This document shows positions 1 to 62,538 of a stretch of DNA of 62,538 nucleotides, one piece after another. The stretch is from Mycoplasmatales bacterium (GTDB taxonomy: Bacteria; Bacillota_I; Bacilli_A; Mycoplasmatales; JABAAY01). The stretch spans positions 1 to 62,538 of the forward strand of contig JABABL010000004.1 in assembly GCA_014238225.1 (NCBI GenBank), in the 5' to 3' direction. Made by a program: the position numbers and the translations under genes. Position 1 is the first letter of the stretch, and the number at the start of each line of letters is the position of its first letter. Below the pieces are notes generated by a model. That model was given only the letters and a program-made list of their open reading frames with translations. It was not told the origin of the DNA and ran no database searches.

Positions 1-1488
1 TCCTCCTTCAGTTGTTATAAAAATCGAATTTTCTAATATCCCAATAACATTATCGCCAGTAACAAATAGTGGATCAAAAGAGGGATTACTCAAAATAATA
101 GAGGTCATTGCAGTAACACTAGTATCTACAATTCTTACTGCCGTAAATAATGCATCCCACAACACTTGCGCACTACTTACCCCGCCCGGTGGCCTAGACG
201 TTAAACCATTAATACCCCTTGCTTCATTTAATAAGGTTTCACCGGGAGTTGGTATAGCTATTAAAGAGCCTACAGGATTATTAACAACGGGAGTTGAGGC
301 AAATTGACCAGTTGTTTCGTTTACAGAAATACCTGTAATTACAATTTCTGTATTCAAGTTAGAATATGTTGTTATTCGTCCACCCTCTGTAGTAAAAGTC
401 ATGGTTCCAGGATTAATTGTTGCTACAGTATTGCTTGTATTAGTAAATACAAAAGTATTAAGACTTGTGATGCTTATATTAGTGATTGCACTTATGTTTA
501 TATCAACACTATCAGTAAATGCATTAACAAATGCTTGATATAATAAAAAACTATTAGTTCCCACAGAAGGGGGATTAAAAGAACCTGTTCCGTTTAGTCC
601 GCGAGCTGCTCCAGTAATAACTTCGTTTGCAAAGTAAACAGGAGAAAGGCCACTAACTGAACTTGAGGTAGTAGAAATAGCGTTACCTGTGACAAAAATA
701 TTAGAAATCACAAAATTTTGATTTGAATTGTTAAAAAGATTTACGCCACTACCATCGGTATTTAAAGAGAGGATGTTTTGGTTTATTGTTATTTCAGAAC
801 CCGAAGGAGAAACCCGAACTTCTTGCATTTGTTGTGACTGCGGAACAGATAAATTGATAGAAGAAACGACAGTGGTTGAAGAGTTTGGTTCCAAACTTTG
901 AATTTGCTGCAGAATTATTTCATAAAGAGCTAATTGATTAACATCTGTTGGAGCATTAACTCCGTTTAGACCATTAATTAAAGAAATGAATGTGTCTTGT
1001 ACAAATTCACTGTTCGTTGTTGAGGGAACTAAAGAATCCGAAGAAATCATTAAATTTATAAGCGAATCGCCGAGTGTTGTTATATTGGAAAAAATTAAGT
1101 TAGTTGAATTTACATAAGTTTCATACGTTCCTCCGGCTACTCCTATTGTCATTGTATTTGCAGCAATCACAACGGTGTTTTCGGTGCGGTTGATAGTGAT
1201 TGAAGATACAGGGGTTAAAACATTAATAGAATTAATGTTTTGAATGTCACTTTCATTGTTTGTTTGCAAGTTTTCTAAAATAGTTCTAAAAATTACACCT
1301 TGATTACTAGTTGGGTTGGGAATGACTGCTGTTTCGCTTAATGCAATTAATGCAGACTGAACTATGTCTTCGCTGGATAATCCACTAGGGGGTGTGTTTC
1401 CACAGGCTTGTGCTATCGAAGCAGTCGCTATTCCTCCACCTACAGCAGCACTTGTTAGAGCTGCAACAATAGTGGATTTCTTTTTCAT
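1..1488 (-). CDS. Repeat-containing surface lipoprotein (C-terminus beyond window)
   Basis: The gene starts at ATG 1486-1488 and runs off the left edge after 496 residues. The N-terminus is basic (MKKK) with a hydrophobic segment and a relaxed lipobox A-Q-A-C at residues 26-29, so I expect lipid attachment at Cys29 and exposure on the outer face of the membrane. The rest is rich in Ser, Thr, Asn and Ile. It contains repeats about 126 residues apart: G-L-N-G or G-I-N-G recurs at residues 173, 298 and 425, each followed by a Pro-rich turn and a helix. Function unknown; surface display or adhesion is only a guess. A TATAAT box 7 bases before the ATG suggests a leaderless transcript. Confidence 0.8.
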   Translation of the reverse strand, partial: MKKKSTIVAALTSAAVGGGIATASIAQACGNTPPSGLSSEDIVQSALIALSETAVIPNPTSNQGVIFRTILENLQTNNESDIQNINSINVLTPVSSITINRTENTVVIAANTMTIGVAGGTYETYVNSTNLIFSNITTLGDSLINLMISSDSLVPSTTNSEFVQDTFISLINGLNGVNAPTDVNQLALYEIILQQIQSLEPNSSTTVVSSINLSVPQSQQMQEVRVSPSGSEITINQNILSLNTDGSGVNLFNNSNQNFVISNIFVTGNAISTTSSSVSGLSPVYFANEVITGAARGLNGTGSFNPPSVGTNSFLLYQAFVNAFTDSVDINISAITNISITSLNTFVFTNTSNTVATINPGTMTFTTEGGRITTYSNLNTEIVITGISVNETTGQFASTPVVNNPVGSLIAIPTPGETLLNEARGINGLTSRPPGGVSSAQVLWDALFTAVRIVDTSVTAMTSIILSNPSFDPLFVTGDNVIGILENSIFITTEGG

Positions 1489-1495
1489 ATAATTA

Positions 1496-1501
1496 ATTAT
1501 A
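1496..1501 (-). promoter_or_regulatory. -10 box of the lipoprotein gene
   Basis: Reads TATAAT on the minus strand, 7 bases before the ATG at 1488. It shares a 75-base divergent region with the rsmE promoter. Confidence 0.55.
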
Positions 1502-1551
1502 AATGTTTATAAGAAAAAGATAATTAAAAATATATTTGTGATATTTCTATT

Positions 1552-1557
1552 TACAAT
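1552..1557 (+). promoter_or_regulatory. -10 box of rsmE
   Basis: TACAAT ends exactly 6 bases before the rsmE ATG, and no Shine-Dalgarno sequence lies between. Transcription would start at or next to the start codon. Confidence 0.5.
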
Positions 1558-1563
1558 AAAACA

Positions 1564-2253
1564 ATGCAACACTATTTCGTTCCTAAAAAAGAAGATGAAA
1601 AAGTTTTTTTCTACGAGTTAGATATTTTTCATATTAAAAAAGTAATGCGTTTTAAAAATAATCAGAAAGTAATAACTATCAATAACGGTTATCACTATGT
1701 TACAGAATTGGTGATTAAAAATTCTTCTGTTGTAGGAAATATTGTTGAAAAACTGGACGTGAATAATGAGAACATTAACAAAACATCAGTATTTGTCTCA
1801 ATTCTCAAACCCAAAAGATTTAATTATTTAATTCAAAAAGCTTCTGAATTAGGAGTTAATGATATTTTCCCGGTTATTTCGGAACGCACTGTAACAAAAT
1901 TTAATTCCGAAAAAGAAAAGGAAAAAAAGATAAAACAATGGAGATGAATTGCGAAAGAAGCGGCGGAACAATCCGAGAGAAACTACATCCCAAGAATTCA
2001 TTCCATAAAAACTATTGATGAGATAAAACCCGGACCAAGCGCGAATTATTTAGCCGATACAAAATTACGAACAACAATGACTAAAAATATTCAAACAGTA
2101 GATGAAACATGTTGTGTTTTTGGTCCAGAAGGAGGATTTAGTTCGAATGAGATTGAAATCCTTCATGAAAAGGGATTTAGTAGTATTTCTCTAGGGAAAA
2201 GGATATTGCGATCCGAGACCGCTCCTGTTGTTTTTCTTACACTATTTCTCTAG
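1564..2253 (+). CDS. rsmE: 16S rRNA m3U1498 methyltransferase RsmE
   Basis: A protein of 229 residues, close to the family norm, that methylates U1498 of 16S rRNA using S-adenosylmethionine. Visible motifs are G-P-E-G-G at residues 187-191 and L-G-K-R-I-L-R-S-E-T-A at 210-220; together they form the trefoil-knot cofactor site of SPOUT methyltransferases. One TGA codon at 1945-1947 is read as Trp. The gene is convergent with nagB and the two stop codons are only 2 bases apart. Confidence 0.92.
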
Positions 2254-2255
2254 AA

Positions 2256-3059
2256 TTATAGTTCTAAGTCTTCGGCTGCTTCTTCATCTAGTAGTCATCA
2301 ACAATTAGGATGTTGAAATAAAATAGTTGCAGGTACTTTTAAAGTGGGTTTTTTGTCTTTATAAGAAAAAATCTCTTTTAAAATTTCATTTTTTATTTTT
2401 CCAGTTACAGTCATAAATATTTCTTTGGCATTCATTATACTTTTTATTCCCATGCTAACAGCATAGTGGGGAACATTGTCTCCTTTACCATCAAAATATA
2501 GGTGTGCATTTCTATCGATAGTTTCGTTGTGTAATTTAACAAGATGTGTTTCTGAATCTCAAGGAGTACCGGGTTCGTTGAAGGCAATATGGCCATTAAC
2601 TCCCAATCCAAGAAGTTGAAAATCTAATCCCCCCCTGCTTTCGATCATTCGATCATAACCTGAAAAATTATGATAGTCCATATTCTTTCCTGAGTCAAAC
2701 TCTTTACAAATTTGTTGTGTGTAATTTTCATGCTCACAAAATGAATAAGGAAAATATGTACTCCTTAAATCAATGTTAAGGCGATGAAAAAAGTTATTAT
2801 CCATATAATATTTATAACTTTGTACATCATCGTGCATTAAACCTACGTATTCGTCTAGATTAAATCCTGTTACTCTTGCATAACAAGTGTTATTTTTTTT
2901 TGCAATACTAGCGATGGCATTATAGTTTGAAACCTGCGAAGAACCTGTCGCCAAACCCATAATTAATCCGGGGTTTTCATGAACCATTTTATCAACTCTT
3001 TCGCCCAAAAAATATGCTAATTCTTCTTTTGTTTTGAATATTTTTACTTTTGTTTTCAT
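2256..3059 (-). CDS. nagB: Glucosamine-6-phosphate deaminase NagB
   Basis: Converts glucosamine 6-phosphate to fructose 6-phosphate and ammonia, feeding amino sugars into glycolysis. A protein of 267 residues. The family signature G-L-G-V-N-G-H-I-A-F-N-E-P-G starts at residue 151, with the catalytic His at 157; L-D-E-Y around residues 68-71 holds the general-base Asp. TGA codons encode Trp in the C-terminal part. I chose ATG 3059; an in-frame GTG at 3068 is the alternative. No nagA is nearby. Confidence 0.93.
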
Positions 3060-3208
3060 TTTCTGCACTTTTCTTTCTTTTACTAACTCATTCTACAATG
3101 AAATTTATTCGTTAGAACAAATATATCAAATTAATGCTGCAGAAAAACAAGGAAAAAATTGTCTTTGGAAATAATAAAATAATTACAATAATAAACTTGT
3201 TTAGTCTT

Positions 3209-3214
3209 TATAAT
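3209..3214 (+). promoter_or_regulatory. -10 box in the 3060-3220 intergenic region
   Basis: TATAAT lies 6 bases before ATG 3221. The 161-base divergent region between nagB and this gene is among the longest gaps here. On the minus strand TAGAAT near 3095-3100 is a candidate -10 box for nagB. I see no RNA gene in it. Confidence 0.5.
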
Positions 3215-3220
3215 GAAACA

Positions 3221-3793
3221 ATGCTACAAAAATTAAGAAGACAATATCGAATTTGAAGTTTTTTGGTTTATTTATCACTGGCAATGATTTTAACAAGCGT
3301 TACAATTTCTCTATTCACTTATAATCAAGTTTTTTCAACACCCTTGCCGCGAGAGAGTGGATTAATAATATATTCCGTTTTCTTGTTTTTAGCAATTTTA
3401 TTTTATGGTTTTTATTTAATTCTTTCTCTTTCATATAAAAAGAAAACAGCAAGAAAGATCTTTAATTATTCGCTTGTATCTGTTATTAGTTATAGTTTGG
3501 TTTTACTTTTTGCATTTTTACAAACGTATTGATTTAGTATTTTTTCTGAACCTGCATCCTTTGCAGTGGTTATTCTGTTAATTGTTGTTCTTGGCATCAT
3601 AATATTGGCATCTGATTCAGTCATGTTAATCGAAAAAACAAGAATATTGGCTAGAATTGAAATTCAAGAGAAAAATAAAGTGGTTACAGAAAAAGGAAAA
3701 GATAATCTAGAAAAAAAGGAATGATGAACAAACAAGGAAAAAGTGAAGATAAATAATAAAAAACTCAAAGAAGACCAATATTTTAATGATTAA
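3221..3793 (+). CDS. Four-helix membrane protein of unknown function
   Basis: A protein of 190 residues with about four hydrophobic segments (roughly 12-32, 47-70, 81-103 and 112-131), followed by a charged, Lys/Glu-rich cytoplasmic tail. I do not recognise the family. The -10 box at 3209 supports ATG 3221; an in-frame ATG at 3134 would add 29 mostly polar residues. The stop overlaps the mtaB start in ATGATTAA, an 8-base overlap, so the two genes are probably translated together. Three TGA codons are read as Trp. Confidence 0.75.
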
Positions 3794-5114
3794 CCCTTTA
3801 AAAACTTTCGCCATACATACTCTAGGTTGTAAAGTAAACACATATGAGAGCGATTACATTCACCAAAGTTTAGAACAACAGGGTCTAAAATCAGTGTCCT
3901 TTTCTGATAATGCGGATGTTTACATAATAAATACTTGCAGCGTCACAAATACAGCTGAAAGCAAAAGCAGAAATTATATTAAGCGTGCTCGTAAACGAAA
4001 TCCTAATGCTATAGTTTGTGTAATTGGTTGTTATAGTCAAATTAAAGCACAGGAAATTAAGAAAAGCAAATTAGCAGATATTATTTTAGGTCAAAACAAA
4101 TACGATTTATGAAAGTTTATAAGACAATTTTCTAAAAATCCTAAAACCATAATAGAAATAGAGAAGTTATACCAACGCGATGATAAGAAAAAAACTGAAT
4201 TTCAAGAAAAAATTGTTTCTGCGTTTGTGACAAGGACTAGAGCATTCATTAAAATTCAAGAAGGTTGTAACAATTTTTGCACGTTTTGTATCATTCCTTA
4301 CACACGAGGAAAAATGAAAAGCAAACCTAAAGAATTAATTTTTAAAGAAATAAATAACGTTGTAGAAAAAGGGTGCAAAGAGGTTGTTCTAACAGGAATT
4401 CACACAGGCGGTTATGGTGAGGACTTAGATGATTACACTTTTTCCAAATTATTATGGGATATCGAAGCTAATTGTAAAAATTTGCAACGTTTACGTATTT
4501 CATCAATTGAAATTACTCAGATTGATGATTTATTCGTTGAATTCCTTAAGAATAGTAAGATTTTAGTTGACCATCTTCATATACCAATTCAAAGCGGAAG
4601 CGAAAGAATTCTTCAAAAAATGAGAAGACATTACAATAAAAAGGAGTACCTAGACACAATTAACAAAATAAGAGAAATCAAACCATTAATCAGTATTACA
4701 ACAGATGCAATTGTTGGATTTCCTACTGAAACAGACAAAGAATTTTCCGAATATTTAGATTTTGTAAGACTTATTAATTTTTCAGAAATGCATGTTTTTC
4801 CATACAGCAAAAAAGACCGAACCCCTGCAGCTTTTATGGAACAGGTATCGGAAGAAACTAAAAAAACAAGAGTTAATAAAATGTTGAGACTAAACGATGA
4901 ATTAGCAGAGGCATACATAAATAAGAACATGAATAAAAATCTTGATATTTTATTTGAAAACGGAAAAGAAGTTGGGAAGTATGTTGGATATACAACCAAC
5001 TATATTAAAATAGTTGTGAGTAGCGAAGAAAATTTAGTAAATCAAATTAGGAAAGTTAAAATTACTGCTCCTCACTACCCCATATCTGAAGGAGAATTAG
5101 TTTATGGCATTTAA
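3786..5114 (+). CDS. mtaB: tRNA t6A37 methylthiotransferase MtaB
   Basis: A radical-SAM enzyme of 442 residues that adds a methylthio group to t6A37 of ANN-decoding tRNAs. The N-terminal [4Fe-4S] domain has Cys15 in H-T-L-G-C-K-V-N, the MtaB rather than MiaB version, plus Cys in N-T-C-S-V-T and I-G-C-Y-S. The radical-SAM triad is Cys161, Cys165 and Cys168, followed by I-I-P-Y-T-R-G. A TRAM-like domain ends the protein. One TGA-encoded Trp lies at 4110-4112. The gene overlaps both neighbours. Confidence 0.93.
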
Positions 5115-6951
5115 AAGAAAACCAGCAATAAAAAAACGCAAACCAGATACAATACTTGTTGGTGGTGGGCTTACTAGTTTAATTTCTGGTGCTTTTCTAG
5201 CGTGTCGCGGCTTTAAAGTGATAATTTTTGAAAAAAATAGTTCTGTTGGCGGAATGCTTGCATCAAGAAATAAAGTGATCAATCAAAAAAAATACAGTAT
5301 TCCTGGTGCTATTCCTTTGCTGCCTGCGTTGGAACACCCCACCATGAAGAGTATTTGAGAATTCACTAAGATTGGCTCAGTTGTAAAATTTCAAAAAGCT
5401 AAACAAATAACCGTTTTGAAAAACAACACTTCTGAAAAGCTTATCCCTAATGATTGAGTTATGCTTCAAAAAAGACTAAAACAGAAATTCCCTAAAAGTT
5501 CTGATCTAATAGGTAAATTTTTTAATTCTTTGAAAAAAGTTTATGCTGACTTATCTAGAAGTTTTTATTTTCACGAAGACGAAAAATATATAAATGGTTT
5601 CGAGTTTCTTAAGAATTTTTTCAAAAATGAAAGCCTTGCTAATGAAATTATTCTAATATCTAATGCTTTTGATTTTGAATCCGAAAAATGTAATAGTCGT
5701 GAATTAATGTATAATTTGGCACTTTACTTGATAGGCGGTGTATATGAAATATTGGGTTCTCCTCACCAAATTGTTGAAAAACTTTCTGGAATTATCGAAG
5801 CGTATGAAGGAGATATTTATACAAAAACTCCCGTGGAAAAAATTATGTGAAAAAATAACCTGGTAACAGGTGTAGTCGCAAATAATAAAGTATGAAGAGC
5901 GAAAAAATATTTAATTAACGCCCCTCTTCCTTATGTAGTAAAAAAATTAGTTCAAGTGAAGTCCGTTAAATTGAGCAATTATGAGAAGTTATTAGAAGAA
6001 AATGATGGGACTCTTTTTACTTTAACAATGAACTTTTACACATCTCAAAACTGAAGGAAGTTCGGATTTTATAAACCAAATTTCGTGGTGAACCCTTCGG
6101 AAAATTTTATTAAACAACATTCATGTTTGCAAGCAATATCTGGTAAAACTAAAACAATTAAAATAACAAATAACGAATTAATTTATGATTCTGGCGATAG
6201 AACCAGAAAGCCATTAAGTGTACATATTCAAACCACTGAAAAACAATTAGCGGATTTAAAAATAAAGAAAATGGATTCGTTTGCTGACCAAATTTTTGAC
6301 TATTTAAAAACCATTTGACCAATGCTTAAGACCATTCAATATCAGACAATTGTCGAAGGATTGCAATATCAGAAAAAAACATTAAATTCTTTATCTGGTA
6401 GTGATTACGGATTTGCCAATGATTCAAAAGTTTTTTGAGGAAATTATACATCTCAAACACCACTATTAAATCTGTATGTTGGTTCTAGATATGGATACCC
6501 TGGACCAGGAATTGCAAGTGCTTTTTTTGGTGGTGTGTTTGTTTCAAATTTAATGCTAATAAAAATCAATAAATCAAGTCAGAAACTATATAAACCAGAT
6601 TATCTTGACGGAGAAAATTATTTAAATTACATGATTAATGTTCACAGAACTATTCCTAAGAAATTACATGGTAAAAAATTAGGGATTACTTTCGATAAAG
6701 AGAACAGTTTTATTATTTCTTTTAATAAGGATAACACTTGTGTTTTGAAAAAATCTGAATTTGATGGAGCTCTAAATGAAGAGTTTTTTTGCTATGCAAC
6801 ATTGGCTAATTTTAAATCGTTATATACACACCGATTATCCATGTTTCTAGCTACTTTCCAAAATAAAATTCGTTTAAAAGGTAAGCTAAAAACATTTAAA
6901 ATAGCATTGAGGACATTAGGTTGAAATCGAACAAGAAAGGAATATTATTAA
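5104..6951 (+). CDS. CrtI/retinol-saturase-like FAD-dependent oxidoreductase
   Basis: A protein of 615 residues. The N-terminus holds a dinucleotide-binding fold, with G-G-G-L-T-S at residues 20-25, an acidic residue at 43 and G-G at 49-50. Near residue 460 the C-terminal FAD contact region reads G-Y-P-G-P-G-I-A-S. This arrangement fits the phytoene desaturase/amine oxidase superfamily (COG1233-like). The substrate cannot be told from sequence; an isoprenoid is plausible because the MEP pathway is present, but this is inference. It overlaps mtaB by 11 bases. Several TGA codons are read as Trp, so it only appears broken under the standard code. Confidence 0.75.
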
Positions 6952-6952
6952 T

Positions 6953-7594
6953 ATGGAACTTAATAAATATATAGACAACACAATTTTAAGGGCGGATGCA
7001 AAAGAATCTGATATTGAAAAAATATGCAAAGAATCAGTCAAGCATGATTTCAAATCGGTTTGCGTTAATCCTTTATGAGTGAAGTTAGTTAGAAAACTGC
7101 TGAAGGGGTCGACAGTACTTACTTGTACAGTTATTGGTTTCCCATTGGGAGCAAACACAATCAAGCAAAAAGTCAAGGAAACAAAACTTGTCATCAAAGA
7201 TGGAGCACAAGAAATAGATATGGTTATTAACATTGGTGCTGCTGTATCAAAACAATGAGATTACTTGTTAAAGGAAATTAGTGCTGTTAAGAAAGCATGT
7301 AAGGAATTAACATTGAAAGTTATTGTTGAAACAGCATTATTAGATACAGCAACAATTGCTAAATTAACAAAAATCGTTAATGAATCTGGTGCAAACTTTA
7401 TAAAAACATCCACTGGTTTCTCGACTAGTGGTGCAAAGATATCGGATGTACAAACAATGAACAAAAACAGAAATGAACACCTTATGATTAAGGCTTCTGG
7501 CGGAATTAAAACAAAAGAAGATGCAATGAAAATGATAAAAGCTGGTGCAAATAGACTAGGAACATCATCGGGTATCCAGATAATAAAAAAATAA
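6953..7594 (+). CDS. deoC: Deoxyribose-phosphate aldolase DeoC
   Basis: Cleaves 2-deoxyribose 5-phosphate into glyceraldehyde 3-phosphate and acetaldehyde in deoxynucleoside salvage. A protein of 213 residues, the usual size. The Schiff-base Lys is Lys151 in F-I-K-T-S-T-G-F, and the second active-site Lys is Lys180 in K-A-S-G-G. An AAAGGA-like Shine-Dalgarno sequence precedes the ATG, and the upstream stop is 1 base away. The phosphohexomutase follows 10 bases later, so sugar phosphates may be handled together. Confidence 0.95.
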
Positions 7595-7604
7595 AAGGAA
7601 AAAA

Positions 7605-9260
7605 ATGAATAACAAAATAAAAAAAGAGTGATTGTCTAAAATCACAGATACAAAAATAAAAGAAGAAATAGAATCAATGAGTGATGCAAAAATTGCGAAA
7701 TTCTTTGATAAACCAGGAAAGTTTGGAACCGCTGGAATTAGAGGAGAAATGGAGTGGGGTCCTGGAGGGATGAATATATTTACTATCCAACGCGCTGCCC
7801 TAGCATATGCAGACTTCTTGTTATTAGAAGATAAAAGCAACGCCTCAAAAGGAATTATTATTGGTCATGACAATAGGCATAAAAACATAGAATTTACCGA
7901 AACAGTAGCAGCTGTGTTTCAAGGGAAGGGTTTCAAGGTTTATCTACCAAAAAACAATGAATTAAAGCCGACTCCTTATATTTCTTATTGTGTTAATCAC
8001 TTAAAAGCCGCGGGAGGAGTTATTATAACTGCTAGTCATAATCCACCGCAATACAATGGCTTTAAGGTATACGACCATGGCGGAGCTCAGTTGCTGCCTG
8101 AAAAAACAAATAAAATTTCCGAGTTAATGGCGGAGGAAAGTAACTATTTTAATACTGATTTGAGTATGGATGAAACTAAAATAAAATACATCGATGAAGA
8201 TGTTGAAAACTTATACATAGACGAAATAATTAAATCTTTACAATTTCATCCTGAACTAGAAAAAAAAGCATCCATTACTTTTTCAAGTATGCACGGAACA
8301 AGTTTTAGATTTTTAGAGAGATTGTTTCAAAAAATGAACTATAAGTTTGAATATGTCAAGGAGCAGGCAGTCTATGATCCTAATTTTTCTGCTACTAAAA
8401 ATCCAAATCCTGAGATACGTTCTAGTTTTGAACTTGCTGCTAAATATTCTGATGAAAGCAATAGTGACTTAGTAATAATTACTGATCCCGATGCTGATAG
8501 AATTGGTGTAGCTTTTAGGCATGAGGGGAAACTAATATACTACTCCTTTAATATTTTAGCTGGTATACTTCTTGATTATTACTACTCTAACTTGAAAAGA
8601 GTGAATAGATTGCCGAAAAATCCATATGTAACAAGTACATATGTGTCTGGAACTTTTTTCGATACAATTGCTAGAGATAATGGTCTAATAGTTAAAGAAA
8701 CCCTTAGTGGTTTTAAGTGAGTTGGTCATTTATTAAATGAAGAAGAAAAAGAAAAAAATGGTAAGTTAGACTTTGTTATGGGTTATGAAGAAGCTTTTGG
8801 TTGTGTTTTAGTACCTACTACAAGAGACAAAGATTCAATTCAAGCGGCTTGTTTGTTTGCCGACATGGTTAATTACTACCTAAACAAAGGAAAAACACTA
8901 AAGAATATTATGGATGACCTGGGAGAAAAGTATGGCACCTTTGCAGATGAACAACGTGTGAAATTTTTTGAAGGACCTACGCTTATGGATGATATGAACG
9001 AATATGTCAATAAATTAAGAGAAACACCCCCAACAAAAATTGGTTCAATGAACGTAATGAAAATGGTTGATTTCAAAGAACCTATATTTGAATTAGGCAG
9101 AGATAATCTTTTAATGTTCTGATTCGATAAATACTCCTTTGTTGCGGTAAGACCTTCGGGTACAGAACCTAAAATTAAGGTGTACGCATCCATAAAAGGT
9201 AAAACTTACAAAGATGCGCAAGCAAAAGTTCAAGAAGCTTTAAATCATTTCATAAAGTAA
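7605..9260 (+). CDS. Phosphoglucomutase/phosphomannomutase family protein
   Basis: A protein of 551 residues of the alpha-D-phosphohexomutase superfamily, which moves phosphate between C1 and C6 (hexoses) or C1 and C5 (pentoses). The phosphoserine loop T-A-S-H-N-P holds Ser144; the metal loop D-P-D-A-D-R starts at 294; the sugar loop G-Y-E-E-A-F-G and the phosphate-binding R-P-S-G-T-E-P at about 516 are intact. The start is supported by AAGGA 7 bases upstream. Lying next to deoC it could act as a phosphopentomutase-like enzyme, as suggested for other mycoplasmas; glucose phosphate is equally possible. Confidence 0.9.
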
Positions 9261-9288
9261 ATATTTAAAAATTTCTTTCCTAAATATT
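9260..9288. repeat. Inverted repeat before the exporter gene
   Basis: AATATTTA (9260-9267) is the exact reverse complement of TAAATATT (9281-9288), with a 13-base spacer. It fills the 30-base gap between the hexomutase stop and the exporter GTG. It could be a weak terminator, an operator, or a hairpin next to the start codon. With only A-T pairs it may be chance. Confidence 0.35.
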
Positions 9289-9290
9289 AA

Positions 9291-11336
9291 GTGTTAGAGA
9301 AGGAATTAAATTTTATTCAAACAGAAGAATCAGAATGTGGAATTGTTTGTATTTTACATTTACATTACTTATTCTTTCAACGAAATATACCAAAATCACA
9401 AATTAAAAGTTTTGAGCATGTTCCTGAAAAGGGTCTAAATCTCAATAGTTTAAGTTTTATTGGTAGACAATTAGGTGTTTCAATTAGTTGATTTAAAGTA
9501 GATTATGATGCATTTCGAAAGAGAAAGCTAAAACATTCTATTGTTTTAATAAAAAAGAAAAATGTTTTTCACTATGTTATAGTCAATAAAATTAAACATA
9601 ACACCGTTTTTTTTGTAGATCCAAACTACACAGAAATACAAACTATGTCATCGAAAGATTTTGAAAAAATTTTTCGAAATACAGTTGGAATAACTAGAAA
9701 GTCAAACTTCAATTTATTCTACATAAATCAACTTAGCGGAATCCAAACCAAGAGTTTTGCAGATGTTTTCAAGCAATTTTTTAATTATCGTGTGTATATA
9801 GTTTTTGTTTTTTTATCATCTTTTATAGTATTTCTCTTAGGATTGTTTTCCGGTTTATATTTGCAAATAGTATTAAACACAATCATCCCAAATAATTTAA
9901 CTACATTGTTATTAAGTGTGTCAGGAATTTTCATATTTACCACTATTTATAAAAATATTTTTGATTTTCTTATGAAACTGTATTTGTTTAAAATTCAATC
10001 CTTAATTGAAGGAGATTTTGAATATTTTTTTCAACAACAAATATTTTTAAAAACCAGTGTGTTTATTCAGAATACGGAGCCAAATCTTTACTTTCAACGA
10101 TTAGGAAACATTGGAGAATTAATTACTAATGAATTACAAAAAAGAATTTTTGTTCCCATAAATTTAATCATAGGAGTGATTTCAGTAGTTATTATTTTCA
10201 CAATAAATATTTATCTTGCTGCTGTGTCATTATTTTTTGTAGTCATAATTTTATTACTAATAAATCTGTTTATAAATAAAATAGTGACATCAAAGAAGAA
10301 CGTATTAAAAATTACTAATAAAAAAAGATCCCTTCTAACTAAAGTGTTTTTCAATAACGCCTCGATTAAAGGGAAAAATGATAGTGATAAAATTGCTGAT
10401 CAACATTCTACAATACTGAAAAAATATATTTCTACAGTAACTAAAGATCATTGAATTAATTCATTTTTTGTCTTCAACAATTCCTTGTTTTCGGGAGTAT
10501 TGAGTGTTCTAATTGTTTTTCTTGGAACAGTATTTATTATCGCTAACCAATTTACTGTGGGTTCTTTATTCTTTTTCACTACAATTTTTGGTATTTTTCA
10601 ATCATCTTCCTCTCAACTCTTCAATTTTCTTGTCAATATAAAAAAAAATAAAGTTAACTTAGAGTTAATAAATGACTTTCTTAACTCAACAACAGTAGAA
10701 TTTTACAAGGGAGTTAGTGAAAAAGTTAATTTTCATAAAATACTATTTAAAAATATTTCTTACTCCTACGAACATAGTAAAAAAATTCTCAACGGACTTA
10801 ATGGTGAAATAACTTCAAACTTATTAATACAAGGAGGAAATGGAACTGGTAAATCAACATTTTGTAAAATAATTGCAGGTATTCATACGCTTCAAAATGG
10901 AGAATTATTAATTGATGACATTTCAATTAGTGATATTTCTCACTATTATCTAAGAGAAAATATTTTATATATTTCTTCCAATTCTATAATTATAGAAAAC
11001 ACAATTTTTGATGCGATAAAAGACTTTCTGTTCACGTTGCAAGAAACAGAAAGAAGTTTCTTGTTATCGTTGTTACAAGAGATGAAACTAAACTTAAAAC
11101 ACGACATTGAATGAGATGGGAGCAACTTATCTGAGGGTCAAAAACAATTTATTAATTGTCTACCTATTTTTAATACAAAAAGCAAAATTTTAGTTTTAGA
11201 TGAGGCATTCTCCAATATTAGCATTCTGATAGTGAGAAAAATAATATCACATTTGTCAGCCAGGGGAAAAGTGATAGTTTACGCAACTCACGAGAAAGGT
11301 GCAGAGGATTTATTTCAGAAGCAATTATTATTATAA
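9291..11336 (+). CDS. C39 peptidase-containing ABC exporter (leader-cleaving peptide exporter)
   Basis: A protein of 681 residues with the order C39 peptidase, membrane domain, ATPase, as in exporters that cut double-glycine leaders and secrete the peptide. The peptidase has the oxyanion Gln10, catalytic Cys16 in E-C-G, His94 in F-H-Y-V and Asp110 in D-P-N. Hydrophobic helices span roughly residues 165-430. In the ATPase, Walker A is G-G-N-G-T-G-K-S-T (515-523), the signature is L-S-E-G-Q (613-617), Walker B is L-V-L-D-E-A (634-639) and an H-loop follows. The usual Q-loop Gln seems replaced by Ser. An in-frame stop just upstream fixes the GTG as the earliest start. Its stop overlaps the next gene by one base. 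Confidence 0.88.
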
Positions 11337-11722
11337 TGAAAAAGAATTTTAATAAAACAATTTGAATTTTTACGTCTGTTGCGAGTTCATTTGCAATAAT
11401 TTTTAGTCTATTTCTTATTTTGCTTCCGATTGAAGTTACCACAACAAAAACAATTCAAGTTACATCTCGAAATGATGTGGTGCTTTTAATTCCGGCTAAT
11501 GAATTACAAAATTACGATGATAAGAAAACCCTTAGCGGAAGTATTGATAATACTGAATTGCTTTTCAATATATTTAGCATAAGTATTAGTGAAAGCAATC
11601 CTTCAATTTATGAATTAGTCTTAACAACTACTAGTGACTTAAATTTCATTCCCGGTACAGTTTTACCTTTTAACATAGTGCTATCGAGTGTTAAATTGTG
11701 AGAATATTTATTTTTACTATAA
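11336..11722 (+). CDS. Miniature HlyD-like exporter accessory protein (probable)
   Basis: A protein of 128 residues with one N-terminal membrane helix (about 11-30) and a beta-rich outer part. The C-terminal stretch, residues about 104-126 (P-G-T-V-L-P-F then W-E-Y-L-F), resembles the end of the HlyD membrane-fusion beta-barrel, where P-G-M precedes a beta strand and an x-Y-L-x motif. The coiled-coil hairpin and lipoyl domains are missing. The start overlaps the exporter stop (TAATG), so the two are co-translated. The assignment rests on pattern resemblance only. Confidence 0.5.
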
Positions 11723-11729
11723 TAACTTT

Positions 11730-12206
11730 GTGAATAGAATTATTATTGTCAATAACGAATCAAAGACTACCATCAAAGAACAAGATGTAAAAAATCTTAT
11801 TGAAGGTTTTGGAAATTATCAACTAAAACAAAAAGACTTTTGATTCACACTACATTTCGTAAAAGCAAAAAATATACAAAAAATTAACAAGGAATATCGC
11901 AACAAAAACCAGGTTACAGATGTGATCTCATTTAATACAACCGACATAGAGAACGAAATACTTGCAAAACATAATCAAAAAAAAATCAGTGTTTCTGGTG
12001 AAATTTTTATTTGCGTAAAAAAAGCGAAGGAAAATTCTTTAAAAATAGGACAAAGTTTACAAGAAGAATTGAATTTTTTAATGATGCATGGGTTTTTGCA
12101 TATAATTGGTTATAATCATTTAGAGTCAAAAGAAGAAAAAATAATGATTAAAACTCAAAGAAAATTAAGAAAAAAAATGAAGATGCAGGGTAAATGAGTT
12201 TCCTAG
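11730..12206 (+). CDS. ybeY: Endoribonuclease YbeY
   Basis: A zinc-dependent RNase for 16S rRNA 3' maturation and ribosome quality control. A protein of 158 residues. The signature H-G-F-L-H-I-I-G-Y-N-H supplies His120, His124 and His130. I chose GTG 11730; the N-terminal part contains a TGA-encoded Trp. The gene overlaps dgkA by 13 bases, and the order ybeY-dgkA-era matches that of many Firmicutes. Confidence 0.93.
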
Positions 12207-12574
12207 GGAAGATATTTAGAAAATTTGCATGAGCACTTAGTGGATTCATAACCGTATTAAAAGAAGAAAATAGTTTTATTTTCTATGTTATCGTTGGTAT
12301 AGGACTTTTAATATTATCTATCATAGGTTCCGTGTTTTGAAACATGCAAGGTTATGAATGAGCAATTGTGTGGGGTGTTTATGGAACTGTTGTTGCATTT
12401 GAATTCATAAATACACTTGTAGAAAATCTCGTAGACATCATTTCCTTTGAATACAATATAAGCGCCAGAAAAATTAAGGATATCGGAGCAGCTGCTACAT
12501 TGTTTAATGCTCTTGTGGCGACGACAGTGATTTTAATCGTTTTTATTTCTTTAATTGTTGGAACTTATTCTTAG
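12194..12574 (+). CDS. dgkA: Diacylglycerol/undecaprenol kinase
   Basis: A small integral membrane kinase of 126 residues with three predicted helices. The family stretch E-F-I-N-T-L-V-E-N-L-V-D, followed by K-D-I-G-A-A-A, is present near residues 75-105. In Gram-positive relatives this enzyme phosphorylates undecaprenol; in an organism presumably without a wall, either a lipid carrier or diacylglycerol could be the substrate. Translationally coupled to ybeY. Confidence 0.88.
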
Positions 12575-12589
12575 AATGGATTTAAATTT

Positions 12590-13435
12590 TTGAATGCAAA
12601 AATAGCACTTGTAGGAAAGACCAATAGTGGAAAATCAACATTTATAAATAAATTTTGTGAAGACAGTGTTTCAATTGTTACAGCAAGAAGAAATACCACT
12701 AAGGATTTAATTAGTTGTAAAATTGAAAACAACGGGAACACAATATTCTTGTTTGACACTGCAGGATTACAGCACAAAAGAACTGTTAAAAGCAAAAAAA
12801 TGAGTGCATCTTATACAATCGCTCTTAATGAAGCCGATTATGTGTTTTATTTTATTAGTTTAAACGAAAAAATAAGAAGTATAGACCATGAAACCATCAG
12901 TGATATATTAACCACTTTTAAAGAAAGAGAGGTTTATATTATTTTAACCAAAACAGACTTAATTAAAAAAAATGAAATTGTTCCAATAATAGGGTCATTA
13001 AATCAAAAATATAAATTAACTAATTTTTTCCCCATTTCTGTTTTAAAAAATGACAATTTAAATGTATTAAAAAACAACATGTGAAAAATTAGTTTTCAAA
13101 AATCTAAATATTCTTCTATTGAAGAACATTTGTGAAATAGAGATTTGTTATTCCAAATAAAGGAAATCACAAGAAAGCAGATCATCTTATTTACACATAA
13201 AGAAATTCCCGAAATTATAACTATTGATGTTCATGTTGTAAATAAGGCAAGTTCCTCAATGGTTCTGCATTTAACATTGACAGTTAATAAGGAATCACAG
13301 AAAAAAATTATAATTGGATCACAAGGTTCAAAAATTAAGCAAATAATGTCTGCCACAAGGAAAGAACTGGAAAATATTATTTCCAAAAAAATCTTTATCG
13401 AAAGCTTTGTGAAAATTAAGAAAACAAAACATTAA
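12590..13435 (+). CDS. era: GTPase Era
   Basis: A ribosome-assembly GTPase binding the 3' end of 16S rRNA. A protein of 281 residues: the G domain has G-K-T-N-S-G-K-S-T (9-17), D-T-A-G and T-K-T-D; the C-terminal KH domain has the loop I-G-S-Q-G-S-K-I-K. TTG 12590 is the only sensible start, because the nearby ATG at 12576 is in another frame and soon closes. Three TGA codons encode Trp in the linker and KH domain. Confidence 0.92.
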
Positions 13436-13462
13436 AAACTCACATTAAAGGGATTAAATAAG

Positions 13463-13468
13463 TAAAAT
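13463..13468 (+). promoter_or_regulatory. -10 box of the glyS-dnaG-rpoD-trmK operon
   Basis: TAAAAT ends 6 bases before the glyS ATG, the same spacing as at other operon heads here. No Shine-Dalgarno sequence is visible. Confidence 0.5.
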
Positions 13469-13474
13469 AAATAC

Positions 13475-14842
13475 ATGAAATTCTTTGAAAAGAATATGGA
13501 AAATTTTACTGCACATTTAAAAAACGTAGGTTATGTTTTTCAAGGAAGTGAAATATATGGCGGTCTCTCCAGTACTTGAGACTATGGAGATTTAGGTGCA
13601 CGAACCATAAAAAAAATAAAGGATGTATGATTCTCTCATTTTGCGGATGGAGATCTTAATATTTTTGCAATGGATAGTTCTATATTGTTGAGCAATGATG
13701 TGTGAAAAGCGAGTGGTCACATTAATTCATTTGAAGATGTTTTGGTAGAGTGTAAAAATTGTCACAATCGTTTTAAAGTCGAGAATGTTAGTAAAAAAAC
13801 AGTAACTAATATTGAAAACATCGACACTGAATGATTGACTGAAAACACAATTAAGTGCACTAATTGTAAAAAGAAAGAATGAACTCTCCCCAAGAAATTC
13901 AATTTAATGTTTAAAGTAAAGTACTCGAAAAACAATAACGATGTTGATGGTATTTATCTTAGACCAGAAACTGCACAAGGAATATTTATTAATTTTTTAA
14001 ACATAGTTAATAGCACAAACACCAAATTACCGTTTGGAGTTGCTCAAATAGGAAAGTCTTTTAGAAATGAGGTAACTACTTCTAACTTTATTTTCAGAAC
14101 TAAAGAATTTGAACAAATGGAGATAGAATGATTTTGTGAAGAAAAAGATGTTGAAAAGTATTTCAAAATTCTATTAGACAAAATGAAATCATTCTTTGAA
14201 ATAGTTGGCATTAAGCAAAGAAGCTTAACAGTTTATAAGCAAACAAAGTCTGAACTTGCTCACTACAGCACAAAAACATATGATATTTTATTTAATTATG
14301 CATTTGGTTCTCTTGAATTAGCTGGATTGGCCAACAGAGGAACTTATGATCTTGAGGTTCACTCAAAAGCAAGTCAAAGTCAACTAGGAATAAAAAACGA
14401 AAAGAATGAATTGTTTTTTCCAAATGTAATAGAACCAAGCTTTGGAGTAGGTAGAACATTGTTAAGTGTCTTATGGGATAATTTTCATATAGAAACGTTG
14501 GAAGATAAGACACAAAGAATAGTGTTAAAGTTACCGCCATCTGTTGCCCCATATCTTGCTACCGTCTTGCCATTATCTAAAAAGTTAGGAAATAGTGCAA
14601 AGGAACAAGTCATGAAAGTTTTAAAATTTCTTCCTATTTACTATGAAGAAACAGGAAGTATTGGGAAGAGATACAGAAGGCAAGATGCAAAAGGAATTCC
14701 TTTTTGTATTACATATGATTTTGATTCTGTTTCCGATCAAATGGTCACCGTGAGAAATAGAGACACCATGAAGCAAGAAAGAATTAAAATCAACCATTTG
14801 CGCTCTTATATAGTAGATAAAATACACAATTATGACATCTAA
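13475..14842 (+). CDS. glyS: Glycyl-tRNA synthetase (single-chain alpha2 type)
   Basis: A class II synthetase of 455 residues charging tRNA-Gly. It contains Y-G-G-L then W-D-Y-G near the N-terminus, two Cys-x-x-Cys pairs around residues 92-130 that may bind zinc, motif 2 (F-R-N-E-V), F-G-V-G-R in motif 3, and a C-terminal anticodon-binding domain. Many Trp codons are TGA. It overlaps dnaG by 11 bases. The order glyS-dnaG-rpoD is also known in Mycoplasma pneumoniae relatives. Confidence 0.95.
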
Positions 14843-16616
14843 TGAAATTTCAAAAATAAAATCTAATGTAGATATTGTTGAGTGTATTTCCGAAGAATTA
14901 AAAACAGAAAAGAAGGGAAATAGTTATGTTGCCTTGTGTCCATTTCATCCCGATCAAGAACCGTCACTATTTATTCATCCTTTAAAACAAATATTTAAAT
15001 GTTTCGCATGTAATACTGGCGGCGATGTTTTTAAGTTCTATCAGCTTTATAAAAAAATCACCTTTATCGATGCCGTTATTCACGTGGCTAAATTAAAAAA
15101 TATCAGCATTAAAGGGCTAAAATTACATTCTGACAAGAATAATATCGTTAATCAAGCAATAAAAAAAAACCTACAAATTAATAAAGATGCTGCTCACTTC
15201 TATTTTCTACAGTATAAAAACCAAAAAAATCAAATACAAAATTACATAAAAGAACGAAAAATTTCTGACAATACTTTGGTAAGTTTTTTAATTGGTTTCG
15301 CTGGAGACGGAAATACACTGTCTAATTTTCTTCTCAAAAAAGGGTATTCCAAGATGGATATTTTAAAAAGTGGTTTAGCAAAGCAAAACACATCACGTAA
15401 TAATGAATTTTATGATTTCTTTAGAAATAGAATTATATTTCCGATTCAAAACGATCAAAACGACTTTGTTGGATTTTCAGGACGGAGTCTTGATGGACAA
15501 GACCCTAAATACCTAAACTCCATGGAAAATATTGTATTTGATAAATCTTCTTGTTTGTTTAATCTCAACAATGCAACGGCTTTTGCTACAAAAGAAAATA
15601 GTATTATTTTGGTTGAAGGACATTTTGATGTTTTAGCGTTTGAAACAGTTAATATTCATAATTCTTGTGCGACTATGGGAACTAGCATTAATGAACTTAT
15701 GCTTAAAAAAATTTCTTCAATAACAAAAAATATTATTTTATTTTTCGATAATGATGAAGCCGGAATAAAGACAATTATAAAAATTTATAAATCCATGAAG
15801 AACAAGAATGTTAATTTTTATGTAACAACCGACAAAGAATGCAAAGATGCAAATGAAATTCTTATCAAAAAAGGAGAAAAAGCACTTAAACAAGTTTTAG
15901 AAAAGAAAGTGTTTTTTAAAGAATGGTTTTTTGATGTTTTGTACAATAAATATTTAGCAAAGGAAACACCCAAAACTGCAGAATTTGTACATGAAGCAAT
16001 TGAATTGCTAGTGAGTAATGATTCAATTGCTAATGGTGTTTTGGCTAAGGAAATATCAAAAAAAACAGAATTAAACGAAAACTTAATACTAAAAGAAATT
16101 GAAAAGAAAAGCACTGCCCCTCAAAGTCCAACTACGTCAATAAAAGAACAAAAACAATTTTCAACACAAGAGACAACAACATTTGGTAAGACGAAATTTA
16201 ATAAAAAACTTGTAGAACGCTCAGAACTGAATATATTAAAAATAATATTAATAAGTAAAAACGCTGCGGAATACTTTGAAAATAATTTAAACTTTTTAAT
16301 TAGTTATGCCGCTTCAACCTTTTCACGATATATTGTTCACTATTATCAAAAATTTAACGAAATGAATATAGATAAATTTTTAAATATAATAAAAGAACCT
16401 GTTATAAAAAAAATGGCCACTCAATTACTTAAACAGGAAACTTCAAACTTTAGTAATTATGCAAATGAATTAGAACATTACTTCAAAATTATCAGAAAAA
16501 ACAAATATGCGATAGAATTGGAAAAAGAAATAGAAAAATATAAAAAATCTGAAGAAAATAGTGTAAAATCGTATAACAATATTCAAAAAATTGTAAAAAA
16601 AATAAAAGATGCCTAA
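14832..16616 (+). CDS. dnaG: DNA primase DnaG
   Basis: Makes RNA primers at the replication fork. A protein of 594 residues. The zinc ribbon uses Cys36, His39, Cys57 and Cys60; the TOPRIM domain shows E-G-H-F-D at about 262 and D-N-D-E-A-G near 305. The C-terminal helicase-interaction region is Lys-rich and poorly conserved. No TGA codon interrupts it. It overlaps glyS and rpoD at its two ends. Confidence 0.95.
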
Positions 16617-17805
16617 AAAAAGTAAAAAATTAGTCAGTTTTTCCAAGAAAGAACTGAAAAAAATGTCCTATGAGCAAGTTAAATTTGCTCTTTTAGAACA
16701 TTGTAAGACTGAAAGATTTAGAGTAAAACAGGAAAATATTCTTAATATTTTGCGAGCAAGCAATCATAATTCCGATGATGAATCAGAAAAAGTAATTAAC
16801 TTTTTATTGGATAATAATGTGCGTTTTGTCAATGACAAAGGTATTGACATCGATGAAGAAGAGGCAGAAAATGCTGAAAAAGAATCCGCAGCAAAAGAAA
16901 TAAAGAAAAACAAAATCTGGGCAAAAACTACTAGGTTGGACAATAGTTCGAAAGTAAAAGATGGTGTGAAATCTTATTTAAATCAATTAGGAAATACACG
17001 CCTGTTAACAAGGGAAGAGGAAGCGGAACTCTCGATATTAATCGAAGGTGAGGACCGCGAAGAAGCAATTTCTGCAAGAAAGAAACTTGTTGAACGTAAT
17101 TTGCGTTTAGTTGTTGCAAATGCTAAACGCTATATGAACCGAGGTTTGGACTTCATTGACCTTATTGAAGAAGGAAACATTGGGTTAATAAAGGCTGTCG
17201 ATAAATTTGATTACCAAAGAGGATATAAGTTTTCAACATATGCAACATGATGAATTAGACAGTCTATCACTAGAGCAATTGCTGATCAAGCAAGAACAAT
17301 AAGAATTCCTGTACACTTGGTGGAAACTATTAATAAAATCACCCGTAGCAGAAGAATTCTAACACAAGAATTGGGTAAAGAACCTAGTGAAGAACAAATT
17401 GCGGAACATTTAAACCACATAATTGATTCTAAAAAAGTACGTGAAATTAGCATGATTAATAGCAAGCCTGTTAGTTTAGAAAAACCTATTGGTGATGATG
17501 TAGACTCCACTTTTGGAGATTTTGTAAAAGACGAAAACACTATAAGTCCTGATGAATATGCCGAACAAGAAGTTCTAAAGAAAGAGATTAATAATTTGTT
17601 TAAGAAATATTTAACAGAAAAAGAAGAACAAATAGTTTGCATGCATTACGGTTTGACACCCTATAAATATGCATACACACTGGATGACATTAGTTTGAAA
17701 TTTGACACTACACGTGAAAAAATTAGAAATATTGAAGCAAGAGCTATAAGAAAATTGAAACATCCTTCTCGTTCAAAACACTTAAGGGATTTTTTCAAAA
17801 ATTAA
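16609..17805 (+). CDS. rpoD: Primary RNA polymerase sigma factor RpoD/SigA
   Basis: The housekeeping sigma factor, 398 residues. Region 1.2 starts near residue 120; regions 2.1-2.4 include R-N-L-R-L-V-V and Y-A-T-W-W-I-R-Q; regions 3 and 4 follow, with the recognition helix [11 protein letters not shown] near the end. The Trp-Trp pair that helps melt the -10 box is encoded TGA-TGA at 17248-17253. The N-terminal 100 residues are charged and variable. The -10 boxes in this window match what such a factor recognises. Confidence 0.97.
17248..17253 (+). other. Two consecutive TGA codons read as Trp in rpoD
   Basis: These six bases encode the invariant Trp-Trp of sigma region 2. They are the most direct evidence in the window for genetic code 4. 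Confidence 0.97.
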
Positions 17806-18472
17806 ATTAGACAATAGACTTTCCTTAATTTACCAAATTACCACTAATACAGACAATCTGTTAGACATTGGTTGTGATCAAATGTTGCTTGGTATAGAAT
17901 TATTGAAAAACAACAAAATTCAAAAGTTCGTTGGAGTTGAGAACAAGAATGGTCCTTTTTTTTCAGCGAAAAAAATCGTTGCCTCGCTGGAAAAAAAATA
18001 TGACATTTCTATATTATTTAGCGATGGATTGTCCTCACTAATATCTGGTGATTATTCTTTTTTATGTCTTTTCGATACATTAATAATGACTGGTTTTGGA
18101 ACCAAGGAAATACTAAAGATACTTTCAGATATTCCCGCACTAACAAATTTACGAACAATTGTTATAGAACCACGTAATAATGTTTGAAAAATTAGAAAAC
18201 ATTTTAATAATACTGAGTGAAAATTATCAGAAGAATGAATTGTGAAAGAAAAAAATACTTTCTACAATGTTTTTAAACTTTTGAAAACAACGCAAATAAA
18301 TATTTTAAATGAAAAACAAATATACTCAGGTATCGACGTCAAGGGGAAAAAAGAAATTATTAACGAATACCTAGAGGCAAAAATCCATTATTTAAGAGAC
18401 ATAGTGGATTTTTCTAAAAACAAAGATTTACAAAAAGTGTACTCTTATTTACTCGAAAAAAGAGAGAATTAA
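17801..18472 (+). CDS. trmK: tRNA m1A22 methyltransferase TrmK
   Basis: Methylates A22 of tRNA with S-adenosylmethionine. The reading frame holds L-D-N-R-L near its beginning and the cofactor loop L-D-I-G-C-D, the usual start of this family. No ATG, GTG or TTG occurs where homologues start; ATT 17801 is the best candidate, giving 223 residues and overlapping the rpoD stop. AAGGGA lies 11 bases before it. ATG 17882 would remove the cofactor loop. Three TGA-encoded Trp residues occur near 18185-18240. Confidence 0.82.
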
Positions 18473-18481
18473 TATTCTTTT
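18462..18481. terminator. Possible bidirectional terminator of trmK and ispH
   Basis: AGAAT and ATTCT flank a 4-base loop, with further A-T and G-U pairs outside giving about 8 pairs. U-rich stretches follow in both directions. It lies across the two overlapping stop codons. The stem is weak. Confidence 0.4.
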
Positions 18482-19338
18482 ATAAATTTAGCAATTTCTT
18501 TAGTTAGAAATGGAGGTGTGCTGGCTCCACTAGTTAGGGATACATTTTCTGCATTATCTAATCATTCAGTTTTTAAGTTTTTCAATGAATCAATTAAATA
18601 AGATTTAATTCCAATTTGATTCGCAATTGAACAAAGCTTTTTTGAATTGTTGCTTCTAATGTCACCAACAACAATTAGTAAGTCCACATTGGTTCCCTTT
18701 AAGTCTAGAACAGCATTCTGGCGAGTAGTTGTCGCATCACAAAGGTCATTCTTAAAGTAACTTTTAGGGTATTTATGTTTTAGTTCTTTAACGACTTCTT
18801 CCATATCTATTTGAGACAATGTGGTTTGATTTGTAATATGGATTCTTTTGGAAGTATCTAGATTAAGCTGTTTTACTTCCTCAACATTTGTAACCATATG
18901 AATAGATTCGCTTAATGCACAAACACCAATTGTTTCTGGGTGATTATGACTACCAATAAAGACGATTTGAATGTCTTTTTCTTTTAACCAATCATTTACT
19001 AAACCATGAGTGTTATAAACATATTCGCAAGTTGCATCTTCGATTTGTAAACCTTTTTTTCTAGCTTTTTCTACAACTTGATAAGGTGTTCCGTGTGCAC
19101 TTAAAATTAGCACTCCTTCATCAATGTCATCGATTAATTCCATTCTGGTTTTTTCTTTATCGTTCAAAATTTGGATCCCGAGATTTTTTAGTTCTTCTAT
19201 TAAAATTGTGTTGTGAACTATGTAACCAAGCATGTAGATATTTTTTCCTACATTCTCGACAGCCACCTTCTTCGCTTTTTGATATGCCTTAACAACTCCA
19301 CTACAGAATCCTCTTGGTATTAATAATTTTAATTCCAT
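18469..19338 (-). CDS. ispH: 4-hydroxy-3-methylbut-2-enyl diphosphate reductase IspH
   Basis: Last enzyme of the MEP pathway, giving isopentenyl and dimethylallyl diphosphate. A protein of 289 residues. The iron-sulfur ligands are Cys12 in R-G-F-C-S-G-V, Cys104 in A-T-C and Cys200 in L-C-D-A-T; substrate-binding His residues (41/42, 82 in S-A-H-G-T-P, 133) and N-Q-T-T-L-S are intact. A TATAAT box 6 bases before the ATG points to a leaderless mRNA. Its stop overlaps the trmK stop by 4 bases. Confidence 0.95.
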
Positions 19339-19344
19339 ATGTTA

Positions 19345-19350
19345 ATTATA
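19345..19350 (-). promoter_or_regulatory. -10 box of ispH
   Basis: TATAAT on the minus strand, 6 bases from the ispH ATG. TTGTTT about 18 bases further upstream could serve as a -35 element. The divergent region to nfo is only 39 bases. Confidence 0.55.
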
Positions 19351-19362
19351 ATCAAAAATGGT

Positions 19363-19368
19363 TAAAAT
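19363..19368 (+). promoter_or_regulatory. -10 box of nfo
   Basis: TAAAAT, 9 bases before the nfo ATG. It is 12 bases from the opposite-facing ispH -10 box, so polymerases bound at the two would clash. Confidence 0.4.
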
Positions 19369-19377
19369 AAACAATGT

Positions 19378-20253
19378 ATGTATAACTTAAGAATTGGTTC
19401 TCACACAAGCATGAGAGGCCCCAAATATTTATTAACAACCTTGGATGAAATAATTGCTTATGATGCCAATAGTTTTATGGTGTATACAGGTCCACCTCAA
19501 AGCAGCAATAGAACGAGTATTGAAAAATTAAATATTGAAAAATTTAAAGAGAAATTGAAGGAAAGGAACATGTCCCCTAACGATGGTATCGTGCATGCCC
19601 CCTATATAATTAATCCCGCGACAATAGCTACTCCTCAAAAAATTAAGTTTGCAAGGGATTTTTTGGTTTTAGAATTAGAACGCACTAAAGCTATTGGTTG
19701 TCAAATACTAGTACTTCATCCCGGTGCACATGTAGGTAACGGTAGTAAAATAGGAATAGAAGCAGCCGCTAAATGTATGGATTATGCCTTGAGTAAAGTT
19801 AGTGATGTTGAAATTGCCATTGAAACAATGTCCGGGAAAGGCACAGAAATTGGTGTTAATTTTCACGAACTAGCTGATATTAGAAGTCAAGTAGTAAATA
19901 ATAAAGATCGAGTTAGTTTTTGCTTTGATACTTGTCATGTGAGTGATTCTGGGTATGACATTAAAAAAGACTTAGAGAAGGTTTTAAAAGAGTTTGATGA
20001 TGTAGTAGGTTTGGAATTAATAAGCTGTTTGCATATAAACGATTCTAAAAACATTGTTGGAGCAAGGAAAGATAGACACGAAAACATTGGATTGGGAACT
20101 ATTGGTTTTGAAACATTAATAAATATTGTTTATCATCCTGCGTTTGATAATAAAATTAAAATATTGGAAACACCGTGACTTAATGATGTTCCGGTTTACA
20201 AACAAGAAATAGAAATGATTAGAAAGAAAAAGTTTAAAAAGATTTCTATTTAA
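19378..20253 (+). CDS. nfo: Endonuclease IV (AP endonuclease) Nfo
   Basis: Cuts DNA at abasic sites in base-excision repair. A protein of 291 residues with the TIM-barrel zinc ligands in the expected order: G-S-H near residue 8, H-A-P-Y, L-H-P-G-A-H, I-E-T-M, F-D-T-C-H, H-I-N-D-S-K and the D-R-H-E-N-I-G-L-G stretch. A TGA near 20177 is Trp. The last ten codons form one arm of a perfect inverted repeat. Confidence 0.94.
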
Positions 20254-20267
20254 AGTCTTTTTAAACT
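20231..20267. terminator. Bidirectional terminator inside the 3' end of nfo
   Basis: AGTTTAAAAAGA (20231-20242) and its exact reverse complement (20256-20267) form a 12-base-pair stem with a 13-base loop. On the minus strand a T-rich run (TTTTCTTTCT) follows, so it should terminate the aldehyde dehydrogenase transcript. On the plus strand only ATTTT follows. Both gene ends are coded inside it. Confidence 0.7.
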
Positions 20268-21729
20268 ATTTTGGAGTGTCGATTCTTCAACCAACGTTTT
20301 TATACTCAAGGTAATTTTCGACACTTTCAACTTGCCCAATTCTTCCCACTCCTGATTCCTTATATCCTCCAAAAATTCCCAACTCTCCAACAAATCCACC
20401 TTGATTAACTCCGACACCACCTGCCTCTATTTGATGAATAAATTCTCATGCTCTTCTAGGACTTTGGGTAAACACATATGATGCAAGACCATAGTTAGTA
20501 TCATTGGAAAAGTCAATTGCTTCTTGATCCTCTACGAATGAATAAATGGCAACAATTGGACCAAAAATTTCTATTTTACTAAAATTCATGTTTTTTCTCA
20601 ACCCCGTTAAAATTGTCAAGGGAAAATAAAAACCTTTTGTGTTTTCAATTTTTTTTCCACCCAAGCAAACAATTCCGCCCTCGTTGACAGCATCTTTCAC
20701 TACAGATTCGATCTTTTCAAGATGCTTAGCACTGTTTAAAGGACCATATGTGGAGGATTTGTCCATTCCATAGCCTAGTTTTTGTTTTTTGAATTTCATA
20801 GTTAAAAGATCAACAAACTTTTGCTTAATATTTTGATGAACAATAATACGATTAGGACACACACAAATTTGTCCAGCATTTGTGATTTTAAAACCTAATA
20901 AAGAATCGGTTGCTACTTCCAAATCGGCATCTTCGTAAACAACAAATGGTGAATTTCCACCCATCTCTAAAATAACTTGTTTTGCTGTGTTCATTGCTTT
21001 TGAGGCAAGATACACACCTGCTTGGGTTGAACCGGTAAATGCAAACGCTTTAACTCTTGGGTCTGTTACTAAAACCTCTCCGATTTCCTTTGGATTATTG
21101 GCTGTGATCATATTTAATACTCCGTTAGGTAGTCCTGCTTCCTTTCACATGGCTGCCATTGCAAGATTAACTAGTGGTGTTGTTTCTGAAGGCTTTATAA
21201 CAACGGTGCAACCAGCTGCGATTGGTGCTGATATTTTTTTTATAGTTGTGCTTAATGGATAGTTTCATGGAGAAATACCAGCAACAACCCCAATAGGTTG
21301 TCTAAGATTAAAATATTGAGCCTTATCGCTTATGTCATGAGTTTTCCCCTGAGCAAATTTTGCAGCATATATATCTCCCTTTACTCTGTCTACCAAACTT
21401 AAAACCTCGCTTAGTGCATGGCTATAAATTTTCCCTTGTTCAACTGTTAACAAAGTTGCAAGTTCTTTTTGATTTTCAACTACTAACTTAGTAAAGTTTT
21501 CAAAAATGTTTGTTCTTTCTTGAAAACTTGATTTTTTTCATGTTTTGAATGCCATTTCTGCAGCAGAGACAGCTTTTAGCGCGTCTTTTGTGCCCATTTC
21601 GGGAACTTCAGCAATTAATTCTTCTGTTCCTGGATTTATCACTTGAAATGTTTCGTGATTCAAAGCACTAACTCAATTTCCGTCTATTAATCCTCTTGTT
21701 TTAAAAAATTTAAAATCTTCTATTTTCAT
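20266..21729 (-). CDS. Aldehyde dehydrogenase, succinate-semialdehyde dehydrogenase-like
   Basis: An NAD(P)-dependent aldehyde dehydrogenase of 487 residues. Catalytic Cys289 lies in N-A-G-Q-I-C and the general-base Glu255 in L-E-M-G-G; W-N-Y-P binds near residue 145 and the cofactor loop reads F-T-G-S-T. The closest pattern I recall is the GabD branch (F-T-G-S-T with G-Q-x-C-V-C), but the true aldehyde is unknown. It begins 3 bases after ispG ends, so the two form an operon. Several Trp are TGA. Confidence 0.85.
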
Positions 21730-21732
21730 ATT

Positions 21733-22815
21733 TTATTTCCTTACTCCGTCTTTAAAATTCTCTTTGACGTATCCGTCAATTATTTTTTTGATTTTTGGAA
21801 AGCAATCATCTTGAGATATATTGTGTACCATTACGCCATCAATATAAATTAGGACATTTTTCCGTCCTCCAACAACAGCAATATCACAATCCCTTGCTTC
21901 TCCTGGTCCATTTACTACGCAACCCATAATAGCGACCTTTACACTTGCATAAACTGTTTTTAAATATTTATCCATTAATTCAACTAAAGGCACCATATTA
22001 TATTCTAGTCGCCCACAGGTAGGACAAGCAATTAACTTAGGCACTCCACGCACTAAGCCGAACATATTTAGTATTTCTTTGGCAACAAATATTTCTTGTG
22101 TTGGATCACCAGTAATAGAGACGCGAACAGTATTCCCTAATCCCTCATTTAATAATGTTCCCAGTCCAAAAGATGTTTTTATAGAACCTCTAACGATATC
22201 ACCCACTTCAGTAATACCTAAGTGCAGGGGATAATTATATTTATCTGCAAACATTTTATATGCCTCTATAGCAAGCAATGGGTTACTAGATTTCAATGAA
22301 ACCACGATGTCCTCAAATCCAAATTTCTCTAATGCTTTTATACTTTTTTCTGCAGACTTGAAAAGACCAAGCGCAGTCAATCCGTATTCTTCTAATACAT
22401 CATTATCCAAACTACCAGAATTTATACCAACCCTGACAGGAATTTTTTTTGATTTTAAAGCTTTGACTACTTCCTCAACGTGTTCCATTTTTTTAATGTT
22501 GCCTGGATTTCAACGAATTTTATGAATTCCGGCTTCGATGGCCATTAATGCTAATCGATAATTGAAGTGAATATCTGCCACTAAAGGGACAGGACTAACG
22601 GGAATTATTTCCTTTAAAGCAACCGCATCTCTTTGATCCAGTACTGCGAGTCTCACTATTTGACAACCACTATTTTTTAACAAGTTAATTTGTTTTAACG
22701 TTTCTTCAACATTATGAGTTTTAGAAGTACACATACTTTGAATAACAACATCTCTGTTGCCACCTATTTGCACATCTTTAACAAAAACTTTTTTTGTTTC
22801 TCATCGCTTATACAT
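21733..22815 (-). CDS. ispG: 4-hydroxy-3-methylbut-2-enyl diphosphate synthase IspG
   Basis: The penultimate MEP pathway step, converting the cyclic diphosphate to HMBPP with a [4Fe-4S] cluster. A protein of 360 residues. Cluster ligands are Cys264 and Cys267 in C-P-T-C-G-R, Cys299 in G-C-V-V-N-G-P-G-E and Glu306. The start ATG 22815 gives M-Y-K-R-W with the Trp as TGA. The -10 box is 9 bases upstream and overlaps the promoter of the opposite operon. Confidence 0.95.
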
Positions 22816-22824
22816 ACAATTTAT

Positions 22825-22834
22825 AGTATACAAT
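22825..22834. promoter_or_regulatory. Overlapping divergent -10 boxes of ispG and rpmG
   Basis: TATACT on the minus strand (22825-22830, ispG) overlaps TACAAT on the plus strand (22829-22834, rpmG operon). The plus transcript would carry a leader of about 25-30 bases with a Shine-Dalgarno sequence; the minus one would be leaderless. Both cannot be occupied at once. Confidence 0.45.
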
Positions 22835-22866
22835 TAATCTAAAAAAGAATTCAATAAAGGAAAAAA

Positions 22867-23019
22867 ATGAGAGATAAACTACAACTAAGATGCACAACAT
22901 GTAAAGAAGAAAACTACATTTATAAAAAAAACAAAAGTATTCACCCTGAAAAACTAAAAATAAATAAATACTGTTGAAAATGTAATACCAAAACAGCTCA
23001 CGAAGAAAAGAAAAAATAG
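22867..23019 (+). CDS. rpmG: 50S ribosomal protein L33
   Basis: A protein of 50 residues. Two Cys-x-x-Cys pairs (9/12 and 36/39) form the zinc-binding version of L33. AAAGGA sits 7 bases before the ATG, one of the clearer Shine-Dalgarno sequences here. One TGA-encoded Trp lies between the second Cys pair. The next gene starts at the following base. Confidence 0.93.
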
Positions 23020-23673
23020 TTGAACATAATAACAATTCCCAATGGTTATTTAAACGAGAATACATATATAGTTTCGGGTAATAGTACTGACTGTATCCTT
23101 GTAGACCCTGGTTTTGACTATCCATTAATAAAGTCAAAAATATTGGAAACTAAATTATCTCCAAAATACATATTAATAACTCATGGTCATTTTGACCATA
23201 TCCACTCTGTTGACAAGATTGTTAGTGATTTTGATATAAAAGACATTTTTATACATGAGTTAGACGCAGACTTCCCTTTTGATCCCGTAAAAAATGCCAG
23301 CTATTGACACACTAGTTTTGTTATGAATACACATAAAATTAAAACATTTCATAATATGGATATTTTAAAACTACTAAATTTTGAAATTATATGCGTAGGT
23401 CTTCAAGGACATACTCCGGGAAGCACATTTTTTGTATTTGAAAAAGAAAAAGTAATGTTCACTGGCGATACTCTTATTAAAGAGGACTTGGGTATAACTC
23501 ATTTATACGGAGGGTCTCACGACAAGATAATAAAAACAGCATTTGAAATAACAAAAATGTCGAAAGAATATACAATTTATCCCGGACACGGAACGTTTAG
23601 TAGTATAGAATATGAGTTAAATAATAATAAATATTTAAGGACGGCATGACAACAATACAAACAAAAAATATAA
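23020..23673 (+). CDS. Metallo-beta-lactamase-fold hydrolase (glyoxalase II-like)
   Basis: A protein of 217 residues with the metal-binding H-G-H-F-D-H at 55-60, G-H-T-P-G-S, F-T-G-D-T-L and a late P-G-H-G-T. These fit small cytosolic thioesterase-type hydrolases; the substrate is unknown. The TTG start directly follows the L33 stop, and its end overlaps pepP by 28 bases. Two Trp codons are TGA. Confidence 0.85.
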
Positions 23674-24728
23674 GAGATCTAATAAAAAAAAGTAATGTGG
23701 ACGCTATTCTTTTGAAAAGCGAAACTAATAGATATTGATTAACAGAATTTCATTCTACGTTGGGCTATTTAATTTGTACACCAGAAAAAAACATTCTTTT
23801 AGTAGATGGAAGATATTATGAAATGGCACAAGAAAATGCTAAAAATGTTGACGAATTAATACAGTTTAGTTCATTGTTTGATGATATTCTTGATGTCCTA
23901 CAAAAGAACAATATTACAAAATTAGGAATAGAAAAAAATTATTTAACTGTTGGAGAATATTTGTTATATGAAAAAAATATACCAAAAATTTCTTTGCATG
24001 CTGTTGATTGCACAAGAATGCGTATGAAAAAAACAGAAAATGAACTGAAGCACTTAAAAAAAGCTGCGGAAATCACAGATGAAATATTTACAAAAACTAT
24101 AAAATTTATCAAATCCGGAATGAGCGAGAAAGATATTGCGAACTTTATGTACAATCAAGCCAGACTTCTAGGGGCGGAGAAAGAATCCTTTGATTACATT
24201 ATTGCTTCGGGTCATCGAAGCTCTTTGCCACACGGAGTGGCTAGTGATAAAATTATCGAAGAAAATGAATTCATTACTTTGGATTTTGGAGTTAAATATA
24301 AAGGTTTTTGTAGTGATATGACTCGCAATATATTTGTGGGACGTTGCAAAAATTTTCATGGAGAGCACGAAAAACTATTTAACACGGTTCGAGAAGCACA
24401 ACAGGTAGGAATTGATGCATTAAAACCGGGAGTCAAGTGCTCAGATATTGATAAATTAGTTCGTAAATACATTGACAACGCTGGTTACAAGGGATATTTC
24501 AGCCATGGGCTGGGGCACGGACTTGGGATTGATATTCATGAAGCTCCTTATTTAAGTCCTAAAGACAATGAAATATTACAAGAAAACATGGTAGTAACAG
24601 TTGAGCCAGGAATTTACTTGCCTAACCTTTTCGGTTCTAGAATTGAAGATGATTTAGTAATAACTAAGAACGGTTCTTATTCTTTAAATAGTTCAAACAG
24701 AAATGTAGTGTGCACAAAAAATGATTAA
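23646..24728 (+). CDS. pepP: Xaa-Pro aminopeptidase
   Basis: A dimetal creatinase-fold peptidase of 360 residues that removes N-terminal residues before proline. The ligands are Asp213 (L-D-F-G), Asp224 (S-D-M-T-R), His291 (G-L-G-H-G), Glu320 (V-E-P-G) and Glu334 (R-I-E-D-D). It lies next to efp, a common arrangement in Firmicutes. A TGA-encoded Trp lies near residue 31. Confidence 0.92.
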
Positions 24729-25278
24729 TGTTAATACATTTAGTCCTGGAACCACATTTAAAAAGGATGGAAAAGTGTATTCTGTAGTTTCAAGTCAACA
24801 TTCGAAGACAGGGAGAGGACAAGCTCATGTTAAAACTAAGGTGAAAAATTTAGAAACAAAAAATATTACGCAAATAACATTTACTGGGGGAGAAATGGTG
24901 GAACCTGCCTTTATCGAAACAACAAAAACCAGTTACTTGTATAATGATGGAGATCAATATATTTTCATGGATTCAAAAAGCTATGAACAACTTATTTTGC
25001 TTCGTGAAAATTTAAACGGAAAAGAAAACTTACTCATAGAAAATTTGGAAGTTCAGGTAGTTCTTTTTGAAAACAAACCAATTGACTGTATTTTTCCAGC
25101 TAACGTTGAATATGAAGTTGCAACTACAGAGCCAGCAGTTAGAGGAAACACATCCAAGGCAGCTTTGAAAAAATGTACTCTTGCTAATGGTCTAAAGGTT
25201 ATGATACCTTTGTTTGTTAAAGCAGGCGACAGAATTTTAGTAAACTCAGATTCGCTAAAGTACTCAGGAAAAGTGTAA
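24721..25278 (+). CDS. efp: Elongation factor P
   Basis: Relieves ribosome stalling on polyproline. A protein of 185 residues, the standard three-domain length. At the tip loop of domain I the sequence is K-T-G-R-G-Q rather than the common K-P-G-K-G, so the residue that is modified in other bacteria appears to be Arg. The C-terminal OB domain has the expected V-R-G-N-T and G-D-R-I-L-V-N-S. It overlaps pepP by 8 bases. Confidence 0.95.
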   Translation: MINVNTFSPGTTFKKDGKVYSVVSSQHSKTGRGQAHVKTKVKNLETKNITQITFTGGEMVEPAFIETTKTSYLYNDGDQYIFMDSKSYEQLILLRENLNGKENLLIENLEVQVVLFENKPIDCIFPANVEYEVATTEPAVRGNTSKAALKKCTLANGLKVMIPLFVKAGDRILVNSDSLKYSGKV

Positions 25279-25677
25279 ATGAAAGACAAAATAAGATATC
25301 GCGCATTAATAAAATTCATGTACGAATATTGACAAAAAACGGGAGACTTAACTGACTTAGGTGATTTTGTGTTTTTATCGTCGAACTCAACCGCTCACTT
25401 AATAACCTTGACAAAAGTTGAATGCGAAGAGTTGAGCAAATTTTCAGAAGAATATTCTCAAATAAAGGAAAAAATAATATCTTTATTGATAAATTGAACA
25501 TGAGAAAGAGTTGGAGTTCTTGAAAAAATAATCCTTTCATATTTTACTTTCAAAATAATTCACGATAAAAAAAATAAACCTTTGTATGTTGACATCGCGG
25601 TTAAAATTAGCAAAAATTATTGCAAAGAAGACACGTTCAGAATTATAAATGGAATTTTAGATAAAATTGAAAAATAG
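25279..25677 (+). CDS. nusB: Transcription antitermination factor NusB
   Basis: A short helical protein of 132 residues. The N-terminal R-Y-R-A-L-I-K-F-M-Y-E fits the family, and the C-terminal half shows W-E-R then L-E-K-I-I-L-S-Y-F and N-G-I-L-D-K-I. It sits directly after efp, the usual place. Three Trp codons are TGA. It overlaps the next gene by 11 bases. Confidence 0.85.
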
Positions 25678-26413
25678 TTTTAAATCGAAAAAGATTATTA
25701 AAATTATTAAACATAATTTTAATAATCTTTCCAAAACTCGCAAATGTAACATATACAAATACATTTTCTCTTACTACAGAGAAAATACTAATCTATTGTC
25801 TTTTAAAATGTTTATCTCCGTTTTAGCTAATAATACAAACATAAATCATAAAGATATGGGAAACATCCTGACTGATGCATTGTTATTAATAGTGAGTTTA
25901 AGAAATGTTTCAGATAGTGAAAATACAATTAAAAAGAGTAAAAATTTCATAAAAAGGCAAAAAGCAATGTATGCATTTTTTCAAAAAAATATTAGCATCA
26001 TTGTGCAAGATAAGGAGATTGTTAAATCTTTCAATGAAATTAATATTTTATCTAATTCTGGTTTAAGTAACACTTATGCACCAAAAATAAAATTAAGACA
26101 AGCAAATTCCTTAATTCCCTTCATTAAGGAGGCTCTTTTTTTAAAGCAAATTGCAATGAAATTTAATTGTTCTCGTGTACAAAGAGAAACAATTTTTTAC
26201 TTAGCCCTTGCGCTGGGAGTTTCTTTTGACTATAAATTTTTTGCATTCGAACCCAAAAAATACTTTGGAATATTGCGGGATGAATCACCTTTAGAAATAC
26301 ACAACTTTTATAAAAAGTACTTACTAAAAGGATTAAACACATACGAGTCAAATACCGAACATGAAAACTTTAAAGAAATGCTAAAGATTATTAAAAGAAA
26401 CACTTTATTATAA
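25667..26413 (+). CDS. Unknown protein in the ispA position; possibly a degenerate polyprenyl synthetase
   Basis: A protein of 248 residues, largely helical and basic, starting at TTG 25667. It lies between nusB and dxs, where Firmicutes usually carry ispA (often after folD and xseAB). N-H-K-D-M-G then L-T-D-A-L-L at residues 60-73 resembles the T-N-H-K-x-x-G and G-D-A-L-L stretch of polyprenyl synthetases, and L-G-V-S-F at 183-187 resembles L-G-x-x-F-Q. Both Asp-rich motifs needed for catalysis are missing. I cannot assign it; it may be an unrelated helical protein. Confidence 0.55.
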   Translation: MKNSFKSKKIIKIIKHNFNNLSKTRKCNIYKYIFSYYRENTNLLSFKMFISVLANNTNINHKDMGNILTDALLLIVSLRNVSDSENTIKKSKNFIKRQKAMYAFFQKNISIIVQDKEIVKSFNEINILSNSGLSNTYAPKIKLRQANSLIPFIKEALFLKQIAMKFNCSRVQRETIFYLALALGVSFDYKFFAFEPKKYFGILRDESPLEIHNFYKKYLLKGLNTYESNTEHENFKEMLKIIKRNTLL

Positions 26414-26417
26414 AAGT

Positions 26418-28286
26418 ATGAAAATTGAAGAAATAAAAGATCCAACTTTCCTGAATAATTACGATGTAAAAAAAATGGAAACACTTTCCAAAGACATTAG
26501 ACAATTCCTTATTGAAAAAATTACAAAATACGGTGGTCATTTAAGTAGCAACTTAGGAGTGGTAGAATTAACTATTGCCATTCATTTTGTTTTTGATTTT
26601 TCAAAAGACAAACTTGTTTTTGATATCGGTCATCAGTCTTATGTCCACAAAATTTTAACCGGGAGAGGAAAAGATTTTCACACACTACGACAATTAAATG
26701 GACTTAGCGGCTTTCAATCTCTAAAAGAAAGTGAATATGACCATTCTGAAGCAGGACATGCAGGAACCAGTATTGGAATAGGAATGGGCTTGGCATACTC
26801 AAGTAACGTTAACAATATAAGAAATAATGTGATTTCTATCATTGGCGATGCTAGTATTACTAATGGTGTAGCATTGGAATCGTTGAATGATTTAGGTCAT
26901 AGAAATCACAAGTTAATAATTGTGTTGAACGATAATGAAATGAGCATATCTCAAAATATTGGTTCATTACAACAGTTTTTAGGACAGTTAAAAACAAAAG
27001 ATACTTTAAGAAAAAATTACGAAAAATATTCTAAATTGGATAAGGCAGAATTAATTCCTGCATTAAACATTTTAGGGAAAGCAATTTTTAATCCTGTGAA
27101 GAAAAATTTTGCGCCACAAAATTTATTTGAAAATTTAGGATTAGAATACATGGGTCCAGTAAGTGGGCATAATATAGGTGACTTGATTTATGCGCTAAAT
27201 AAAGCGAAAGAAACCACTAGGCCTATTGTTTTACATGTTAAAACTGTTAAGGGAAAAGGTCTAAAAGACGCAGAACTTGATAAAGATGGAAAATTTCATG
27301 GTTTAGCTAAGAAGAATGTTTCGCTTGGAAATTTACTATATAAAAAATCATGGAGTGAGATTATTGCTTTCATTGTTTATAAAAAAATGAAAAACAATTC
27401 AAAAATCACTGTTATAACCCCCGCTATGAAATCCGGTAGTAAACTTGAAAAAATATTCTCAGATTTCCCAAAACGATCTATTGATTCTGGTATAGCTGAA
27501 TCTCATGCAGTTTTAACAGCAGTAGGGTTGTCCTTAGGAAAAGCCAGACCTTTTGTCTCAATATACAGTACTTTTTTACAAAGAGCTTTTGATCAGATTA
27601 TTCACGATGTGGCAAAAATGGAGCAACCTTTAATTTTCGGTGTGGATAGATGTGGAATTATTGGAGAAGACGGAGCTTCTCACCAAGGACTCTTTGATCT
27701 TCCGTTTTTGCTTAACATTCCCAACATTGTGGTTATAACTCCAAATAATCAAGAGAAGGCTGAGGAAGCCTTTAATTATGCTTTTGCACAAAAAGCAAAA
27801 GCCGTTTTCATTAGATATTCAAAAAATAAAATTTTCTTTAATTCTGATTTTTCTACTTCAAATAAACTAGAAATCGGAAAATGAGAGAAGGATGCTTGGG
27901 ATAGTAAAAACAACAGTTGTATTATTTCTTATGGTGATTTTTTTGATGATATCAAGGAATACTTGAAAAAAAACGACAAAAAAATTAATTTAATAAACGC
28001 TCTTTTTCAAAAACCTATTGATAAAAAGATGATGTTAGAAATAGCTAAAATGAAGTATATTTTAGTATACGAGGAGTCTTATATAGAAGGAGGTTTGGCA
28101 AGTAAAATGCTAAACTTTTTTAATGAGTTGCGTCTTGAAAATATGCCTAAAATTTTAGTAAGAGGGATAAAAGGAGATTTTATTCAACACGGAGTAAAAA
28201 ATGAAGTCATGTTGTTAAATAAATTATCACCCGAACAAGTGTTCAATGAATTTAAATCTTTTATTGATTTAGATGAAACAAGATAA
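26418..28286 (+). CDS. dxs: 1-deoxy-D-xylulose-5-phosphate synthase
   Basis: The first MEP enzyme, joining pyruvate and glyceraldehyde 3-phosphate with thiamine diphosphate. A protein of 622 residues. The ThDP loop reads G-D-A-S-I-T-N-G; the pyrimidine domain has D-R-C-G-I-I-G-E-D-G-A-S-H-Q-G, and the C-terminal transketolase domain is complete. Compared with the usual G-D-G-A, the Gly at the third position of the loop is Ala. It overlaps dinB by 14 bases. Confidence 0.94.
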
Positions 28287-29364
28287 AAAAGTTATTTTGC
28301 ATATAGATTTAGATAGTTATTTTACTTCCGTGGAGGAGTTATACGATTCTAGTTTAAAAAACATTCCTGTGATTATTGGCGGTCACACAACGAGATCTGT
28401 TGTGAGTTCTCCTAATTATATTGCAAGAAAATACAAAATTCATGCTGGTATGCCGGTTTTTAAGGCCCAACGTCTTTGCCCGAATGTTAAAGTTTTAAAT
28501 TCCAATCATGCTCTATATTTAAAACACTCGAAACAAATTGAAAACATACTAAAAGAAAAATACACACATAACTTGGTGTCAAGTTCAATTGACGAGTGAT
28601 ATTTAGATGCTACGGATATATGAAATGAATATAAATCGGTTACAGGTATAGCAAAATCAATACAAAGTGAAATATTGGATAAAACGAAACTAAAAATAAG
28701 TATTGGTTGCTCATACACTTTGTTTTTAGCAAAAATGGCAACAGGAATTAATAAACCTTTTGGAATTACTGTAATTTCTAATAAAGACGATATGGGAAAA
28801 ATATTCTCTCTGCCTATAGAGAAAATGCACGGTGTTGGTAAAACAAAAATAGAAAAATTGCAAGAGTTAAATATATTCATAATAAAAGACTTTCTTTATT
28901 TTCCGAATCAAAAAAAGCTTTTTAGTATGTTTGGAATAAATTATTTTTATTTTATTAATGCGCTGCAAGGGAAAACAGAAAATTCAATTAAGTCGCTAAC
29001 AAACAGATCATCAAAAAGCATTGGCAGTAGCAGCACTTTAGTGGCGGATTCAGATGATTATAGAGAAATAAAAAACGTACTGATGTCTCTTGTAAAAACT
29101 GTTAGTAGAAGATGCAAAGAGGAAAAGGTTTGTGGAAACGTTATTCACTGTAACATACGTTATGCAAATTGAAAAAACGTTTCCAAACAAGTGAAGTTAG
29201 ATTATTTTGTAAACAGTGAGGCAGATATTTTTCAGCACGTTATTACTCTTTTTGAAGATATCTATAACCATAATAGTGTTAGATTAGTAGGAATATCCGT
29301 GGATAATTTAATAATGAATTCAAATTATAAGAAACAGTTGTCTTGAGATTTTTCTAATATTTAG
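28273..29364 (+). CDS. dinB: Y-family DNA polymerase IV
   Basis: A translesion polymerase of 363 residues. The metal ligands are Asp12 in H-I-D-L-D and Asp107/Glu108 in S-I-D-E; the fingers, the helix-hairpin-helix of the thumb (G-V-G-K-T) and a little-finger domain follow. Five Trp codons are TGA. It closes the rpmG-to-dinB run and is followed by a terminator-like hairpin. Confidence 0.9.
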
Positions 29365-29402
29365 TATTCTTAACAACAAGGTGTGAAAGAAGTATTTTTT
29401 TT
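29365..29402 (+). terminator. Rho-independent terminator after dinB
   Basis: TATTCTT (29365-29371) pairs with AAGAA...TA (29387-29394, one bulged G), followed by eight T. It begins at the base after the dinB stop. Confidence 0.55.
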
Positions 29403-29410
29403 AGAATTGG

Positions 29411-29416
29411 TATAAT
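29411..29416 (+). promoter_or_regulatory. -10 box of the ABC transporter operon
   Basis: A TGG-TATAAT arrangement. It is too near ATG 29421 (4 bases) for that codon to be in the mRNA, which favours ATG 29430 as the start. Confidence 0.5.
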
Positions 29417-29429
29417 TACTATGTACTAT

Positions 29430-30410
29430 ATGAAAACAACTGCAGTTTATCCTTCTAAAAACTTAAAAGTGTCACCTTTATTGAAGGTTGAACCAAAACA
29501 CGAAGCAGTAATAGAAGTAAAAAATTTAAGTAAAAAATTTGGTAAAAAAAACGTTTTAAAAAATGTATCGTTTTCGGTTTATCCTGGCACTATACATGGT
29601 TTTATTGGAAAGAATGGCGCAGGAAAAACAACAACTATAAAATCCATCATTGGTGGTTATTTGGTTGAATCTGGACAAATAACAGTGTGCGGCGCTGCAG
29701 CAGGAACTAAGGAAGCGAAAAAGCAAATTTCCTATATTCCTGAAAACACAAGATTCCCATCCAATCAAACTGTACAAAGCTATTTATATTACATGGCAAG
29801 AATATCTGGTTATTGTAGAAAGGATTCAAAAGCAGTAATTGACTTATACTACAAAGAAAATTTTATGAATTTAGCTCCGTTTTGAAAGGAAAACCCGGAA
29901 AAACTTTCTAGTGGCGAAAAGAAAAAAATATTTTTAATTCAATCTCTATTAATAACACCCAAAGTGTTGGTAATGGATGAACCTACCGCAAATTTAGATC
30001 CCGATGCTCGTTCTGATTTTTTTACCATTCTGAAAAAAATTAGATCACTGGGGGTGTCGGTTTTTATTTCATCACACATCTTGTTTGAATTAAATCAAAT
30101 AGTGGATAATATCACGGTTTTAAAAAATGGAGAGGTACTCTTTACAGGCAGTGTAAAGAAAATCAAAGACTCTCACAATAAATATGAGATTAGTTCTGAT
30201 AGTTCACAAAAGTTAACTAAAATTATTCCAAAAAAACTTAAAGCAACGCTAAAAAATCACGAAACTGTAGTGGTTTCTATAAAGAACAAAGAGGATATTG
30301 TGTTCATTCAAAATCTTGCAAGGGAAAACGAAATTACTATTTTCGAATTCTACAAACAACATCTTGATTTAAACACGATTTATCACAATCTAGATAAAAC
30401 TAAATCATAA
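29430..30410 (+). CDS. ABC transporter ATP-binding protein
   Basis: An ATPase of about 326 residues from ATG 29430 (ATG 29421 adds 3). Walker A is G-K-N-G-A-G-K-T-T near 60-68, the signature L-S-S-G-E, Walker B L-V-M-D-E-P and the switch His S-S-H. A C-terminal extension of about 90 residues follows. The type is that of ABC-2 exporters and antibiotic or lipid efflux pumps. Its stop overlaps the permease start by one base. Confidence 0.9.
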
Positions 30411-32158
30411 TGCCAAAAAAAAACGAAAAAACACAAACATCTCTCGAAACAATTTTGAACGAAGAAATTAGTGAAATAACAACTCAATTAGATTCTTTTA
30501 CAAAACAAAATTGAAATCTGGCTATTTTTATTTTTTCTTTTAAATCCTTTCTAAAGTCAAAACTTTCCGCTGGTATAATTTTGATGGGTGCTTTTATTAG
30601 TTTTGGATTGACACTTATATATGCCATTACTTCAAGAGGATCATTGGATAATTTCACTAACTCTTATTTCCCATTATTAATTGCTGTATTGTTAACTTTT
30701 TATTCTTTCGCATTCACATTTGTGTTTGTTGCTGGACGGGTCGTACAAACATTTACAAAAGAGATAGAAATAGGTATTATGCTCGTTATTCTTTCCAAAC
30801 CCGTTACCAAAAGAAACATTTTTTTCCAAAAATACTTCGGATTACTTGCCTCTATAGTCGTGTTCGCGTTAGTGTTAATGATAGCATCTTATCTTTCAAT
30901 TTGATTGGGAATAGTATTGGGAGCTTTATTGAGTTCTTCTAGTGGTGGTGTAACAATATTAAATCAAGTAAATGTAATGACTCAAATTTTATCGAGAGAG
31001 TGAAATATAGTTCAAGCAGTAAGCGCATTGGTTTTTTTATCCGCATTGTTTTTAATTTTTTTCATGACCGTTCTATCTGGTGTTTCAATTTTCATATCTT
31101 TATATTTTAATACCATAGTGTCCACCCTTATTATAGTTGGCGCTGGATTAATAGGTTTTTTCAGTGGTTCGCTGCTTCCAGCGATTATAAATATTACCAC
31201 TCTCACAGCTACCACAAATACAACCCTTGCTGAGTTGTTTCCTACAACAAATTCAGGAGGGACGCGTTACGAGGGCTTTGTTTATAATGGTGATTCTTCA
31301 AATGCCACACTAGAACAAATAGAAGCGGAAGGCTCTGAATCTAACCTAAACAATATTGTAGAAGCAATTCCTGGAACCATTCTTACATCGCGCAGTCGAG
31401 GTCCTTTTGTAGATATGCTGAGACAATCCTTGACTCCTAATGCCCAATATTCAAATGATTATTACTATACAGGATTGTTAAATGTAAACCCACTTGCTGG
31501 TGGTAGTTCAGGCTTTGATACACTGCCTGCTGGTTTTAATACCTTGATACCTGACATTGATACTCTAAATCTTAGTGCATTTCCTTTTTTAACTTCAAAT
31601 CAAAATTTATATATAGGAACAAGCAGTATATTGGGTACAACAAAACAGCTACCTTCATCAACCAATCCTTTTTTAATTAGGGCGTTACCGATTTTTGTTG
31701 AAAGTTTTGTTGAGAGTTACAATAGGACATCCATTGCTAATTATTTTGCTTCTCTTTTTAATGTTGCTTATCATGTAAATTCAATGTTGGGTGAAACAAT
31801 TTTGACAAACACTCCTATTATTGTTAATTCATTTATAAATTCTGAACAAAGTATCACTAACCAAAATTTTGGGTTTAATTTAGACTTTAGAATATACATT
31901 ACATCTTTTTCTTACTTAGGAGACATGAACGTATTTTCTTATGAAACATCTGCCGGCACAGGTGATTTAAGGCCAACACAATCAGAAGATGGTGTTTTAC
32001 AATACGGCCAGTATACTAATATACAATTTCCTATATACGTAGCAAATAATCCGCAAGAACTTTACCCTGTTGGTTCTATCTTCGGTGCTTATGGTATTGT
32101 AGGAATAGGGTCTTTGGTGACCTCTTATTGAGTATTTAAAAGAAAGGCGTTGACTTAA
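30410..32158 (+). CDS. ABC-2-type permease with a large extracellular domain
   Basis: A protein of 582 residues, partner of the preceding ATPase. A cytoplasmic start of about 40 residues is followed by a membrane domain (about six helices, residues 57-265), then about 300 residues rich in Ser, Thr and Asn that must face outside, and one last helix near the C-terminus. I recognise no family in the outer domain. Its composition resembles the lipoprotein at the left edge. The substrate is unknown. Confidence 0.75.
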
Positions 32159-32159
32159 A

Positions 32160-32864
32160 ATGGCGAAACTAAAAATTAGCAGATCAAAACTGGAACTGTT
32201 TATTAATTGTAGGAGGTGTTTTTACATGGATGTTGTTTTAAAAATTAAAAGACCTCGTACGCCTCCTTTTTCTATTAATAATGCTATTGATGTCATCCTT
32301 AGAAGAGAAATGGATTTTTATCGAAATAAAATTAATGGAGAACATCCTTATTTAAAAGCGACAAAAGATAATTTAAATTTAAAACCTTTTCTTCATCCAG
32401 ATATAAATAACTGAAGGGAAGGTTATGTAGGTATTGTTTATCATGATGAAAATAGTGATATAACTTTACACGGAGTGGTTGATGAACTGTTGGAAAACGG
32501 AAACAATGAAGTTGTGGTCGTTGATTATAAAGCAACGGCAAGGAATAAACCAGTGAAGGAGTTGGAAAGTTCCGGATGAACCGACTCATATCGCAGACAA
32601 TTGGACGTTTATGTTTGATTATTTAAACAAAATGGCTTCAAAACAAGTGATGTGGCATATTTTTGATATTGTACTGGTAACCGTAATCAAATGCATTTTT
32701 CTCATAAACTAGAATTTTTTGAACACTTCATCCCCTACAAGACCAATACTGATTGGATTAAAGAAGAATTGATTAAGGTAAGAGAAACTGTTGAAGATAA
32801 TCTCCCACCATATAATTTAAAATGTGATTATTGTATGTATAATAAAAAACAGGAGAACATTTAA
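32160..32864 (+). CDS. PD-(D/E)XK nuclease, RecB/Cas4-like
   Basis: A protein of 234 residues. The nuclease core shows Asp108 in G-V-V-D-E-L, then V-V-V-D-Y-K (Asp122, Lys124) and Q-L-D-V-Y (Gln147, Tyr151), the RecB-family motifs. Cys17/Cys20 near the start and Cys222/Cys225 near the end could bind an iron-sulfur cluster, as in Cas4 and AddB. No CRISPR or helicase partner is in the window. It starts 1 base after the permease stop. Four Trp are TGA. Confidence 0.75.
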
Positions 32865-32867
32865 AAT

Positions 32868-33212
32868 ATGAAAGATATAACAAAGTCAGATTTACTGAAC
32901 AACATTTACACAAACCCAATGGTATTGGTACAGTGATACGAACCATGATGCACTTTTTGCATGGGCATGGAAGAAACAACTCAAGCATTATATAAAAAGT
33001 TTGGAAAAGATGTTGTATTCCTGCGAATAAGCCCAGATAAGACCAAAACTTGAGAAGAAGATGTTGACATACAGGCAGAGAAGTTTTTTTGCAAAGTTAC
33101 CCCAACATATATAATTTTTGAAGAAGGCACACCAATTTATCGAAATCAGGCTCGAATTCCCTATGAAGAAATGGAACGAGTTTTGGTGAATTTAGTCAAA
33201 AGACATACTTAG
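32868..33212 (+). CDS. Thioredoxin-fold protein
   Basis: A protein of 114 residues with the redox motif W-C-T-F-C (Cys28 and Cys31) and a cis-Pro in V-T-P-T-Y. The middle pair T-F differs from the G-P of classical thioredoxin, which would change the redox potential. Several Trp, including those before Cys28, are TGA. It follows the nuclease by 3 bases and overlaps mtnN tail to tail by 21 bases. Confidence 0.85.
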
Positions 33213-33896
33213 CTCTGAACTAATTTTATCTATAAAAAAACAATTCTTCTTCTGAAGTGTTTTTATTCTTTTGAGGAATTGTTTGCTTTCTGGAGTTTCT
33301 TCGTAAACTGAATCACTTACAACTTTAATACTGCAAACCCTTTTATTAAGAAAAAATGCTGCTTGCAGAATGCCATTTAATTCCATATCAATTATTTGAT
33401 ACTTCATGTTGTTGTCGTGAATTTTAGGGTTAGGTGCGAATAAATCAGCAGTACCGCAGGAAACATTATTCTTAACTTTTTCATTTTCAAAAATAATTGT
33501 ATTTATAATATTTGATAATTTTACATCTGTGCGAAAACAATATGGTAAATCTGGAATTTCACCTCTTTTATAATTAAATTTTGTTAAATCAACATCGTAT
33601 TGAAAGGATTGTTCCACCAAACAAACATCATTGGAATTTATGCTGGGTGAAACGCTACCACACAACCCTATGTTGATAACGTATTCTGGATCAATGAATT
33701 CATTAAAAATGATAAATCCTGTCGCTGCATTAACTTTACCTATTCCCGTTATTCCTATGAAAACATTATTATTATTGTAAAAAATTTTTCTTTTAACTTC
33801 GCTTTTTACATATTGAGGATTCTCAACTATACTTGCAATTTCCTCTTCTGAAGCTACCAAGAAAAGTATTTTATTTTTATATTCTGTAGTACTCAA
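33192..33896 (-). CDS. mtnN: 5'-methylthioadenosine/S-adenosylhomocysteine nucleosidase
   Basis: Hydrolyses adenine from MTA and SAH, products of methylation and polyamine chemistry. A protein of 234 residues with the family motifs T-G-I-G-K-V-N-A-A near 50, G-L-C-G-S and D-M-E-L near 175, and V-S-D-S later (catalytic Asp). The TTG start lies inside the end of the nadD-yqeK gene (20-base overlap), so translation is coupled. Confidence 0.88.
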   Translation of the reverse strand: MSTTEYKNKILFLVASEEEIASIVENPQYVKSEVKRKIFYNNNNVFIGITGIGKVNAATGFIIFNEFIDPEYVINIGLCGSVSPSINSNDVCLVEQSFQYDVDLTKFNYKRGEIPDLPYCFRTDVKLSNIINTIIFENEKVKNNVSCGTADLFAPNPKIHDNNMKYQIIDMELNGILQAAFFLNKRVCSIKVVSDSVYEETPESKQFLKRIKTLQKKNCFFIDKISSELSMSFD

Positions 33897-34983
33897 ACAT
33901 TTCCCTTTGGTTTTTTGATAATTCTATTTTTTTATCTTCAAAATATTTTTTGGAGGATTTTAATACTGCTAAAAAACCTATCTCTATATTTTTATTCACT
34001 AATTTTCTTAGAAACCTTATGTCTTTGTATTTTCGCCCTTTGTTAATTTTGTCAGCGATATATAGAACTTTCTCGTATGTACTCATATTTTTTTTACCAG
34101 TTGTATGACAAGAAATACTATTTAAAACATCTTTGTTATCCTCTGTATAAGTTCTTTTGATGAAATCCGCGCTTGCATATTGATGAAGAATAGGAAAGGG
34201 TAAGTTTTTGTAAGAGAACAAGTATTCAGACATGTATTTTTTGGTTTTTTTTATTCCCCATTCTTTACTAATATCGTGAAAATATGCGCTTCTTTTGCAA
34301 GCATCCACATCTAAACTATTCTTAATTGCTAATGTAGTTATATAATAAACAACATCTTTTGTGTGTTTTAATCTGGATGCGGAAACATATTCTTTTATGA
34401 TTGATTCACTAAAAGCATTTTTTTTAAAAAATAATTTTCAAGATTCCAAAGGAAGATTATTCTTTCAACTTCCCCTACGAATCATTGTGCTAGAAATATT
34501 AGAAATTTTACAATTCATTATTTCAACATTTGATTTTTTATCATCAATACTTTTATTAGTTTTTTTATATTGAGTTCTTGGAAGGACTAGTAAGTCGGAT
34601 TGTCTTAGAATGTTTTTATAAAAGATTCATTTGTGGAAATCAACAAACTGATCCCCACCTATAATTAATACAAGATTGTCGCCAGGATATTCTTTTTTAT
34701 AATTCTCAATGACTTTGTGTGTAAGTGTTATGGATTTTTTAAATAAATACTTTGTATCAATTTCAATTTTATCTTTATATGCACTTTCCTCCAACATTAT
34801 TTTTATACCTTCCAAGCGCAGTTCTCTTGGTGCATAAGTATAATTAAATTTTTTAAAGGGACTCTCGTTGTCCGGAACAATGATCATTTTGTCTATTTTC
34901 TTCTCAAAAAAAACTTTTTCAATCATCTCTAAATGTCCGTAATGCATGGGGTTAAAACCACCACCGAATATTCCTATATTCAT
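33877..34983 (-). CDS. nadD: Fused nicotinate-nucleotide adenylyltransferase and HD hydrolase (NadD-YqeK)
   Basis: One uninterrupted frame of 368 residues once TGA is Trp. The N-terminal part (about 1-180) is NadD, with G-G-G-F-N-P-M-H-Y-G-H at 7-17 and the late I-S-S-T-M-I-R motif; it makes the dinucleotide of NAD. The C-terminal part (about 190-368) is YqeK, with His207, His236/Asp237 and later metal ligands; YqeK enzymes cleave Ap4A. In Firmicutes these are two adjacent genes. nadE lies elsewhere in the window. Confidence 0.88.
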
Positions 34984-35571
34984 TTAAAGTAAAATATCCT
35001 CCTGTTCGAATTTTTCTATTACGCTATAGTTATCCCTAATTAATAAATTATTTTTTTCTAGATTGGCATATATTTTATTTTCTAAAACTGAGCGTAGGAA
35101 CTTTTTGTTTCCCTTCAATACTCTTATTATGGGATTTACTAAAATGCTATCTATGTGAAGTCTATTAGCTACTCAAATATCTGTTAGAACTTGATTACCC
35201 ATGAAAACCGCTTCTCTTTTTGATACATTAAAATCTTTTAATACTTTTTTAACAGTGCCCAAGAAAGGTTTTTTAGAATTTCCATATTTCCCATCAACAT
35301 TCACTTGTTTGCAGAAAAAATTAACTTTATTCTTAGTATTGTTGGAAACAATAACAAACTTCATATCTAATTCTTGTACTTTTTGAATAAATATTTTTAC
35401 ATCAGGAGTAGGAATTTTTTTATATGGAGAAATCAAAGTATTATCCAAATCAGAAATAAATAACTTTATCCCGTTTCTTTTCAATAATAAAAGATTGACA
35501 TCAGTAAAATGTCTAACATGTAAGCTAGGTCTAAAATAATTTAATATAAAATTCAGCGGGTTGACTGTCAA
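34984..35571 (-). CDS. yqeG: YqeG family HAD-type phosphatase
   Basis: A protein of 195 residues with the HAD nucleophile motif S-D-L-D-N-T-L (Asp41, Asp43), I-V-S-N-N and a late M-G-N-Q-x-x-T-D. The substrate is unknown. The TTG start is well supported: GAGGAG lies about 6 bases upstream and the parC stop 2 bases upstream. It is followed at once by nadD, the same neighbourhood as in Bacillus. Confidence 0.88.
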
Positions 35572-35573
35572 TA

Positions 35574-40218
<4,645 letters not shown>

Positions 40219-40257
40219 ACAATTATACTTAACATTATGAATATATAAAACGACAGT

Positions 40258-40263
40258 TATAAT
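40258..40263 (+). promoter_or_regulatory. -10 box of plsY
   Basis: TATAAT, then 6 bases, then the plsY ATG. It shares a 63-base divergent region with parE. Confidence 0.55.
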
Positions 40264-40269
40264 GTTTTT

Positions 40270-40974
40270 ATGGGTAGTTTATTTATCTTATCAAGCTTTA
40301 TTTTTTTATTAGTAGGATACGCAATAGGAAATCCCAACTATAGTATTTTAATTAGCAGCATTTTCTTCAAAAAAAACATTAGAGAATACAAATCGGGTAA
40401 TCCAGGAGCAACAAATGCAACGAGAATGTTGGGAAAAAAAATTGGATTTTTAATATTAATTCTTGATATTTTAAAACCAGTTGTTGCCGTGGCAATTTGT
40501 CTTGTTATTAGTTTGTATTCTCCCATATCATGATTTAATGATGGGAATATTTTTGTTGCCGGTTTTGGAGCATTGTTAGGACATTGTTTCCCAATTATTC
40601 ATAAATTAAAGGGTGGAAAAGGTGTGGCTTGTTTTTTGGGTTTTGCTTTGATTATCAATCCCGCATTATTTGGAATTTTTATAATTTTCTTTTTTATTTT
40701 CGTGAGAACCACTAAATATGTTTCGGTGTCTAGTGTGATTTCTGTATTCATAGTTTTTATAGTCAGTTGAATACCTGGTTTAAGGCAAGTTTTTTATGGA
40801 TTAACTTTAACAGAACGAGGAGAACAAGAAATCTTTAATCCTTTCTGATTTACTAGTTTGTTGTTGTTGTTTAGTTTTGGAATTATTGCTCTAAAACATT
40901 ATCCAAATTTCAAAAAATTATGATTAAAAGAAGAAAATAAAGTCAGTTTTTCTGGTAAGCACACAAAGCAATAA
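40270..40974 (+). CDS. plsY: Glycerol-3-phosphate acyltransferase PlsY
   Basis: An integral membrane enzyme of 234 residues that acylates glycerol 3-phosphate with acyl phosphate, the first step of phospholipid synthesis. The motifs G-N-P-G-A-T-N and L-K-G-G-K-G-V-A are intact between about six helices. Several Trp are TGA. It is convergent with yneF, with 5 bases between stops. Confidence 0.93.
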
Positions 40975-40979
40975 CATCA

Positions 40980-41204
40980 TTATTTTTTATGCTTTTGAAC
41001 GCTACGCATTACATTTTTAATTTGAGATTCGCTTGGTTTTCTACCCATCGAAGTGTATAGTGCCCTAATCATTGCGGGGTTAATAGGAGGATTTTTTTCC
41101 ATTTGTTTTTCAAATATCTTTTTAACAATAAAAAATGTCGCTACAGCAGTAATAATTACTGCGAGAACTGCGGCAATTATAATTCATCAAAATGGTATCT
41201 CCAT
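40980..41204 (-). CDS. yneF: YneF family (UPF0154) small membrane protein
   Basis: A protein of 74 residues: one membrane helix (about 5-27), then N-P-P-I-N-P-A-M-I-R and M-G-R-K-P-S-E, the UPF0154 signature, and a basic end. Function unknown. The ATG overlaps the aspS stop by one base. Both TGA codons near the start are Trp. Confidence 0.85.
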
Positions 41205-42901
41205 TATTTCTCCGTTTCTTCTTTGGTTTCATGTTTTAGTATACCAAGTTCTTTCAAATATTGGGAGTTTACTGAAGAAGGGCTATTTGTAAGCGGGCAA
41301 ATTCCTGCAGAGTTTTTGGGGAATGCAATAACATCTTTAATACTTTTATTATTAGTCATAATCATTATTAATCTATCCAATCCAAGCCCTATACCTTGAT
41401 GAGGAGGTGTGCCATATTTAAATGCTTCTAGAAAAAATCCAAAATTTTGGTCTATTTCTCTTTGTTCATACTTTAAAATTTCAAAAACTCTTCTTTGCTG
41501 CTCGCCATCTATTATTCTCTCTGAGCCACTTCCTAATTCATATCCATTCAAAATTAAGTCATAGTGAGTACCAAAAATTTCTTCGGGATTTTTAGTGTAT
41601 AAGTCTTCATAATTTATAGGTTTTGTGAAAGGATGGTGAGAAGATTCTAATTGGTTTTCTTTATTTTTTTCAAATAAGGGAAAATTATCGACTCAAGTAA
41701 ATTTGTATTCAGGAACTTCTTCACAAAATAATAATATGTATCGCGTCCTAATTTCGCCTAAACACGCTCTGACTTCTTTTTCCGTACCTTTTGCCACAAA
41801 ACGAAATCTATTCGTGTTATTCTTGTTTTCGAGGGGTAAAATCGAGTATTTTTCACTAATTAATTCTTTCTTGTTTGTTTGAAAACTTGCAAGATTATAG
41901 GAATTAATTATCTTATGAAAAACACTAATCTGCTCTCCTTTCAGGTCAACGTTTTCAAAATCGATGCTTTTTACAAAACACAAATTGCTAGTTCTATCTA
42001 AATCGACTATTTGATAGTCGTACCGCAAATCCGCTTTATCACTGCCATATTTTGACATCATAGTAGAATAATCTATACGATTAAAGCTGACACTTCAATC
42101 TGGATTACAGCTCATTTTGGAAATTATTTTCATCAATTCTTCTAGAAAATTTTGAAATTCTTCGACATCGCAAAAAGAATTTTCAATGTCTAATTGAGTG
42201 AATTCTAACTGACGATCAGCTCTTAAATCCTCATCTCTAAAGGTCTTGCATATTTGAAAGTATTTTTCAATTCCCGATATCATTAATAACTGTTTGAAAA
42301 GTTGTGGTGATTGCGGTAGTGAATAAAATTTATTTAAATAATTTCTAGAGGGTACAATGAAGTCTCTAGCCCCCTCAGGCGTAGAACTATTCAAAATAGG
42401 GGTTTCGATTTCTAGATAACCATTACTTTGAAAATAATTTCTGATTGTATTAGTGATTGCATTCCTTATTCTTAAATTTGATAACATCTGTTCTCTTCGG
42501 ATATCCAAATAACGATATTTCATTCTTGTAGATTCTGAAGACTCATGAATAGAGCATACTTCCATCGGAAGTTCTTTACTAATGGAAATTATATTCATTT
42601 TTTCAGCTAACAATTCAAAATTACCAGTGTCTAGCTTGGGATTGACTGTTTTTCTACACACCACATCACCTGTAAATTGAACAATAGATTCGGATGTTAT
42701 TCTCTTTGCTTTTTCATACAATGAACTATTCTTTGCGAAAACAACTATTTGCAAAAGTCCTGTTCAATCTCTTAGATCAATAAAAATCATCTTAGATAGG
42801 ATCCTTATTTTTTGTACTCATCCAACCACTATTGTGTTATTTTTTGTTTCTTTTATTGCGCCACAATACACATTGCGATATTCGTACTTAGTTTTGTTCA
42901 T
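41204..42901 (-). CDS. aspS: Aspartyl-tRNA synthetase
   Basis: A class II enzyme of 565 residues with an N-terminal OB anticodon domain, motif 2 around F-R-D-E-D-L-R-A-D-R, the bacterial GAD insertion domain and motif 3 G-I-G-L-G-L-D-R. No gatCAB is in the window, so discriminating behaviour is not known. It starts inside hisS (14-base overlap). Some Trp are TGA. Confidence 0.95.
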
Positions 42902-44174
42902 CAATCAAAAATCCGATCATTTCTTCTATTTTTTCGAAGGCAAACTCAGTTTCTTTTTTTGTTTCTAAGTTTTTAACTTTTATAGACTGATTTTCTAAAT
43001 CCTTGTTACCTAGAAAAACAATATTAACTGCCTTTTGTCTTTCTGCATTTTTGTATCCTGCTTTTATGTCTATTTCTGTGTCACTCATAGCAACTCTTAT
43101 TCCGTTTTGTCTAAGAATGGTAGATAGTAAAGTTCCCAAAACATAACTCCCAGAATTTAATAACCCAATGTATAAAAATAGTTTGTTACCGTAATTATCT
43201 TTAGGAAAAGAGTCTTCAATGTGCATTTGTCACAATAGTCTCTCAATACCAATGGAAAAACCTATACCCTCAACTCCTTTGGGACCTCCTATTTCTTCCA
43301 CTAAATGATTGTATCTACCTCCACCCAATAAACTATTGCTTTCATTCTCTTCTCTTGTGCTCACAACTTCAAATATAAAATCATTATAGTAATCTAATCC
43401 CCTCACTAAACGGCTATCCTCTGTGTATTTAATTTGCAAATTATCTAAAAGTAGTTTTATTTCTGCCATTCTAGTCGTCTCTTGTTCCGATAAAAAAGAA
43501 GATATGTTTTTCATATTTCGCAACACGATATTATTTGTGTCTATTTTACAATCCAAAATTTTTAAAGGTGACTTAAGAATGCGATTTTTACAATCTATAC
43601 AGAATGTTTTGATTTGGGAACCAACAAAATCAAGTATGTATTCACAATACTTTTTCTTTGTTTCCTTGCCTCCTATAAAATTAATTTTAAATATTCATTC
43701 CTTAAGCCTTAGCGAAATCAAAAAAGTATTTATCATGCTAATAATTTCAATATCGTTAGCTACATTGTTTTTGTCAAAAATTTCAGCGCCACATTGTCAG
43801 AATTCTCTGTTTCTTCCTTTTTGTGGCCGATCGTATCTAAACATATTTTCTCAATAGGCAATTTTTACCGGTAACTTATGGTCTTCTAGTAATTTATTTT
43901 CAACTACTGAGCGAACTATCCCGGCGGTGGCTTCCGGCCTTAAAGCGAATGTTCTTCCTTTTTTGTCTTGAAAAACAAACATTTCTTTGGAAACAATATC
44001 ACTGTTTTCTCCAATTGTTCTGTTAAATAACTCGGCCATTTCAAAAGTAGGAGTGTTTATTTTGTCAAAACAAAATAAATTGCTGATCTTATCAAAAATA
44101 TAATGAACATTTTGCCAAACAGAAAAAGCAGAAGGTAGTATTTCACTAGTGCCACGTGGTTTTTGGTACTTCAT
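42888..44174 (-). CDS. hisS: Histidyl-tRNA synthetase
   Basis: A protein of 428 residues. P-R-G-T lies near the N-terminus, motif 2 is F-R-Y-D-R-P-Q-K-G-R, L-V-R-G-L-D-Y-Y is the histidine-binding segment, and a C-terminal anticodon domain follows. TAAAAT lies 8 bases before the ATG, so it may be expressed both from relA and from its own promoter. The order relA-hisS-aspS is common in Firmicutes. Confidence 0.95.
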
Positions 44175-44182
44175 TATTTAGG

Positions 44183-44188
44183 ATTTTA
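44183..44188 (-). promoter_or_regulatory. Possible -10 box of hisS-aspS-yneF
   Basis: TAAAAT on the minus strand in the 19-base gap between the relA stop and the hisS ATG, 8 bases from the ATG. Confidence 0.35.
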
Positions 44189-44193
44189 ACATT

Positions 44194-46371
44194 TTAGGAG
44201 TTGTTTCTTTCTACGGAAATCAACTTTGAATATCTTCTTAAGTTTCTCATGATGGTGTTCAAATGTTCTAAATCCTTTACATTAACTTTTAAATTAAATA
44301 TTGCTTGACTTAACTTGAAAATAGGCTTTGATTTCATTTCTGAAATAGTTGCCTTAGCAAAAGATATATTGTTTGTTATTTCCAAGTAGTTATTGCTTTC
44401 TTGCTTAACAACGACCTTTATACTGCTAACATATTCATTATTAATTGTTTTTTCTGTATTCCAAGTTGCTTCCATTCACGATTCAGAATTATTTTCTCGT
44501 GCAATAATTTTTTTAAAATTGGTACATACGTTTCTATGTATTTTAAAGGAATGTTGTTTTGAAATAAGGCCAACTATTAGTTCTCCAGGAATTGGATAAC
44601 AACACTTTGCTATGTCAATTTTCATGTCCTCTCCGCCTTTAACTATAATGTCGTTTTTAAGTTTTGACTTTTTAGAAGCTGTAAAAACAATTTTCTTTTT
44701 GGGTTCACTTTTTAATATTTTGTTAACAAAATAGGTCATTTTAATTGTTCTATTACCCACTTCTTTTAAAAAATGTTCTGTGCTTAAGTATTCTTCTTGC
44801 TTAAGAATCTTTAAAAATTGTTCCTTGTTGGAATATAATGCAGCTAAGTTCTCATTTGCCGCACAAAATTTATCAAATATAGTCTTTCCTTTGTTAATTA
44901 ACGTCTTGTTTGTGTCTTCTTGCTCGGTTCTTAAGTATTTATTGATTACTTTCTGTGCTAAACTAGTTGAAACTTTTGAGAGTCACTCTCTTTTAGGAAA
45001 AGAGTTTTGATTAGTTTTAATCTCCACAACATCCCCGTTATTAATTTGTTTTTCTAATGGAACAAGCTTGTTGTTTATAAATCCACCTGACGCGTGCATT
45101 CCCACTTCTGTATGAACCTTGAATGCGAAATCTAACACAGTGGAACCTCTTTTAAGTGAGAGAACATCCCCATTTGGAGAGAGGGCAAAAATCTGTGATT
45201 CAAAAACTTCGTTATGCATTTCTTTTATATATTCGTCATCCTGCTGAAGCTTAGAGTGACTCTTTTCAAATTCGCTTAACTGCTGAAAAAATCATAGCTT
45301 GTTCTCAATTTGCTTTTGTTCATCCTTAGGATTGTAATTTGTATTTTCCTTATATTGTCAGTGCGAAGCAATTCCTGTTGAAGCAACTTGATTCATTTCC
45401 TCAGTTCTAATTTGTATTTCAACAATTTCCTTATCGATAATTATTGCTGTGTGGAGGGATTGATAAAGATTTCTTTTGGGACGAGAAATGTAATCTTTGA
45501 ATAATTCAATTACGTAGACAAAATTATTTTGAACTAATCCAAAAATTCTATAACAATTGTCTTCTGTATTGGTGACAATTCTCAAGGCTAAAATGTCATG
45601 AATTTCAGAAAATTTTTTATTCTTGTCATTCATCTTTTTGTAAATAGAGTAGATTGATTTTACTCTAGCACTAATGTTAGATTTGATGCTTTTGGAGGAA
45701 ATAACTTCTTTTAGTTGGGCTTCTAATTTTTCTAATGTGTCGTTAACATCAGACACAAAAAATTTTGTCTTTTTTTCTACTTCGTAGTATTTTTTTGGTT
45801 CTAAAGTTTTAAAACATAAATCACTGAATTCACTGCTAACGTCGTGCATACCAACAAGATATGCGATATTTCGGTAAATGTAAAATGTCTCTGTTGCAAT
45901 TCTTTTTTGTTTTGCAGGAGGGAGATATTGTATAGTTCTCATATTGTGTAACCTGTCGGCCAATTTAATCAGTATTACTCTGATGTTGCTTGCCATACTA
46001 ATAATGAGGCGCCTTACATTCAAATAGTCAATATCTGTAGTTCTGTAGCCGGCATTTTTGATCTTAGTCATTTTTTCAACTAAAAAACAAATATCTTCGT
46101 TAAACTCTTTTGTAATGTCTTCGCTCGATACATCTTGATCTTCTACAACATCATGCAGCAGTCCCGCACATATCGTGTTAGGAGAGACACGTCATTTGCT
46201 CAGTTGTAATCCAACAGATCACACATGCACAAAATATTCTTCTCCGCTGGCTCTTTTTTGATTTTTATGTTTGTTGCGAGCATAATTAAAGGCTTTTTTT
46301 ATTAGTTTTATGGAGTTTTCTTTGTGAATGTACTTAGAACATTCGGTGTGCAGTATTTCATAATAGTCCAT
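44194..46371 (-). CDS. relA: Bifunctional (p)ppGpp synthetase/hydrolase RelA/SpoT
   Basis: The stringent-response enzyme, 725 residues. The hydrolase HD domain is intact (H-D-V-V-E-D at 73-78); the synthetase domain has R-V-K-S-I-Y-S-I-Y-K-K, Y-Q-S-L-H-T and E-I-Q-I-R-T; then TGS, conserved-Cys and ACT domains. This is the long bifunctional form. It is followed by hisS and preceded by apt, the usual order with secDF. Confidence 0.94.
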
Positions 46372-46409
46372 GTTGTTGTTATTTTGTAGCACTGGGCACT
46401 ATTAATTTA

Positions 46410-46934
46410 TTAAAGATCTAACAAGTAATGAATCGGAAAGTGAATTTTTGATCTTAATTTCTTTAGTTCTTCCAACTGACCTAAAAATACAGCTGCCACA
46501 ACCTTAGAATTTTCTTTTTCCACTAATTTTCCAGTGTTAACTATGGTTCCTCCTGTTGCAAGAATATCATCAACGATTAAAATTCGTGAATTGGGTTTTA
46601 TATCGTTTTTGTGAATGCATAATTCCGTTTCAGAATACTCTGTTGATACTTTTTCGCAGATATTGGGGCGAGGAAGTTTTCCAGGTTTTCGCACAGGAAC
46701 AAAGGGTATCCCCAACATTAGTGCAAGTGGGCATCCGAATATAAACCCTCTGGACTCAGGACCAACTATTACATCAGGATTATAATTTTTTACCAATTGT
46801 GCCATTTCAACAACAGAATATTGAAATGCTTTTGGTGCTGCTAACAATGGACAAATGTCTTTAAATAAGATTCCTGGTTTAGGAAAATTTTTCACTTCTG
46901 CTATATACAGATTCAAATCTATTTTGCTATTCAT
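46410..46934 (-). CDS. apt: Adenine phosphoribosyltransferase
   Basis: Salvages adenine to AMP with PRPP. A protein of 174 residues. The PRPP loop is V-D-D-I-L-A-T-G-G-T, and F-P-K-P-G-I-L-F-K-D near the N-terminus is typical. Likely to matter in an organism relying on purine salvage. It has its own -10 box 9 bases before the ATG. Confidence 0.95.
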   Translation of the reverse strand: MNSKIDLNLYIAEVKNFPKPGILFKDICPLLAAPKAFQYSVVEMAQLVKNYNPDVIVGPESRGFIFGCPLALMLGIPFVPVRKPGKLPRPNICEKVSTEYSETELCIHKNDIKPNSRILIVDDILATGGTIVNTGKLVEKENSKVVAAVFLGQLEELKKLRSKIHFPIHYLLDL

Positions 46935-46943
46935 ACATTTGTA

Positions 46944-46949
46944 ATTTTA
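46944..46949 (-). promoter_or_regulatory. Possible -10 box of apt
   Basis: TAAAAT on the minus strand in the 49-base gap after secDF, 9 bases from the apt ATG. Confidence 0.35.
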
Positions 46950-46983
46950 CACTTATTTAAAGGTAGTGCTGTTTTTTTCAAGG

Positions 46984-49821
46984 TTATGAATTAATTCCCT
47001 TGAAAGTGTGCTCATCAATTTTTCGTCCTTTTTGTTCTACATTTTTGTTTATTTGTTTTGTTTTGTATAATCAGTATGCTTCAAAACTTATAAGTAGTGG
47101 CATGCTTCAAATTACAGGCAATAATACTCCGATAAACAATGCAATGATTAATGGTCCGGCAATCGAAGCTGTTATAATTGCCAGTGGTATTAAAACACTA
47201 ATCATAATAATTATCATAGATACCGAGAATATAATCAATCAACCTAAATTATCCTTATAAGTTTCATTAACAAGTTGTTTAATGGTTTGCTTAGTAAGCA
47301 CTTCATTTTTCTTCTTCAATAATTTAATTTTTTCGTTAAACGTGGAATACAGAGAAAATTGTGTTATTAGAAGAAATAATGCTACCATCATAAACCCAAC
47401 AACAACAAGTAAAAGTAAAGGGATTTGGAAAATCAACAATAAGCTTATTATTAAACCGAATGAACCTATTAATGAAAGAGTTATCACTAATAATTGAGAT
47501 TTCCTGTATCTAATAATTACAAATAATGCTAAAAATCCAAAGAATATTCCAAAAGCTCTGGCTAATTCAATAGCGGCCATTGAGCCTGTTCCCGGCAAAA
47601 TAACAGTCGCATTTGATACCATGATATCGCCTGGAGGAATACTAAATCTGCCAGCATTGTTGGCTATGGTGCTTCTTATTGTTCCTTCAATATTTCGATC
47701 AGTAGATAAAATGTCAGGAATATTTGTAGTAAAAATTAGTGCATCCCTTTTTAAACCAAAAATATCACCAGAATTTGCTAAAGTGTCTTCTAAAAAGAAT
47801 GTTCCTACTTCAACGCCAGTTACTCGATACACAGTGTTATTAGTAAGAACTTCATTAACTATATCTATAGCTGTTCTTCCATCGGATTGAATTCGGCCAG
47901 ACTCATTATCATTTATTGGTGCCTGCACAAATGAACTGCTTTGTTCGTTATCATAAATAACTATTTGTGCCCCTGGCTGAAAATCTGATTGAGTGTTAAC
48001 ACCAGCCGTAAGGGAAACGATTAATGCAATGATGGCGGCAACGGGAACAATAAATACATATCACATATTCTTGATTTTTATTGCTCATTTCTGTCTTACA
48101 ACTTTATGTTCCTTGTTTTTGTTCGTGCCTTTTTTTTGAAATTTATTTTTGAATCATTTCGTGTAACTAAAACTTCAATATTTTGCTGTTTTATTCATAA
48201 GAGAATTCACTGATAAAGGAAGCAGCAAAAAGGGCAAAAGAATAAATTGGACACCAAAGGAAGCTATTGTACCTGCAAAGATAACAACTGTAAATTCTCT
48301 AACTGGAGTTGTTCCTGAAAGTGTTGTTAAAAATAAAACAACTGAAAAAATGAAGAGAATAACGTGTAAATCAAATGCTTTTCAAATATTAAACTTTAAG
48401 GCGTTTTCCAATGATTTCCTGAAATCCTTGGTAAGGAGATATTCTTTTTTTACTCCTTCAAAAAATATAAATAACCGAGAAAAAACAAAAAGTAACATAA
48501 AAATAAACGCAAATATGCCCACAAAACTATATTGATTGGTGTCAGTGATACCACCGCTAGAAATGAAAACGTTAGAAATTAAAAATGATGCCATGCTAAA
48601 GGATGCGAGTAAAACTGTGCCGATTAAACCTAGTAATGCATATCTGAAAAGAAGTATCAAAACAAGAATAGAAAGAACGATAACTCCACCAATAATGAAA
48701 CCATTCCCGCTTCCCACTGTGAAGATTGCTGGTGTGTTTACCATGCTAACAAGCGAAACCCTATCGCTTAAACTGGAAGCATTTAGAACAGCAAGCGTCT
48801 GTAACAAAGTTTGTTGTGACGCAGTGTTAGTAACCATTCTAATTGAAGTGCTTGGTTCTCCTTCTGATGGGGCTTGAAATCTTCCAATGGATAATAGAAC
48901 GGGTTGATTCGTTTCTCCTGCCCTCAGAGAATTCCCCAAGACACCTATATTACTTAATTCTCCTTCGCCATTAAAATCTTGATCACTTACAGTAACAGTT
49001 GGAATTCCTGAACCGCTTATTGCACGTGCTCTAAAAAGGTTGTCAGGAGTGGCTGATGAAGAATCAGCAGCAGCCACACGCGCAAAATAAAGGGCGATAT
49101 CTCCATTACCCGTATTAGCGGCAGCGAGTTCAATCATAGAATTTCACGCATCGGCATTAGACACATTAAAATTAATTGTGGATCTGTCCGGTTGGTCATC
49201 ACCTGACGCAGGTGTGTCAACGCTTCCAGAAAAACTGTTAGCTGTGATAATGTTAGCACCGTAATAAGAGCTGTCAGCACTTGCGGAAAGTGTATTGTTA
49301 TCAGTAAACAATGACCCTTGACCGTTCCCAAAACCAAGTAAACTGTGTTGAAATAGACTACTGAAAGATTCGTTGTTGTTTGCTGAATTTGAAAGAGAAT
49401 TAATTTCTTGTGTAGTTACATCACCGATAGTAAAAGAAATGGTGTTGTCATTGGCTTGAACAGAAGTTGGATCTATTCGAGCGTCAGGGATTGCATCAGG
49501 TTCCATTGCTTGTAAGTAACTTAAATAATTTCCTGTTATGTTGATTGCTGTTTGCTGATCAAGAGCATAATTTATTTCTTGATTATCATTAGCGTCCTCG
49601 GGAAGCTCTACACGTAAAGATACGTTAACGCCACTACTTAAATTGTAATTTACTCTAGCAGAAGTATCGTTAACTCTTGTTGCACCAACAACAATAGCTG
49701 AAATACCAAGAGCTGCACCAGCAGAAAACATCAAACTTTTTCAATAAAGAGGTCATCGGTTAAATTTAATTTTTTTAGTTGCTTCAACAACTTTTTTGTA
49801 CCACGGTTTATAGTGTTTCAT
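46984..49821 (-). CDS. secDF: Protein-export membrane protein SecDF (fused)
   Basis: One frame of 945 residues, with many TGA-encoded Trp. The first half is SecD-like: one helix, a large Asn/Ser-rich outer domain (about 60-390), then five helices, with an F-F-E-G-V-K-K-E-Y stretch after the fourth. The second half repeats the plan as SecF. Such fusions drive late translocation with the proton gradient. The outer domains are highly divergent from Bacillus, and the D-x-x-x-x motif cannot be located with confidence. Neighbours apt and relA fit mycoplasma gene order. Confidence 0.8.
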
Positions 49822-50075
49822 TATAGTAACTCTTGAAAATCCGAGTAGTCAACTTTCCTATCCGTTATTGTTTCCACGTGTAAATAGTTTTCAACCATGA
49901 ATATGTCAATGGTCATTGCTAAAAAAATTTGTTGTTCTTCTGTTTTTGTAAAGGAATTATTTAGTTTTATTTTTACAAAGTAATTTTTTAAATCACTAAA
50001 GTTTATCTTGTGTCCTTTCAGAACAAAATTTAAAAAAGTGGACTCCAATACTCTAGAAACTTCATTTTTTAACAT
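49821..50075 (-). CDS. Small protein of unknown function upstream of secDF
   Basis: A protein of 84 residues, soluble, mixed charge, mostly helical, no Trp or Cys. I do not recognise it. It has a model promoter (TATAAT, 6 bases, ATG) and its stop overlaps the secDF start in TAATG, so it leads the secDF-apt transcript and is co-translated. Confidence 0.75.
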   Translation of the reverse strand: MLKNEVSRVLESTFLNFVLKGHKINFSDLKNYFVKIKLNNSFTKTEEQQIFLAMTIDIFMVENYLHVETITDRKVDYSDFQELL

Positions 50076-50081
50076 ATGAAT

Positions 50082-50087
50082 ATTATA
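50082..50087 (-). promoter_or_regulatory. -10 box ahead of the secDF operon
   Basis: TATAAT on the minus strand, 6 bases (ATTCAT) before the ATG at 50075, in the 57-base gap after ruvB. Confidence 0.55.
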
Positions 50088-50132
50088 ATTAATTTAATAG
50101 ACAACACATTTAACACACACTATTAAATAATT

Positions 50133-51065
50133 TTAGTTTAATGAGTAGTCATCAAGATATTTTAATGCCTTGATTGTTATTATTCTTCCCCTTTTGGATA
50201 AAATAACTAATTTTTTTTTCAGTAAAAATGGTTCAATAATTTCCTCGATATGGCTTCTTTCATAATTGAGAATTGTAGATAAACTCTGTATACCGATTCC
50301 TTCAGATTGTCGGTAACTTTTTAAAACTTTTAAATAGTTGATGTCTTCTTCGCATAATCCATATTTATAAATACAAGCCTTCTCAAGAAACTTTTTTAAT
50401 TCTTGTTTTCCAACTTTTTCAATATCATAGTAATTAGCAAACTCCATCATTTTCTCTAAGGTGTTTATAGCAATTCTTGGATTATTTTTGCTTACCGTAG
50501 CTAAAATATCAATGGCTTTTTTTGTAAAACTACACTTAAGAACATTAATTTTGTCTATCAAAATATCGCGAATTTCACCATCTCTGTAATTGTCAAAATA
50601 TATTTTAAGAGAAAACCTGGAAACTAAGGGCTTAGACATTTGCGCAATCTTAGTTGTTGCTGCCACCATAGAAAAAGACGGTAATTCTAAATTTATTATT
50701 TTGCTATTGGAGCCTTGCCCAAGAAATAAACTATACATTTTTTCGTCCATAGCTGAGTATAAAAGTTCTTCAATATTTGGATTAATTGCATGTATTTCAT
50801 CAATAAAAATAATTGAGTTTTCTTTTATATTCATTAAAATCGAATTAATATCATCTACTCGTTGTAAATTATTACCTTGCAATCTTATTAGTGGCCGCTC
50901 AAGATTTTTAGCGATTAATCTAATTAAAAAAGTTTTGCCTGTGCCTGGTGGTCCACTAATTAATGTATGTTTCAGAGGTAGAGAGTTTTTTAGACAATTC
51001 GTAACCAGCACTTTTAATAAAAAAATATTACGTTGTTGACCAACAAAATCATCAAAATTATTCAC
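50133..51065 (-). CDS. ruvB: Holliday junction helicase motor RuvB
   Basis: An AAA+ ATPase of 310 residues moving Holliday junctions with RuvA. Walker A is G-P-P-G-T-G-K-T (38-45), Walker B has F-I-D-E-I-H, sensor 1 A-A-T-T, and a winged-helix end. It starts at GTG inside ruvA (8-base overlap). It lacks the N-terminal tail of larger homologues. Confidence 0.94.
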   Translation of the reverse strand: MNNFDDFVGQQRNIFLLKVLVTNCLKNSLPLKHTLISGPPGTGKTFLIRLIAKNLERPLIRLQGNNLQRVDDINSILMNIKENSIIFIDEIHAINPNIEELLYSAMDEKMYSLFLGQGSNSKIINLELPSFSMVAATTKIAQMSKPLVSRFSLKIYFDNYRDGEIRDILIDKINVLKCSFTKKAIDILATVSKNNPRIAINTLEKMMEFANYYDIEKVGKQELKKFLEKACIYKYGLCEEDINYLKVLKSYRQSEGIGIQSLSTILNYERSHIEEIIEPFLLKKKLVILSKRGRIITIKALKYLDDYSLN

Positions 51066-51600
51066 TATTACTTCGGATAATCTCCTGAATAATTTCTTTT
51101 AAAGGAGAGGTGTAGTCAATTTGTTGTAAAATATCCTCTCTCTCCAGTTCTTCAAATCCAAGTTTAATCAATGCTTCTATCACTAATTTTCTCTTTTTGC
51201 TACGGGGACTTTCTTGTTTACCGAGTTGTCCTAGTATTAGACGTTTGAGTTTTTCATTGACTTTTTTTAATGATCATATCTGTGAAACTATTCTTTCGTC
51301 AGTTATGGTGTCTAAATTAGCAAAGATCATTTGTTTGATAACAGACATAGCTTTTTTAGGACCAATACCGCTAATTTTTAAAAGAATCTCGAAAAAGAAT
51401 AGTTCTATTTCTTTCATAAATGCATATCTTACAATTTCTTTTTCGTTTATTATTATCTCCTTGAAGTACAACATTGTGGACTCCTCTTTTGAAATTGTTT
51501 GTTTACTAAAAGATGCTAATGCACGATAACCGATGCCGCTGTGTTCAAAGACAACATATTCTTCACTAAAATATTTAATGTGACATTTTGCGTAATACAC
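51058..51600 (-). CDS. ruvA: Holliday junction DNA-binding protein RuvA
   Basis: A protein of 180 residues: OB domain, two helix-hairpin-helix motifs including I-S-G-I-G-P-K-K-A, and the C-terminal RuvB-binding domain (I-E-A-L-I-K-L-G-F). GTG start. A TGA near 51275 is Trp. No ruvC is seen. Confidence 0.9.
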
Positions 51601-51614
51601 ACTGAATATAGGAA

Positions 51615-52343
51615 TTAATTACTGGGATAATTTGTATAAATTTCTTCAATGTCTTCATTATCATCTAATAAAGACCTTAGTCTTTCAATTTTATTTGCGG
51701 AATTAGTGTTTTCTGAGACAAATGTATTGGGCACAAAAATAATTTCTGAATCTGTTAGAGTTCCTATTTCTATATTTTCTAAAGATCTGCTGCATTCATT
51801 ATGATGCTCTGGTAGTGTCAATATTTGTATGGAGTCCTCACTTACGGTTAATTCATCAATTTGTAAATCAATGATTTTTTCAAATACAGCGTTTTCATCT
51901 AACTCCAAATTGTTTTCAAAGTTAAATAATCCTTTACGGTGAAAAAGACGTACAACAGAACCACTGGGTGATAGATTACCATTAACTTTGCTTATTGCTG
52001 TTTTTACAACAGGAGTGGTTCTATTTTTATTGTCTGTTATGCTTTCAATAATAACGGCAACTCCTCCTGGCAAATATGCTTCGTACAGTATTTCCTCAAA
52101 ATGAACCTGTTCCTTTTTAGAGGATGCTGTTTTGATCAAAGCATCAATTCGACTTTTTGGCATATTTAATGATTTAGCCTTAGAAAGAATATTTCTAAGG
52201 CCGCTATTATAATCAACATTGACTCCACCATTTTTAATAGAAATCAAAATTTCCTTACTTAGTTTTTGAAATATTTTTGATCTTTTTACATCTTGAGCCT
52301 GTTTGCGATGTTTTATGTTTGATCACTTTGAATGTCCTGACAC
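51615..52343 (-). CDS. yebC: YebC/PmpR family transcription/translation factor
   Basis: A protein of 242 residues. Read from GTG 52343, the N-terminus is M-S-G-H-S-K-W-S-N-I-K-H-R-K, the family hallmark, with the Trp as TGA; starting later would lose it. L-P-G-G-V-A and G-S-V follow. Relatives act on transcription or on ribosomes stalled at proline stretches. The -10 box is 6 bases upstream, so the GTG would be at the mRNA 5' end. Confidence 0.93.
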
Positions 52344-52349
52344 ATTAGT

Positions 52350-52355
52350 ATTTTA
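52350..52355 (-). promoter_or_regulatory. -10 box of yebC
   Basis: TAAAAT on the minus strand, 6 bases before the GTG start. Confidence 0.5.
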
Positions 52356-52387
52356 TAACAGAATTGTATAATTTCCAATTAATACTT

Positions 52388-52393
52388 TACAAT
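52388..52393 (+). promoter_or_regulatory. -10 box of the 52400 gene
   Basis: TACAAT, 6 bases, ATG. A TATAAT at about 52372-52377 upstream is an alternative box. Confidence 0.45.
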
Positions 52394-52399
52394 TATTAC

Positions 52400-52801
52400 A
52401 TGCCTCTCTCAAGCGACTTTTTAGGAGAAATAAATTCCTACAAAACAAAAACATTATTTTTAAATGGAGAAGCTACAAAGTTTAAAACTGTAATTTTCAA
52501 GAACTTTAAGGAATTTAGACTTTTTCTTTCTAAGAATTTCTCACTTTCTCCTTTTGTTTGTTATTTGTTACGAAACACCAAAGGTTTCGCATCATTTTTT
52601 ACAGAACTGAGCTTTGATGTGGTCATCTGTAATTACAACGGGTTGATTATTTCTATACAAGAGGAAGTTAAACCAAAAAGTTTCACTAAGCCCGTAAAGA
52701 ACGCTTACTTACTATATTTGTTTCCAGTAGGCTCAGTGAAATATTTGGACTTAATTTTAGCGGAAATAATTACACCTTATTCGGTCATTCTGGAAAGATA
52801 A
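52400..52801 (+). CDS. Uncharacterised small protein
   Basis: A protein of 133 residues with alternating strands: F-D-V-V-I-C-N-Y-N-G near 75-84 and Y-L-L-Y-L-F-P-V-G-S at about 106-115. The V-V-x-x-x-x-x-G pattern followed by a late x-x-P-x-G is vaguely like DUF192 proteins, but the match is weak. The leaderless promoter favours ATG 52400 over an in-frame start 36 bases earlier. Its end overlaps nadE tail to tail by 32 bases. Confidence 0.65.
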   Translation: MPLSSDFLGEINSYKTKTLFLNGEATKFKTVIFKNFKEFRLFLSKNFSLSPFVCYLLRNTKGFASFFTELSFDVVICNYNGLIISIQEEVKPKSFTKPVKNAYLLYLFPVGSVKYLDLILAEIITPYSVILER

Positions 52802-53510
52802 CTTGTCTTTTATGTTCCGATAGTACATTCATTTTTTCCATCAAATAACTTTTTTTGTCAGACACACGGGCTTTGTCTTTAAAAAAATTCTCAAATTCAG
52901 CATAACTAAATCCCATTTCTTTTTCATCTGTTTGACTTTGTCATAAACCAGCTGATGGTGCTCTTTCAACAACAGAAGAAGGAACGGTTAAATGATTGGC
53001 CATATCATAAACTTGACTTTTAAAAAGTCTTATTAGTGGATATATATCTGCACTACCATCCCCAAATTTTGTAAAGTAACCAAGATAATACTCACTAAAA
53101 TTACTTGTTCCCAAAACTAGATAGTTTTTGATATTTGCAGTTGTAAATAAAAATGAATTTCTAATTCTCGCCTTTAAATTGCCCTGTTGTATGCGCGTAA
53201 GAATTGTGTTCTCTTTCTTAATTGAGAGCATGAAGGAATCAAAAATATTTTTTAAATCAATCTCCTCTATAAGAAGATTTTGATTAACTAAGTCATCAAC
53301 ACATTTGTAGTCTGAAGCACAACTTTCAATTGGGAGAAAAAATGCAGAATAACTATTTGGAAATGCTTTTTTTGCTAATTTCAGAACAACAGAACTGTCC
53401 ACGCCTCCACTAACACCAATAACCACTCCTTGAGCAGAAGCCTTGATTACTTCTCTTTTAATATAAGCAAGTAAATGTGCTTCGTATTTCTTACTATTAA
53501 ACAAGATCAT
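52770..53510 (-). CDS. nadE: NH3-dependent NAD+ synthetase
   Basis: The final NAD step, amidating deamido-NAD with free ammonia. A protein of 246 residues without a glutaminase domain. The PP-loop S-G-G-V-D-S-S is at about 35, G-T-S-N-x-S-E-Y and F-G-D-G-S-A-D follow. Two TGA codons are Trp. It overlaps obg by 14 bases at its start. Confidence 0.93.
52793..52811 (+). terminator. Weak terminator-like hairpin
   Basis: GAAAGAT and GTCTTTT pair over a 5-base loop (one G-U at each end) around the stop of the 52400 gene, ending in a T run. It lies inside nadE on the other strand. Confidence 0.3.
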
Positions 53511-54759
53511 AAGCTATGGAGCCGATAATGATTGTGTCATCAGTTTTTCCACCCCTTTTTAAAACTTCATCTTCAATATCTAATTTGGTGATTATAGATA
53601 AAAACCTCTGTTCGTTTTGTTCCGAAATAAGCGGGATTTTTTTTACTCAATACTCAATAGTTTTTCCTTCGATAATTCAAACTTTTTCTGAATGGTGTGT
53701 TATTTTGATATCTATTAGTTCATTTGACGGTAATTCGATTGTTTGAACAATCTTTTCTCTTACAATCTTATTATCCGAATTTTGAATTACATTTTCCAAT
53801 TCTTTCAAAAAAACATCATGATTTTTCATGGTTTTTGAAGAAAGATACATAGTTTTAATTTTTGTTTTGTGAAAAATTTTATTATCAAGTGTTTTGTTAG
53901 TGGTTAAGTCTTCCTTATTCAAAACTATTAGTTTTATTTTTTTAATTAAGTTTTCATTAAAGTGTTTTAATTCTGCAATAAGAATTTTGTATTCCTTTAA
54001 AAGAGATGTCATTGTGGAGTTTTCCGATAATCCCATAACCAAAACTAATGATTTAGATTTTTCGATATGTTTAAGGAAATCTATTCCCAACCCCTTTCCT
54101 TCATGTGCGCCTTGAATTATTCCTGGCATATCCCCTATAACGATTTTCTTTGAGCTTTTGTTAATCATTCCTAAATTAGGTGATAAAGTTGTGAAATTAT
54201 AATTGGCAGCTTTTGCTTGTGAATTTGTTATTTTCTGTAGAATAGAAGTTTTCCCAACATTAGGAAAACCAAACAATCCTATATCTGAAATTGTTTTTAA
54301 ATTTAAAATTACTTTTACAGTTTCGCCAGTGTCTCCGTTTTCGCAAAGTTTAGGAACAGGGTTTTTGCTTGTTGCAAAACTTTTATTACCTCTTCCGCCT
54401 TTCCCGCCTCTCGCGATAATAAATTCCTCATCTTCATCTAATAATTCACGAATAAGTTGATTGTTTTTATAAATAGTAGTTCCAACTGGAACATGAATAA
54501 TTTTATCTTGCGCATTTTTGCCATGTTTAGAATTAGCACCACCTATAAGCCCGTTATTCCCGTATATTTTTCTCTTGTTTTTTACGTCAAATAAATTATT
54601 AACATTATGGTTTGTTTTAAGTATTATATCCCCGCCGTCGCCACCGTTGCCACCACTAGGTCCGCCTTTCGGCATATACAATTCTCTATGAAAGTCGATA
54701 ATACCATTGCCACCATCTCCGGCTTTAAATGTAATGTGCGCTTTATCAATGAATTTCAA
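53497..54759 (-). CDS. obgE: GTPase ObgE/CgtA
   Basis: A ribosome-assembly and stress GTPase of 420 residues. The Gly-rich Obg fold (G-D-G-G-N-G, G-G-P-S-G-G-N-G-G) covers about 1-157; the G domain has G-F-P-N-V-G-K-T-S, D-M-P-G and N-K-E-D; a C-terminal OCT domain of about 75 residues follows. The TTG start is 2 bases after the rpmA stop. The order rplU-prp-rpmA-obg is typical. Confidence 0.95.
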
Positions 54760-54761
54760 AG

Positions 54762-55058
54762 TTATTTTTTAGGAGGCAAAATACTAGCTATTTTACGATT
54801 ATTGCCTTTAGAAAATTGAACAATTCCGCTAATTTTAGCAAACAAAGTATTGTCTCCACCCATCCCAACATTCATACCAGGATGAATCTTGGTACCTCTT
54901 TGACGATATACTATGCTACCGGCGGGGACCATTTGGCCATCAGAACATTTTGCTCCTAGTCGCTTGGATTGAGAGTCTCTGCCGTTACGAGAAGAACCAA
55001 CACCTTTTTTACTGGCAAAGAATTGAATGTCTATTTGTAATCAGTTTTTATTTCTCAT
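54762..55058 (-). CDS. rpmA: 50S ribosomal protein L27 with cleavable N-terminus
   Basis: A protein of 98 residues. Before the conserved [13 protein letters not shown] it carries the extension ending in I-Q-F-F-A-S. In Firmicutes the protease Prp must cut after the two Phe, and prp is the adjacent gene. [13 protein letters not shown] follows. One TGA-encoded Trp is in the extension. Confidence 0.95.
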
Positions 55059-55347
55059 GTCAATTAATGTTATTCGTAAAACTATTATAAAGAGTTTTTA
55101 GCTGACAATACACAAAATGTAAAAAATTTTCGCTTTTGCTTAAGTTTATAAATTCTATAAAATTGTCCTCTTTTTTGGTTTGAATGTTCGGATTACGGAC
55201 TTCGATGAAATAGTTTATCGAACCAAAACAAATAGCACTAACGCCCGCGCAAATTAAATCTTTGGATTTTGTAGCACTTCCTGAATGGCCTGAAATAGAT
55301 ATACTTTTTACTATATTATTAGAAGTTCTAACTTCTACATTAATCAA
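55048..55347 (-). CDS. prp: Ribosomal processing cysteine protease Prp
   Basis: A protein of 99 residues that trims the L27 N-terminus. The catalytic pair is in G-H-S-G (His about 21) and C-A-G-V-S-A (Cys about 33). The TTG start is 1 base after the rplU stop. Reading a TGA at 55060-55062 as Trp extends the end by four residues into an 11-base overlap with rpmA. Confidence 0.92.
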
Positions 55348-55348
55348 T

Positions 55349-55648
55349 TTATTTAGAAACTTCCGTTATTTTAACTCTCGTGTGAAGCTGCTTATGACCT
55401 TGTTTTTTATGATAATTTTTTTTTGGTTTATATTTAAAAACAATGATTTTTTTGTCTTTGCCTTGTTTTTCAACGATTCCTTTAACCTTCGCTTTTTTTA
55501 CATAAGGTCTGCCGAAAATACCATCAACATATACCACATTCTCAAAAACAACTTCATCACCTGGTTTGCTTTCCAATTTTTCAAAATAAATAATTTTTTC
55601 AGGTTCTACTCAGTACTGTTTTCCACAAAGTTCAATTATTGCTTTCAT
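55349..55648 (-). CDS. rplU: 50S ribosomal protein L21
   Basis: A protein of 99 residues starting M-K-A-I-I-E-L-C-G-K-Q-Y-W with the Trp as TGA, and ending with the L21 signature (Y-K-P-K-K-N-Y, K-Q-G-H-K-Q, T-R-V-K-I). TATCAT about 8 bases before the ATG may be its -10 box. First gene of the L21-Prp-L27-Obg operon. Confidence 0.95.
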
Positions 55649-55675
55649 AATAATTAATGATACATTAAATTAGTC

Positions 55676-55707
55676 TCTTTATCTAAACAAAATAACAAAG
55701 ATAAAGA
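55676..55707. repeat. Inverted repeat between the GG peptide gene and rplU
   Basis: TCTTTATC (55676-55683) and GATAAAGA (55700-55707) are perfect complements with a 16-base loop, starting 1 base after the peptide stop. It could end or stabilise the peptide mRNA, or separate it from rplU. No long T run follows. Confidence 0.45.
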
Positions 55708-55708
55708 A

Positions 55709-55972
55709 CTAGGTATAGTAGTATCCAGGTGTGTAATTAACGTTATTGTTAATCTCTTTTGGTTTTTCACCTGACATGGATCATTCAGCAGAAAAACCAC
55801 CGGGTAATGTTATCTTTGCTTCTTCTGCTGATCACAACTGTTTGGCAGTAGGAATAGCAATGATTGAGAATTCTACAACACCTATTAAGGAATTTATAAA
55901 TCCACCAACATCAAATGCTCCACCGTAAATTTCCATCATTTCTTCGTCATTAATTTTTTTTCAATTTTCCAT
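55709..55972 (-). CDS. Double-glycine leader peptide (candidate secreted bacteriocin-like peptide)
   Basis: A protein of 87 residues, visible only with TGA as Trp (Trp4, Trp47, Trp64). The first 18 residues end I-N-D-E-E-M-M-E-I-Y-G-G, matching the C39 leader pattern: hydrophobic at -12, -7 and -4, acidic at -10 to -8, Gly-Gly at -2/-1. The predicted mature part (69 residues) has a hydrophobic helix with G-G and G-V-V (about 22-42) and a Tyr-rich end; it has no Cys. GGAGGAG lies 4 bases before the ATG. No immunity gene is adjacent. Neighbours are greA and rplU. The function, killing, signalling or adhesion, is not known. Confidence 0.8.
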
Positions 55973-55976
55973 ATAA

Positions 55977-55983
55977 CTCCTCC
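55977..55983 (-). promoter_or_regulatory. Strong Shine-Dalgarno of the GG peptide gene
   Basis: GGAGGAG on the minus strand, 4 bases before the ATG. It is the best match to the anti-Shine-Dalgarno I see in the window. A candidate promoter upstream is TTGATT (56019-56024) with TAATTT (55998-56003), spacer 15. Confidence 0.65.
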
Positions 55984-56024
55984 ATTTATATAGGATGAAA
56001 TTAGAGTAGTAATGGATAAATCAA

Positions 56025-56495
56025 CTACCCAATGAACATAATTTTTACAGAGTAAGGTTTATTAATGCCTTTGATATTGACAATATCCCCAACGCTGTGT
56101 GTTAAAAGAGCTCTTGCGAGTGGAGATTCATTTGAAATCCTTGTTTGCTTTTCGGTTAAATTAACTTCTAGTGGTCCTACAATCAATATTTCTCTTTCTA
56201 TGTTAGTCTTCGTGTTTAAGTACTTAACTTTGCTACCCAATCTAATAACAGAATTGTCTTTTTCACTTTCTATTATTATTGAATGAGCCAAAATATTTTC
56301 TAGTTCTTTAATTTGTGACTCAATTTTCGCCTGATTATTTCTTGCTGCATCGTAATCAGCATTTTCACTTAAATCTCCCTGTTCACGCGCTGTAGTAAGT
56401 TCTTCAATGACTCTAGGTCTTTGAACGTTTATTAAATCTTTTAAGGTTTCTCTTTTTTCTGCTTGGCCTTGTTTTGTTAAATATATTTTTCTCAT
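56025..56495 (-). CDS. greA: Transcription elongation factor GreA
   Basis: Rescues backtracked RNA polymerase by stimulating transcript cleavage. A protein of 156 residues: an N-terminal coiled coil with the acidic tip G-D-L-S-E-N-A-D-Y-D (residues about 40-50) and a C-terminal FKBP-like domain. ATG 56495 is set by AAGGAG 4 bases upstream; a longer frame to 56531 is unlikely. Confidence 0.95.
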   Translation of the reverse strand: MRKIYLTKQGQAEKRETLKDLINVQRPRVIEELTTAREQGDLSENADYDAARNNQAKIESQIKELENILAHSIIIESEKDNSVIRLGSKVKYLNTKTNIEREILIVGPLEVNLTEKQTRISNESPLARALLTHSVGDIVNIKGINKPYSVKIMFIG

Positions 56496-56516
56496 AGTGC
56501 TCCTTGGACATTTCTT

Positions 56517-56522
56517 ATTATA
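56517..56522 (-). promoter_or_regulatory. -10 box of greA
   Basis: TATAAT on the minus strand. The start site would lie near 56510, giving a 15-base leader that contains AAGGAG (56500-56505). Unlike most operon heads here, greA has a leader. Confidence 0.5.
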
Positions 56523-56555
56523 AAGAAACATTTTATTTATGTGTTTATTAAATGG

Positions 56556-59273
56556 TTAATTAATGTTTTTTAATCCATTCACTAAAATTGTTTTCAATTC
56601 TGCAACAGTGTTTTCGTTGTTCAAAATAACGCCCTGAGCAAAAGAAGGTTTGCCACCTCCGCGAATTGAAAAGGAAGATTTAAAAATACCTAATATAATT
56701 GTGGAATTTATACCCGAACCAATGAGTGCTTGACTACATCAGATAACAAATGTATACCTGTTATTTTCATTCTTTTGAATGAGTATTATCAATAATTTTT
56801 CAGATGTTTTAATAATTTTGTCACATGCTTCTTTATATACAGTGATGTCGTCGTTGATTTCTTGGAGTAAATATTTAAAATTTGCAATTTTCTTAATGTT
56901 ATTTTCTAATTCGTTTTCGTATTTAACGTCGTACTTATCTTTTTTAGTGCTTTTTTTGTCAACAATAATTTTGTTACTTTTCAAAAAATAGATTTGTTCT
57001 TTCAGATAAAAATAATCTTCAAAAGTTATGTTTTCTTTTGACAGTATTTTTCTAATCGTGGAATATTTGTGATGATGTTCTGGTAAATCAGATATTGGTG
57101 CTTTTTTTAAAAACTCATGATGTAGGTTAATAAATTCTTTTTTATACATCTTTAAATAATCGGCTATGGTGTTGCTGGTGGTGCAAGCTTCAATTCGTCA
57201 ATTATGCAATCCATTTTTGCGAAAGTCCGTTATTAAAAATTTTTGAAGTTGTTGTGTATTAGAGGAATGTGTTCCGCCGCACAATTCCTTCGAAAAATCA
57301 CCATAACTTAGAACTCTTACTTTTTCAGAATATGTATCCGGAAACAAAGCTAGTGCTCCTTCATCTATTGCTTTTTCATAAGTTGTCACACGAATATTTT
57401 GCTCATGTGATTCTTCAATTCATTTATTGACCTGTTCATTTACTTTTCGTATGGTGTTTCAATTTATTCCAAGATGGTGAATAAAATCAAAACGAAAATT
57501 TTTGACTCCCACCTTGCTACCGTTCTGAGTTACATGAGGACCTAGAATTTTTCTCAATGCTGCGTTGAGAAGGTGAGTGGCAGTATGGTTACATGCAATG
57601 GCGTATCTGTTTTCTTTATTTATAGTTAAAGATGCTTTATCGCCAGTTTTAATTTTACCAACACCATAACCGTAATGTAAGTTGACATTATTTGTAGTGT
57701 GCAAGACATTGTCAACTACAAAATAATTATCTTTATCAATAATTATTTTCCCAGTATCAGCTATTTGTCCGCCTCTTTCTGCATAAAAAATAGTTTTATC
57801 TAGAACGATTATTCCTTTTTGATTATTAGAAATAGAACCATTTATTTCATCATCAGTGATGATTGCAAGGACATTGCTTTTAGATAAGGAGTCTTTCCCA
57901 TAAACGAATTCAGTTTTTACTCCTAATATTTTAGATTCTATTCCACTAATTTCTTTCATGGCTTCTGTAAATTTAATAGCTTTTTTTGATAATTCTGTGT
58001 GTTTGGAATATTCATTTTCAAATTCTTGTTTGTTTATTTGTTTTTTATTGTTGGTAAAATAATCTTCTATATACTCAAATGGCAATCCAAAAGTACTAAA
58101 AAGACGAAAAACTTCTTTTCCTTCTATAGTTGATTTTTTGGAATTAACCAACACTTCTTGTAAAATGCTGTGTCCAGATTTGCACACATTATCAAAGGAT
58201 ATCTCTTCGCCAAGAATAATTTCTTTAATAAATGCTTCTTTTTCTCTTAACACTTTGTATTCATTTCCGTATATTTGAATAACACTTTTCACTAAGTTGA
58301 AAAGAAATGGTTCAGTTAATCCTATTTTTTTACCGAATGTATTGGCTCTACGTATTAACCTTCTCATTACATAGCCTCTGTCTTTGTTACTAGGAAGCAC
58401 TCCATCACCCAATCCAAAACAAATTGTCTTTATATGGTCAACAATGATTCTTCTGTAGATAAGAAGTGTTTTTTCATCTAATTTATGAGTTGTATTTTTA
58501 AGCATATTGTCAAAACGTTCTAAAATCGGTGTGAACAAAGATATTTCGTAAATGGTGTTTGCGTTTTCTTTAATCATGTGCAATCTTTCTAAACCTGCAC
58601 CTGTGTCTATGTTTTTTTTGGGTAAATCCTCATATTTATCATTCCCCAAAAAATTATATTGTGAAAAGACAATATTTCAAATTTCGATATATCTATCGTT
58701 CTCTAAGTCGTGTTTTAAAAGGTCTGTTCCTTTGTTTTTTAAGTCTCACACTTCACCTCGATCATAAAATATTTCGGTATTAGGGCCGCATGGTCCTTCT
58801 CCAACTTGTCAGAAATTAGTTTTTTTTGGACATTTGATAATATGTTTAGTAGGAATTTTAATAATGTCTTTCCAAATTTCGTATGTCTCCTTATCTTTTT
58901 CATAAACTGTTACAAATAAACGTTCTTTTTTTAAATTTAAATACTGAGGACTCGTTAAAAATTCCCATGCATAGATAATGGCGTCTTTTTTAAAATAATT
59001 ACCTATTGAAAAGTTTCCTAGCATTTCGAAAAAAGAAAGGTGTCGCGCGTCAAACCCTATGCTTCCAATATCTATTGTTCTAATACATTTTTGGGAAGAT
59101 ACCATTCTTAAAGATGGCGGTGTTTTTCGTCCTGTAAAAAATGGTTTTAAAGCAGCAATGCCTGAATTAATTCACAGCAATGAGTTATCTTTAAAAGGAA
59201 CTAAACTGGAGCTTTGTAAAAGATAATGACCTCTACTTACAAAAAAATCTTTAAACTTTTTTCTTATATCCAT
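56556..59273 (-). CDS. alaS: Alanyl-tRNA synthetase
   Basis: A protein of 905 residues. The class II core has F-E-M-L-G-N-F-S and G-A-G-L-E-R; the editing domain has H-T-A-T-H and C-G-G-T-H; the C-terminal domain ends with the G-G-G-G-K-P-like stretch R-G-G-G-K-P-S-F-A-Q-G. Several segments join across TGA-encoded Trp. It starts within the end of the upstream hydrolase gene (23-base overlap). Confidence 0.95.
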
Positions 59274-60123
59274 GATTAAAAATTTCTCTTAATATTTTAG
59301 CTGTTTCCACTGGTCTTTCAAAGAAAGGATTATGACCGCATTCATCAATTAGATATGTTCTTTTTTTTGTTCCCAAATGAGCTTCTACAGATTTTTGCAT
59401 ATCTTCAGTAGTTAATCTGTCGCTTTTCCCTCTCATAATATAAAGATTGTTAAGTTTGGGTATGTAAGCATTTATGTTTTTATGTAATTCAAAATAAGCA
59501 ATGTTTTGCATCACAACATTCACACTGTGTTTGAAGTTTTTTCATTGAAAAGCTATTGCCCTTCTTCTAGCGATGGCAATGAATCAGCGTGGCAATTTGT
59601 CATGATAAAGAAACTTGATTCACTCAGCGTGTTGTTTTTTTGTTAGGTAAATGACTCTTCTTAAATTCATAAAATTTTTAGGATCAGCAATTTTAGGTGT
59701 GACAAAGCCCGCAAGAGTAATGGTTTTAATTTGATTTTTTATTTTGGAAGAAAGCATTTGTGCATACATAGTGGAGAAAGAATGTAATACTATATGATCT
59801 ACTTTCACCGGTAAAACATTAATGACATCGGAAACAGTTTTGCCATACCATTCAACAGTAGGATTAACATGTGCCTCAATTTTTGTGTCGCTAAAACCAG
59901 GTAAAGAAATAAGAACTATATTGTAATCTTGAAGCAATTCTGAAACCGAAGAGTAAACAAGGTGACTAGAACCAAAACCGTGAACAAAAACTATTGTTTC
60001 TTTTTTGCCGTTATCAACGTAATAGTAATGACAAACTACATCGTTTAAACGAATTGTATTTGCTTGCCTTTTTGTCATCTTTATAAAAGCCTTGAAATTT
60101 TGGAAATTTGTCATTCGTTTCAT
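59251..60123 (-). CDS. Alpha/beta hydrolase with a modified nucleophile elbow
   Basis: A protein of 290 residues. V-H-G-F-G near 48 is the oxyanion region; the nucleophile elbow reads L-H-S-F-S (Ser115) where G-H-S-x-G is usual, so both elbow glycines are replaced. The catalytic His is in C-G-H-N-P near the end. It resembles the hydrolase on the other side of mnmA. The substrate is unknown; mycoplasmas often use such enzymes on lipids. It follows the mnmA stop directly. Confidence 0.82.
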
Positions 60124-61257
60124 TTATATTGTGGTTCCTGACATTAATTTTACACTTTCAATGACACCGCCGCCTAAACAAATATCTTTATCGTAGATGA
60201 CCGCGAATTGTCCTGGTGTAATAAATTTAGTTTTATCTAGTACTTTTAAATTTAGTTTGTTGTCCACTTTAGTGATTTTAATTTTTTTGAAGCTCTGGTT
60301 GTATCGAAACTTGCACAACAATGTTTTATTGAGTATTTTTTTCTCACTCGAACCAGAAATATAGTTAAAATTTTTTACAGTGCAGAACGTGGCTACCATA
60401 TTGCTTTCATTACTTCCCTTTGTTACAAAAAGAGTGTTTTGAGATACATTCTTTTTACAAACAAAATACCTTTCCTCATTTCCAGAAAGATTTAGAAATT
60501 TTCGTTGGCCGATTGTATAAAACTCTATTCCATTGTGCTGTCCTATGATTTTATTGGTATCTGTATCAACGATATTTCCTGTGTGTTTGGGAATATAATT
60601 TTGAAGGAACTCCTCAAAATTTCTTTCGCCTATAAAACATATCCCAGTTGAGTCTTTCTTTTCCGATAAACTTTTATCCACTTGCGAAACAATTAGTCTA
60701 ACGTCTTTCTTCAGGATGTTTTCAAGAGGAAATATTACATTTTGTAATCTAGAATTAAAAATATTACTTAAAAAATATGTTTGATCTTTCCCCTTGTCTT
60801 TAGGAATTATCAGTAATGGTGTATTGTTATCGTATTGAATTTTTGCATAATGCCCTGTAGCAATTTTATAATTTGGAAATTTTTTCTCAATATAATCAAT
60901 AAAAGAACCAAATTTTATGTACTTATTACAAAAAACATCTGGATTAGGGGTTATGCCTTTACTTAAATCTTTTAAAAAATGGTCAAATACCCTGCTTTTA
61001 TATTCCTCAATGAATTCAACTTTTTCTACAGGAATTTGGAGCTTTTTTCCTATTCTTCTTACATCTTCTCAATCCTTAGTGGAAGTACATTGCTCTTTAA
61101 AATTTATTTCGCCATTTAGAAAACTATCTCAGTTTTCCATAAATACTCCTGTAACTTCTCAACCATTTTTCTTTAAAATTATTGCTGCAGCTGAACTGTC
61201 AACTCCTCCGCTCATTCCTACTACCACTTTTTTTGTAGTTGGATTATTTTGCATCAT
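60124..61257 (-). CDS. mnmA: tRNA 2-thiouridylase MnmA
   Basis: Makes 2-thiouridine at U34 of tRNA-Lys, Glu and Gln. A protein of 377 residues. The PP-loop S-G-G-V-D-S-S is at 16-22; the catalytic cysteines are Cys110 (N-P-D-V-F-C-N) and Cys207 (T-G-I-C-F-I-G). ATG 61254 is a near-equal start choice. Five Trp are TGA. It lies between two alpha/beta hydrolase genes, overlapping the upstream one by 14 bases. Confidence 0.94.
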
Positions 61258-62125
61258 TGAATAAATTCTCCAATTTTTCAGCAAATTCATACGGTAATTC
61301 AGCCATCGGATTATGGCCAGAATTATTAAAACTAGTTAGTTGTTGAAATTTAGGAATACATTTTGATAACCAAGCTGAATTACTATAAAAAACTATTCCA
61401 TCTTGAATTCCTCAGAATAATCAAGTATCAACATTGATTTTCTTATATGTCTTCTCCATGTTTCCGTTATAGGAGTCAGATAATGTCAATAATAACAATG
61501 CCAAATTAAATCCTATTTTTTTGCAATTGTTTTTTGCTATTGCTTGAAAAACTAAATTTTCTATTAATGGTATTTTCTTGGGAGTTTGAAAATAAGAAAG
61601 TTCCCTTGTTCTTTTAATTTCTTCAGAGGAGGTCATAAATAAGAACATTGCATCAGATGCATTTCTTAAATTAAAAACAAACGGTGTTACGGGAGAGACA
61701 AGGAGCAATTTATGTTTTGTTTTTAACCTATTACTCAATAGACTTGCAATGTAACCGCCCATAGAATGACCAATTATGTGTAAATTAGTAATTTTAAGAT
61801 CTTTTATTAATCGTTCACATTTCTCTGCATAAAAATCCATGCTTTCAACAATCGAGACATCGCTAATTTTGCTTTTTCCATATCCTGGAAGTTCAAAAAC
61901 ATAAATATTGAATTTTTTTATACAAGTTATAAAGGTTAAATATAAAATTATGTTCGAATTAAATCCCGGGATTAAAACTATGTTGCGTGTGGAATTATTA
62001 TCTACAAAAAGATATCTCATTTTGGTATCACCGTAATTGATGACATCGGATTTTCATTGTATGGGAAATTTAGAAAGAAAATTTTTAAGTGCTTTGCTTC
62101 CTGAATGCGCTTCTTTAAATTTCAT
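61244..62125 (-). CDS. Alpha/beta hydrolase
   Basis: A protein of 293 residues with a canonical elbow G-H-S-M-G (Ser121), an L-I-P-G-F oxyanion stretch near 51-55, an Asp near G-I-Q-D and the catalytic His in S-G-H-N-P-M. The C-terminal G-H-N-P then acidic-Pro pattern matches the other hydrolase beyond mnmA. Esterase or lipase activity is likely; the substrate is unknown. ATG 62125 gives the full fold. Confidence 0.85.
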
Positions 62126-62126
62126 G

Positions 62127-62411
62127 TTATGCCTTTAAATTATTATGTGTTTGTGTTTGCTTTATTGGTTCTGTTTCAGTTGTTTTGGAATCATTTTTTT
62201 GGATTGATTTTCAAGTAACAATTAACTTAGTAAAATTAACTAATCACAAAACGTTAGCAACTACAAAAAACACTACTCAAATTCAAAGAAAAAAATCTCT
62301 TCAAAACAAAACATTTTCTCTAAAAGCAAAGAAACTACCCGCTAAAACAAACATTCCGGTAACTATTCAAAAGTAGGTTAAAAAAAACATAAGTCATTTT
62401 CTTTTTCTCAT
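62127..62411 (-). CDS. Small two-helix membrane protein
   Basis: A protein of 94 residues with a basic start (M-R-K-R-K), two hydrophobic segments (about 6-26 and 37-63) rich in Trp, seven of which are TGA, and a polar Thr/Gln tail. I do not recognise it. A TATAAT box 6 bases before the ATG makes it the first gene of the hydrolase-mnmA-hydrolase-alaS run; its stop is 1 base from the next ATG. Confidence 0.7.
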
Positions 62412-62417
62412 TAGTTA

Positions 62418-62423
62418 ATTATA
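62418..62423 (-). promoter_or_regulatory. -10 box of the mnmA-alaS operon
   Basis: TATAAT on the minus strand, 6 bases (TAACTA) before the ATG at 62411. Confidence 0.55.
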
Positions 62424-62433
62424 TACAACTGTT

Positions 62434-62538
62434 CTACAAGACAGCAGTTTTCTTATATTTTTCAATAACATCTGCATATTTTTTTGCAATCAGTTTTTTT
62501 TGTTCAATTTTGTATATTTTAGATTTGTTGTTTATTTT
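62434..62538 (-). CDS. Carboxyl end of an unidentified protein (cut by window edge)
   Basis: Open for 34 codons from the window edge to TAG at 62434-62436. The translated end is Lys-rich with a short helix (Y-A-D-V-I-E-K-Y). Too short to identify. Confidence 0.5.
   Translation of the reverse strand, partial: KINNKSKIYKIEQKKLIAKKYADVIEKYKKTAVL

What the first reader, a model, noticed from the sequence alone, without database searches (positions are those of the whole stretch)
9291..11722. Intact leader-cutting exporter with a miniature membrane-fusion partner
Seen: all C39 catalytic residues (Gln10, Cys16, His94, Asp110), complete ABC motifs, and a 128-residue one-helix protein whose C-terminus resembles the HlyD beta-barrel. 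Known: leader-cleaving exporters of Gram-positive bacteria often pair with a full HlyD-type protein of about 450 residues. Inferred: a reduced two-gene exporter that may serve the peptide at 55709, about 44 kb away.
Basis: partly seen in the sequence, partly recalled or inferred. Interest (0 to 1): 0.75.

Follow-up and report, generated by a model that had tools for sequence, protein, structure and literature searches.

The report
Ancient leader-peptide export system in mycoplasmas
The window holds a leader-cutting peptide exporter with a stripped-down partner protein and, 44 kb away, its probable cargo: a small peptide of a previously undescribed family found across mycoplasmas, which would fill a gap noted in the literature, that mycoplasma exporters of this kind had no known substrate.

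Summary
In detail: an intact C39-peptidase ABC exporter (9291-11336) overlaps by one base a 128-aa one-helix protein (11336-11722) whose confident model is a membrane-fusion-protein barrel without the hairpin. NCBI already names this pair in Mycoplasma (NF045998, NF045999) without a cargo. The exporter-partner-ybeY-era locus recurs in other mollicute families, M. genitalium included.

The new result is the cargo. The window's 87-aa GG-leader peptide (55712-55972, minus strand) belongs to an unnamed family, about one copy per genome, found in 130 of 135 genomes of the main mycoplasma family and often just upstream of rplU, as here. Peptide and C39 are lost together: in one 60-genome family 49 have both, 8 neither, 3 only one. 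In one clade whose peptides lack the first glycine, residues beside the protease's catalytic Cys and His have changed too. The window peptide is under strong purifying selection (dN/dS 0.03).

A 2019 minimal-cell paper said mycoplasma C39 exporters had no candidate substrate. The M. genitalium peptide appears to be MG220 (RrlA), which a review reports as needed for sigma-20-dependent recombination. Pairing is evolutionary evidence, not biochemistry. A signalling role is a lead; bacteriocin is less likely.

The parts
9291..11336 (+). C39-peptidase ABC exporter, 681 aa, GTG start
9318..9692 (+). C39 peptidase domain (Gln10, Cys16, His94, Asp110)
11336..11722 (+). Small partner, 128 aa: one membrane helix plus MFP-like barrel; MAG1140-like
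11742..12206 (+). ybeY, conserved neighbour
12194..12574 (+). Diacylglycerol kinase (dgk), conserved neighbour
12590..13435 (+). era GTPase, conserved neighbour
   Evidence: ORF
55709..55972 (-). GG-leader peptide gene, 87 aa plus stop, ATG at 55972
55919..55972 (-). Leader MENWKKINDEEMMEIYGG (18 aa), predicted cut after GG
   Evidence: cut inferred
55712..55918 (-). Mature peptide (69 aa): hydrophobic helix, ITLPGGFSAEW hairpin, C-terminal YYYT
   Evidence: low-confidence model
55977..55983 (-). GGAGGAG ribosome-binding site of the peptide gene
55349..55648 (-). rplU, conserved downstream neighbour of the peptide
56025..56531 (-). greA, upstream neighbour of the peptide

Best explanation
The exporter is a peptidase-containing ABC transporter whose main cargo is the single GG-leader peptide encoded at 55712-55972. 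Proposed steps: the leader helix docks on the C39 domain; Cys16 cuts after the glycine pair; the hydrophobic mature peptide is pumped out by an exporter dimer; the small partner, a membrane-anchored barrel without the long hairpin that crosses the wall in walled relatives, sits on the exporter's outer face. Both loci are inherited vertically and ancestral in mollicutes, so the peptide most likely serves the producing population, as a membrane-active or signalling peptide, rather than being a mobile bacteriocin. Shown here: catalytic residues, conserved loci, co-inheritance, co-variation in one clade, strong selection on the peptide. Inferred: cleavage, export, dimer, role of the partner, function outside the cell.
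For: Complete catalytic and ATPase motifs; best solved relatives PCAT1 and ComA. Peptide family with GG leader in nearly all C39-bearing genomes of f8 and f6, co-loss in f6 (Fisher p=1.5e-7) and co-absence in f11. Clade-wide change of cut site together with residues 17 and 95 beside the catalytic Cys16 and His94. Conserved loci: exporter-ybeY-era and peptide-rplU. Peptide dN/dS 0.029 against sister genome. Partner fold. Linked exporter and peptide about 10 kb apart in f5.
Against: No cleavage or export shown. Genes lie 44 kb apart in the window. Genomes are related, so the p values are optimistic; the tree-corrected co-variation test has no power, with exceptions G010, G032, G132, G257, G194. 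G239 has Phe for the catalytic Cys with an intact exporter frame, and M. struthionis keeps the peptide with a broken exporter. Several clades have PG or VG sites that standard C39 proteases are not known to cut. In f9 only one of five C39-bearing genomes gave a peptide hit, and in f4 none.
Confidence: 0.72

Rival explanations
1. The peptide is a bacteriocin: a membrane-inserting peptide that kills related mollicutes, exported by the same exporter, with protection built into the producer.
For: GG leader and hydrophobic glycine-rich core like class II bacteriocins; weak Bacteriocin_IIc match, best E=8.8e-4, and weak cerein and lactococcin-G leader matches.
Against: About one copy per genome, in a conserved housekeeping locus, strong purifying selection, exporter and peptide vertically conserved; no recurrent immunity-like neighbour was seen, though neighbours were not annotated exhaustively; no curated bacteriocin family reached.
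Confidence: 0.2
2. The peptide is an uncut small membrane protein and the exporter has another job, such as the lipoyl-peptide import proposed for the minimal cell.
For: Breuer et al. proposed import for want of a GG peptide (PMC6609329). RrlA is listed as transmembrane. Some sites lack GG; G239 lacks the catalytic Cys.
Against: The missing peptide that prompted the import idea exists. Co-loss with C39, conserved leader pattern and co-variation of the protease's catalytic flank with the cut site are not expected.
Confidence: 0.13
3. The peptide is exported and acts on the host animal or insect (adhesion, membrane damage, immune effect).
For: The named hosts of the peptide are animal-associated mycoplasmas as far as their names tell; the peptides are hydrophobic.
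Against: Shorter relatives occur in other Bacilli families with larger genomes in the same rplU context; slow change and about one copy per genome do not look like a host-facing arms race.
Confidence: 0.1

Closest known systems
PCAT1 (Clostridium thermocellum) and ComA (Streptococcus), peptidase-containing ABC transporters
   Same: Same domain order and catalytic residues; best solved relatives of the exporter profile; GG-leader cargo.
   Different: Cargo gene is not next to the exporter; ComA's partner ComB is a full-length fusion protein (own knowledge), here a 128-aa barrel; locus is conserved next to ybeY-era.
NCBIfam NF045998 (Mbov_0121 family) and NF045999 (MAG1140 family)
   Same: Same two genes, adjacent; 23 of 30 partner homologues match NF045999; full-length match of the exporter to NF045998.
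   Different: Window proteins score below both cut-offs (349 of 500 and 25.9 of 35 bits); the families name no cargo.
HlyD-type membrane fusion proteins
   Same: Membrane helix, barrel and C-terminal end superpose on HlyD of the HlyB/D complex (119 residues, Z 6.2).
   Different: Coiled-coil hairpin and lipoyl parts are missing; no sequence-level match in Pfam.
M. genitalium MG220 (RrlA) and NCBIfam NF045747 (MPN313 family)
   Same: GG leader, hydrophobic segment, small, in a genome with the same exporter-partner-ybeY-era locus.
   Different: Mature part lacks the hairpin motif; similarity to the window family shown only for leader and start of the helix. MG220 identity rests on its place beside mraZ.
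ComC-ComAB competence pheromone system of streptococci
   Same: GG-leader peptide, C39 ABC exporter, fusion-protein partner; RrlA reported in a feed-forward loop.
   Different: No receptor known; works-like analogy only, not tested.

Membership tests
Peptidase-containing ABC transporter (C39) | C39 domain with Gln, Cys, His, Asp | tested here: met
Peptidase-containing ABC transporter (C39) | Membrane domain fused to an intact ATPase domain | tested here: met
   (ABC_membrane itself below Pfam cut-off, profile match to PCAT1 over full length)
Peptidase-containing ABC transporter (C39) | Cuts and exports a GG-leader peptide | not testable with these tools
   Candidate cargo found by co-occurrence only
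NF045998 Mbov_0121 family | Score above curated cut-off (500 bits) | tested here: not met
   348.8 bits over nearly the whole length
NF045999 MAG1140 family | Score above curated cut-off (35 bits) | tested here: not met
   25.9 bits; same place after the exporter
HlyD-type membrane fusion protein | Membrane helix plus beta-barrel fold | tested here: met
   Z below 8, so moderate
HlyD-type membrane fusion protein | Coiled-coil hairpin and lipoyl-type domain | tested here: not met
   128 aa, no such elements in the model
Class II bacteriocin | GG leader and hydrophobic core | tested here: met
Class II bacteriocin | Match to a curated bacteriocin family above cut-off | tested here: not met
Class II bacteriocin | Immunity gene next to the peptide | tested here: inconclusive
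   Neighbours in half the loci are rplU and rpmA; others not annotated
Class II bacteriocin | Antimicrobial activity | not testable with these tools
   none
Competence-type peptide pheromone system | GG-leader peptide with C39 exporter and fusion-protein partner | tested here: met
Competence-type peptide pheromone system | Secreted peptide switches on its own regulon through a receptor | not testable with these tools
   Only a literature lead for M. genitalium RrlA

The most novel reading that the evidence does not exclude
Mollicutes, down to near-minimal genomes, keep an ancestral ComC-ComAB-like peptide signalling system: a single GG-leader peptide, exported by the C39 exporter and its miniature partner, switches on recombination or gene-transfer states in a subset of cells, as hinted by the feed-forward role reported for MG220/RrlA in M. 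genitalium.
Probability: 0.27. Interest if true: 0.92.

Novelty: new variant of a known kind. Interest (0 to 1): 0.78.

Why it matters
Breuer et al. 2019 (PMC6609329), citing Dirix et al. 2004, state that mycoplasma C39 exporters lack apparent candidate GG peptides and, for want of one, tentatively give the minimal cell's exporter a lipoyl-import role. A peptide family present in nearly every C39-bearing genome of two large mollicute families answers that directly and makes it testable with one cleavage assay. It also gives a possible molecular reading of a reported genetic phenotype (RrlA and recombination in M. genitalium), suggests how fusion-protein partners can shrink when the cell wall is lost, and offers a case in which a C39 protease and its cut site seem to have changed together.

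Tried and rejected
GG peptides next to the exporter: none found in the loci read. Exporter alignment for genome contigs: too diverse; the peptide alignment was used instead and named seven species. Sequence link of the partner to PDB or Pfam fusion proteins: none. phmmer of the single exporter at E up to 1e-30, and of its C39 part at E up to 1e-3, against the PDB: no match; the profile did match. Tree-corrected test of co-variation: four changes of the cut site at most, two on well-supported branches, no power. Structure of the peptide: low confidence (pLDDT 65), so no fold search. The primary papers on RrlA are not held; only a review was read. Reversed-sequence control for the peptide profile: best two hits E 0.004 and 0.03 among 12,771 segments, both from loci fetched for a peptide. 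Rejected: that the finding is unique to this genome; that the exporter is decayed.

Full report
OBSERVATION. Read with code 4, the window encodes a 681-aa C39-ABC exporter (9291-11336) and, overlapping its stop by one base, a 128-aa protein (11336-11722). Gln10, Cys16, His94 and Asp110 and all ATPase motifs are present and conserved over diverse homologues; the profile's best solved relatives are PCAT1 and ComA. NCBIfam places the pair nearest to 'Mbov_0121 family' and 'MAG1140 family', both below cut-off: the two-gene arrangement is known to NCBI, without a cargo.

PARTNER. A small protein ends 340-391 bases after the exporter in the loci of four further mollicute families where both were read. 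The AlphaFold model (pLDDT 89) is one membrane helix, six strands and a short C-terminal helix. Its PDB neighbours are mostly membrane-fusion barrels (BesA Z 7.7, AcrA 7.3, MexA 7.2, MacA 7.1), and HlyD of the HlyB/D complex aligns over the whole model (119 residues, Z 6.2, chain 49-466). All Z are under 8 and unrelated barrels (Sen1, F1-ATPase) come close, so this is support, not proof. Mollicutes have no wall; a partner that need not cross one could lose its hairpin. That reading is inference. Genera g6, g21 and g30 lack the partner and keep a shorter exporter (596-612 aa) in the same place.

CARGO FAMILY. The window's 87-aa peptide (ATG 55972, GGAGGAG upstream) first found remote relatives in other families. 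Profiles then found such a gene, usually one, in most genomes: 130 of 135 in f8 at E<=1e-3 and 51 of 60 in f6 with its own profile. The shared plan is a leader ending in GG, a hydrophobic glycine-rich stretch, a G-[ES]-[IV]-K ... W hairpin and, in many, an aromatic C-terminus. Profile-profile comparison ties f6 to f8 over 63 columns including the hairpin (E=1.9e-13), but f3 (M. genitalium group) only over leader and start of the helix (35 columns); f3's tally (87 of 95 at E<=0.1) must be read with that in mind. None of the members tested reaches the cut-off of a Pfam or NCBIfam bacteriocin family. In f3, two of 37 genomes searched exceed the cut-off of the MPN313 family, of no named function.

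PAIRING. C39 (PF03412) and peptide go together. In f6: both 49, C39 only 1, peptide only 2, neither 8 (Fisher p=1.5e-7). In f8: 129, 4, 1, 1. In f11 (10 genomes): neither (the counts are mine from the listed rows, and genomes are related, so p values are optimistic). In 72 genomes both genes were read. Where the peptide has GG, the protease nearly always reads C-G and H-Y or H-F. In one clade of 22 genomes with PG, VG, TG, AG, PS or AA it reads mostly C-S and H-M, H-I or H-L; an independent genome (G294, AG) has C-S. Of 49 exporter columns conserved in the GG group, eight are lost in the non-GG group: two are the residues beside the catalytic Cys and His, one is the start region, the other five lie in the membrane and ATPase parts. 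Exceptions: G010 and G032 (AG with normal protease), G132, G257 and G194 (altered residue 17 with GG). On a tree this is one large and one small joint event, too few for a test.

HISTORY. The exporter sits before ybeY-(dgk)-era in the window and in f10, f6 and f3 genomes, including a 580,076-bp genome that by size and gene order I take to be M. genitalium; there the exporter, partner and ybeY would be MG390, MG389 and MG388 (own knowledge of that gene order). The peptide lies directly before rplU on the same strand in 30 of 60 loci, and close after greA in the window and some f6 genomes. Outside the order, shorter relatives (53-65 aa) occur in other Bacilli families, most in the order valS-peptide-radC-rplU-ysxB-rpmA-obgE (valS, radC and ysxB recognised by eye). 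Against sister genome G008 the peptide shows dN/dS 0.029, below exporter (0.067) and partner (0.104). The system looks old, vertical and constrained.

FUNCTION. No experiment here decides it. A 2019 model of the minimal cell notes that no GG peptide was known for its C39 exporter or for those of other mycoplasmas (PMC6609329). In the M. genitalium-like genome the GG peptide lies beside mraZ, which is MG_221 (PMC8475190), hence MG_220 by numbering. A review lists mg220 as RrlA, 'transmembrane', and says that RrlA and RrlB are necessary for sigma-20 activation, act in a feed-forward loop and are needed for recombination (PMC9262362). A secreted or membrane peptide that sustains its own regulon is what a pheromone would look like; an intracellular small membrane protein would fit too. 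Vertical inheritance, about one copy and slow change argue against a bacteriocin.

VERDICT. The new part is the cargo family and its ancestral, co-inherited character. Exporter and partner are members of known kinds; partner size, cargo and genome setting make a new variant.

Noticed in passing
L182 (G239): Catalytic Cys of the C39 domain reads Phe in an otherwise intact exporter frame whose peptide has a PG site; real loss or a sequencing error.
   Followed up: no
L163 and L174 (Mycoplasma struthionis): Exporter broken by several stops while the peptide (AG site) is intact: recent loss or a poor assembly.
   Followed up: partly
L257; G264:C12:70548-71050; G272, G216, G062, G074, G205: Two GG-leader peptide genes in tandem in f3 genera g26, g32 and g45, like two-peptide systems.
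   Followed up: no
L287-L302: Bacilli outside the order carry a 53-65 aa relative, mostly between valS and radC-rplU, with GG, PG or VG sites; whether they have a C39 exporter is unknown.
   Followed up: partly
L065 (G018): Peptide core running into a RadC-like frame, apparently a fusion or decayed remnant.
   Followed up: no
L262, L263 (f5): Exporter split into two frames (524+210 aa; 141+547 aa), with the peptide about 10 kb away in the same region.
   Followed up: partly
window 5104-6951: FAD-dependent amine-oxidase-like protein two genes before the exporter (deoC and a phosphoglucomutase-type gene lie between), unusual for a small mollicute genome.
   Followed up: no

What the first reader, a model, noticed from the sequence alone, without database searches (positions are those of the whole stretch)
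55709..55972. Cys-free double-glycine peptide hidden by code 4, between greA and rplU
Seen: an 87-codon gene with a leader ending I-N-D-E-E-M-M-E-I-Y-G-G, a hydrophobic helix directly after the cut site and a Tyr-rich tail. Known: C39 peptidases cut after such Gly-Gly leaders in class II bacteriocins and peptide pheromones. Inferred: this is a secreted peptide of a mollicute. Three of its Trp codons are TGA, so standard-code gene finders would miss it. It sits alone in a housekeeping cluster with no immunity gene next to it.
Basis: partly seen in the sequence, partly recalled or inferred. Interest (0 to 1): 0.85.

Follow-up and report, generated by a model that had tools for sequence, protein, structure and literature searches.

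The report
Mollicute double-glycine peptide and its exporter
A small gene between two housekeeping genes of a mycoplasma-like bacterium encodes a leader peptide built to be cut off and exported by a transporter in the same genome, and it belongs to a previously unassembled peptide family found across most mycoplasma relatives, whose conserved exporter was said in print to have no known cargo.

Summary
On the minus strand, 55972..55709, code 4 gives an 87-aa, Cys-free protein with a textbook double-glycine leader (I-12, E-8, M-7, I-4, G-2, G-1). In 150 simulated windows of the same composition no ORF matched. Against a sister species dN/dS is 0.025, as low as its neighbours rplU and greA.

It is not an orphan. 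The genome's only C39 peptidase/ABC exporter (PCAT) lies in the same window (9291-11336), followed by a single-TM partner (11336-11722) and ybeY-dgk-era. This block is conserved across Mycoplasmatales.

Profile searches show the peptide belongs to an order-wide family, usually one copy per genome. In two families searched with dedicated profiles, peptide and C39 co-occur (115 both, 11 neither, 7 C39 only, 3 peptide only). In one genome, exporter, partner and two such peptides form one operon.

An eLife paper (PMC6609329) reported no double-glycine candidate for the minimal-cell exporter and none apparent in other mycoplasmas. A remote member in the 580,076-bp genome (size of M. genitalium G37) is MG_220/RrlA, needed to activate the sigma factor controlling recombination (PMC9262362).

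Export as PCAT cargo is likely. A signalling role is inferred and uncertain. A bacteriocin is less likely. No biochemical evidence exists.

The parts
55709..55972 (-). Gene for the double-glycine peptide precursor (87 codons + stop, code 4, three TGA-Trp)
   Evidence: dN/dS 0.025 against sister species
55977..55983 (-). Shine-Dalgarno-like GGAGGAG
   Evidence: sequence; GAGGAG retained in the sister species
55919..55972 (-). Leader, residues 1-18 (MENWKKINDEEMMEIYGG): I-12, E-8, M-7, I-4, G-2, G-1
   Evidence: sequence; TIGR01847 match 55919-55960; leader pattern across about 107 family members
55712..55918 (-). Predicted mature peptide (Ala19-Thr87): hydrophobic stretch, conserved I-x-LPGG-x4-W motif, aromatic tail
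   Evidence: alignments A1 and A2
55781..55813 (-). Conserved core motif ITLPGGFSAEW (corresponds to GEIKTKDxSxKW in most other members)
9291..11336 (+). Peptidase-containing ABC transporter (681 aa, GTG start): C39 domain (9318-9692) with Q10, C16, H94, D110; Walker A, LSEGQ and Walker B
   Evidence: NF045998 Mbov_0121 family, E 5.5e-104, below its cut-off; PF03412 E 5.3e-19; aligned with ComA
11336..11722 (+). 128-aa single-TM protein overlapping the exporter's stop codon; probable export partner
   Evidence: NF045999 MAG1140 family, E 8.6e-6, below its cut-off
11688..13435 (+). ybeY - dgkA - era, the conserved downstream neighbours that mark the exporter locus as ancestral
   Evidence: gene names assigned by eye from the sequences
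56025..56531 (-). greA, upstream neighbour of the peptide gene
55349..55648 (-). rplU, downstream neighbour

Best explanation
The gene encodes the precursor of an exported peptide. The leader docks in the C39 domain of the genome's single PCAT (9291-11336), which cuts after Gly18 and exports the 69-aa mature peptide, probably with the help of the single-TM protein encoded right behind it (11336-11722). It is one member of a vertically inherited family of PCAT cargo peptides found in most Mycoplasmatales, usually encoded away from the exporter. Export is the well-supported step (about 0.85, inferred from sequence). What the peptide does outside is less certain: an intraspecies signal is the most likely reading (about 0.45), because the gene is conserved, single-copy and without an immunity gene, and because a remote member, MG_220/RrlA, is needed to activate a recombination sigma factor in M. 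genitalium. The confidence given below is for export as PCAT cargo, not for signalling.
For: Leader matches the PCAT recognition pattern. One C39 PCAT in the genome, in this window, with aligned Q, C, H and D residues; nearest solved relative is the streptococcal competence-peptide exporter ComA. dN/dS 0.025. Family: 7-row profile, then 22-row profile with matches in 188 of 320 genomes of the order (E up to 0.05), then dedicated profiles in f6 (51 of 60) and f3 (67 of 76 at E 1e-3 or better over). Leaders of 107 members show L/M/I at -12, E/Q at -8, I/T/L/V at -4, G/A-G at -2/-1 (partly built into the search). Co-occurrence with C39 in f6+f3: 115 both, 7 C39 only, 3 peptide only, 11 neither, Fisher p 2e-9; within one Spiroplasma-like genus 7/0/1/6, p 0.002; not corrected for phylogeny. 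Operon rpsU-PCAT-TM partner-GG peptide-GG peptide in G314 (L189). PCAT-partner-ybeY-era order conserved. RrlA: NF045747 hit E 1.1e-38 beside mraZ in the 580,076-bp genome; rrlA needed for sigma-20 activation (PMC9262362).
Against: No expression, processing or secretion data. Several genomes keep a peptide gene with the PCAT missing or broken (G186, G193, G271, G180; G045, G005, G055, G033), and some have a C39 with no peptide found (G031, G059, G140, G173, G181, G182 and others), so the pairing is not strict. The f3 branch that contains RrlA is only weakly connected to the window's peptide (hhalign probability 66%; f6 is firm at 97.9%) and differs in its mature part. A small second sigma factor like MG428 was found in the sister species but not in this assembly. 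AlphaFold without an alignment gave no usable model (pLDDT 40). No receptor is known.
Confidence: 0.82

Rival explanations
1. A class II bacteriocin that kills competing mollicutes or other bacteria.
For: Weak leader-driven matches to class II bacteriocin models (PF10439 E 0.019, NF038034 E 0.0077); hydrophobic stretch after the cut site; tandem pairs in some f3 genomes resemble two-peptide bacteriocins; similar Gly-Gly peptides in other Bacilli.
Against: No immunity gene, no mobile or island context, not found on plasmids or viral contigs; one conserved copy beside rplU; dN/dS like a ribosomal protein; core motif shared across genera.
Confidence: 0.2
2. A secreted peptide with a structural or envelope role, or a host-directed role, rather than signalling or killing.
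For: Strong conservation and single copy; conserved hydrophilic W-containing half and aromatic tail could bind a surface partner.
Against: No partner or fold found; large divergence between families.
Confidence: 0.2
3. A cytosolic or membrane regulator whose Gly-Gly is incidental; RrlA is listed as a transmembrane sigma accessory protein and may act inside the cell.
For: Review table lists RrlA as transmembrane (PMC9262362); some genomes keep the peptide without an intact PCAT.
Against: Leader positions match the PCAT pattern; co-occurrence with C39; operon with the PCAT in G314.
Confidence: 0.12
4. Spurious ORF in a spacer.
For: The reading frame is open only if TGA is read as Trp.
Against: 26 synonymous versus 4 nonsynonymous changes, concentrated at third positions (3/1/26); homologues across the order.
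Confidence: 0.01

Closest known systems
Streptococcal ComC/ComA competence pheromone system
   Same: Gly-Gly leader peptide exported by a PCAT; ComA is the closest solved relative of the window's exporter by phmmer; in M. genitalium a remote member is tied to a sigma factor and recombination.
   Different: Peptide is 69 aa, not about 17; gene not beside the exporter here; no ComD/ComE-like receptor found or sought; signalling not shown.
MPN313 family (NF045747), including MG_220/RrlA of M. genitalium
   Same: Gly-Gly leader, hydrophobic stretch, similar size; f3 and f6 members of the set score against this model.
   Different: Mature half differs; relationship to the window's peptide is remote. 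RrlA has been studied as a sigma accessory protein; I found no open paper that describes it as PCAT cargo, and the primary paper (DNA Res 2018) was not held.
Mbov_0121 family exporter (NF045998) and MAG1140 family (NF045999)
   Same: NCBI already models both the mollicute PCAT and its small partner; the window's copies match both.
   Different: No cargo is assigned to them in those models; window copies score below the curated cut-offs.
Class IIb bacteriocins (lactobin A/cerein 7B TIGR03949; lactococcin G-beta NF038034)
   Same: Gly-Gly leader and following hydrophobic stretch.
   Different: Below cut-offs; no immunity gene; matches stop shortly after the leader and do not cover the conserved core motif.

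Membership tests
PCAT cargo (double-glycine peptide) | Leader with hydrophobic -12, Glu -8, hydrophobic -7 and -4, Gly-Gly | tested here: met
PCAT cargo (double-glycine peptide) | A C39 PCAT with intact catalytic residues in the same genome | tested here: met
PCAT cargo (double-glycine peptide) | Cleavage after Gly-Gly and export | not testable with these tools
   needs biochemistry
PCAT cargo (double-glycine peptide) | Genetic linkage with the PCAT | tested here: inconclusive
   unlinked here (44 kb); operon in G314; co-occurrence
Class II bacteriocin | Score over a curated family cut-off | tested here: inconclusive
   only the 15-position leader model TIGR01847 is reached, at its cut-off and with E 0.054; 12.9 bits against a 15.7 cut-off; PF10439 and NF038034 not reached
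Class II bacteriocin | Adjacent immunity gene | tested here: not met
   neighbours are greA and rplU
Class II bacteriocin | Antimicrobial activity | not testable with these tools
   needs an assay
MPN313/RrlA family | NF045747 score over cut-off | tested here: not met
   window peptide has no NF045747 match at E up to 5; other members of the set match below cut-off
Peptide pheromone | Secreted peptide sensed by the producing population | not tested
   inference from RrlA only
Mbov_0121 exporter family | NF045998 score over cut-off (500 bits) | tested here: not met
   348.8 bits over nearly full length; same gene neighbourhood

The most novel reading that the evidence does not exclude
Mycoplasmas carry an ancestral peptide-pheromone system, analogous to streptococcal competence: an unlinked Gly-Gly peptide exported by the conserved ybeY-era-linked PCAT controls a sigma factor and recombination (RrlA and sigma-20 in M. 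genitalium), and the window's gene is its version in an uncultured lineage.
Probability: 0.25. Interest if true: 0.92.

Novelty: new variant of a known kind. Interest (0 to 1): 0.75.

Why it matters
The C39 exporter is kept by most Mycoplasmatales and by the synthetic minimal cell JCVI-syn3A, where the model builders found no Gly-Gly peptide and therefore proposed that gene 0401 might import lipoyl compounds instead (PMC6609329). A conserved family of candidate cargo peptides would give that exporter a testable job. If the RrlA link is right, it would also mean cell-to-cell peptide control of recombination and antigenic variation in bacteria thought to lack such signalling. The genes are small and use TGA for Trp, so they are easily left unannotated or unlinked.

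Tried and rejected
A strict leader regular expression missed relatives with charged -7 residues. The weak hit in G028 (L008) is in an unrelated ORF. No match on plasmids (one 22-residue chance hit), in viral contigs, PHROGs or PADLOC. The TM partner has no PDB relative. A FliL match of the peptide profile (E 0.0037) was judged a chance hydrophobic match and not pursued. No Rfam match near the locus. AlphaFold model unusable. Primary papers on sigma-20/RrlA were not held. A literature search for mollicute Gly-Gly peptides found only the negative statement in PMC6609329, but the library holds open-licence papers only.

Full report
1. Observation. The window's minus strand encodes, from 55972 to 55709 with TGA read as Trp, MENWKKINDEEMMEIYGG|AFDVGGFINSLIGVVEFSIIAIPTAKQLWSAEEAKITLPGGFSAEWSMSGEKPKEINNNVNYTPGYYYT. 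A GGAGGAG sits 4 bases before the ATG. The leader has I-12, E-8, M-7, I-4, G-2 and G-1; the pattern reported for ComA is Leu(-12)-X3-Glu(-8)-Leu(-7) before a double Gly (PMC6363468). No ORF of this kind arose in 150 simulated windows.

2. It is a real gene. A sister species, 'Mycoplasmatales bacterium bin29s' (JABAAY010000019.1), has the same gene between greA and rplU. The two copies differ by 26 synonymous and 4 nonsynonymous changes, at codon positions 3/1/26, giving dN/dS 0.025; rplU gives 0.022 and greA 0.017. This is shown, not inferred.

3. The exporter is in the window. The genome has one C39 match, inside a 681-aa PCAT at 9291-11336. Its Q10, C16, H94 and D110 align with ComA, the closest solved relative by phmmer. 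NCBIfam names the family Mbov_0121 (E 5.5e-104, 348.8 bits against a cut-off of 500). The next ORF, 11336-11722, overlaps its stop codon, has one predicted TM segment and matches the MAG1140 family (E 8.6e-6, below cut-off). ybeY, dgk and era follow. The order PCAT - single-TM partner - ybeY (- era) recurs in distant genomes of the order, including the 580,076-bp genome; family f6 lacks the partner but keeps PCAT - ybeY - era. Partner sequences share little identity, so its role in export is inferred from position.

4. Relatives. The first search found the sister species and weak hits in Spiroplasma-like genomes that covered only query residues 21/22-74, that is, after the cut site. Reading those loci showed Gly-Gly leaders upstream of the matched part, as in MTDQECQAVSGG and MTDEECQNENGG, and a shared core A-x-P-x2-K-x-L ... 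I-x-LPGG-x4-W. Because these hits came from the mature part, their leaders are an independent test. A 7-row profile and then a 22-row profile reached 188 of 320 genomes of the order at E 0.05. Family f8 is nearly complete: of 135 genomes, only eight have no match at E 0.001 or better (my count from the list). Their core reads GEIKTKDxSxKW followed by an aromatic tail. Profiles made for f6 and f3 then found members in 51 of 60 and 67 of 76 genomes. hhalign joins the f6 profile to the 22-row profile over leader and mature part (97.9%). The f3 profile joins weakly (66%), so f3, and with it RrlA, may be a remote relative or a separate Gly-Gly peptide set using the same exporter. Similar leaders plus helices also occur in other Bacilli.

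5. Link between peptide and exporter. In f6, 49 genomes have both, 1 has C39 only, 2 have the peptide only and 8 have neither; adding f3 gives 115/7/3/11 (Fisher p 2e-9). Within one Spiroplasma-like genus the counts are 7/0/1/6 (p 0.002); its peptide-only genome has the length published for S. citri R8-A2 (1,599,709 bp), and its leader ends Ser-Gly. These p values ignore phylogeny, and the tables were assembled by hand from the listed outputs. In G314, rpsU, PCAT, TM partner and two such peptides lie head to tail, the last two overlapping by one base. Exceptions are real: in some f5 and f9 genomes the PCAT is broken while the peptide gene is intact, and in G018 the peptide is broken while the C39 domain remains.

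6. Known or not. The eLife metabolic model of JCVI-syn3A says no Gly-Gly candidate was found for exporter 0401, cites the same lack in other mycoplasmas, and suggests another function (PMC6609329). I found no open paper that contradicts it. The pieces are partly known one by one: NCBI models the exporter, the partner and MPN313. What appears new is joining them and the larger peptide family.

7. RrlA. In G012, whose 580,076-bp length is that of M. genitalium G37 (my knowledge; its C39 position also fits MG_390 in PMC5745988), NF045747 hits a 93-aa protein beside mraZ: MYKLEKAQAKQVVGG|LSFWTFSAG.... That this gene is MG_220 rests on its position beside mraZ and on my knowledge of the map. A review identifies MG220 as RrlA, lists it as a transmembrane sigma accessory protein, and reports that rrlA and rrlB are needed to activate sigma-20, which controls recombination (PMC9262362). 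That RrlA is exported by MG_390 is my inference. A second, small sigma factor is present in the sister species G001 but was not found in this incomplete assembly.

8. Verdict. Export as PCAT cargo: about 0.85. Signal: about 0.45. Bacteriocin: about 0.2. All functional steps are inferred from sequence.

Noticed in passing
window 55649-55708: The 60-base spacer between the peptide gene and rplU is 59/60 identical in the sister species, although synonymous sites around it differ greatly; it can form a 10-pair hairpin (-9.3 kcal/mol, z -1.81). It could be a leader of rplU or a weak terminator; no Rfam match.
   Followed up: partly
L189 2691-3169; L200 1657-2191; L201 2102-2616: In some f3 genomes two different Gly-Gly peptides lie in tandem, suggesting two-peptide systems.
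   Followed up: partly
L126 1185-1442; L032 5709-5999; L031 6880-7170: In G171 and in Spiroplasma-like f5 genomes the peptide gene lies directly upstream of radC, a conserved position different from the window's.
   Followed up: no
L031 15777-17959: In G050 the C39 part and the ABC part of the exporter are two overlapping ORFs in different frames: a split gene, a frameshift or an assembly error.
   Followed up: no
L040 6760-9094: In G055 the PCAT is interrupted by insertions carrying the same transposase-like ORF twice.
   Followed up: no
L204: G031 (793,224 bp, the length of Mesoplasma florum L1 from my knowledge) has an intact-looking C39 PCAT but no peptide was found, unlike its close relatives.
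   Followed up: partly
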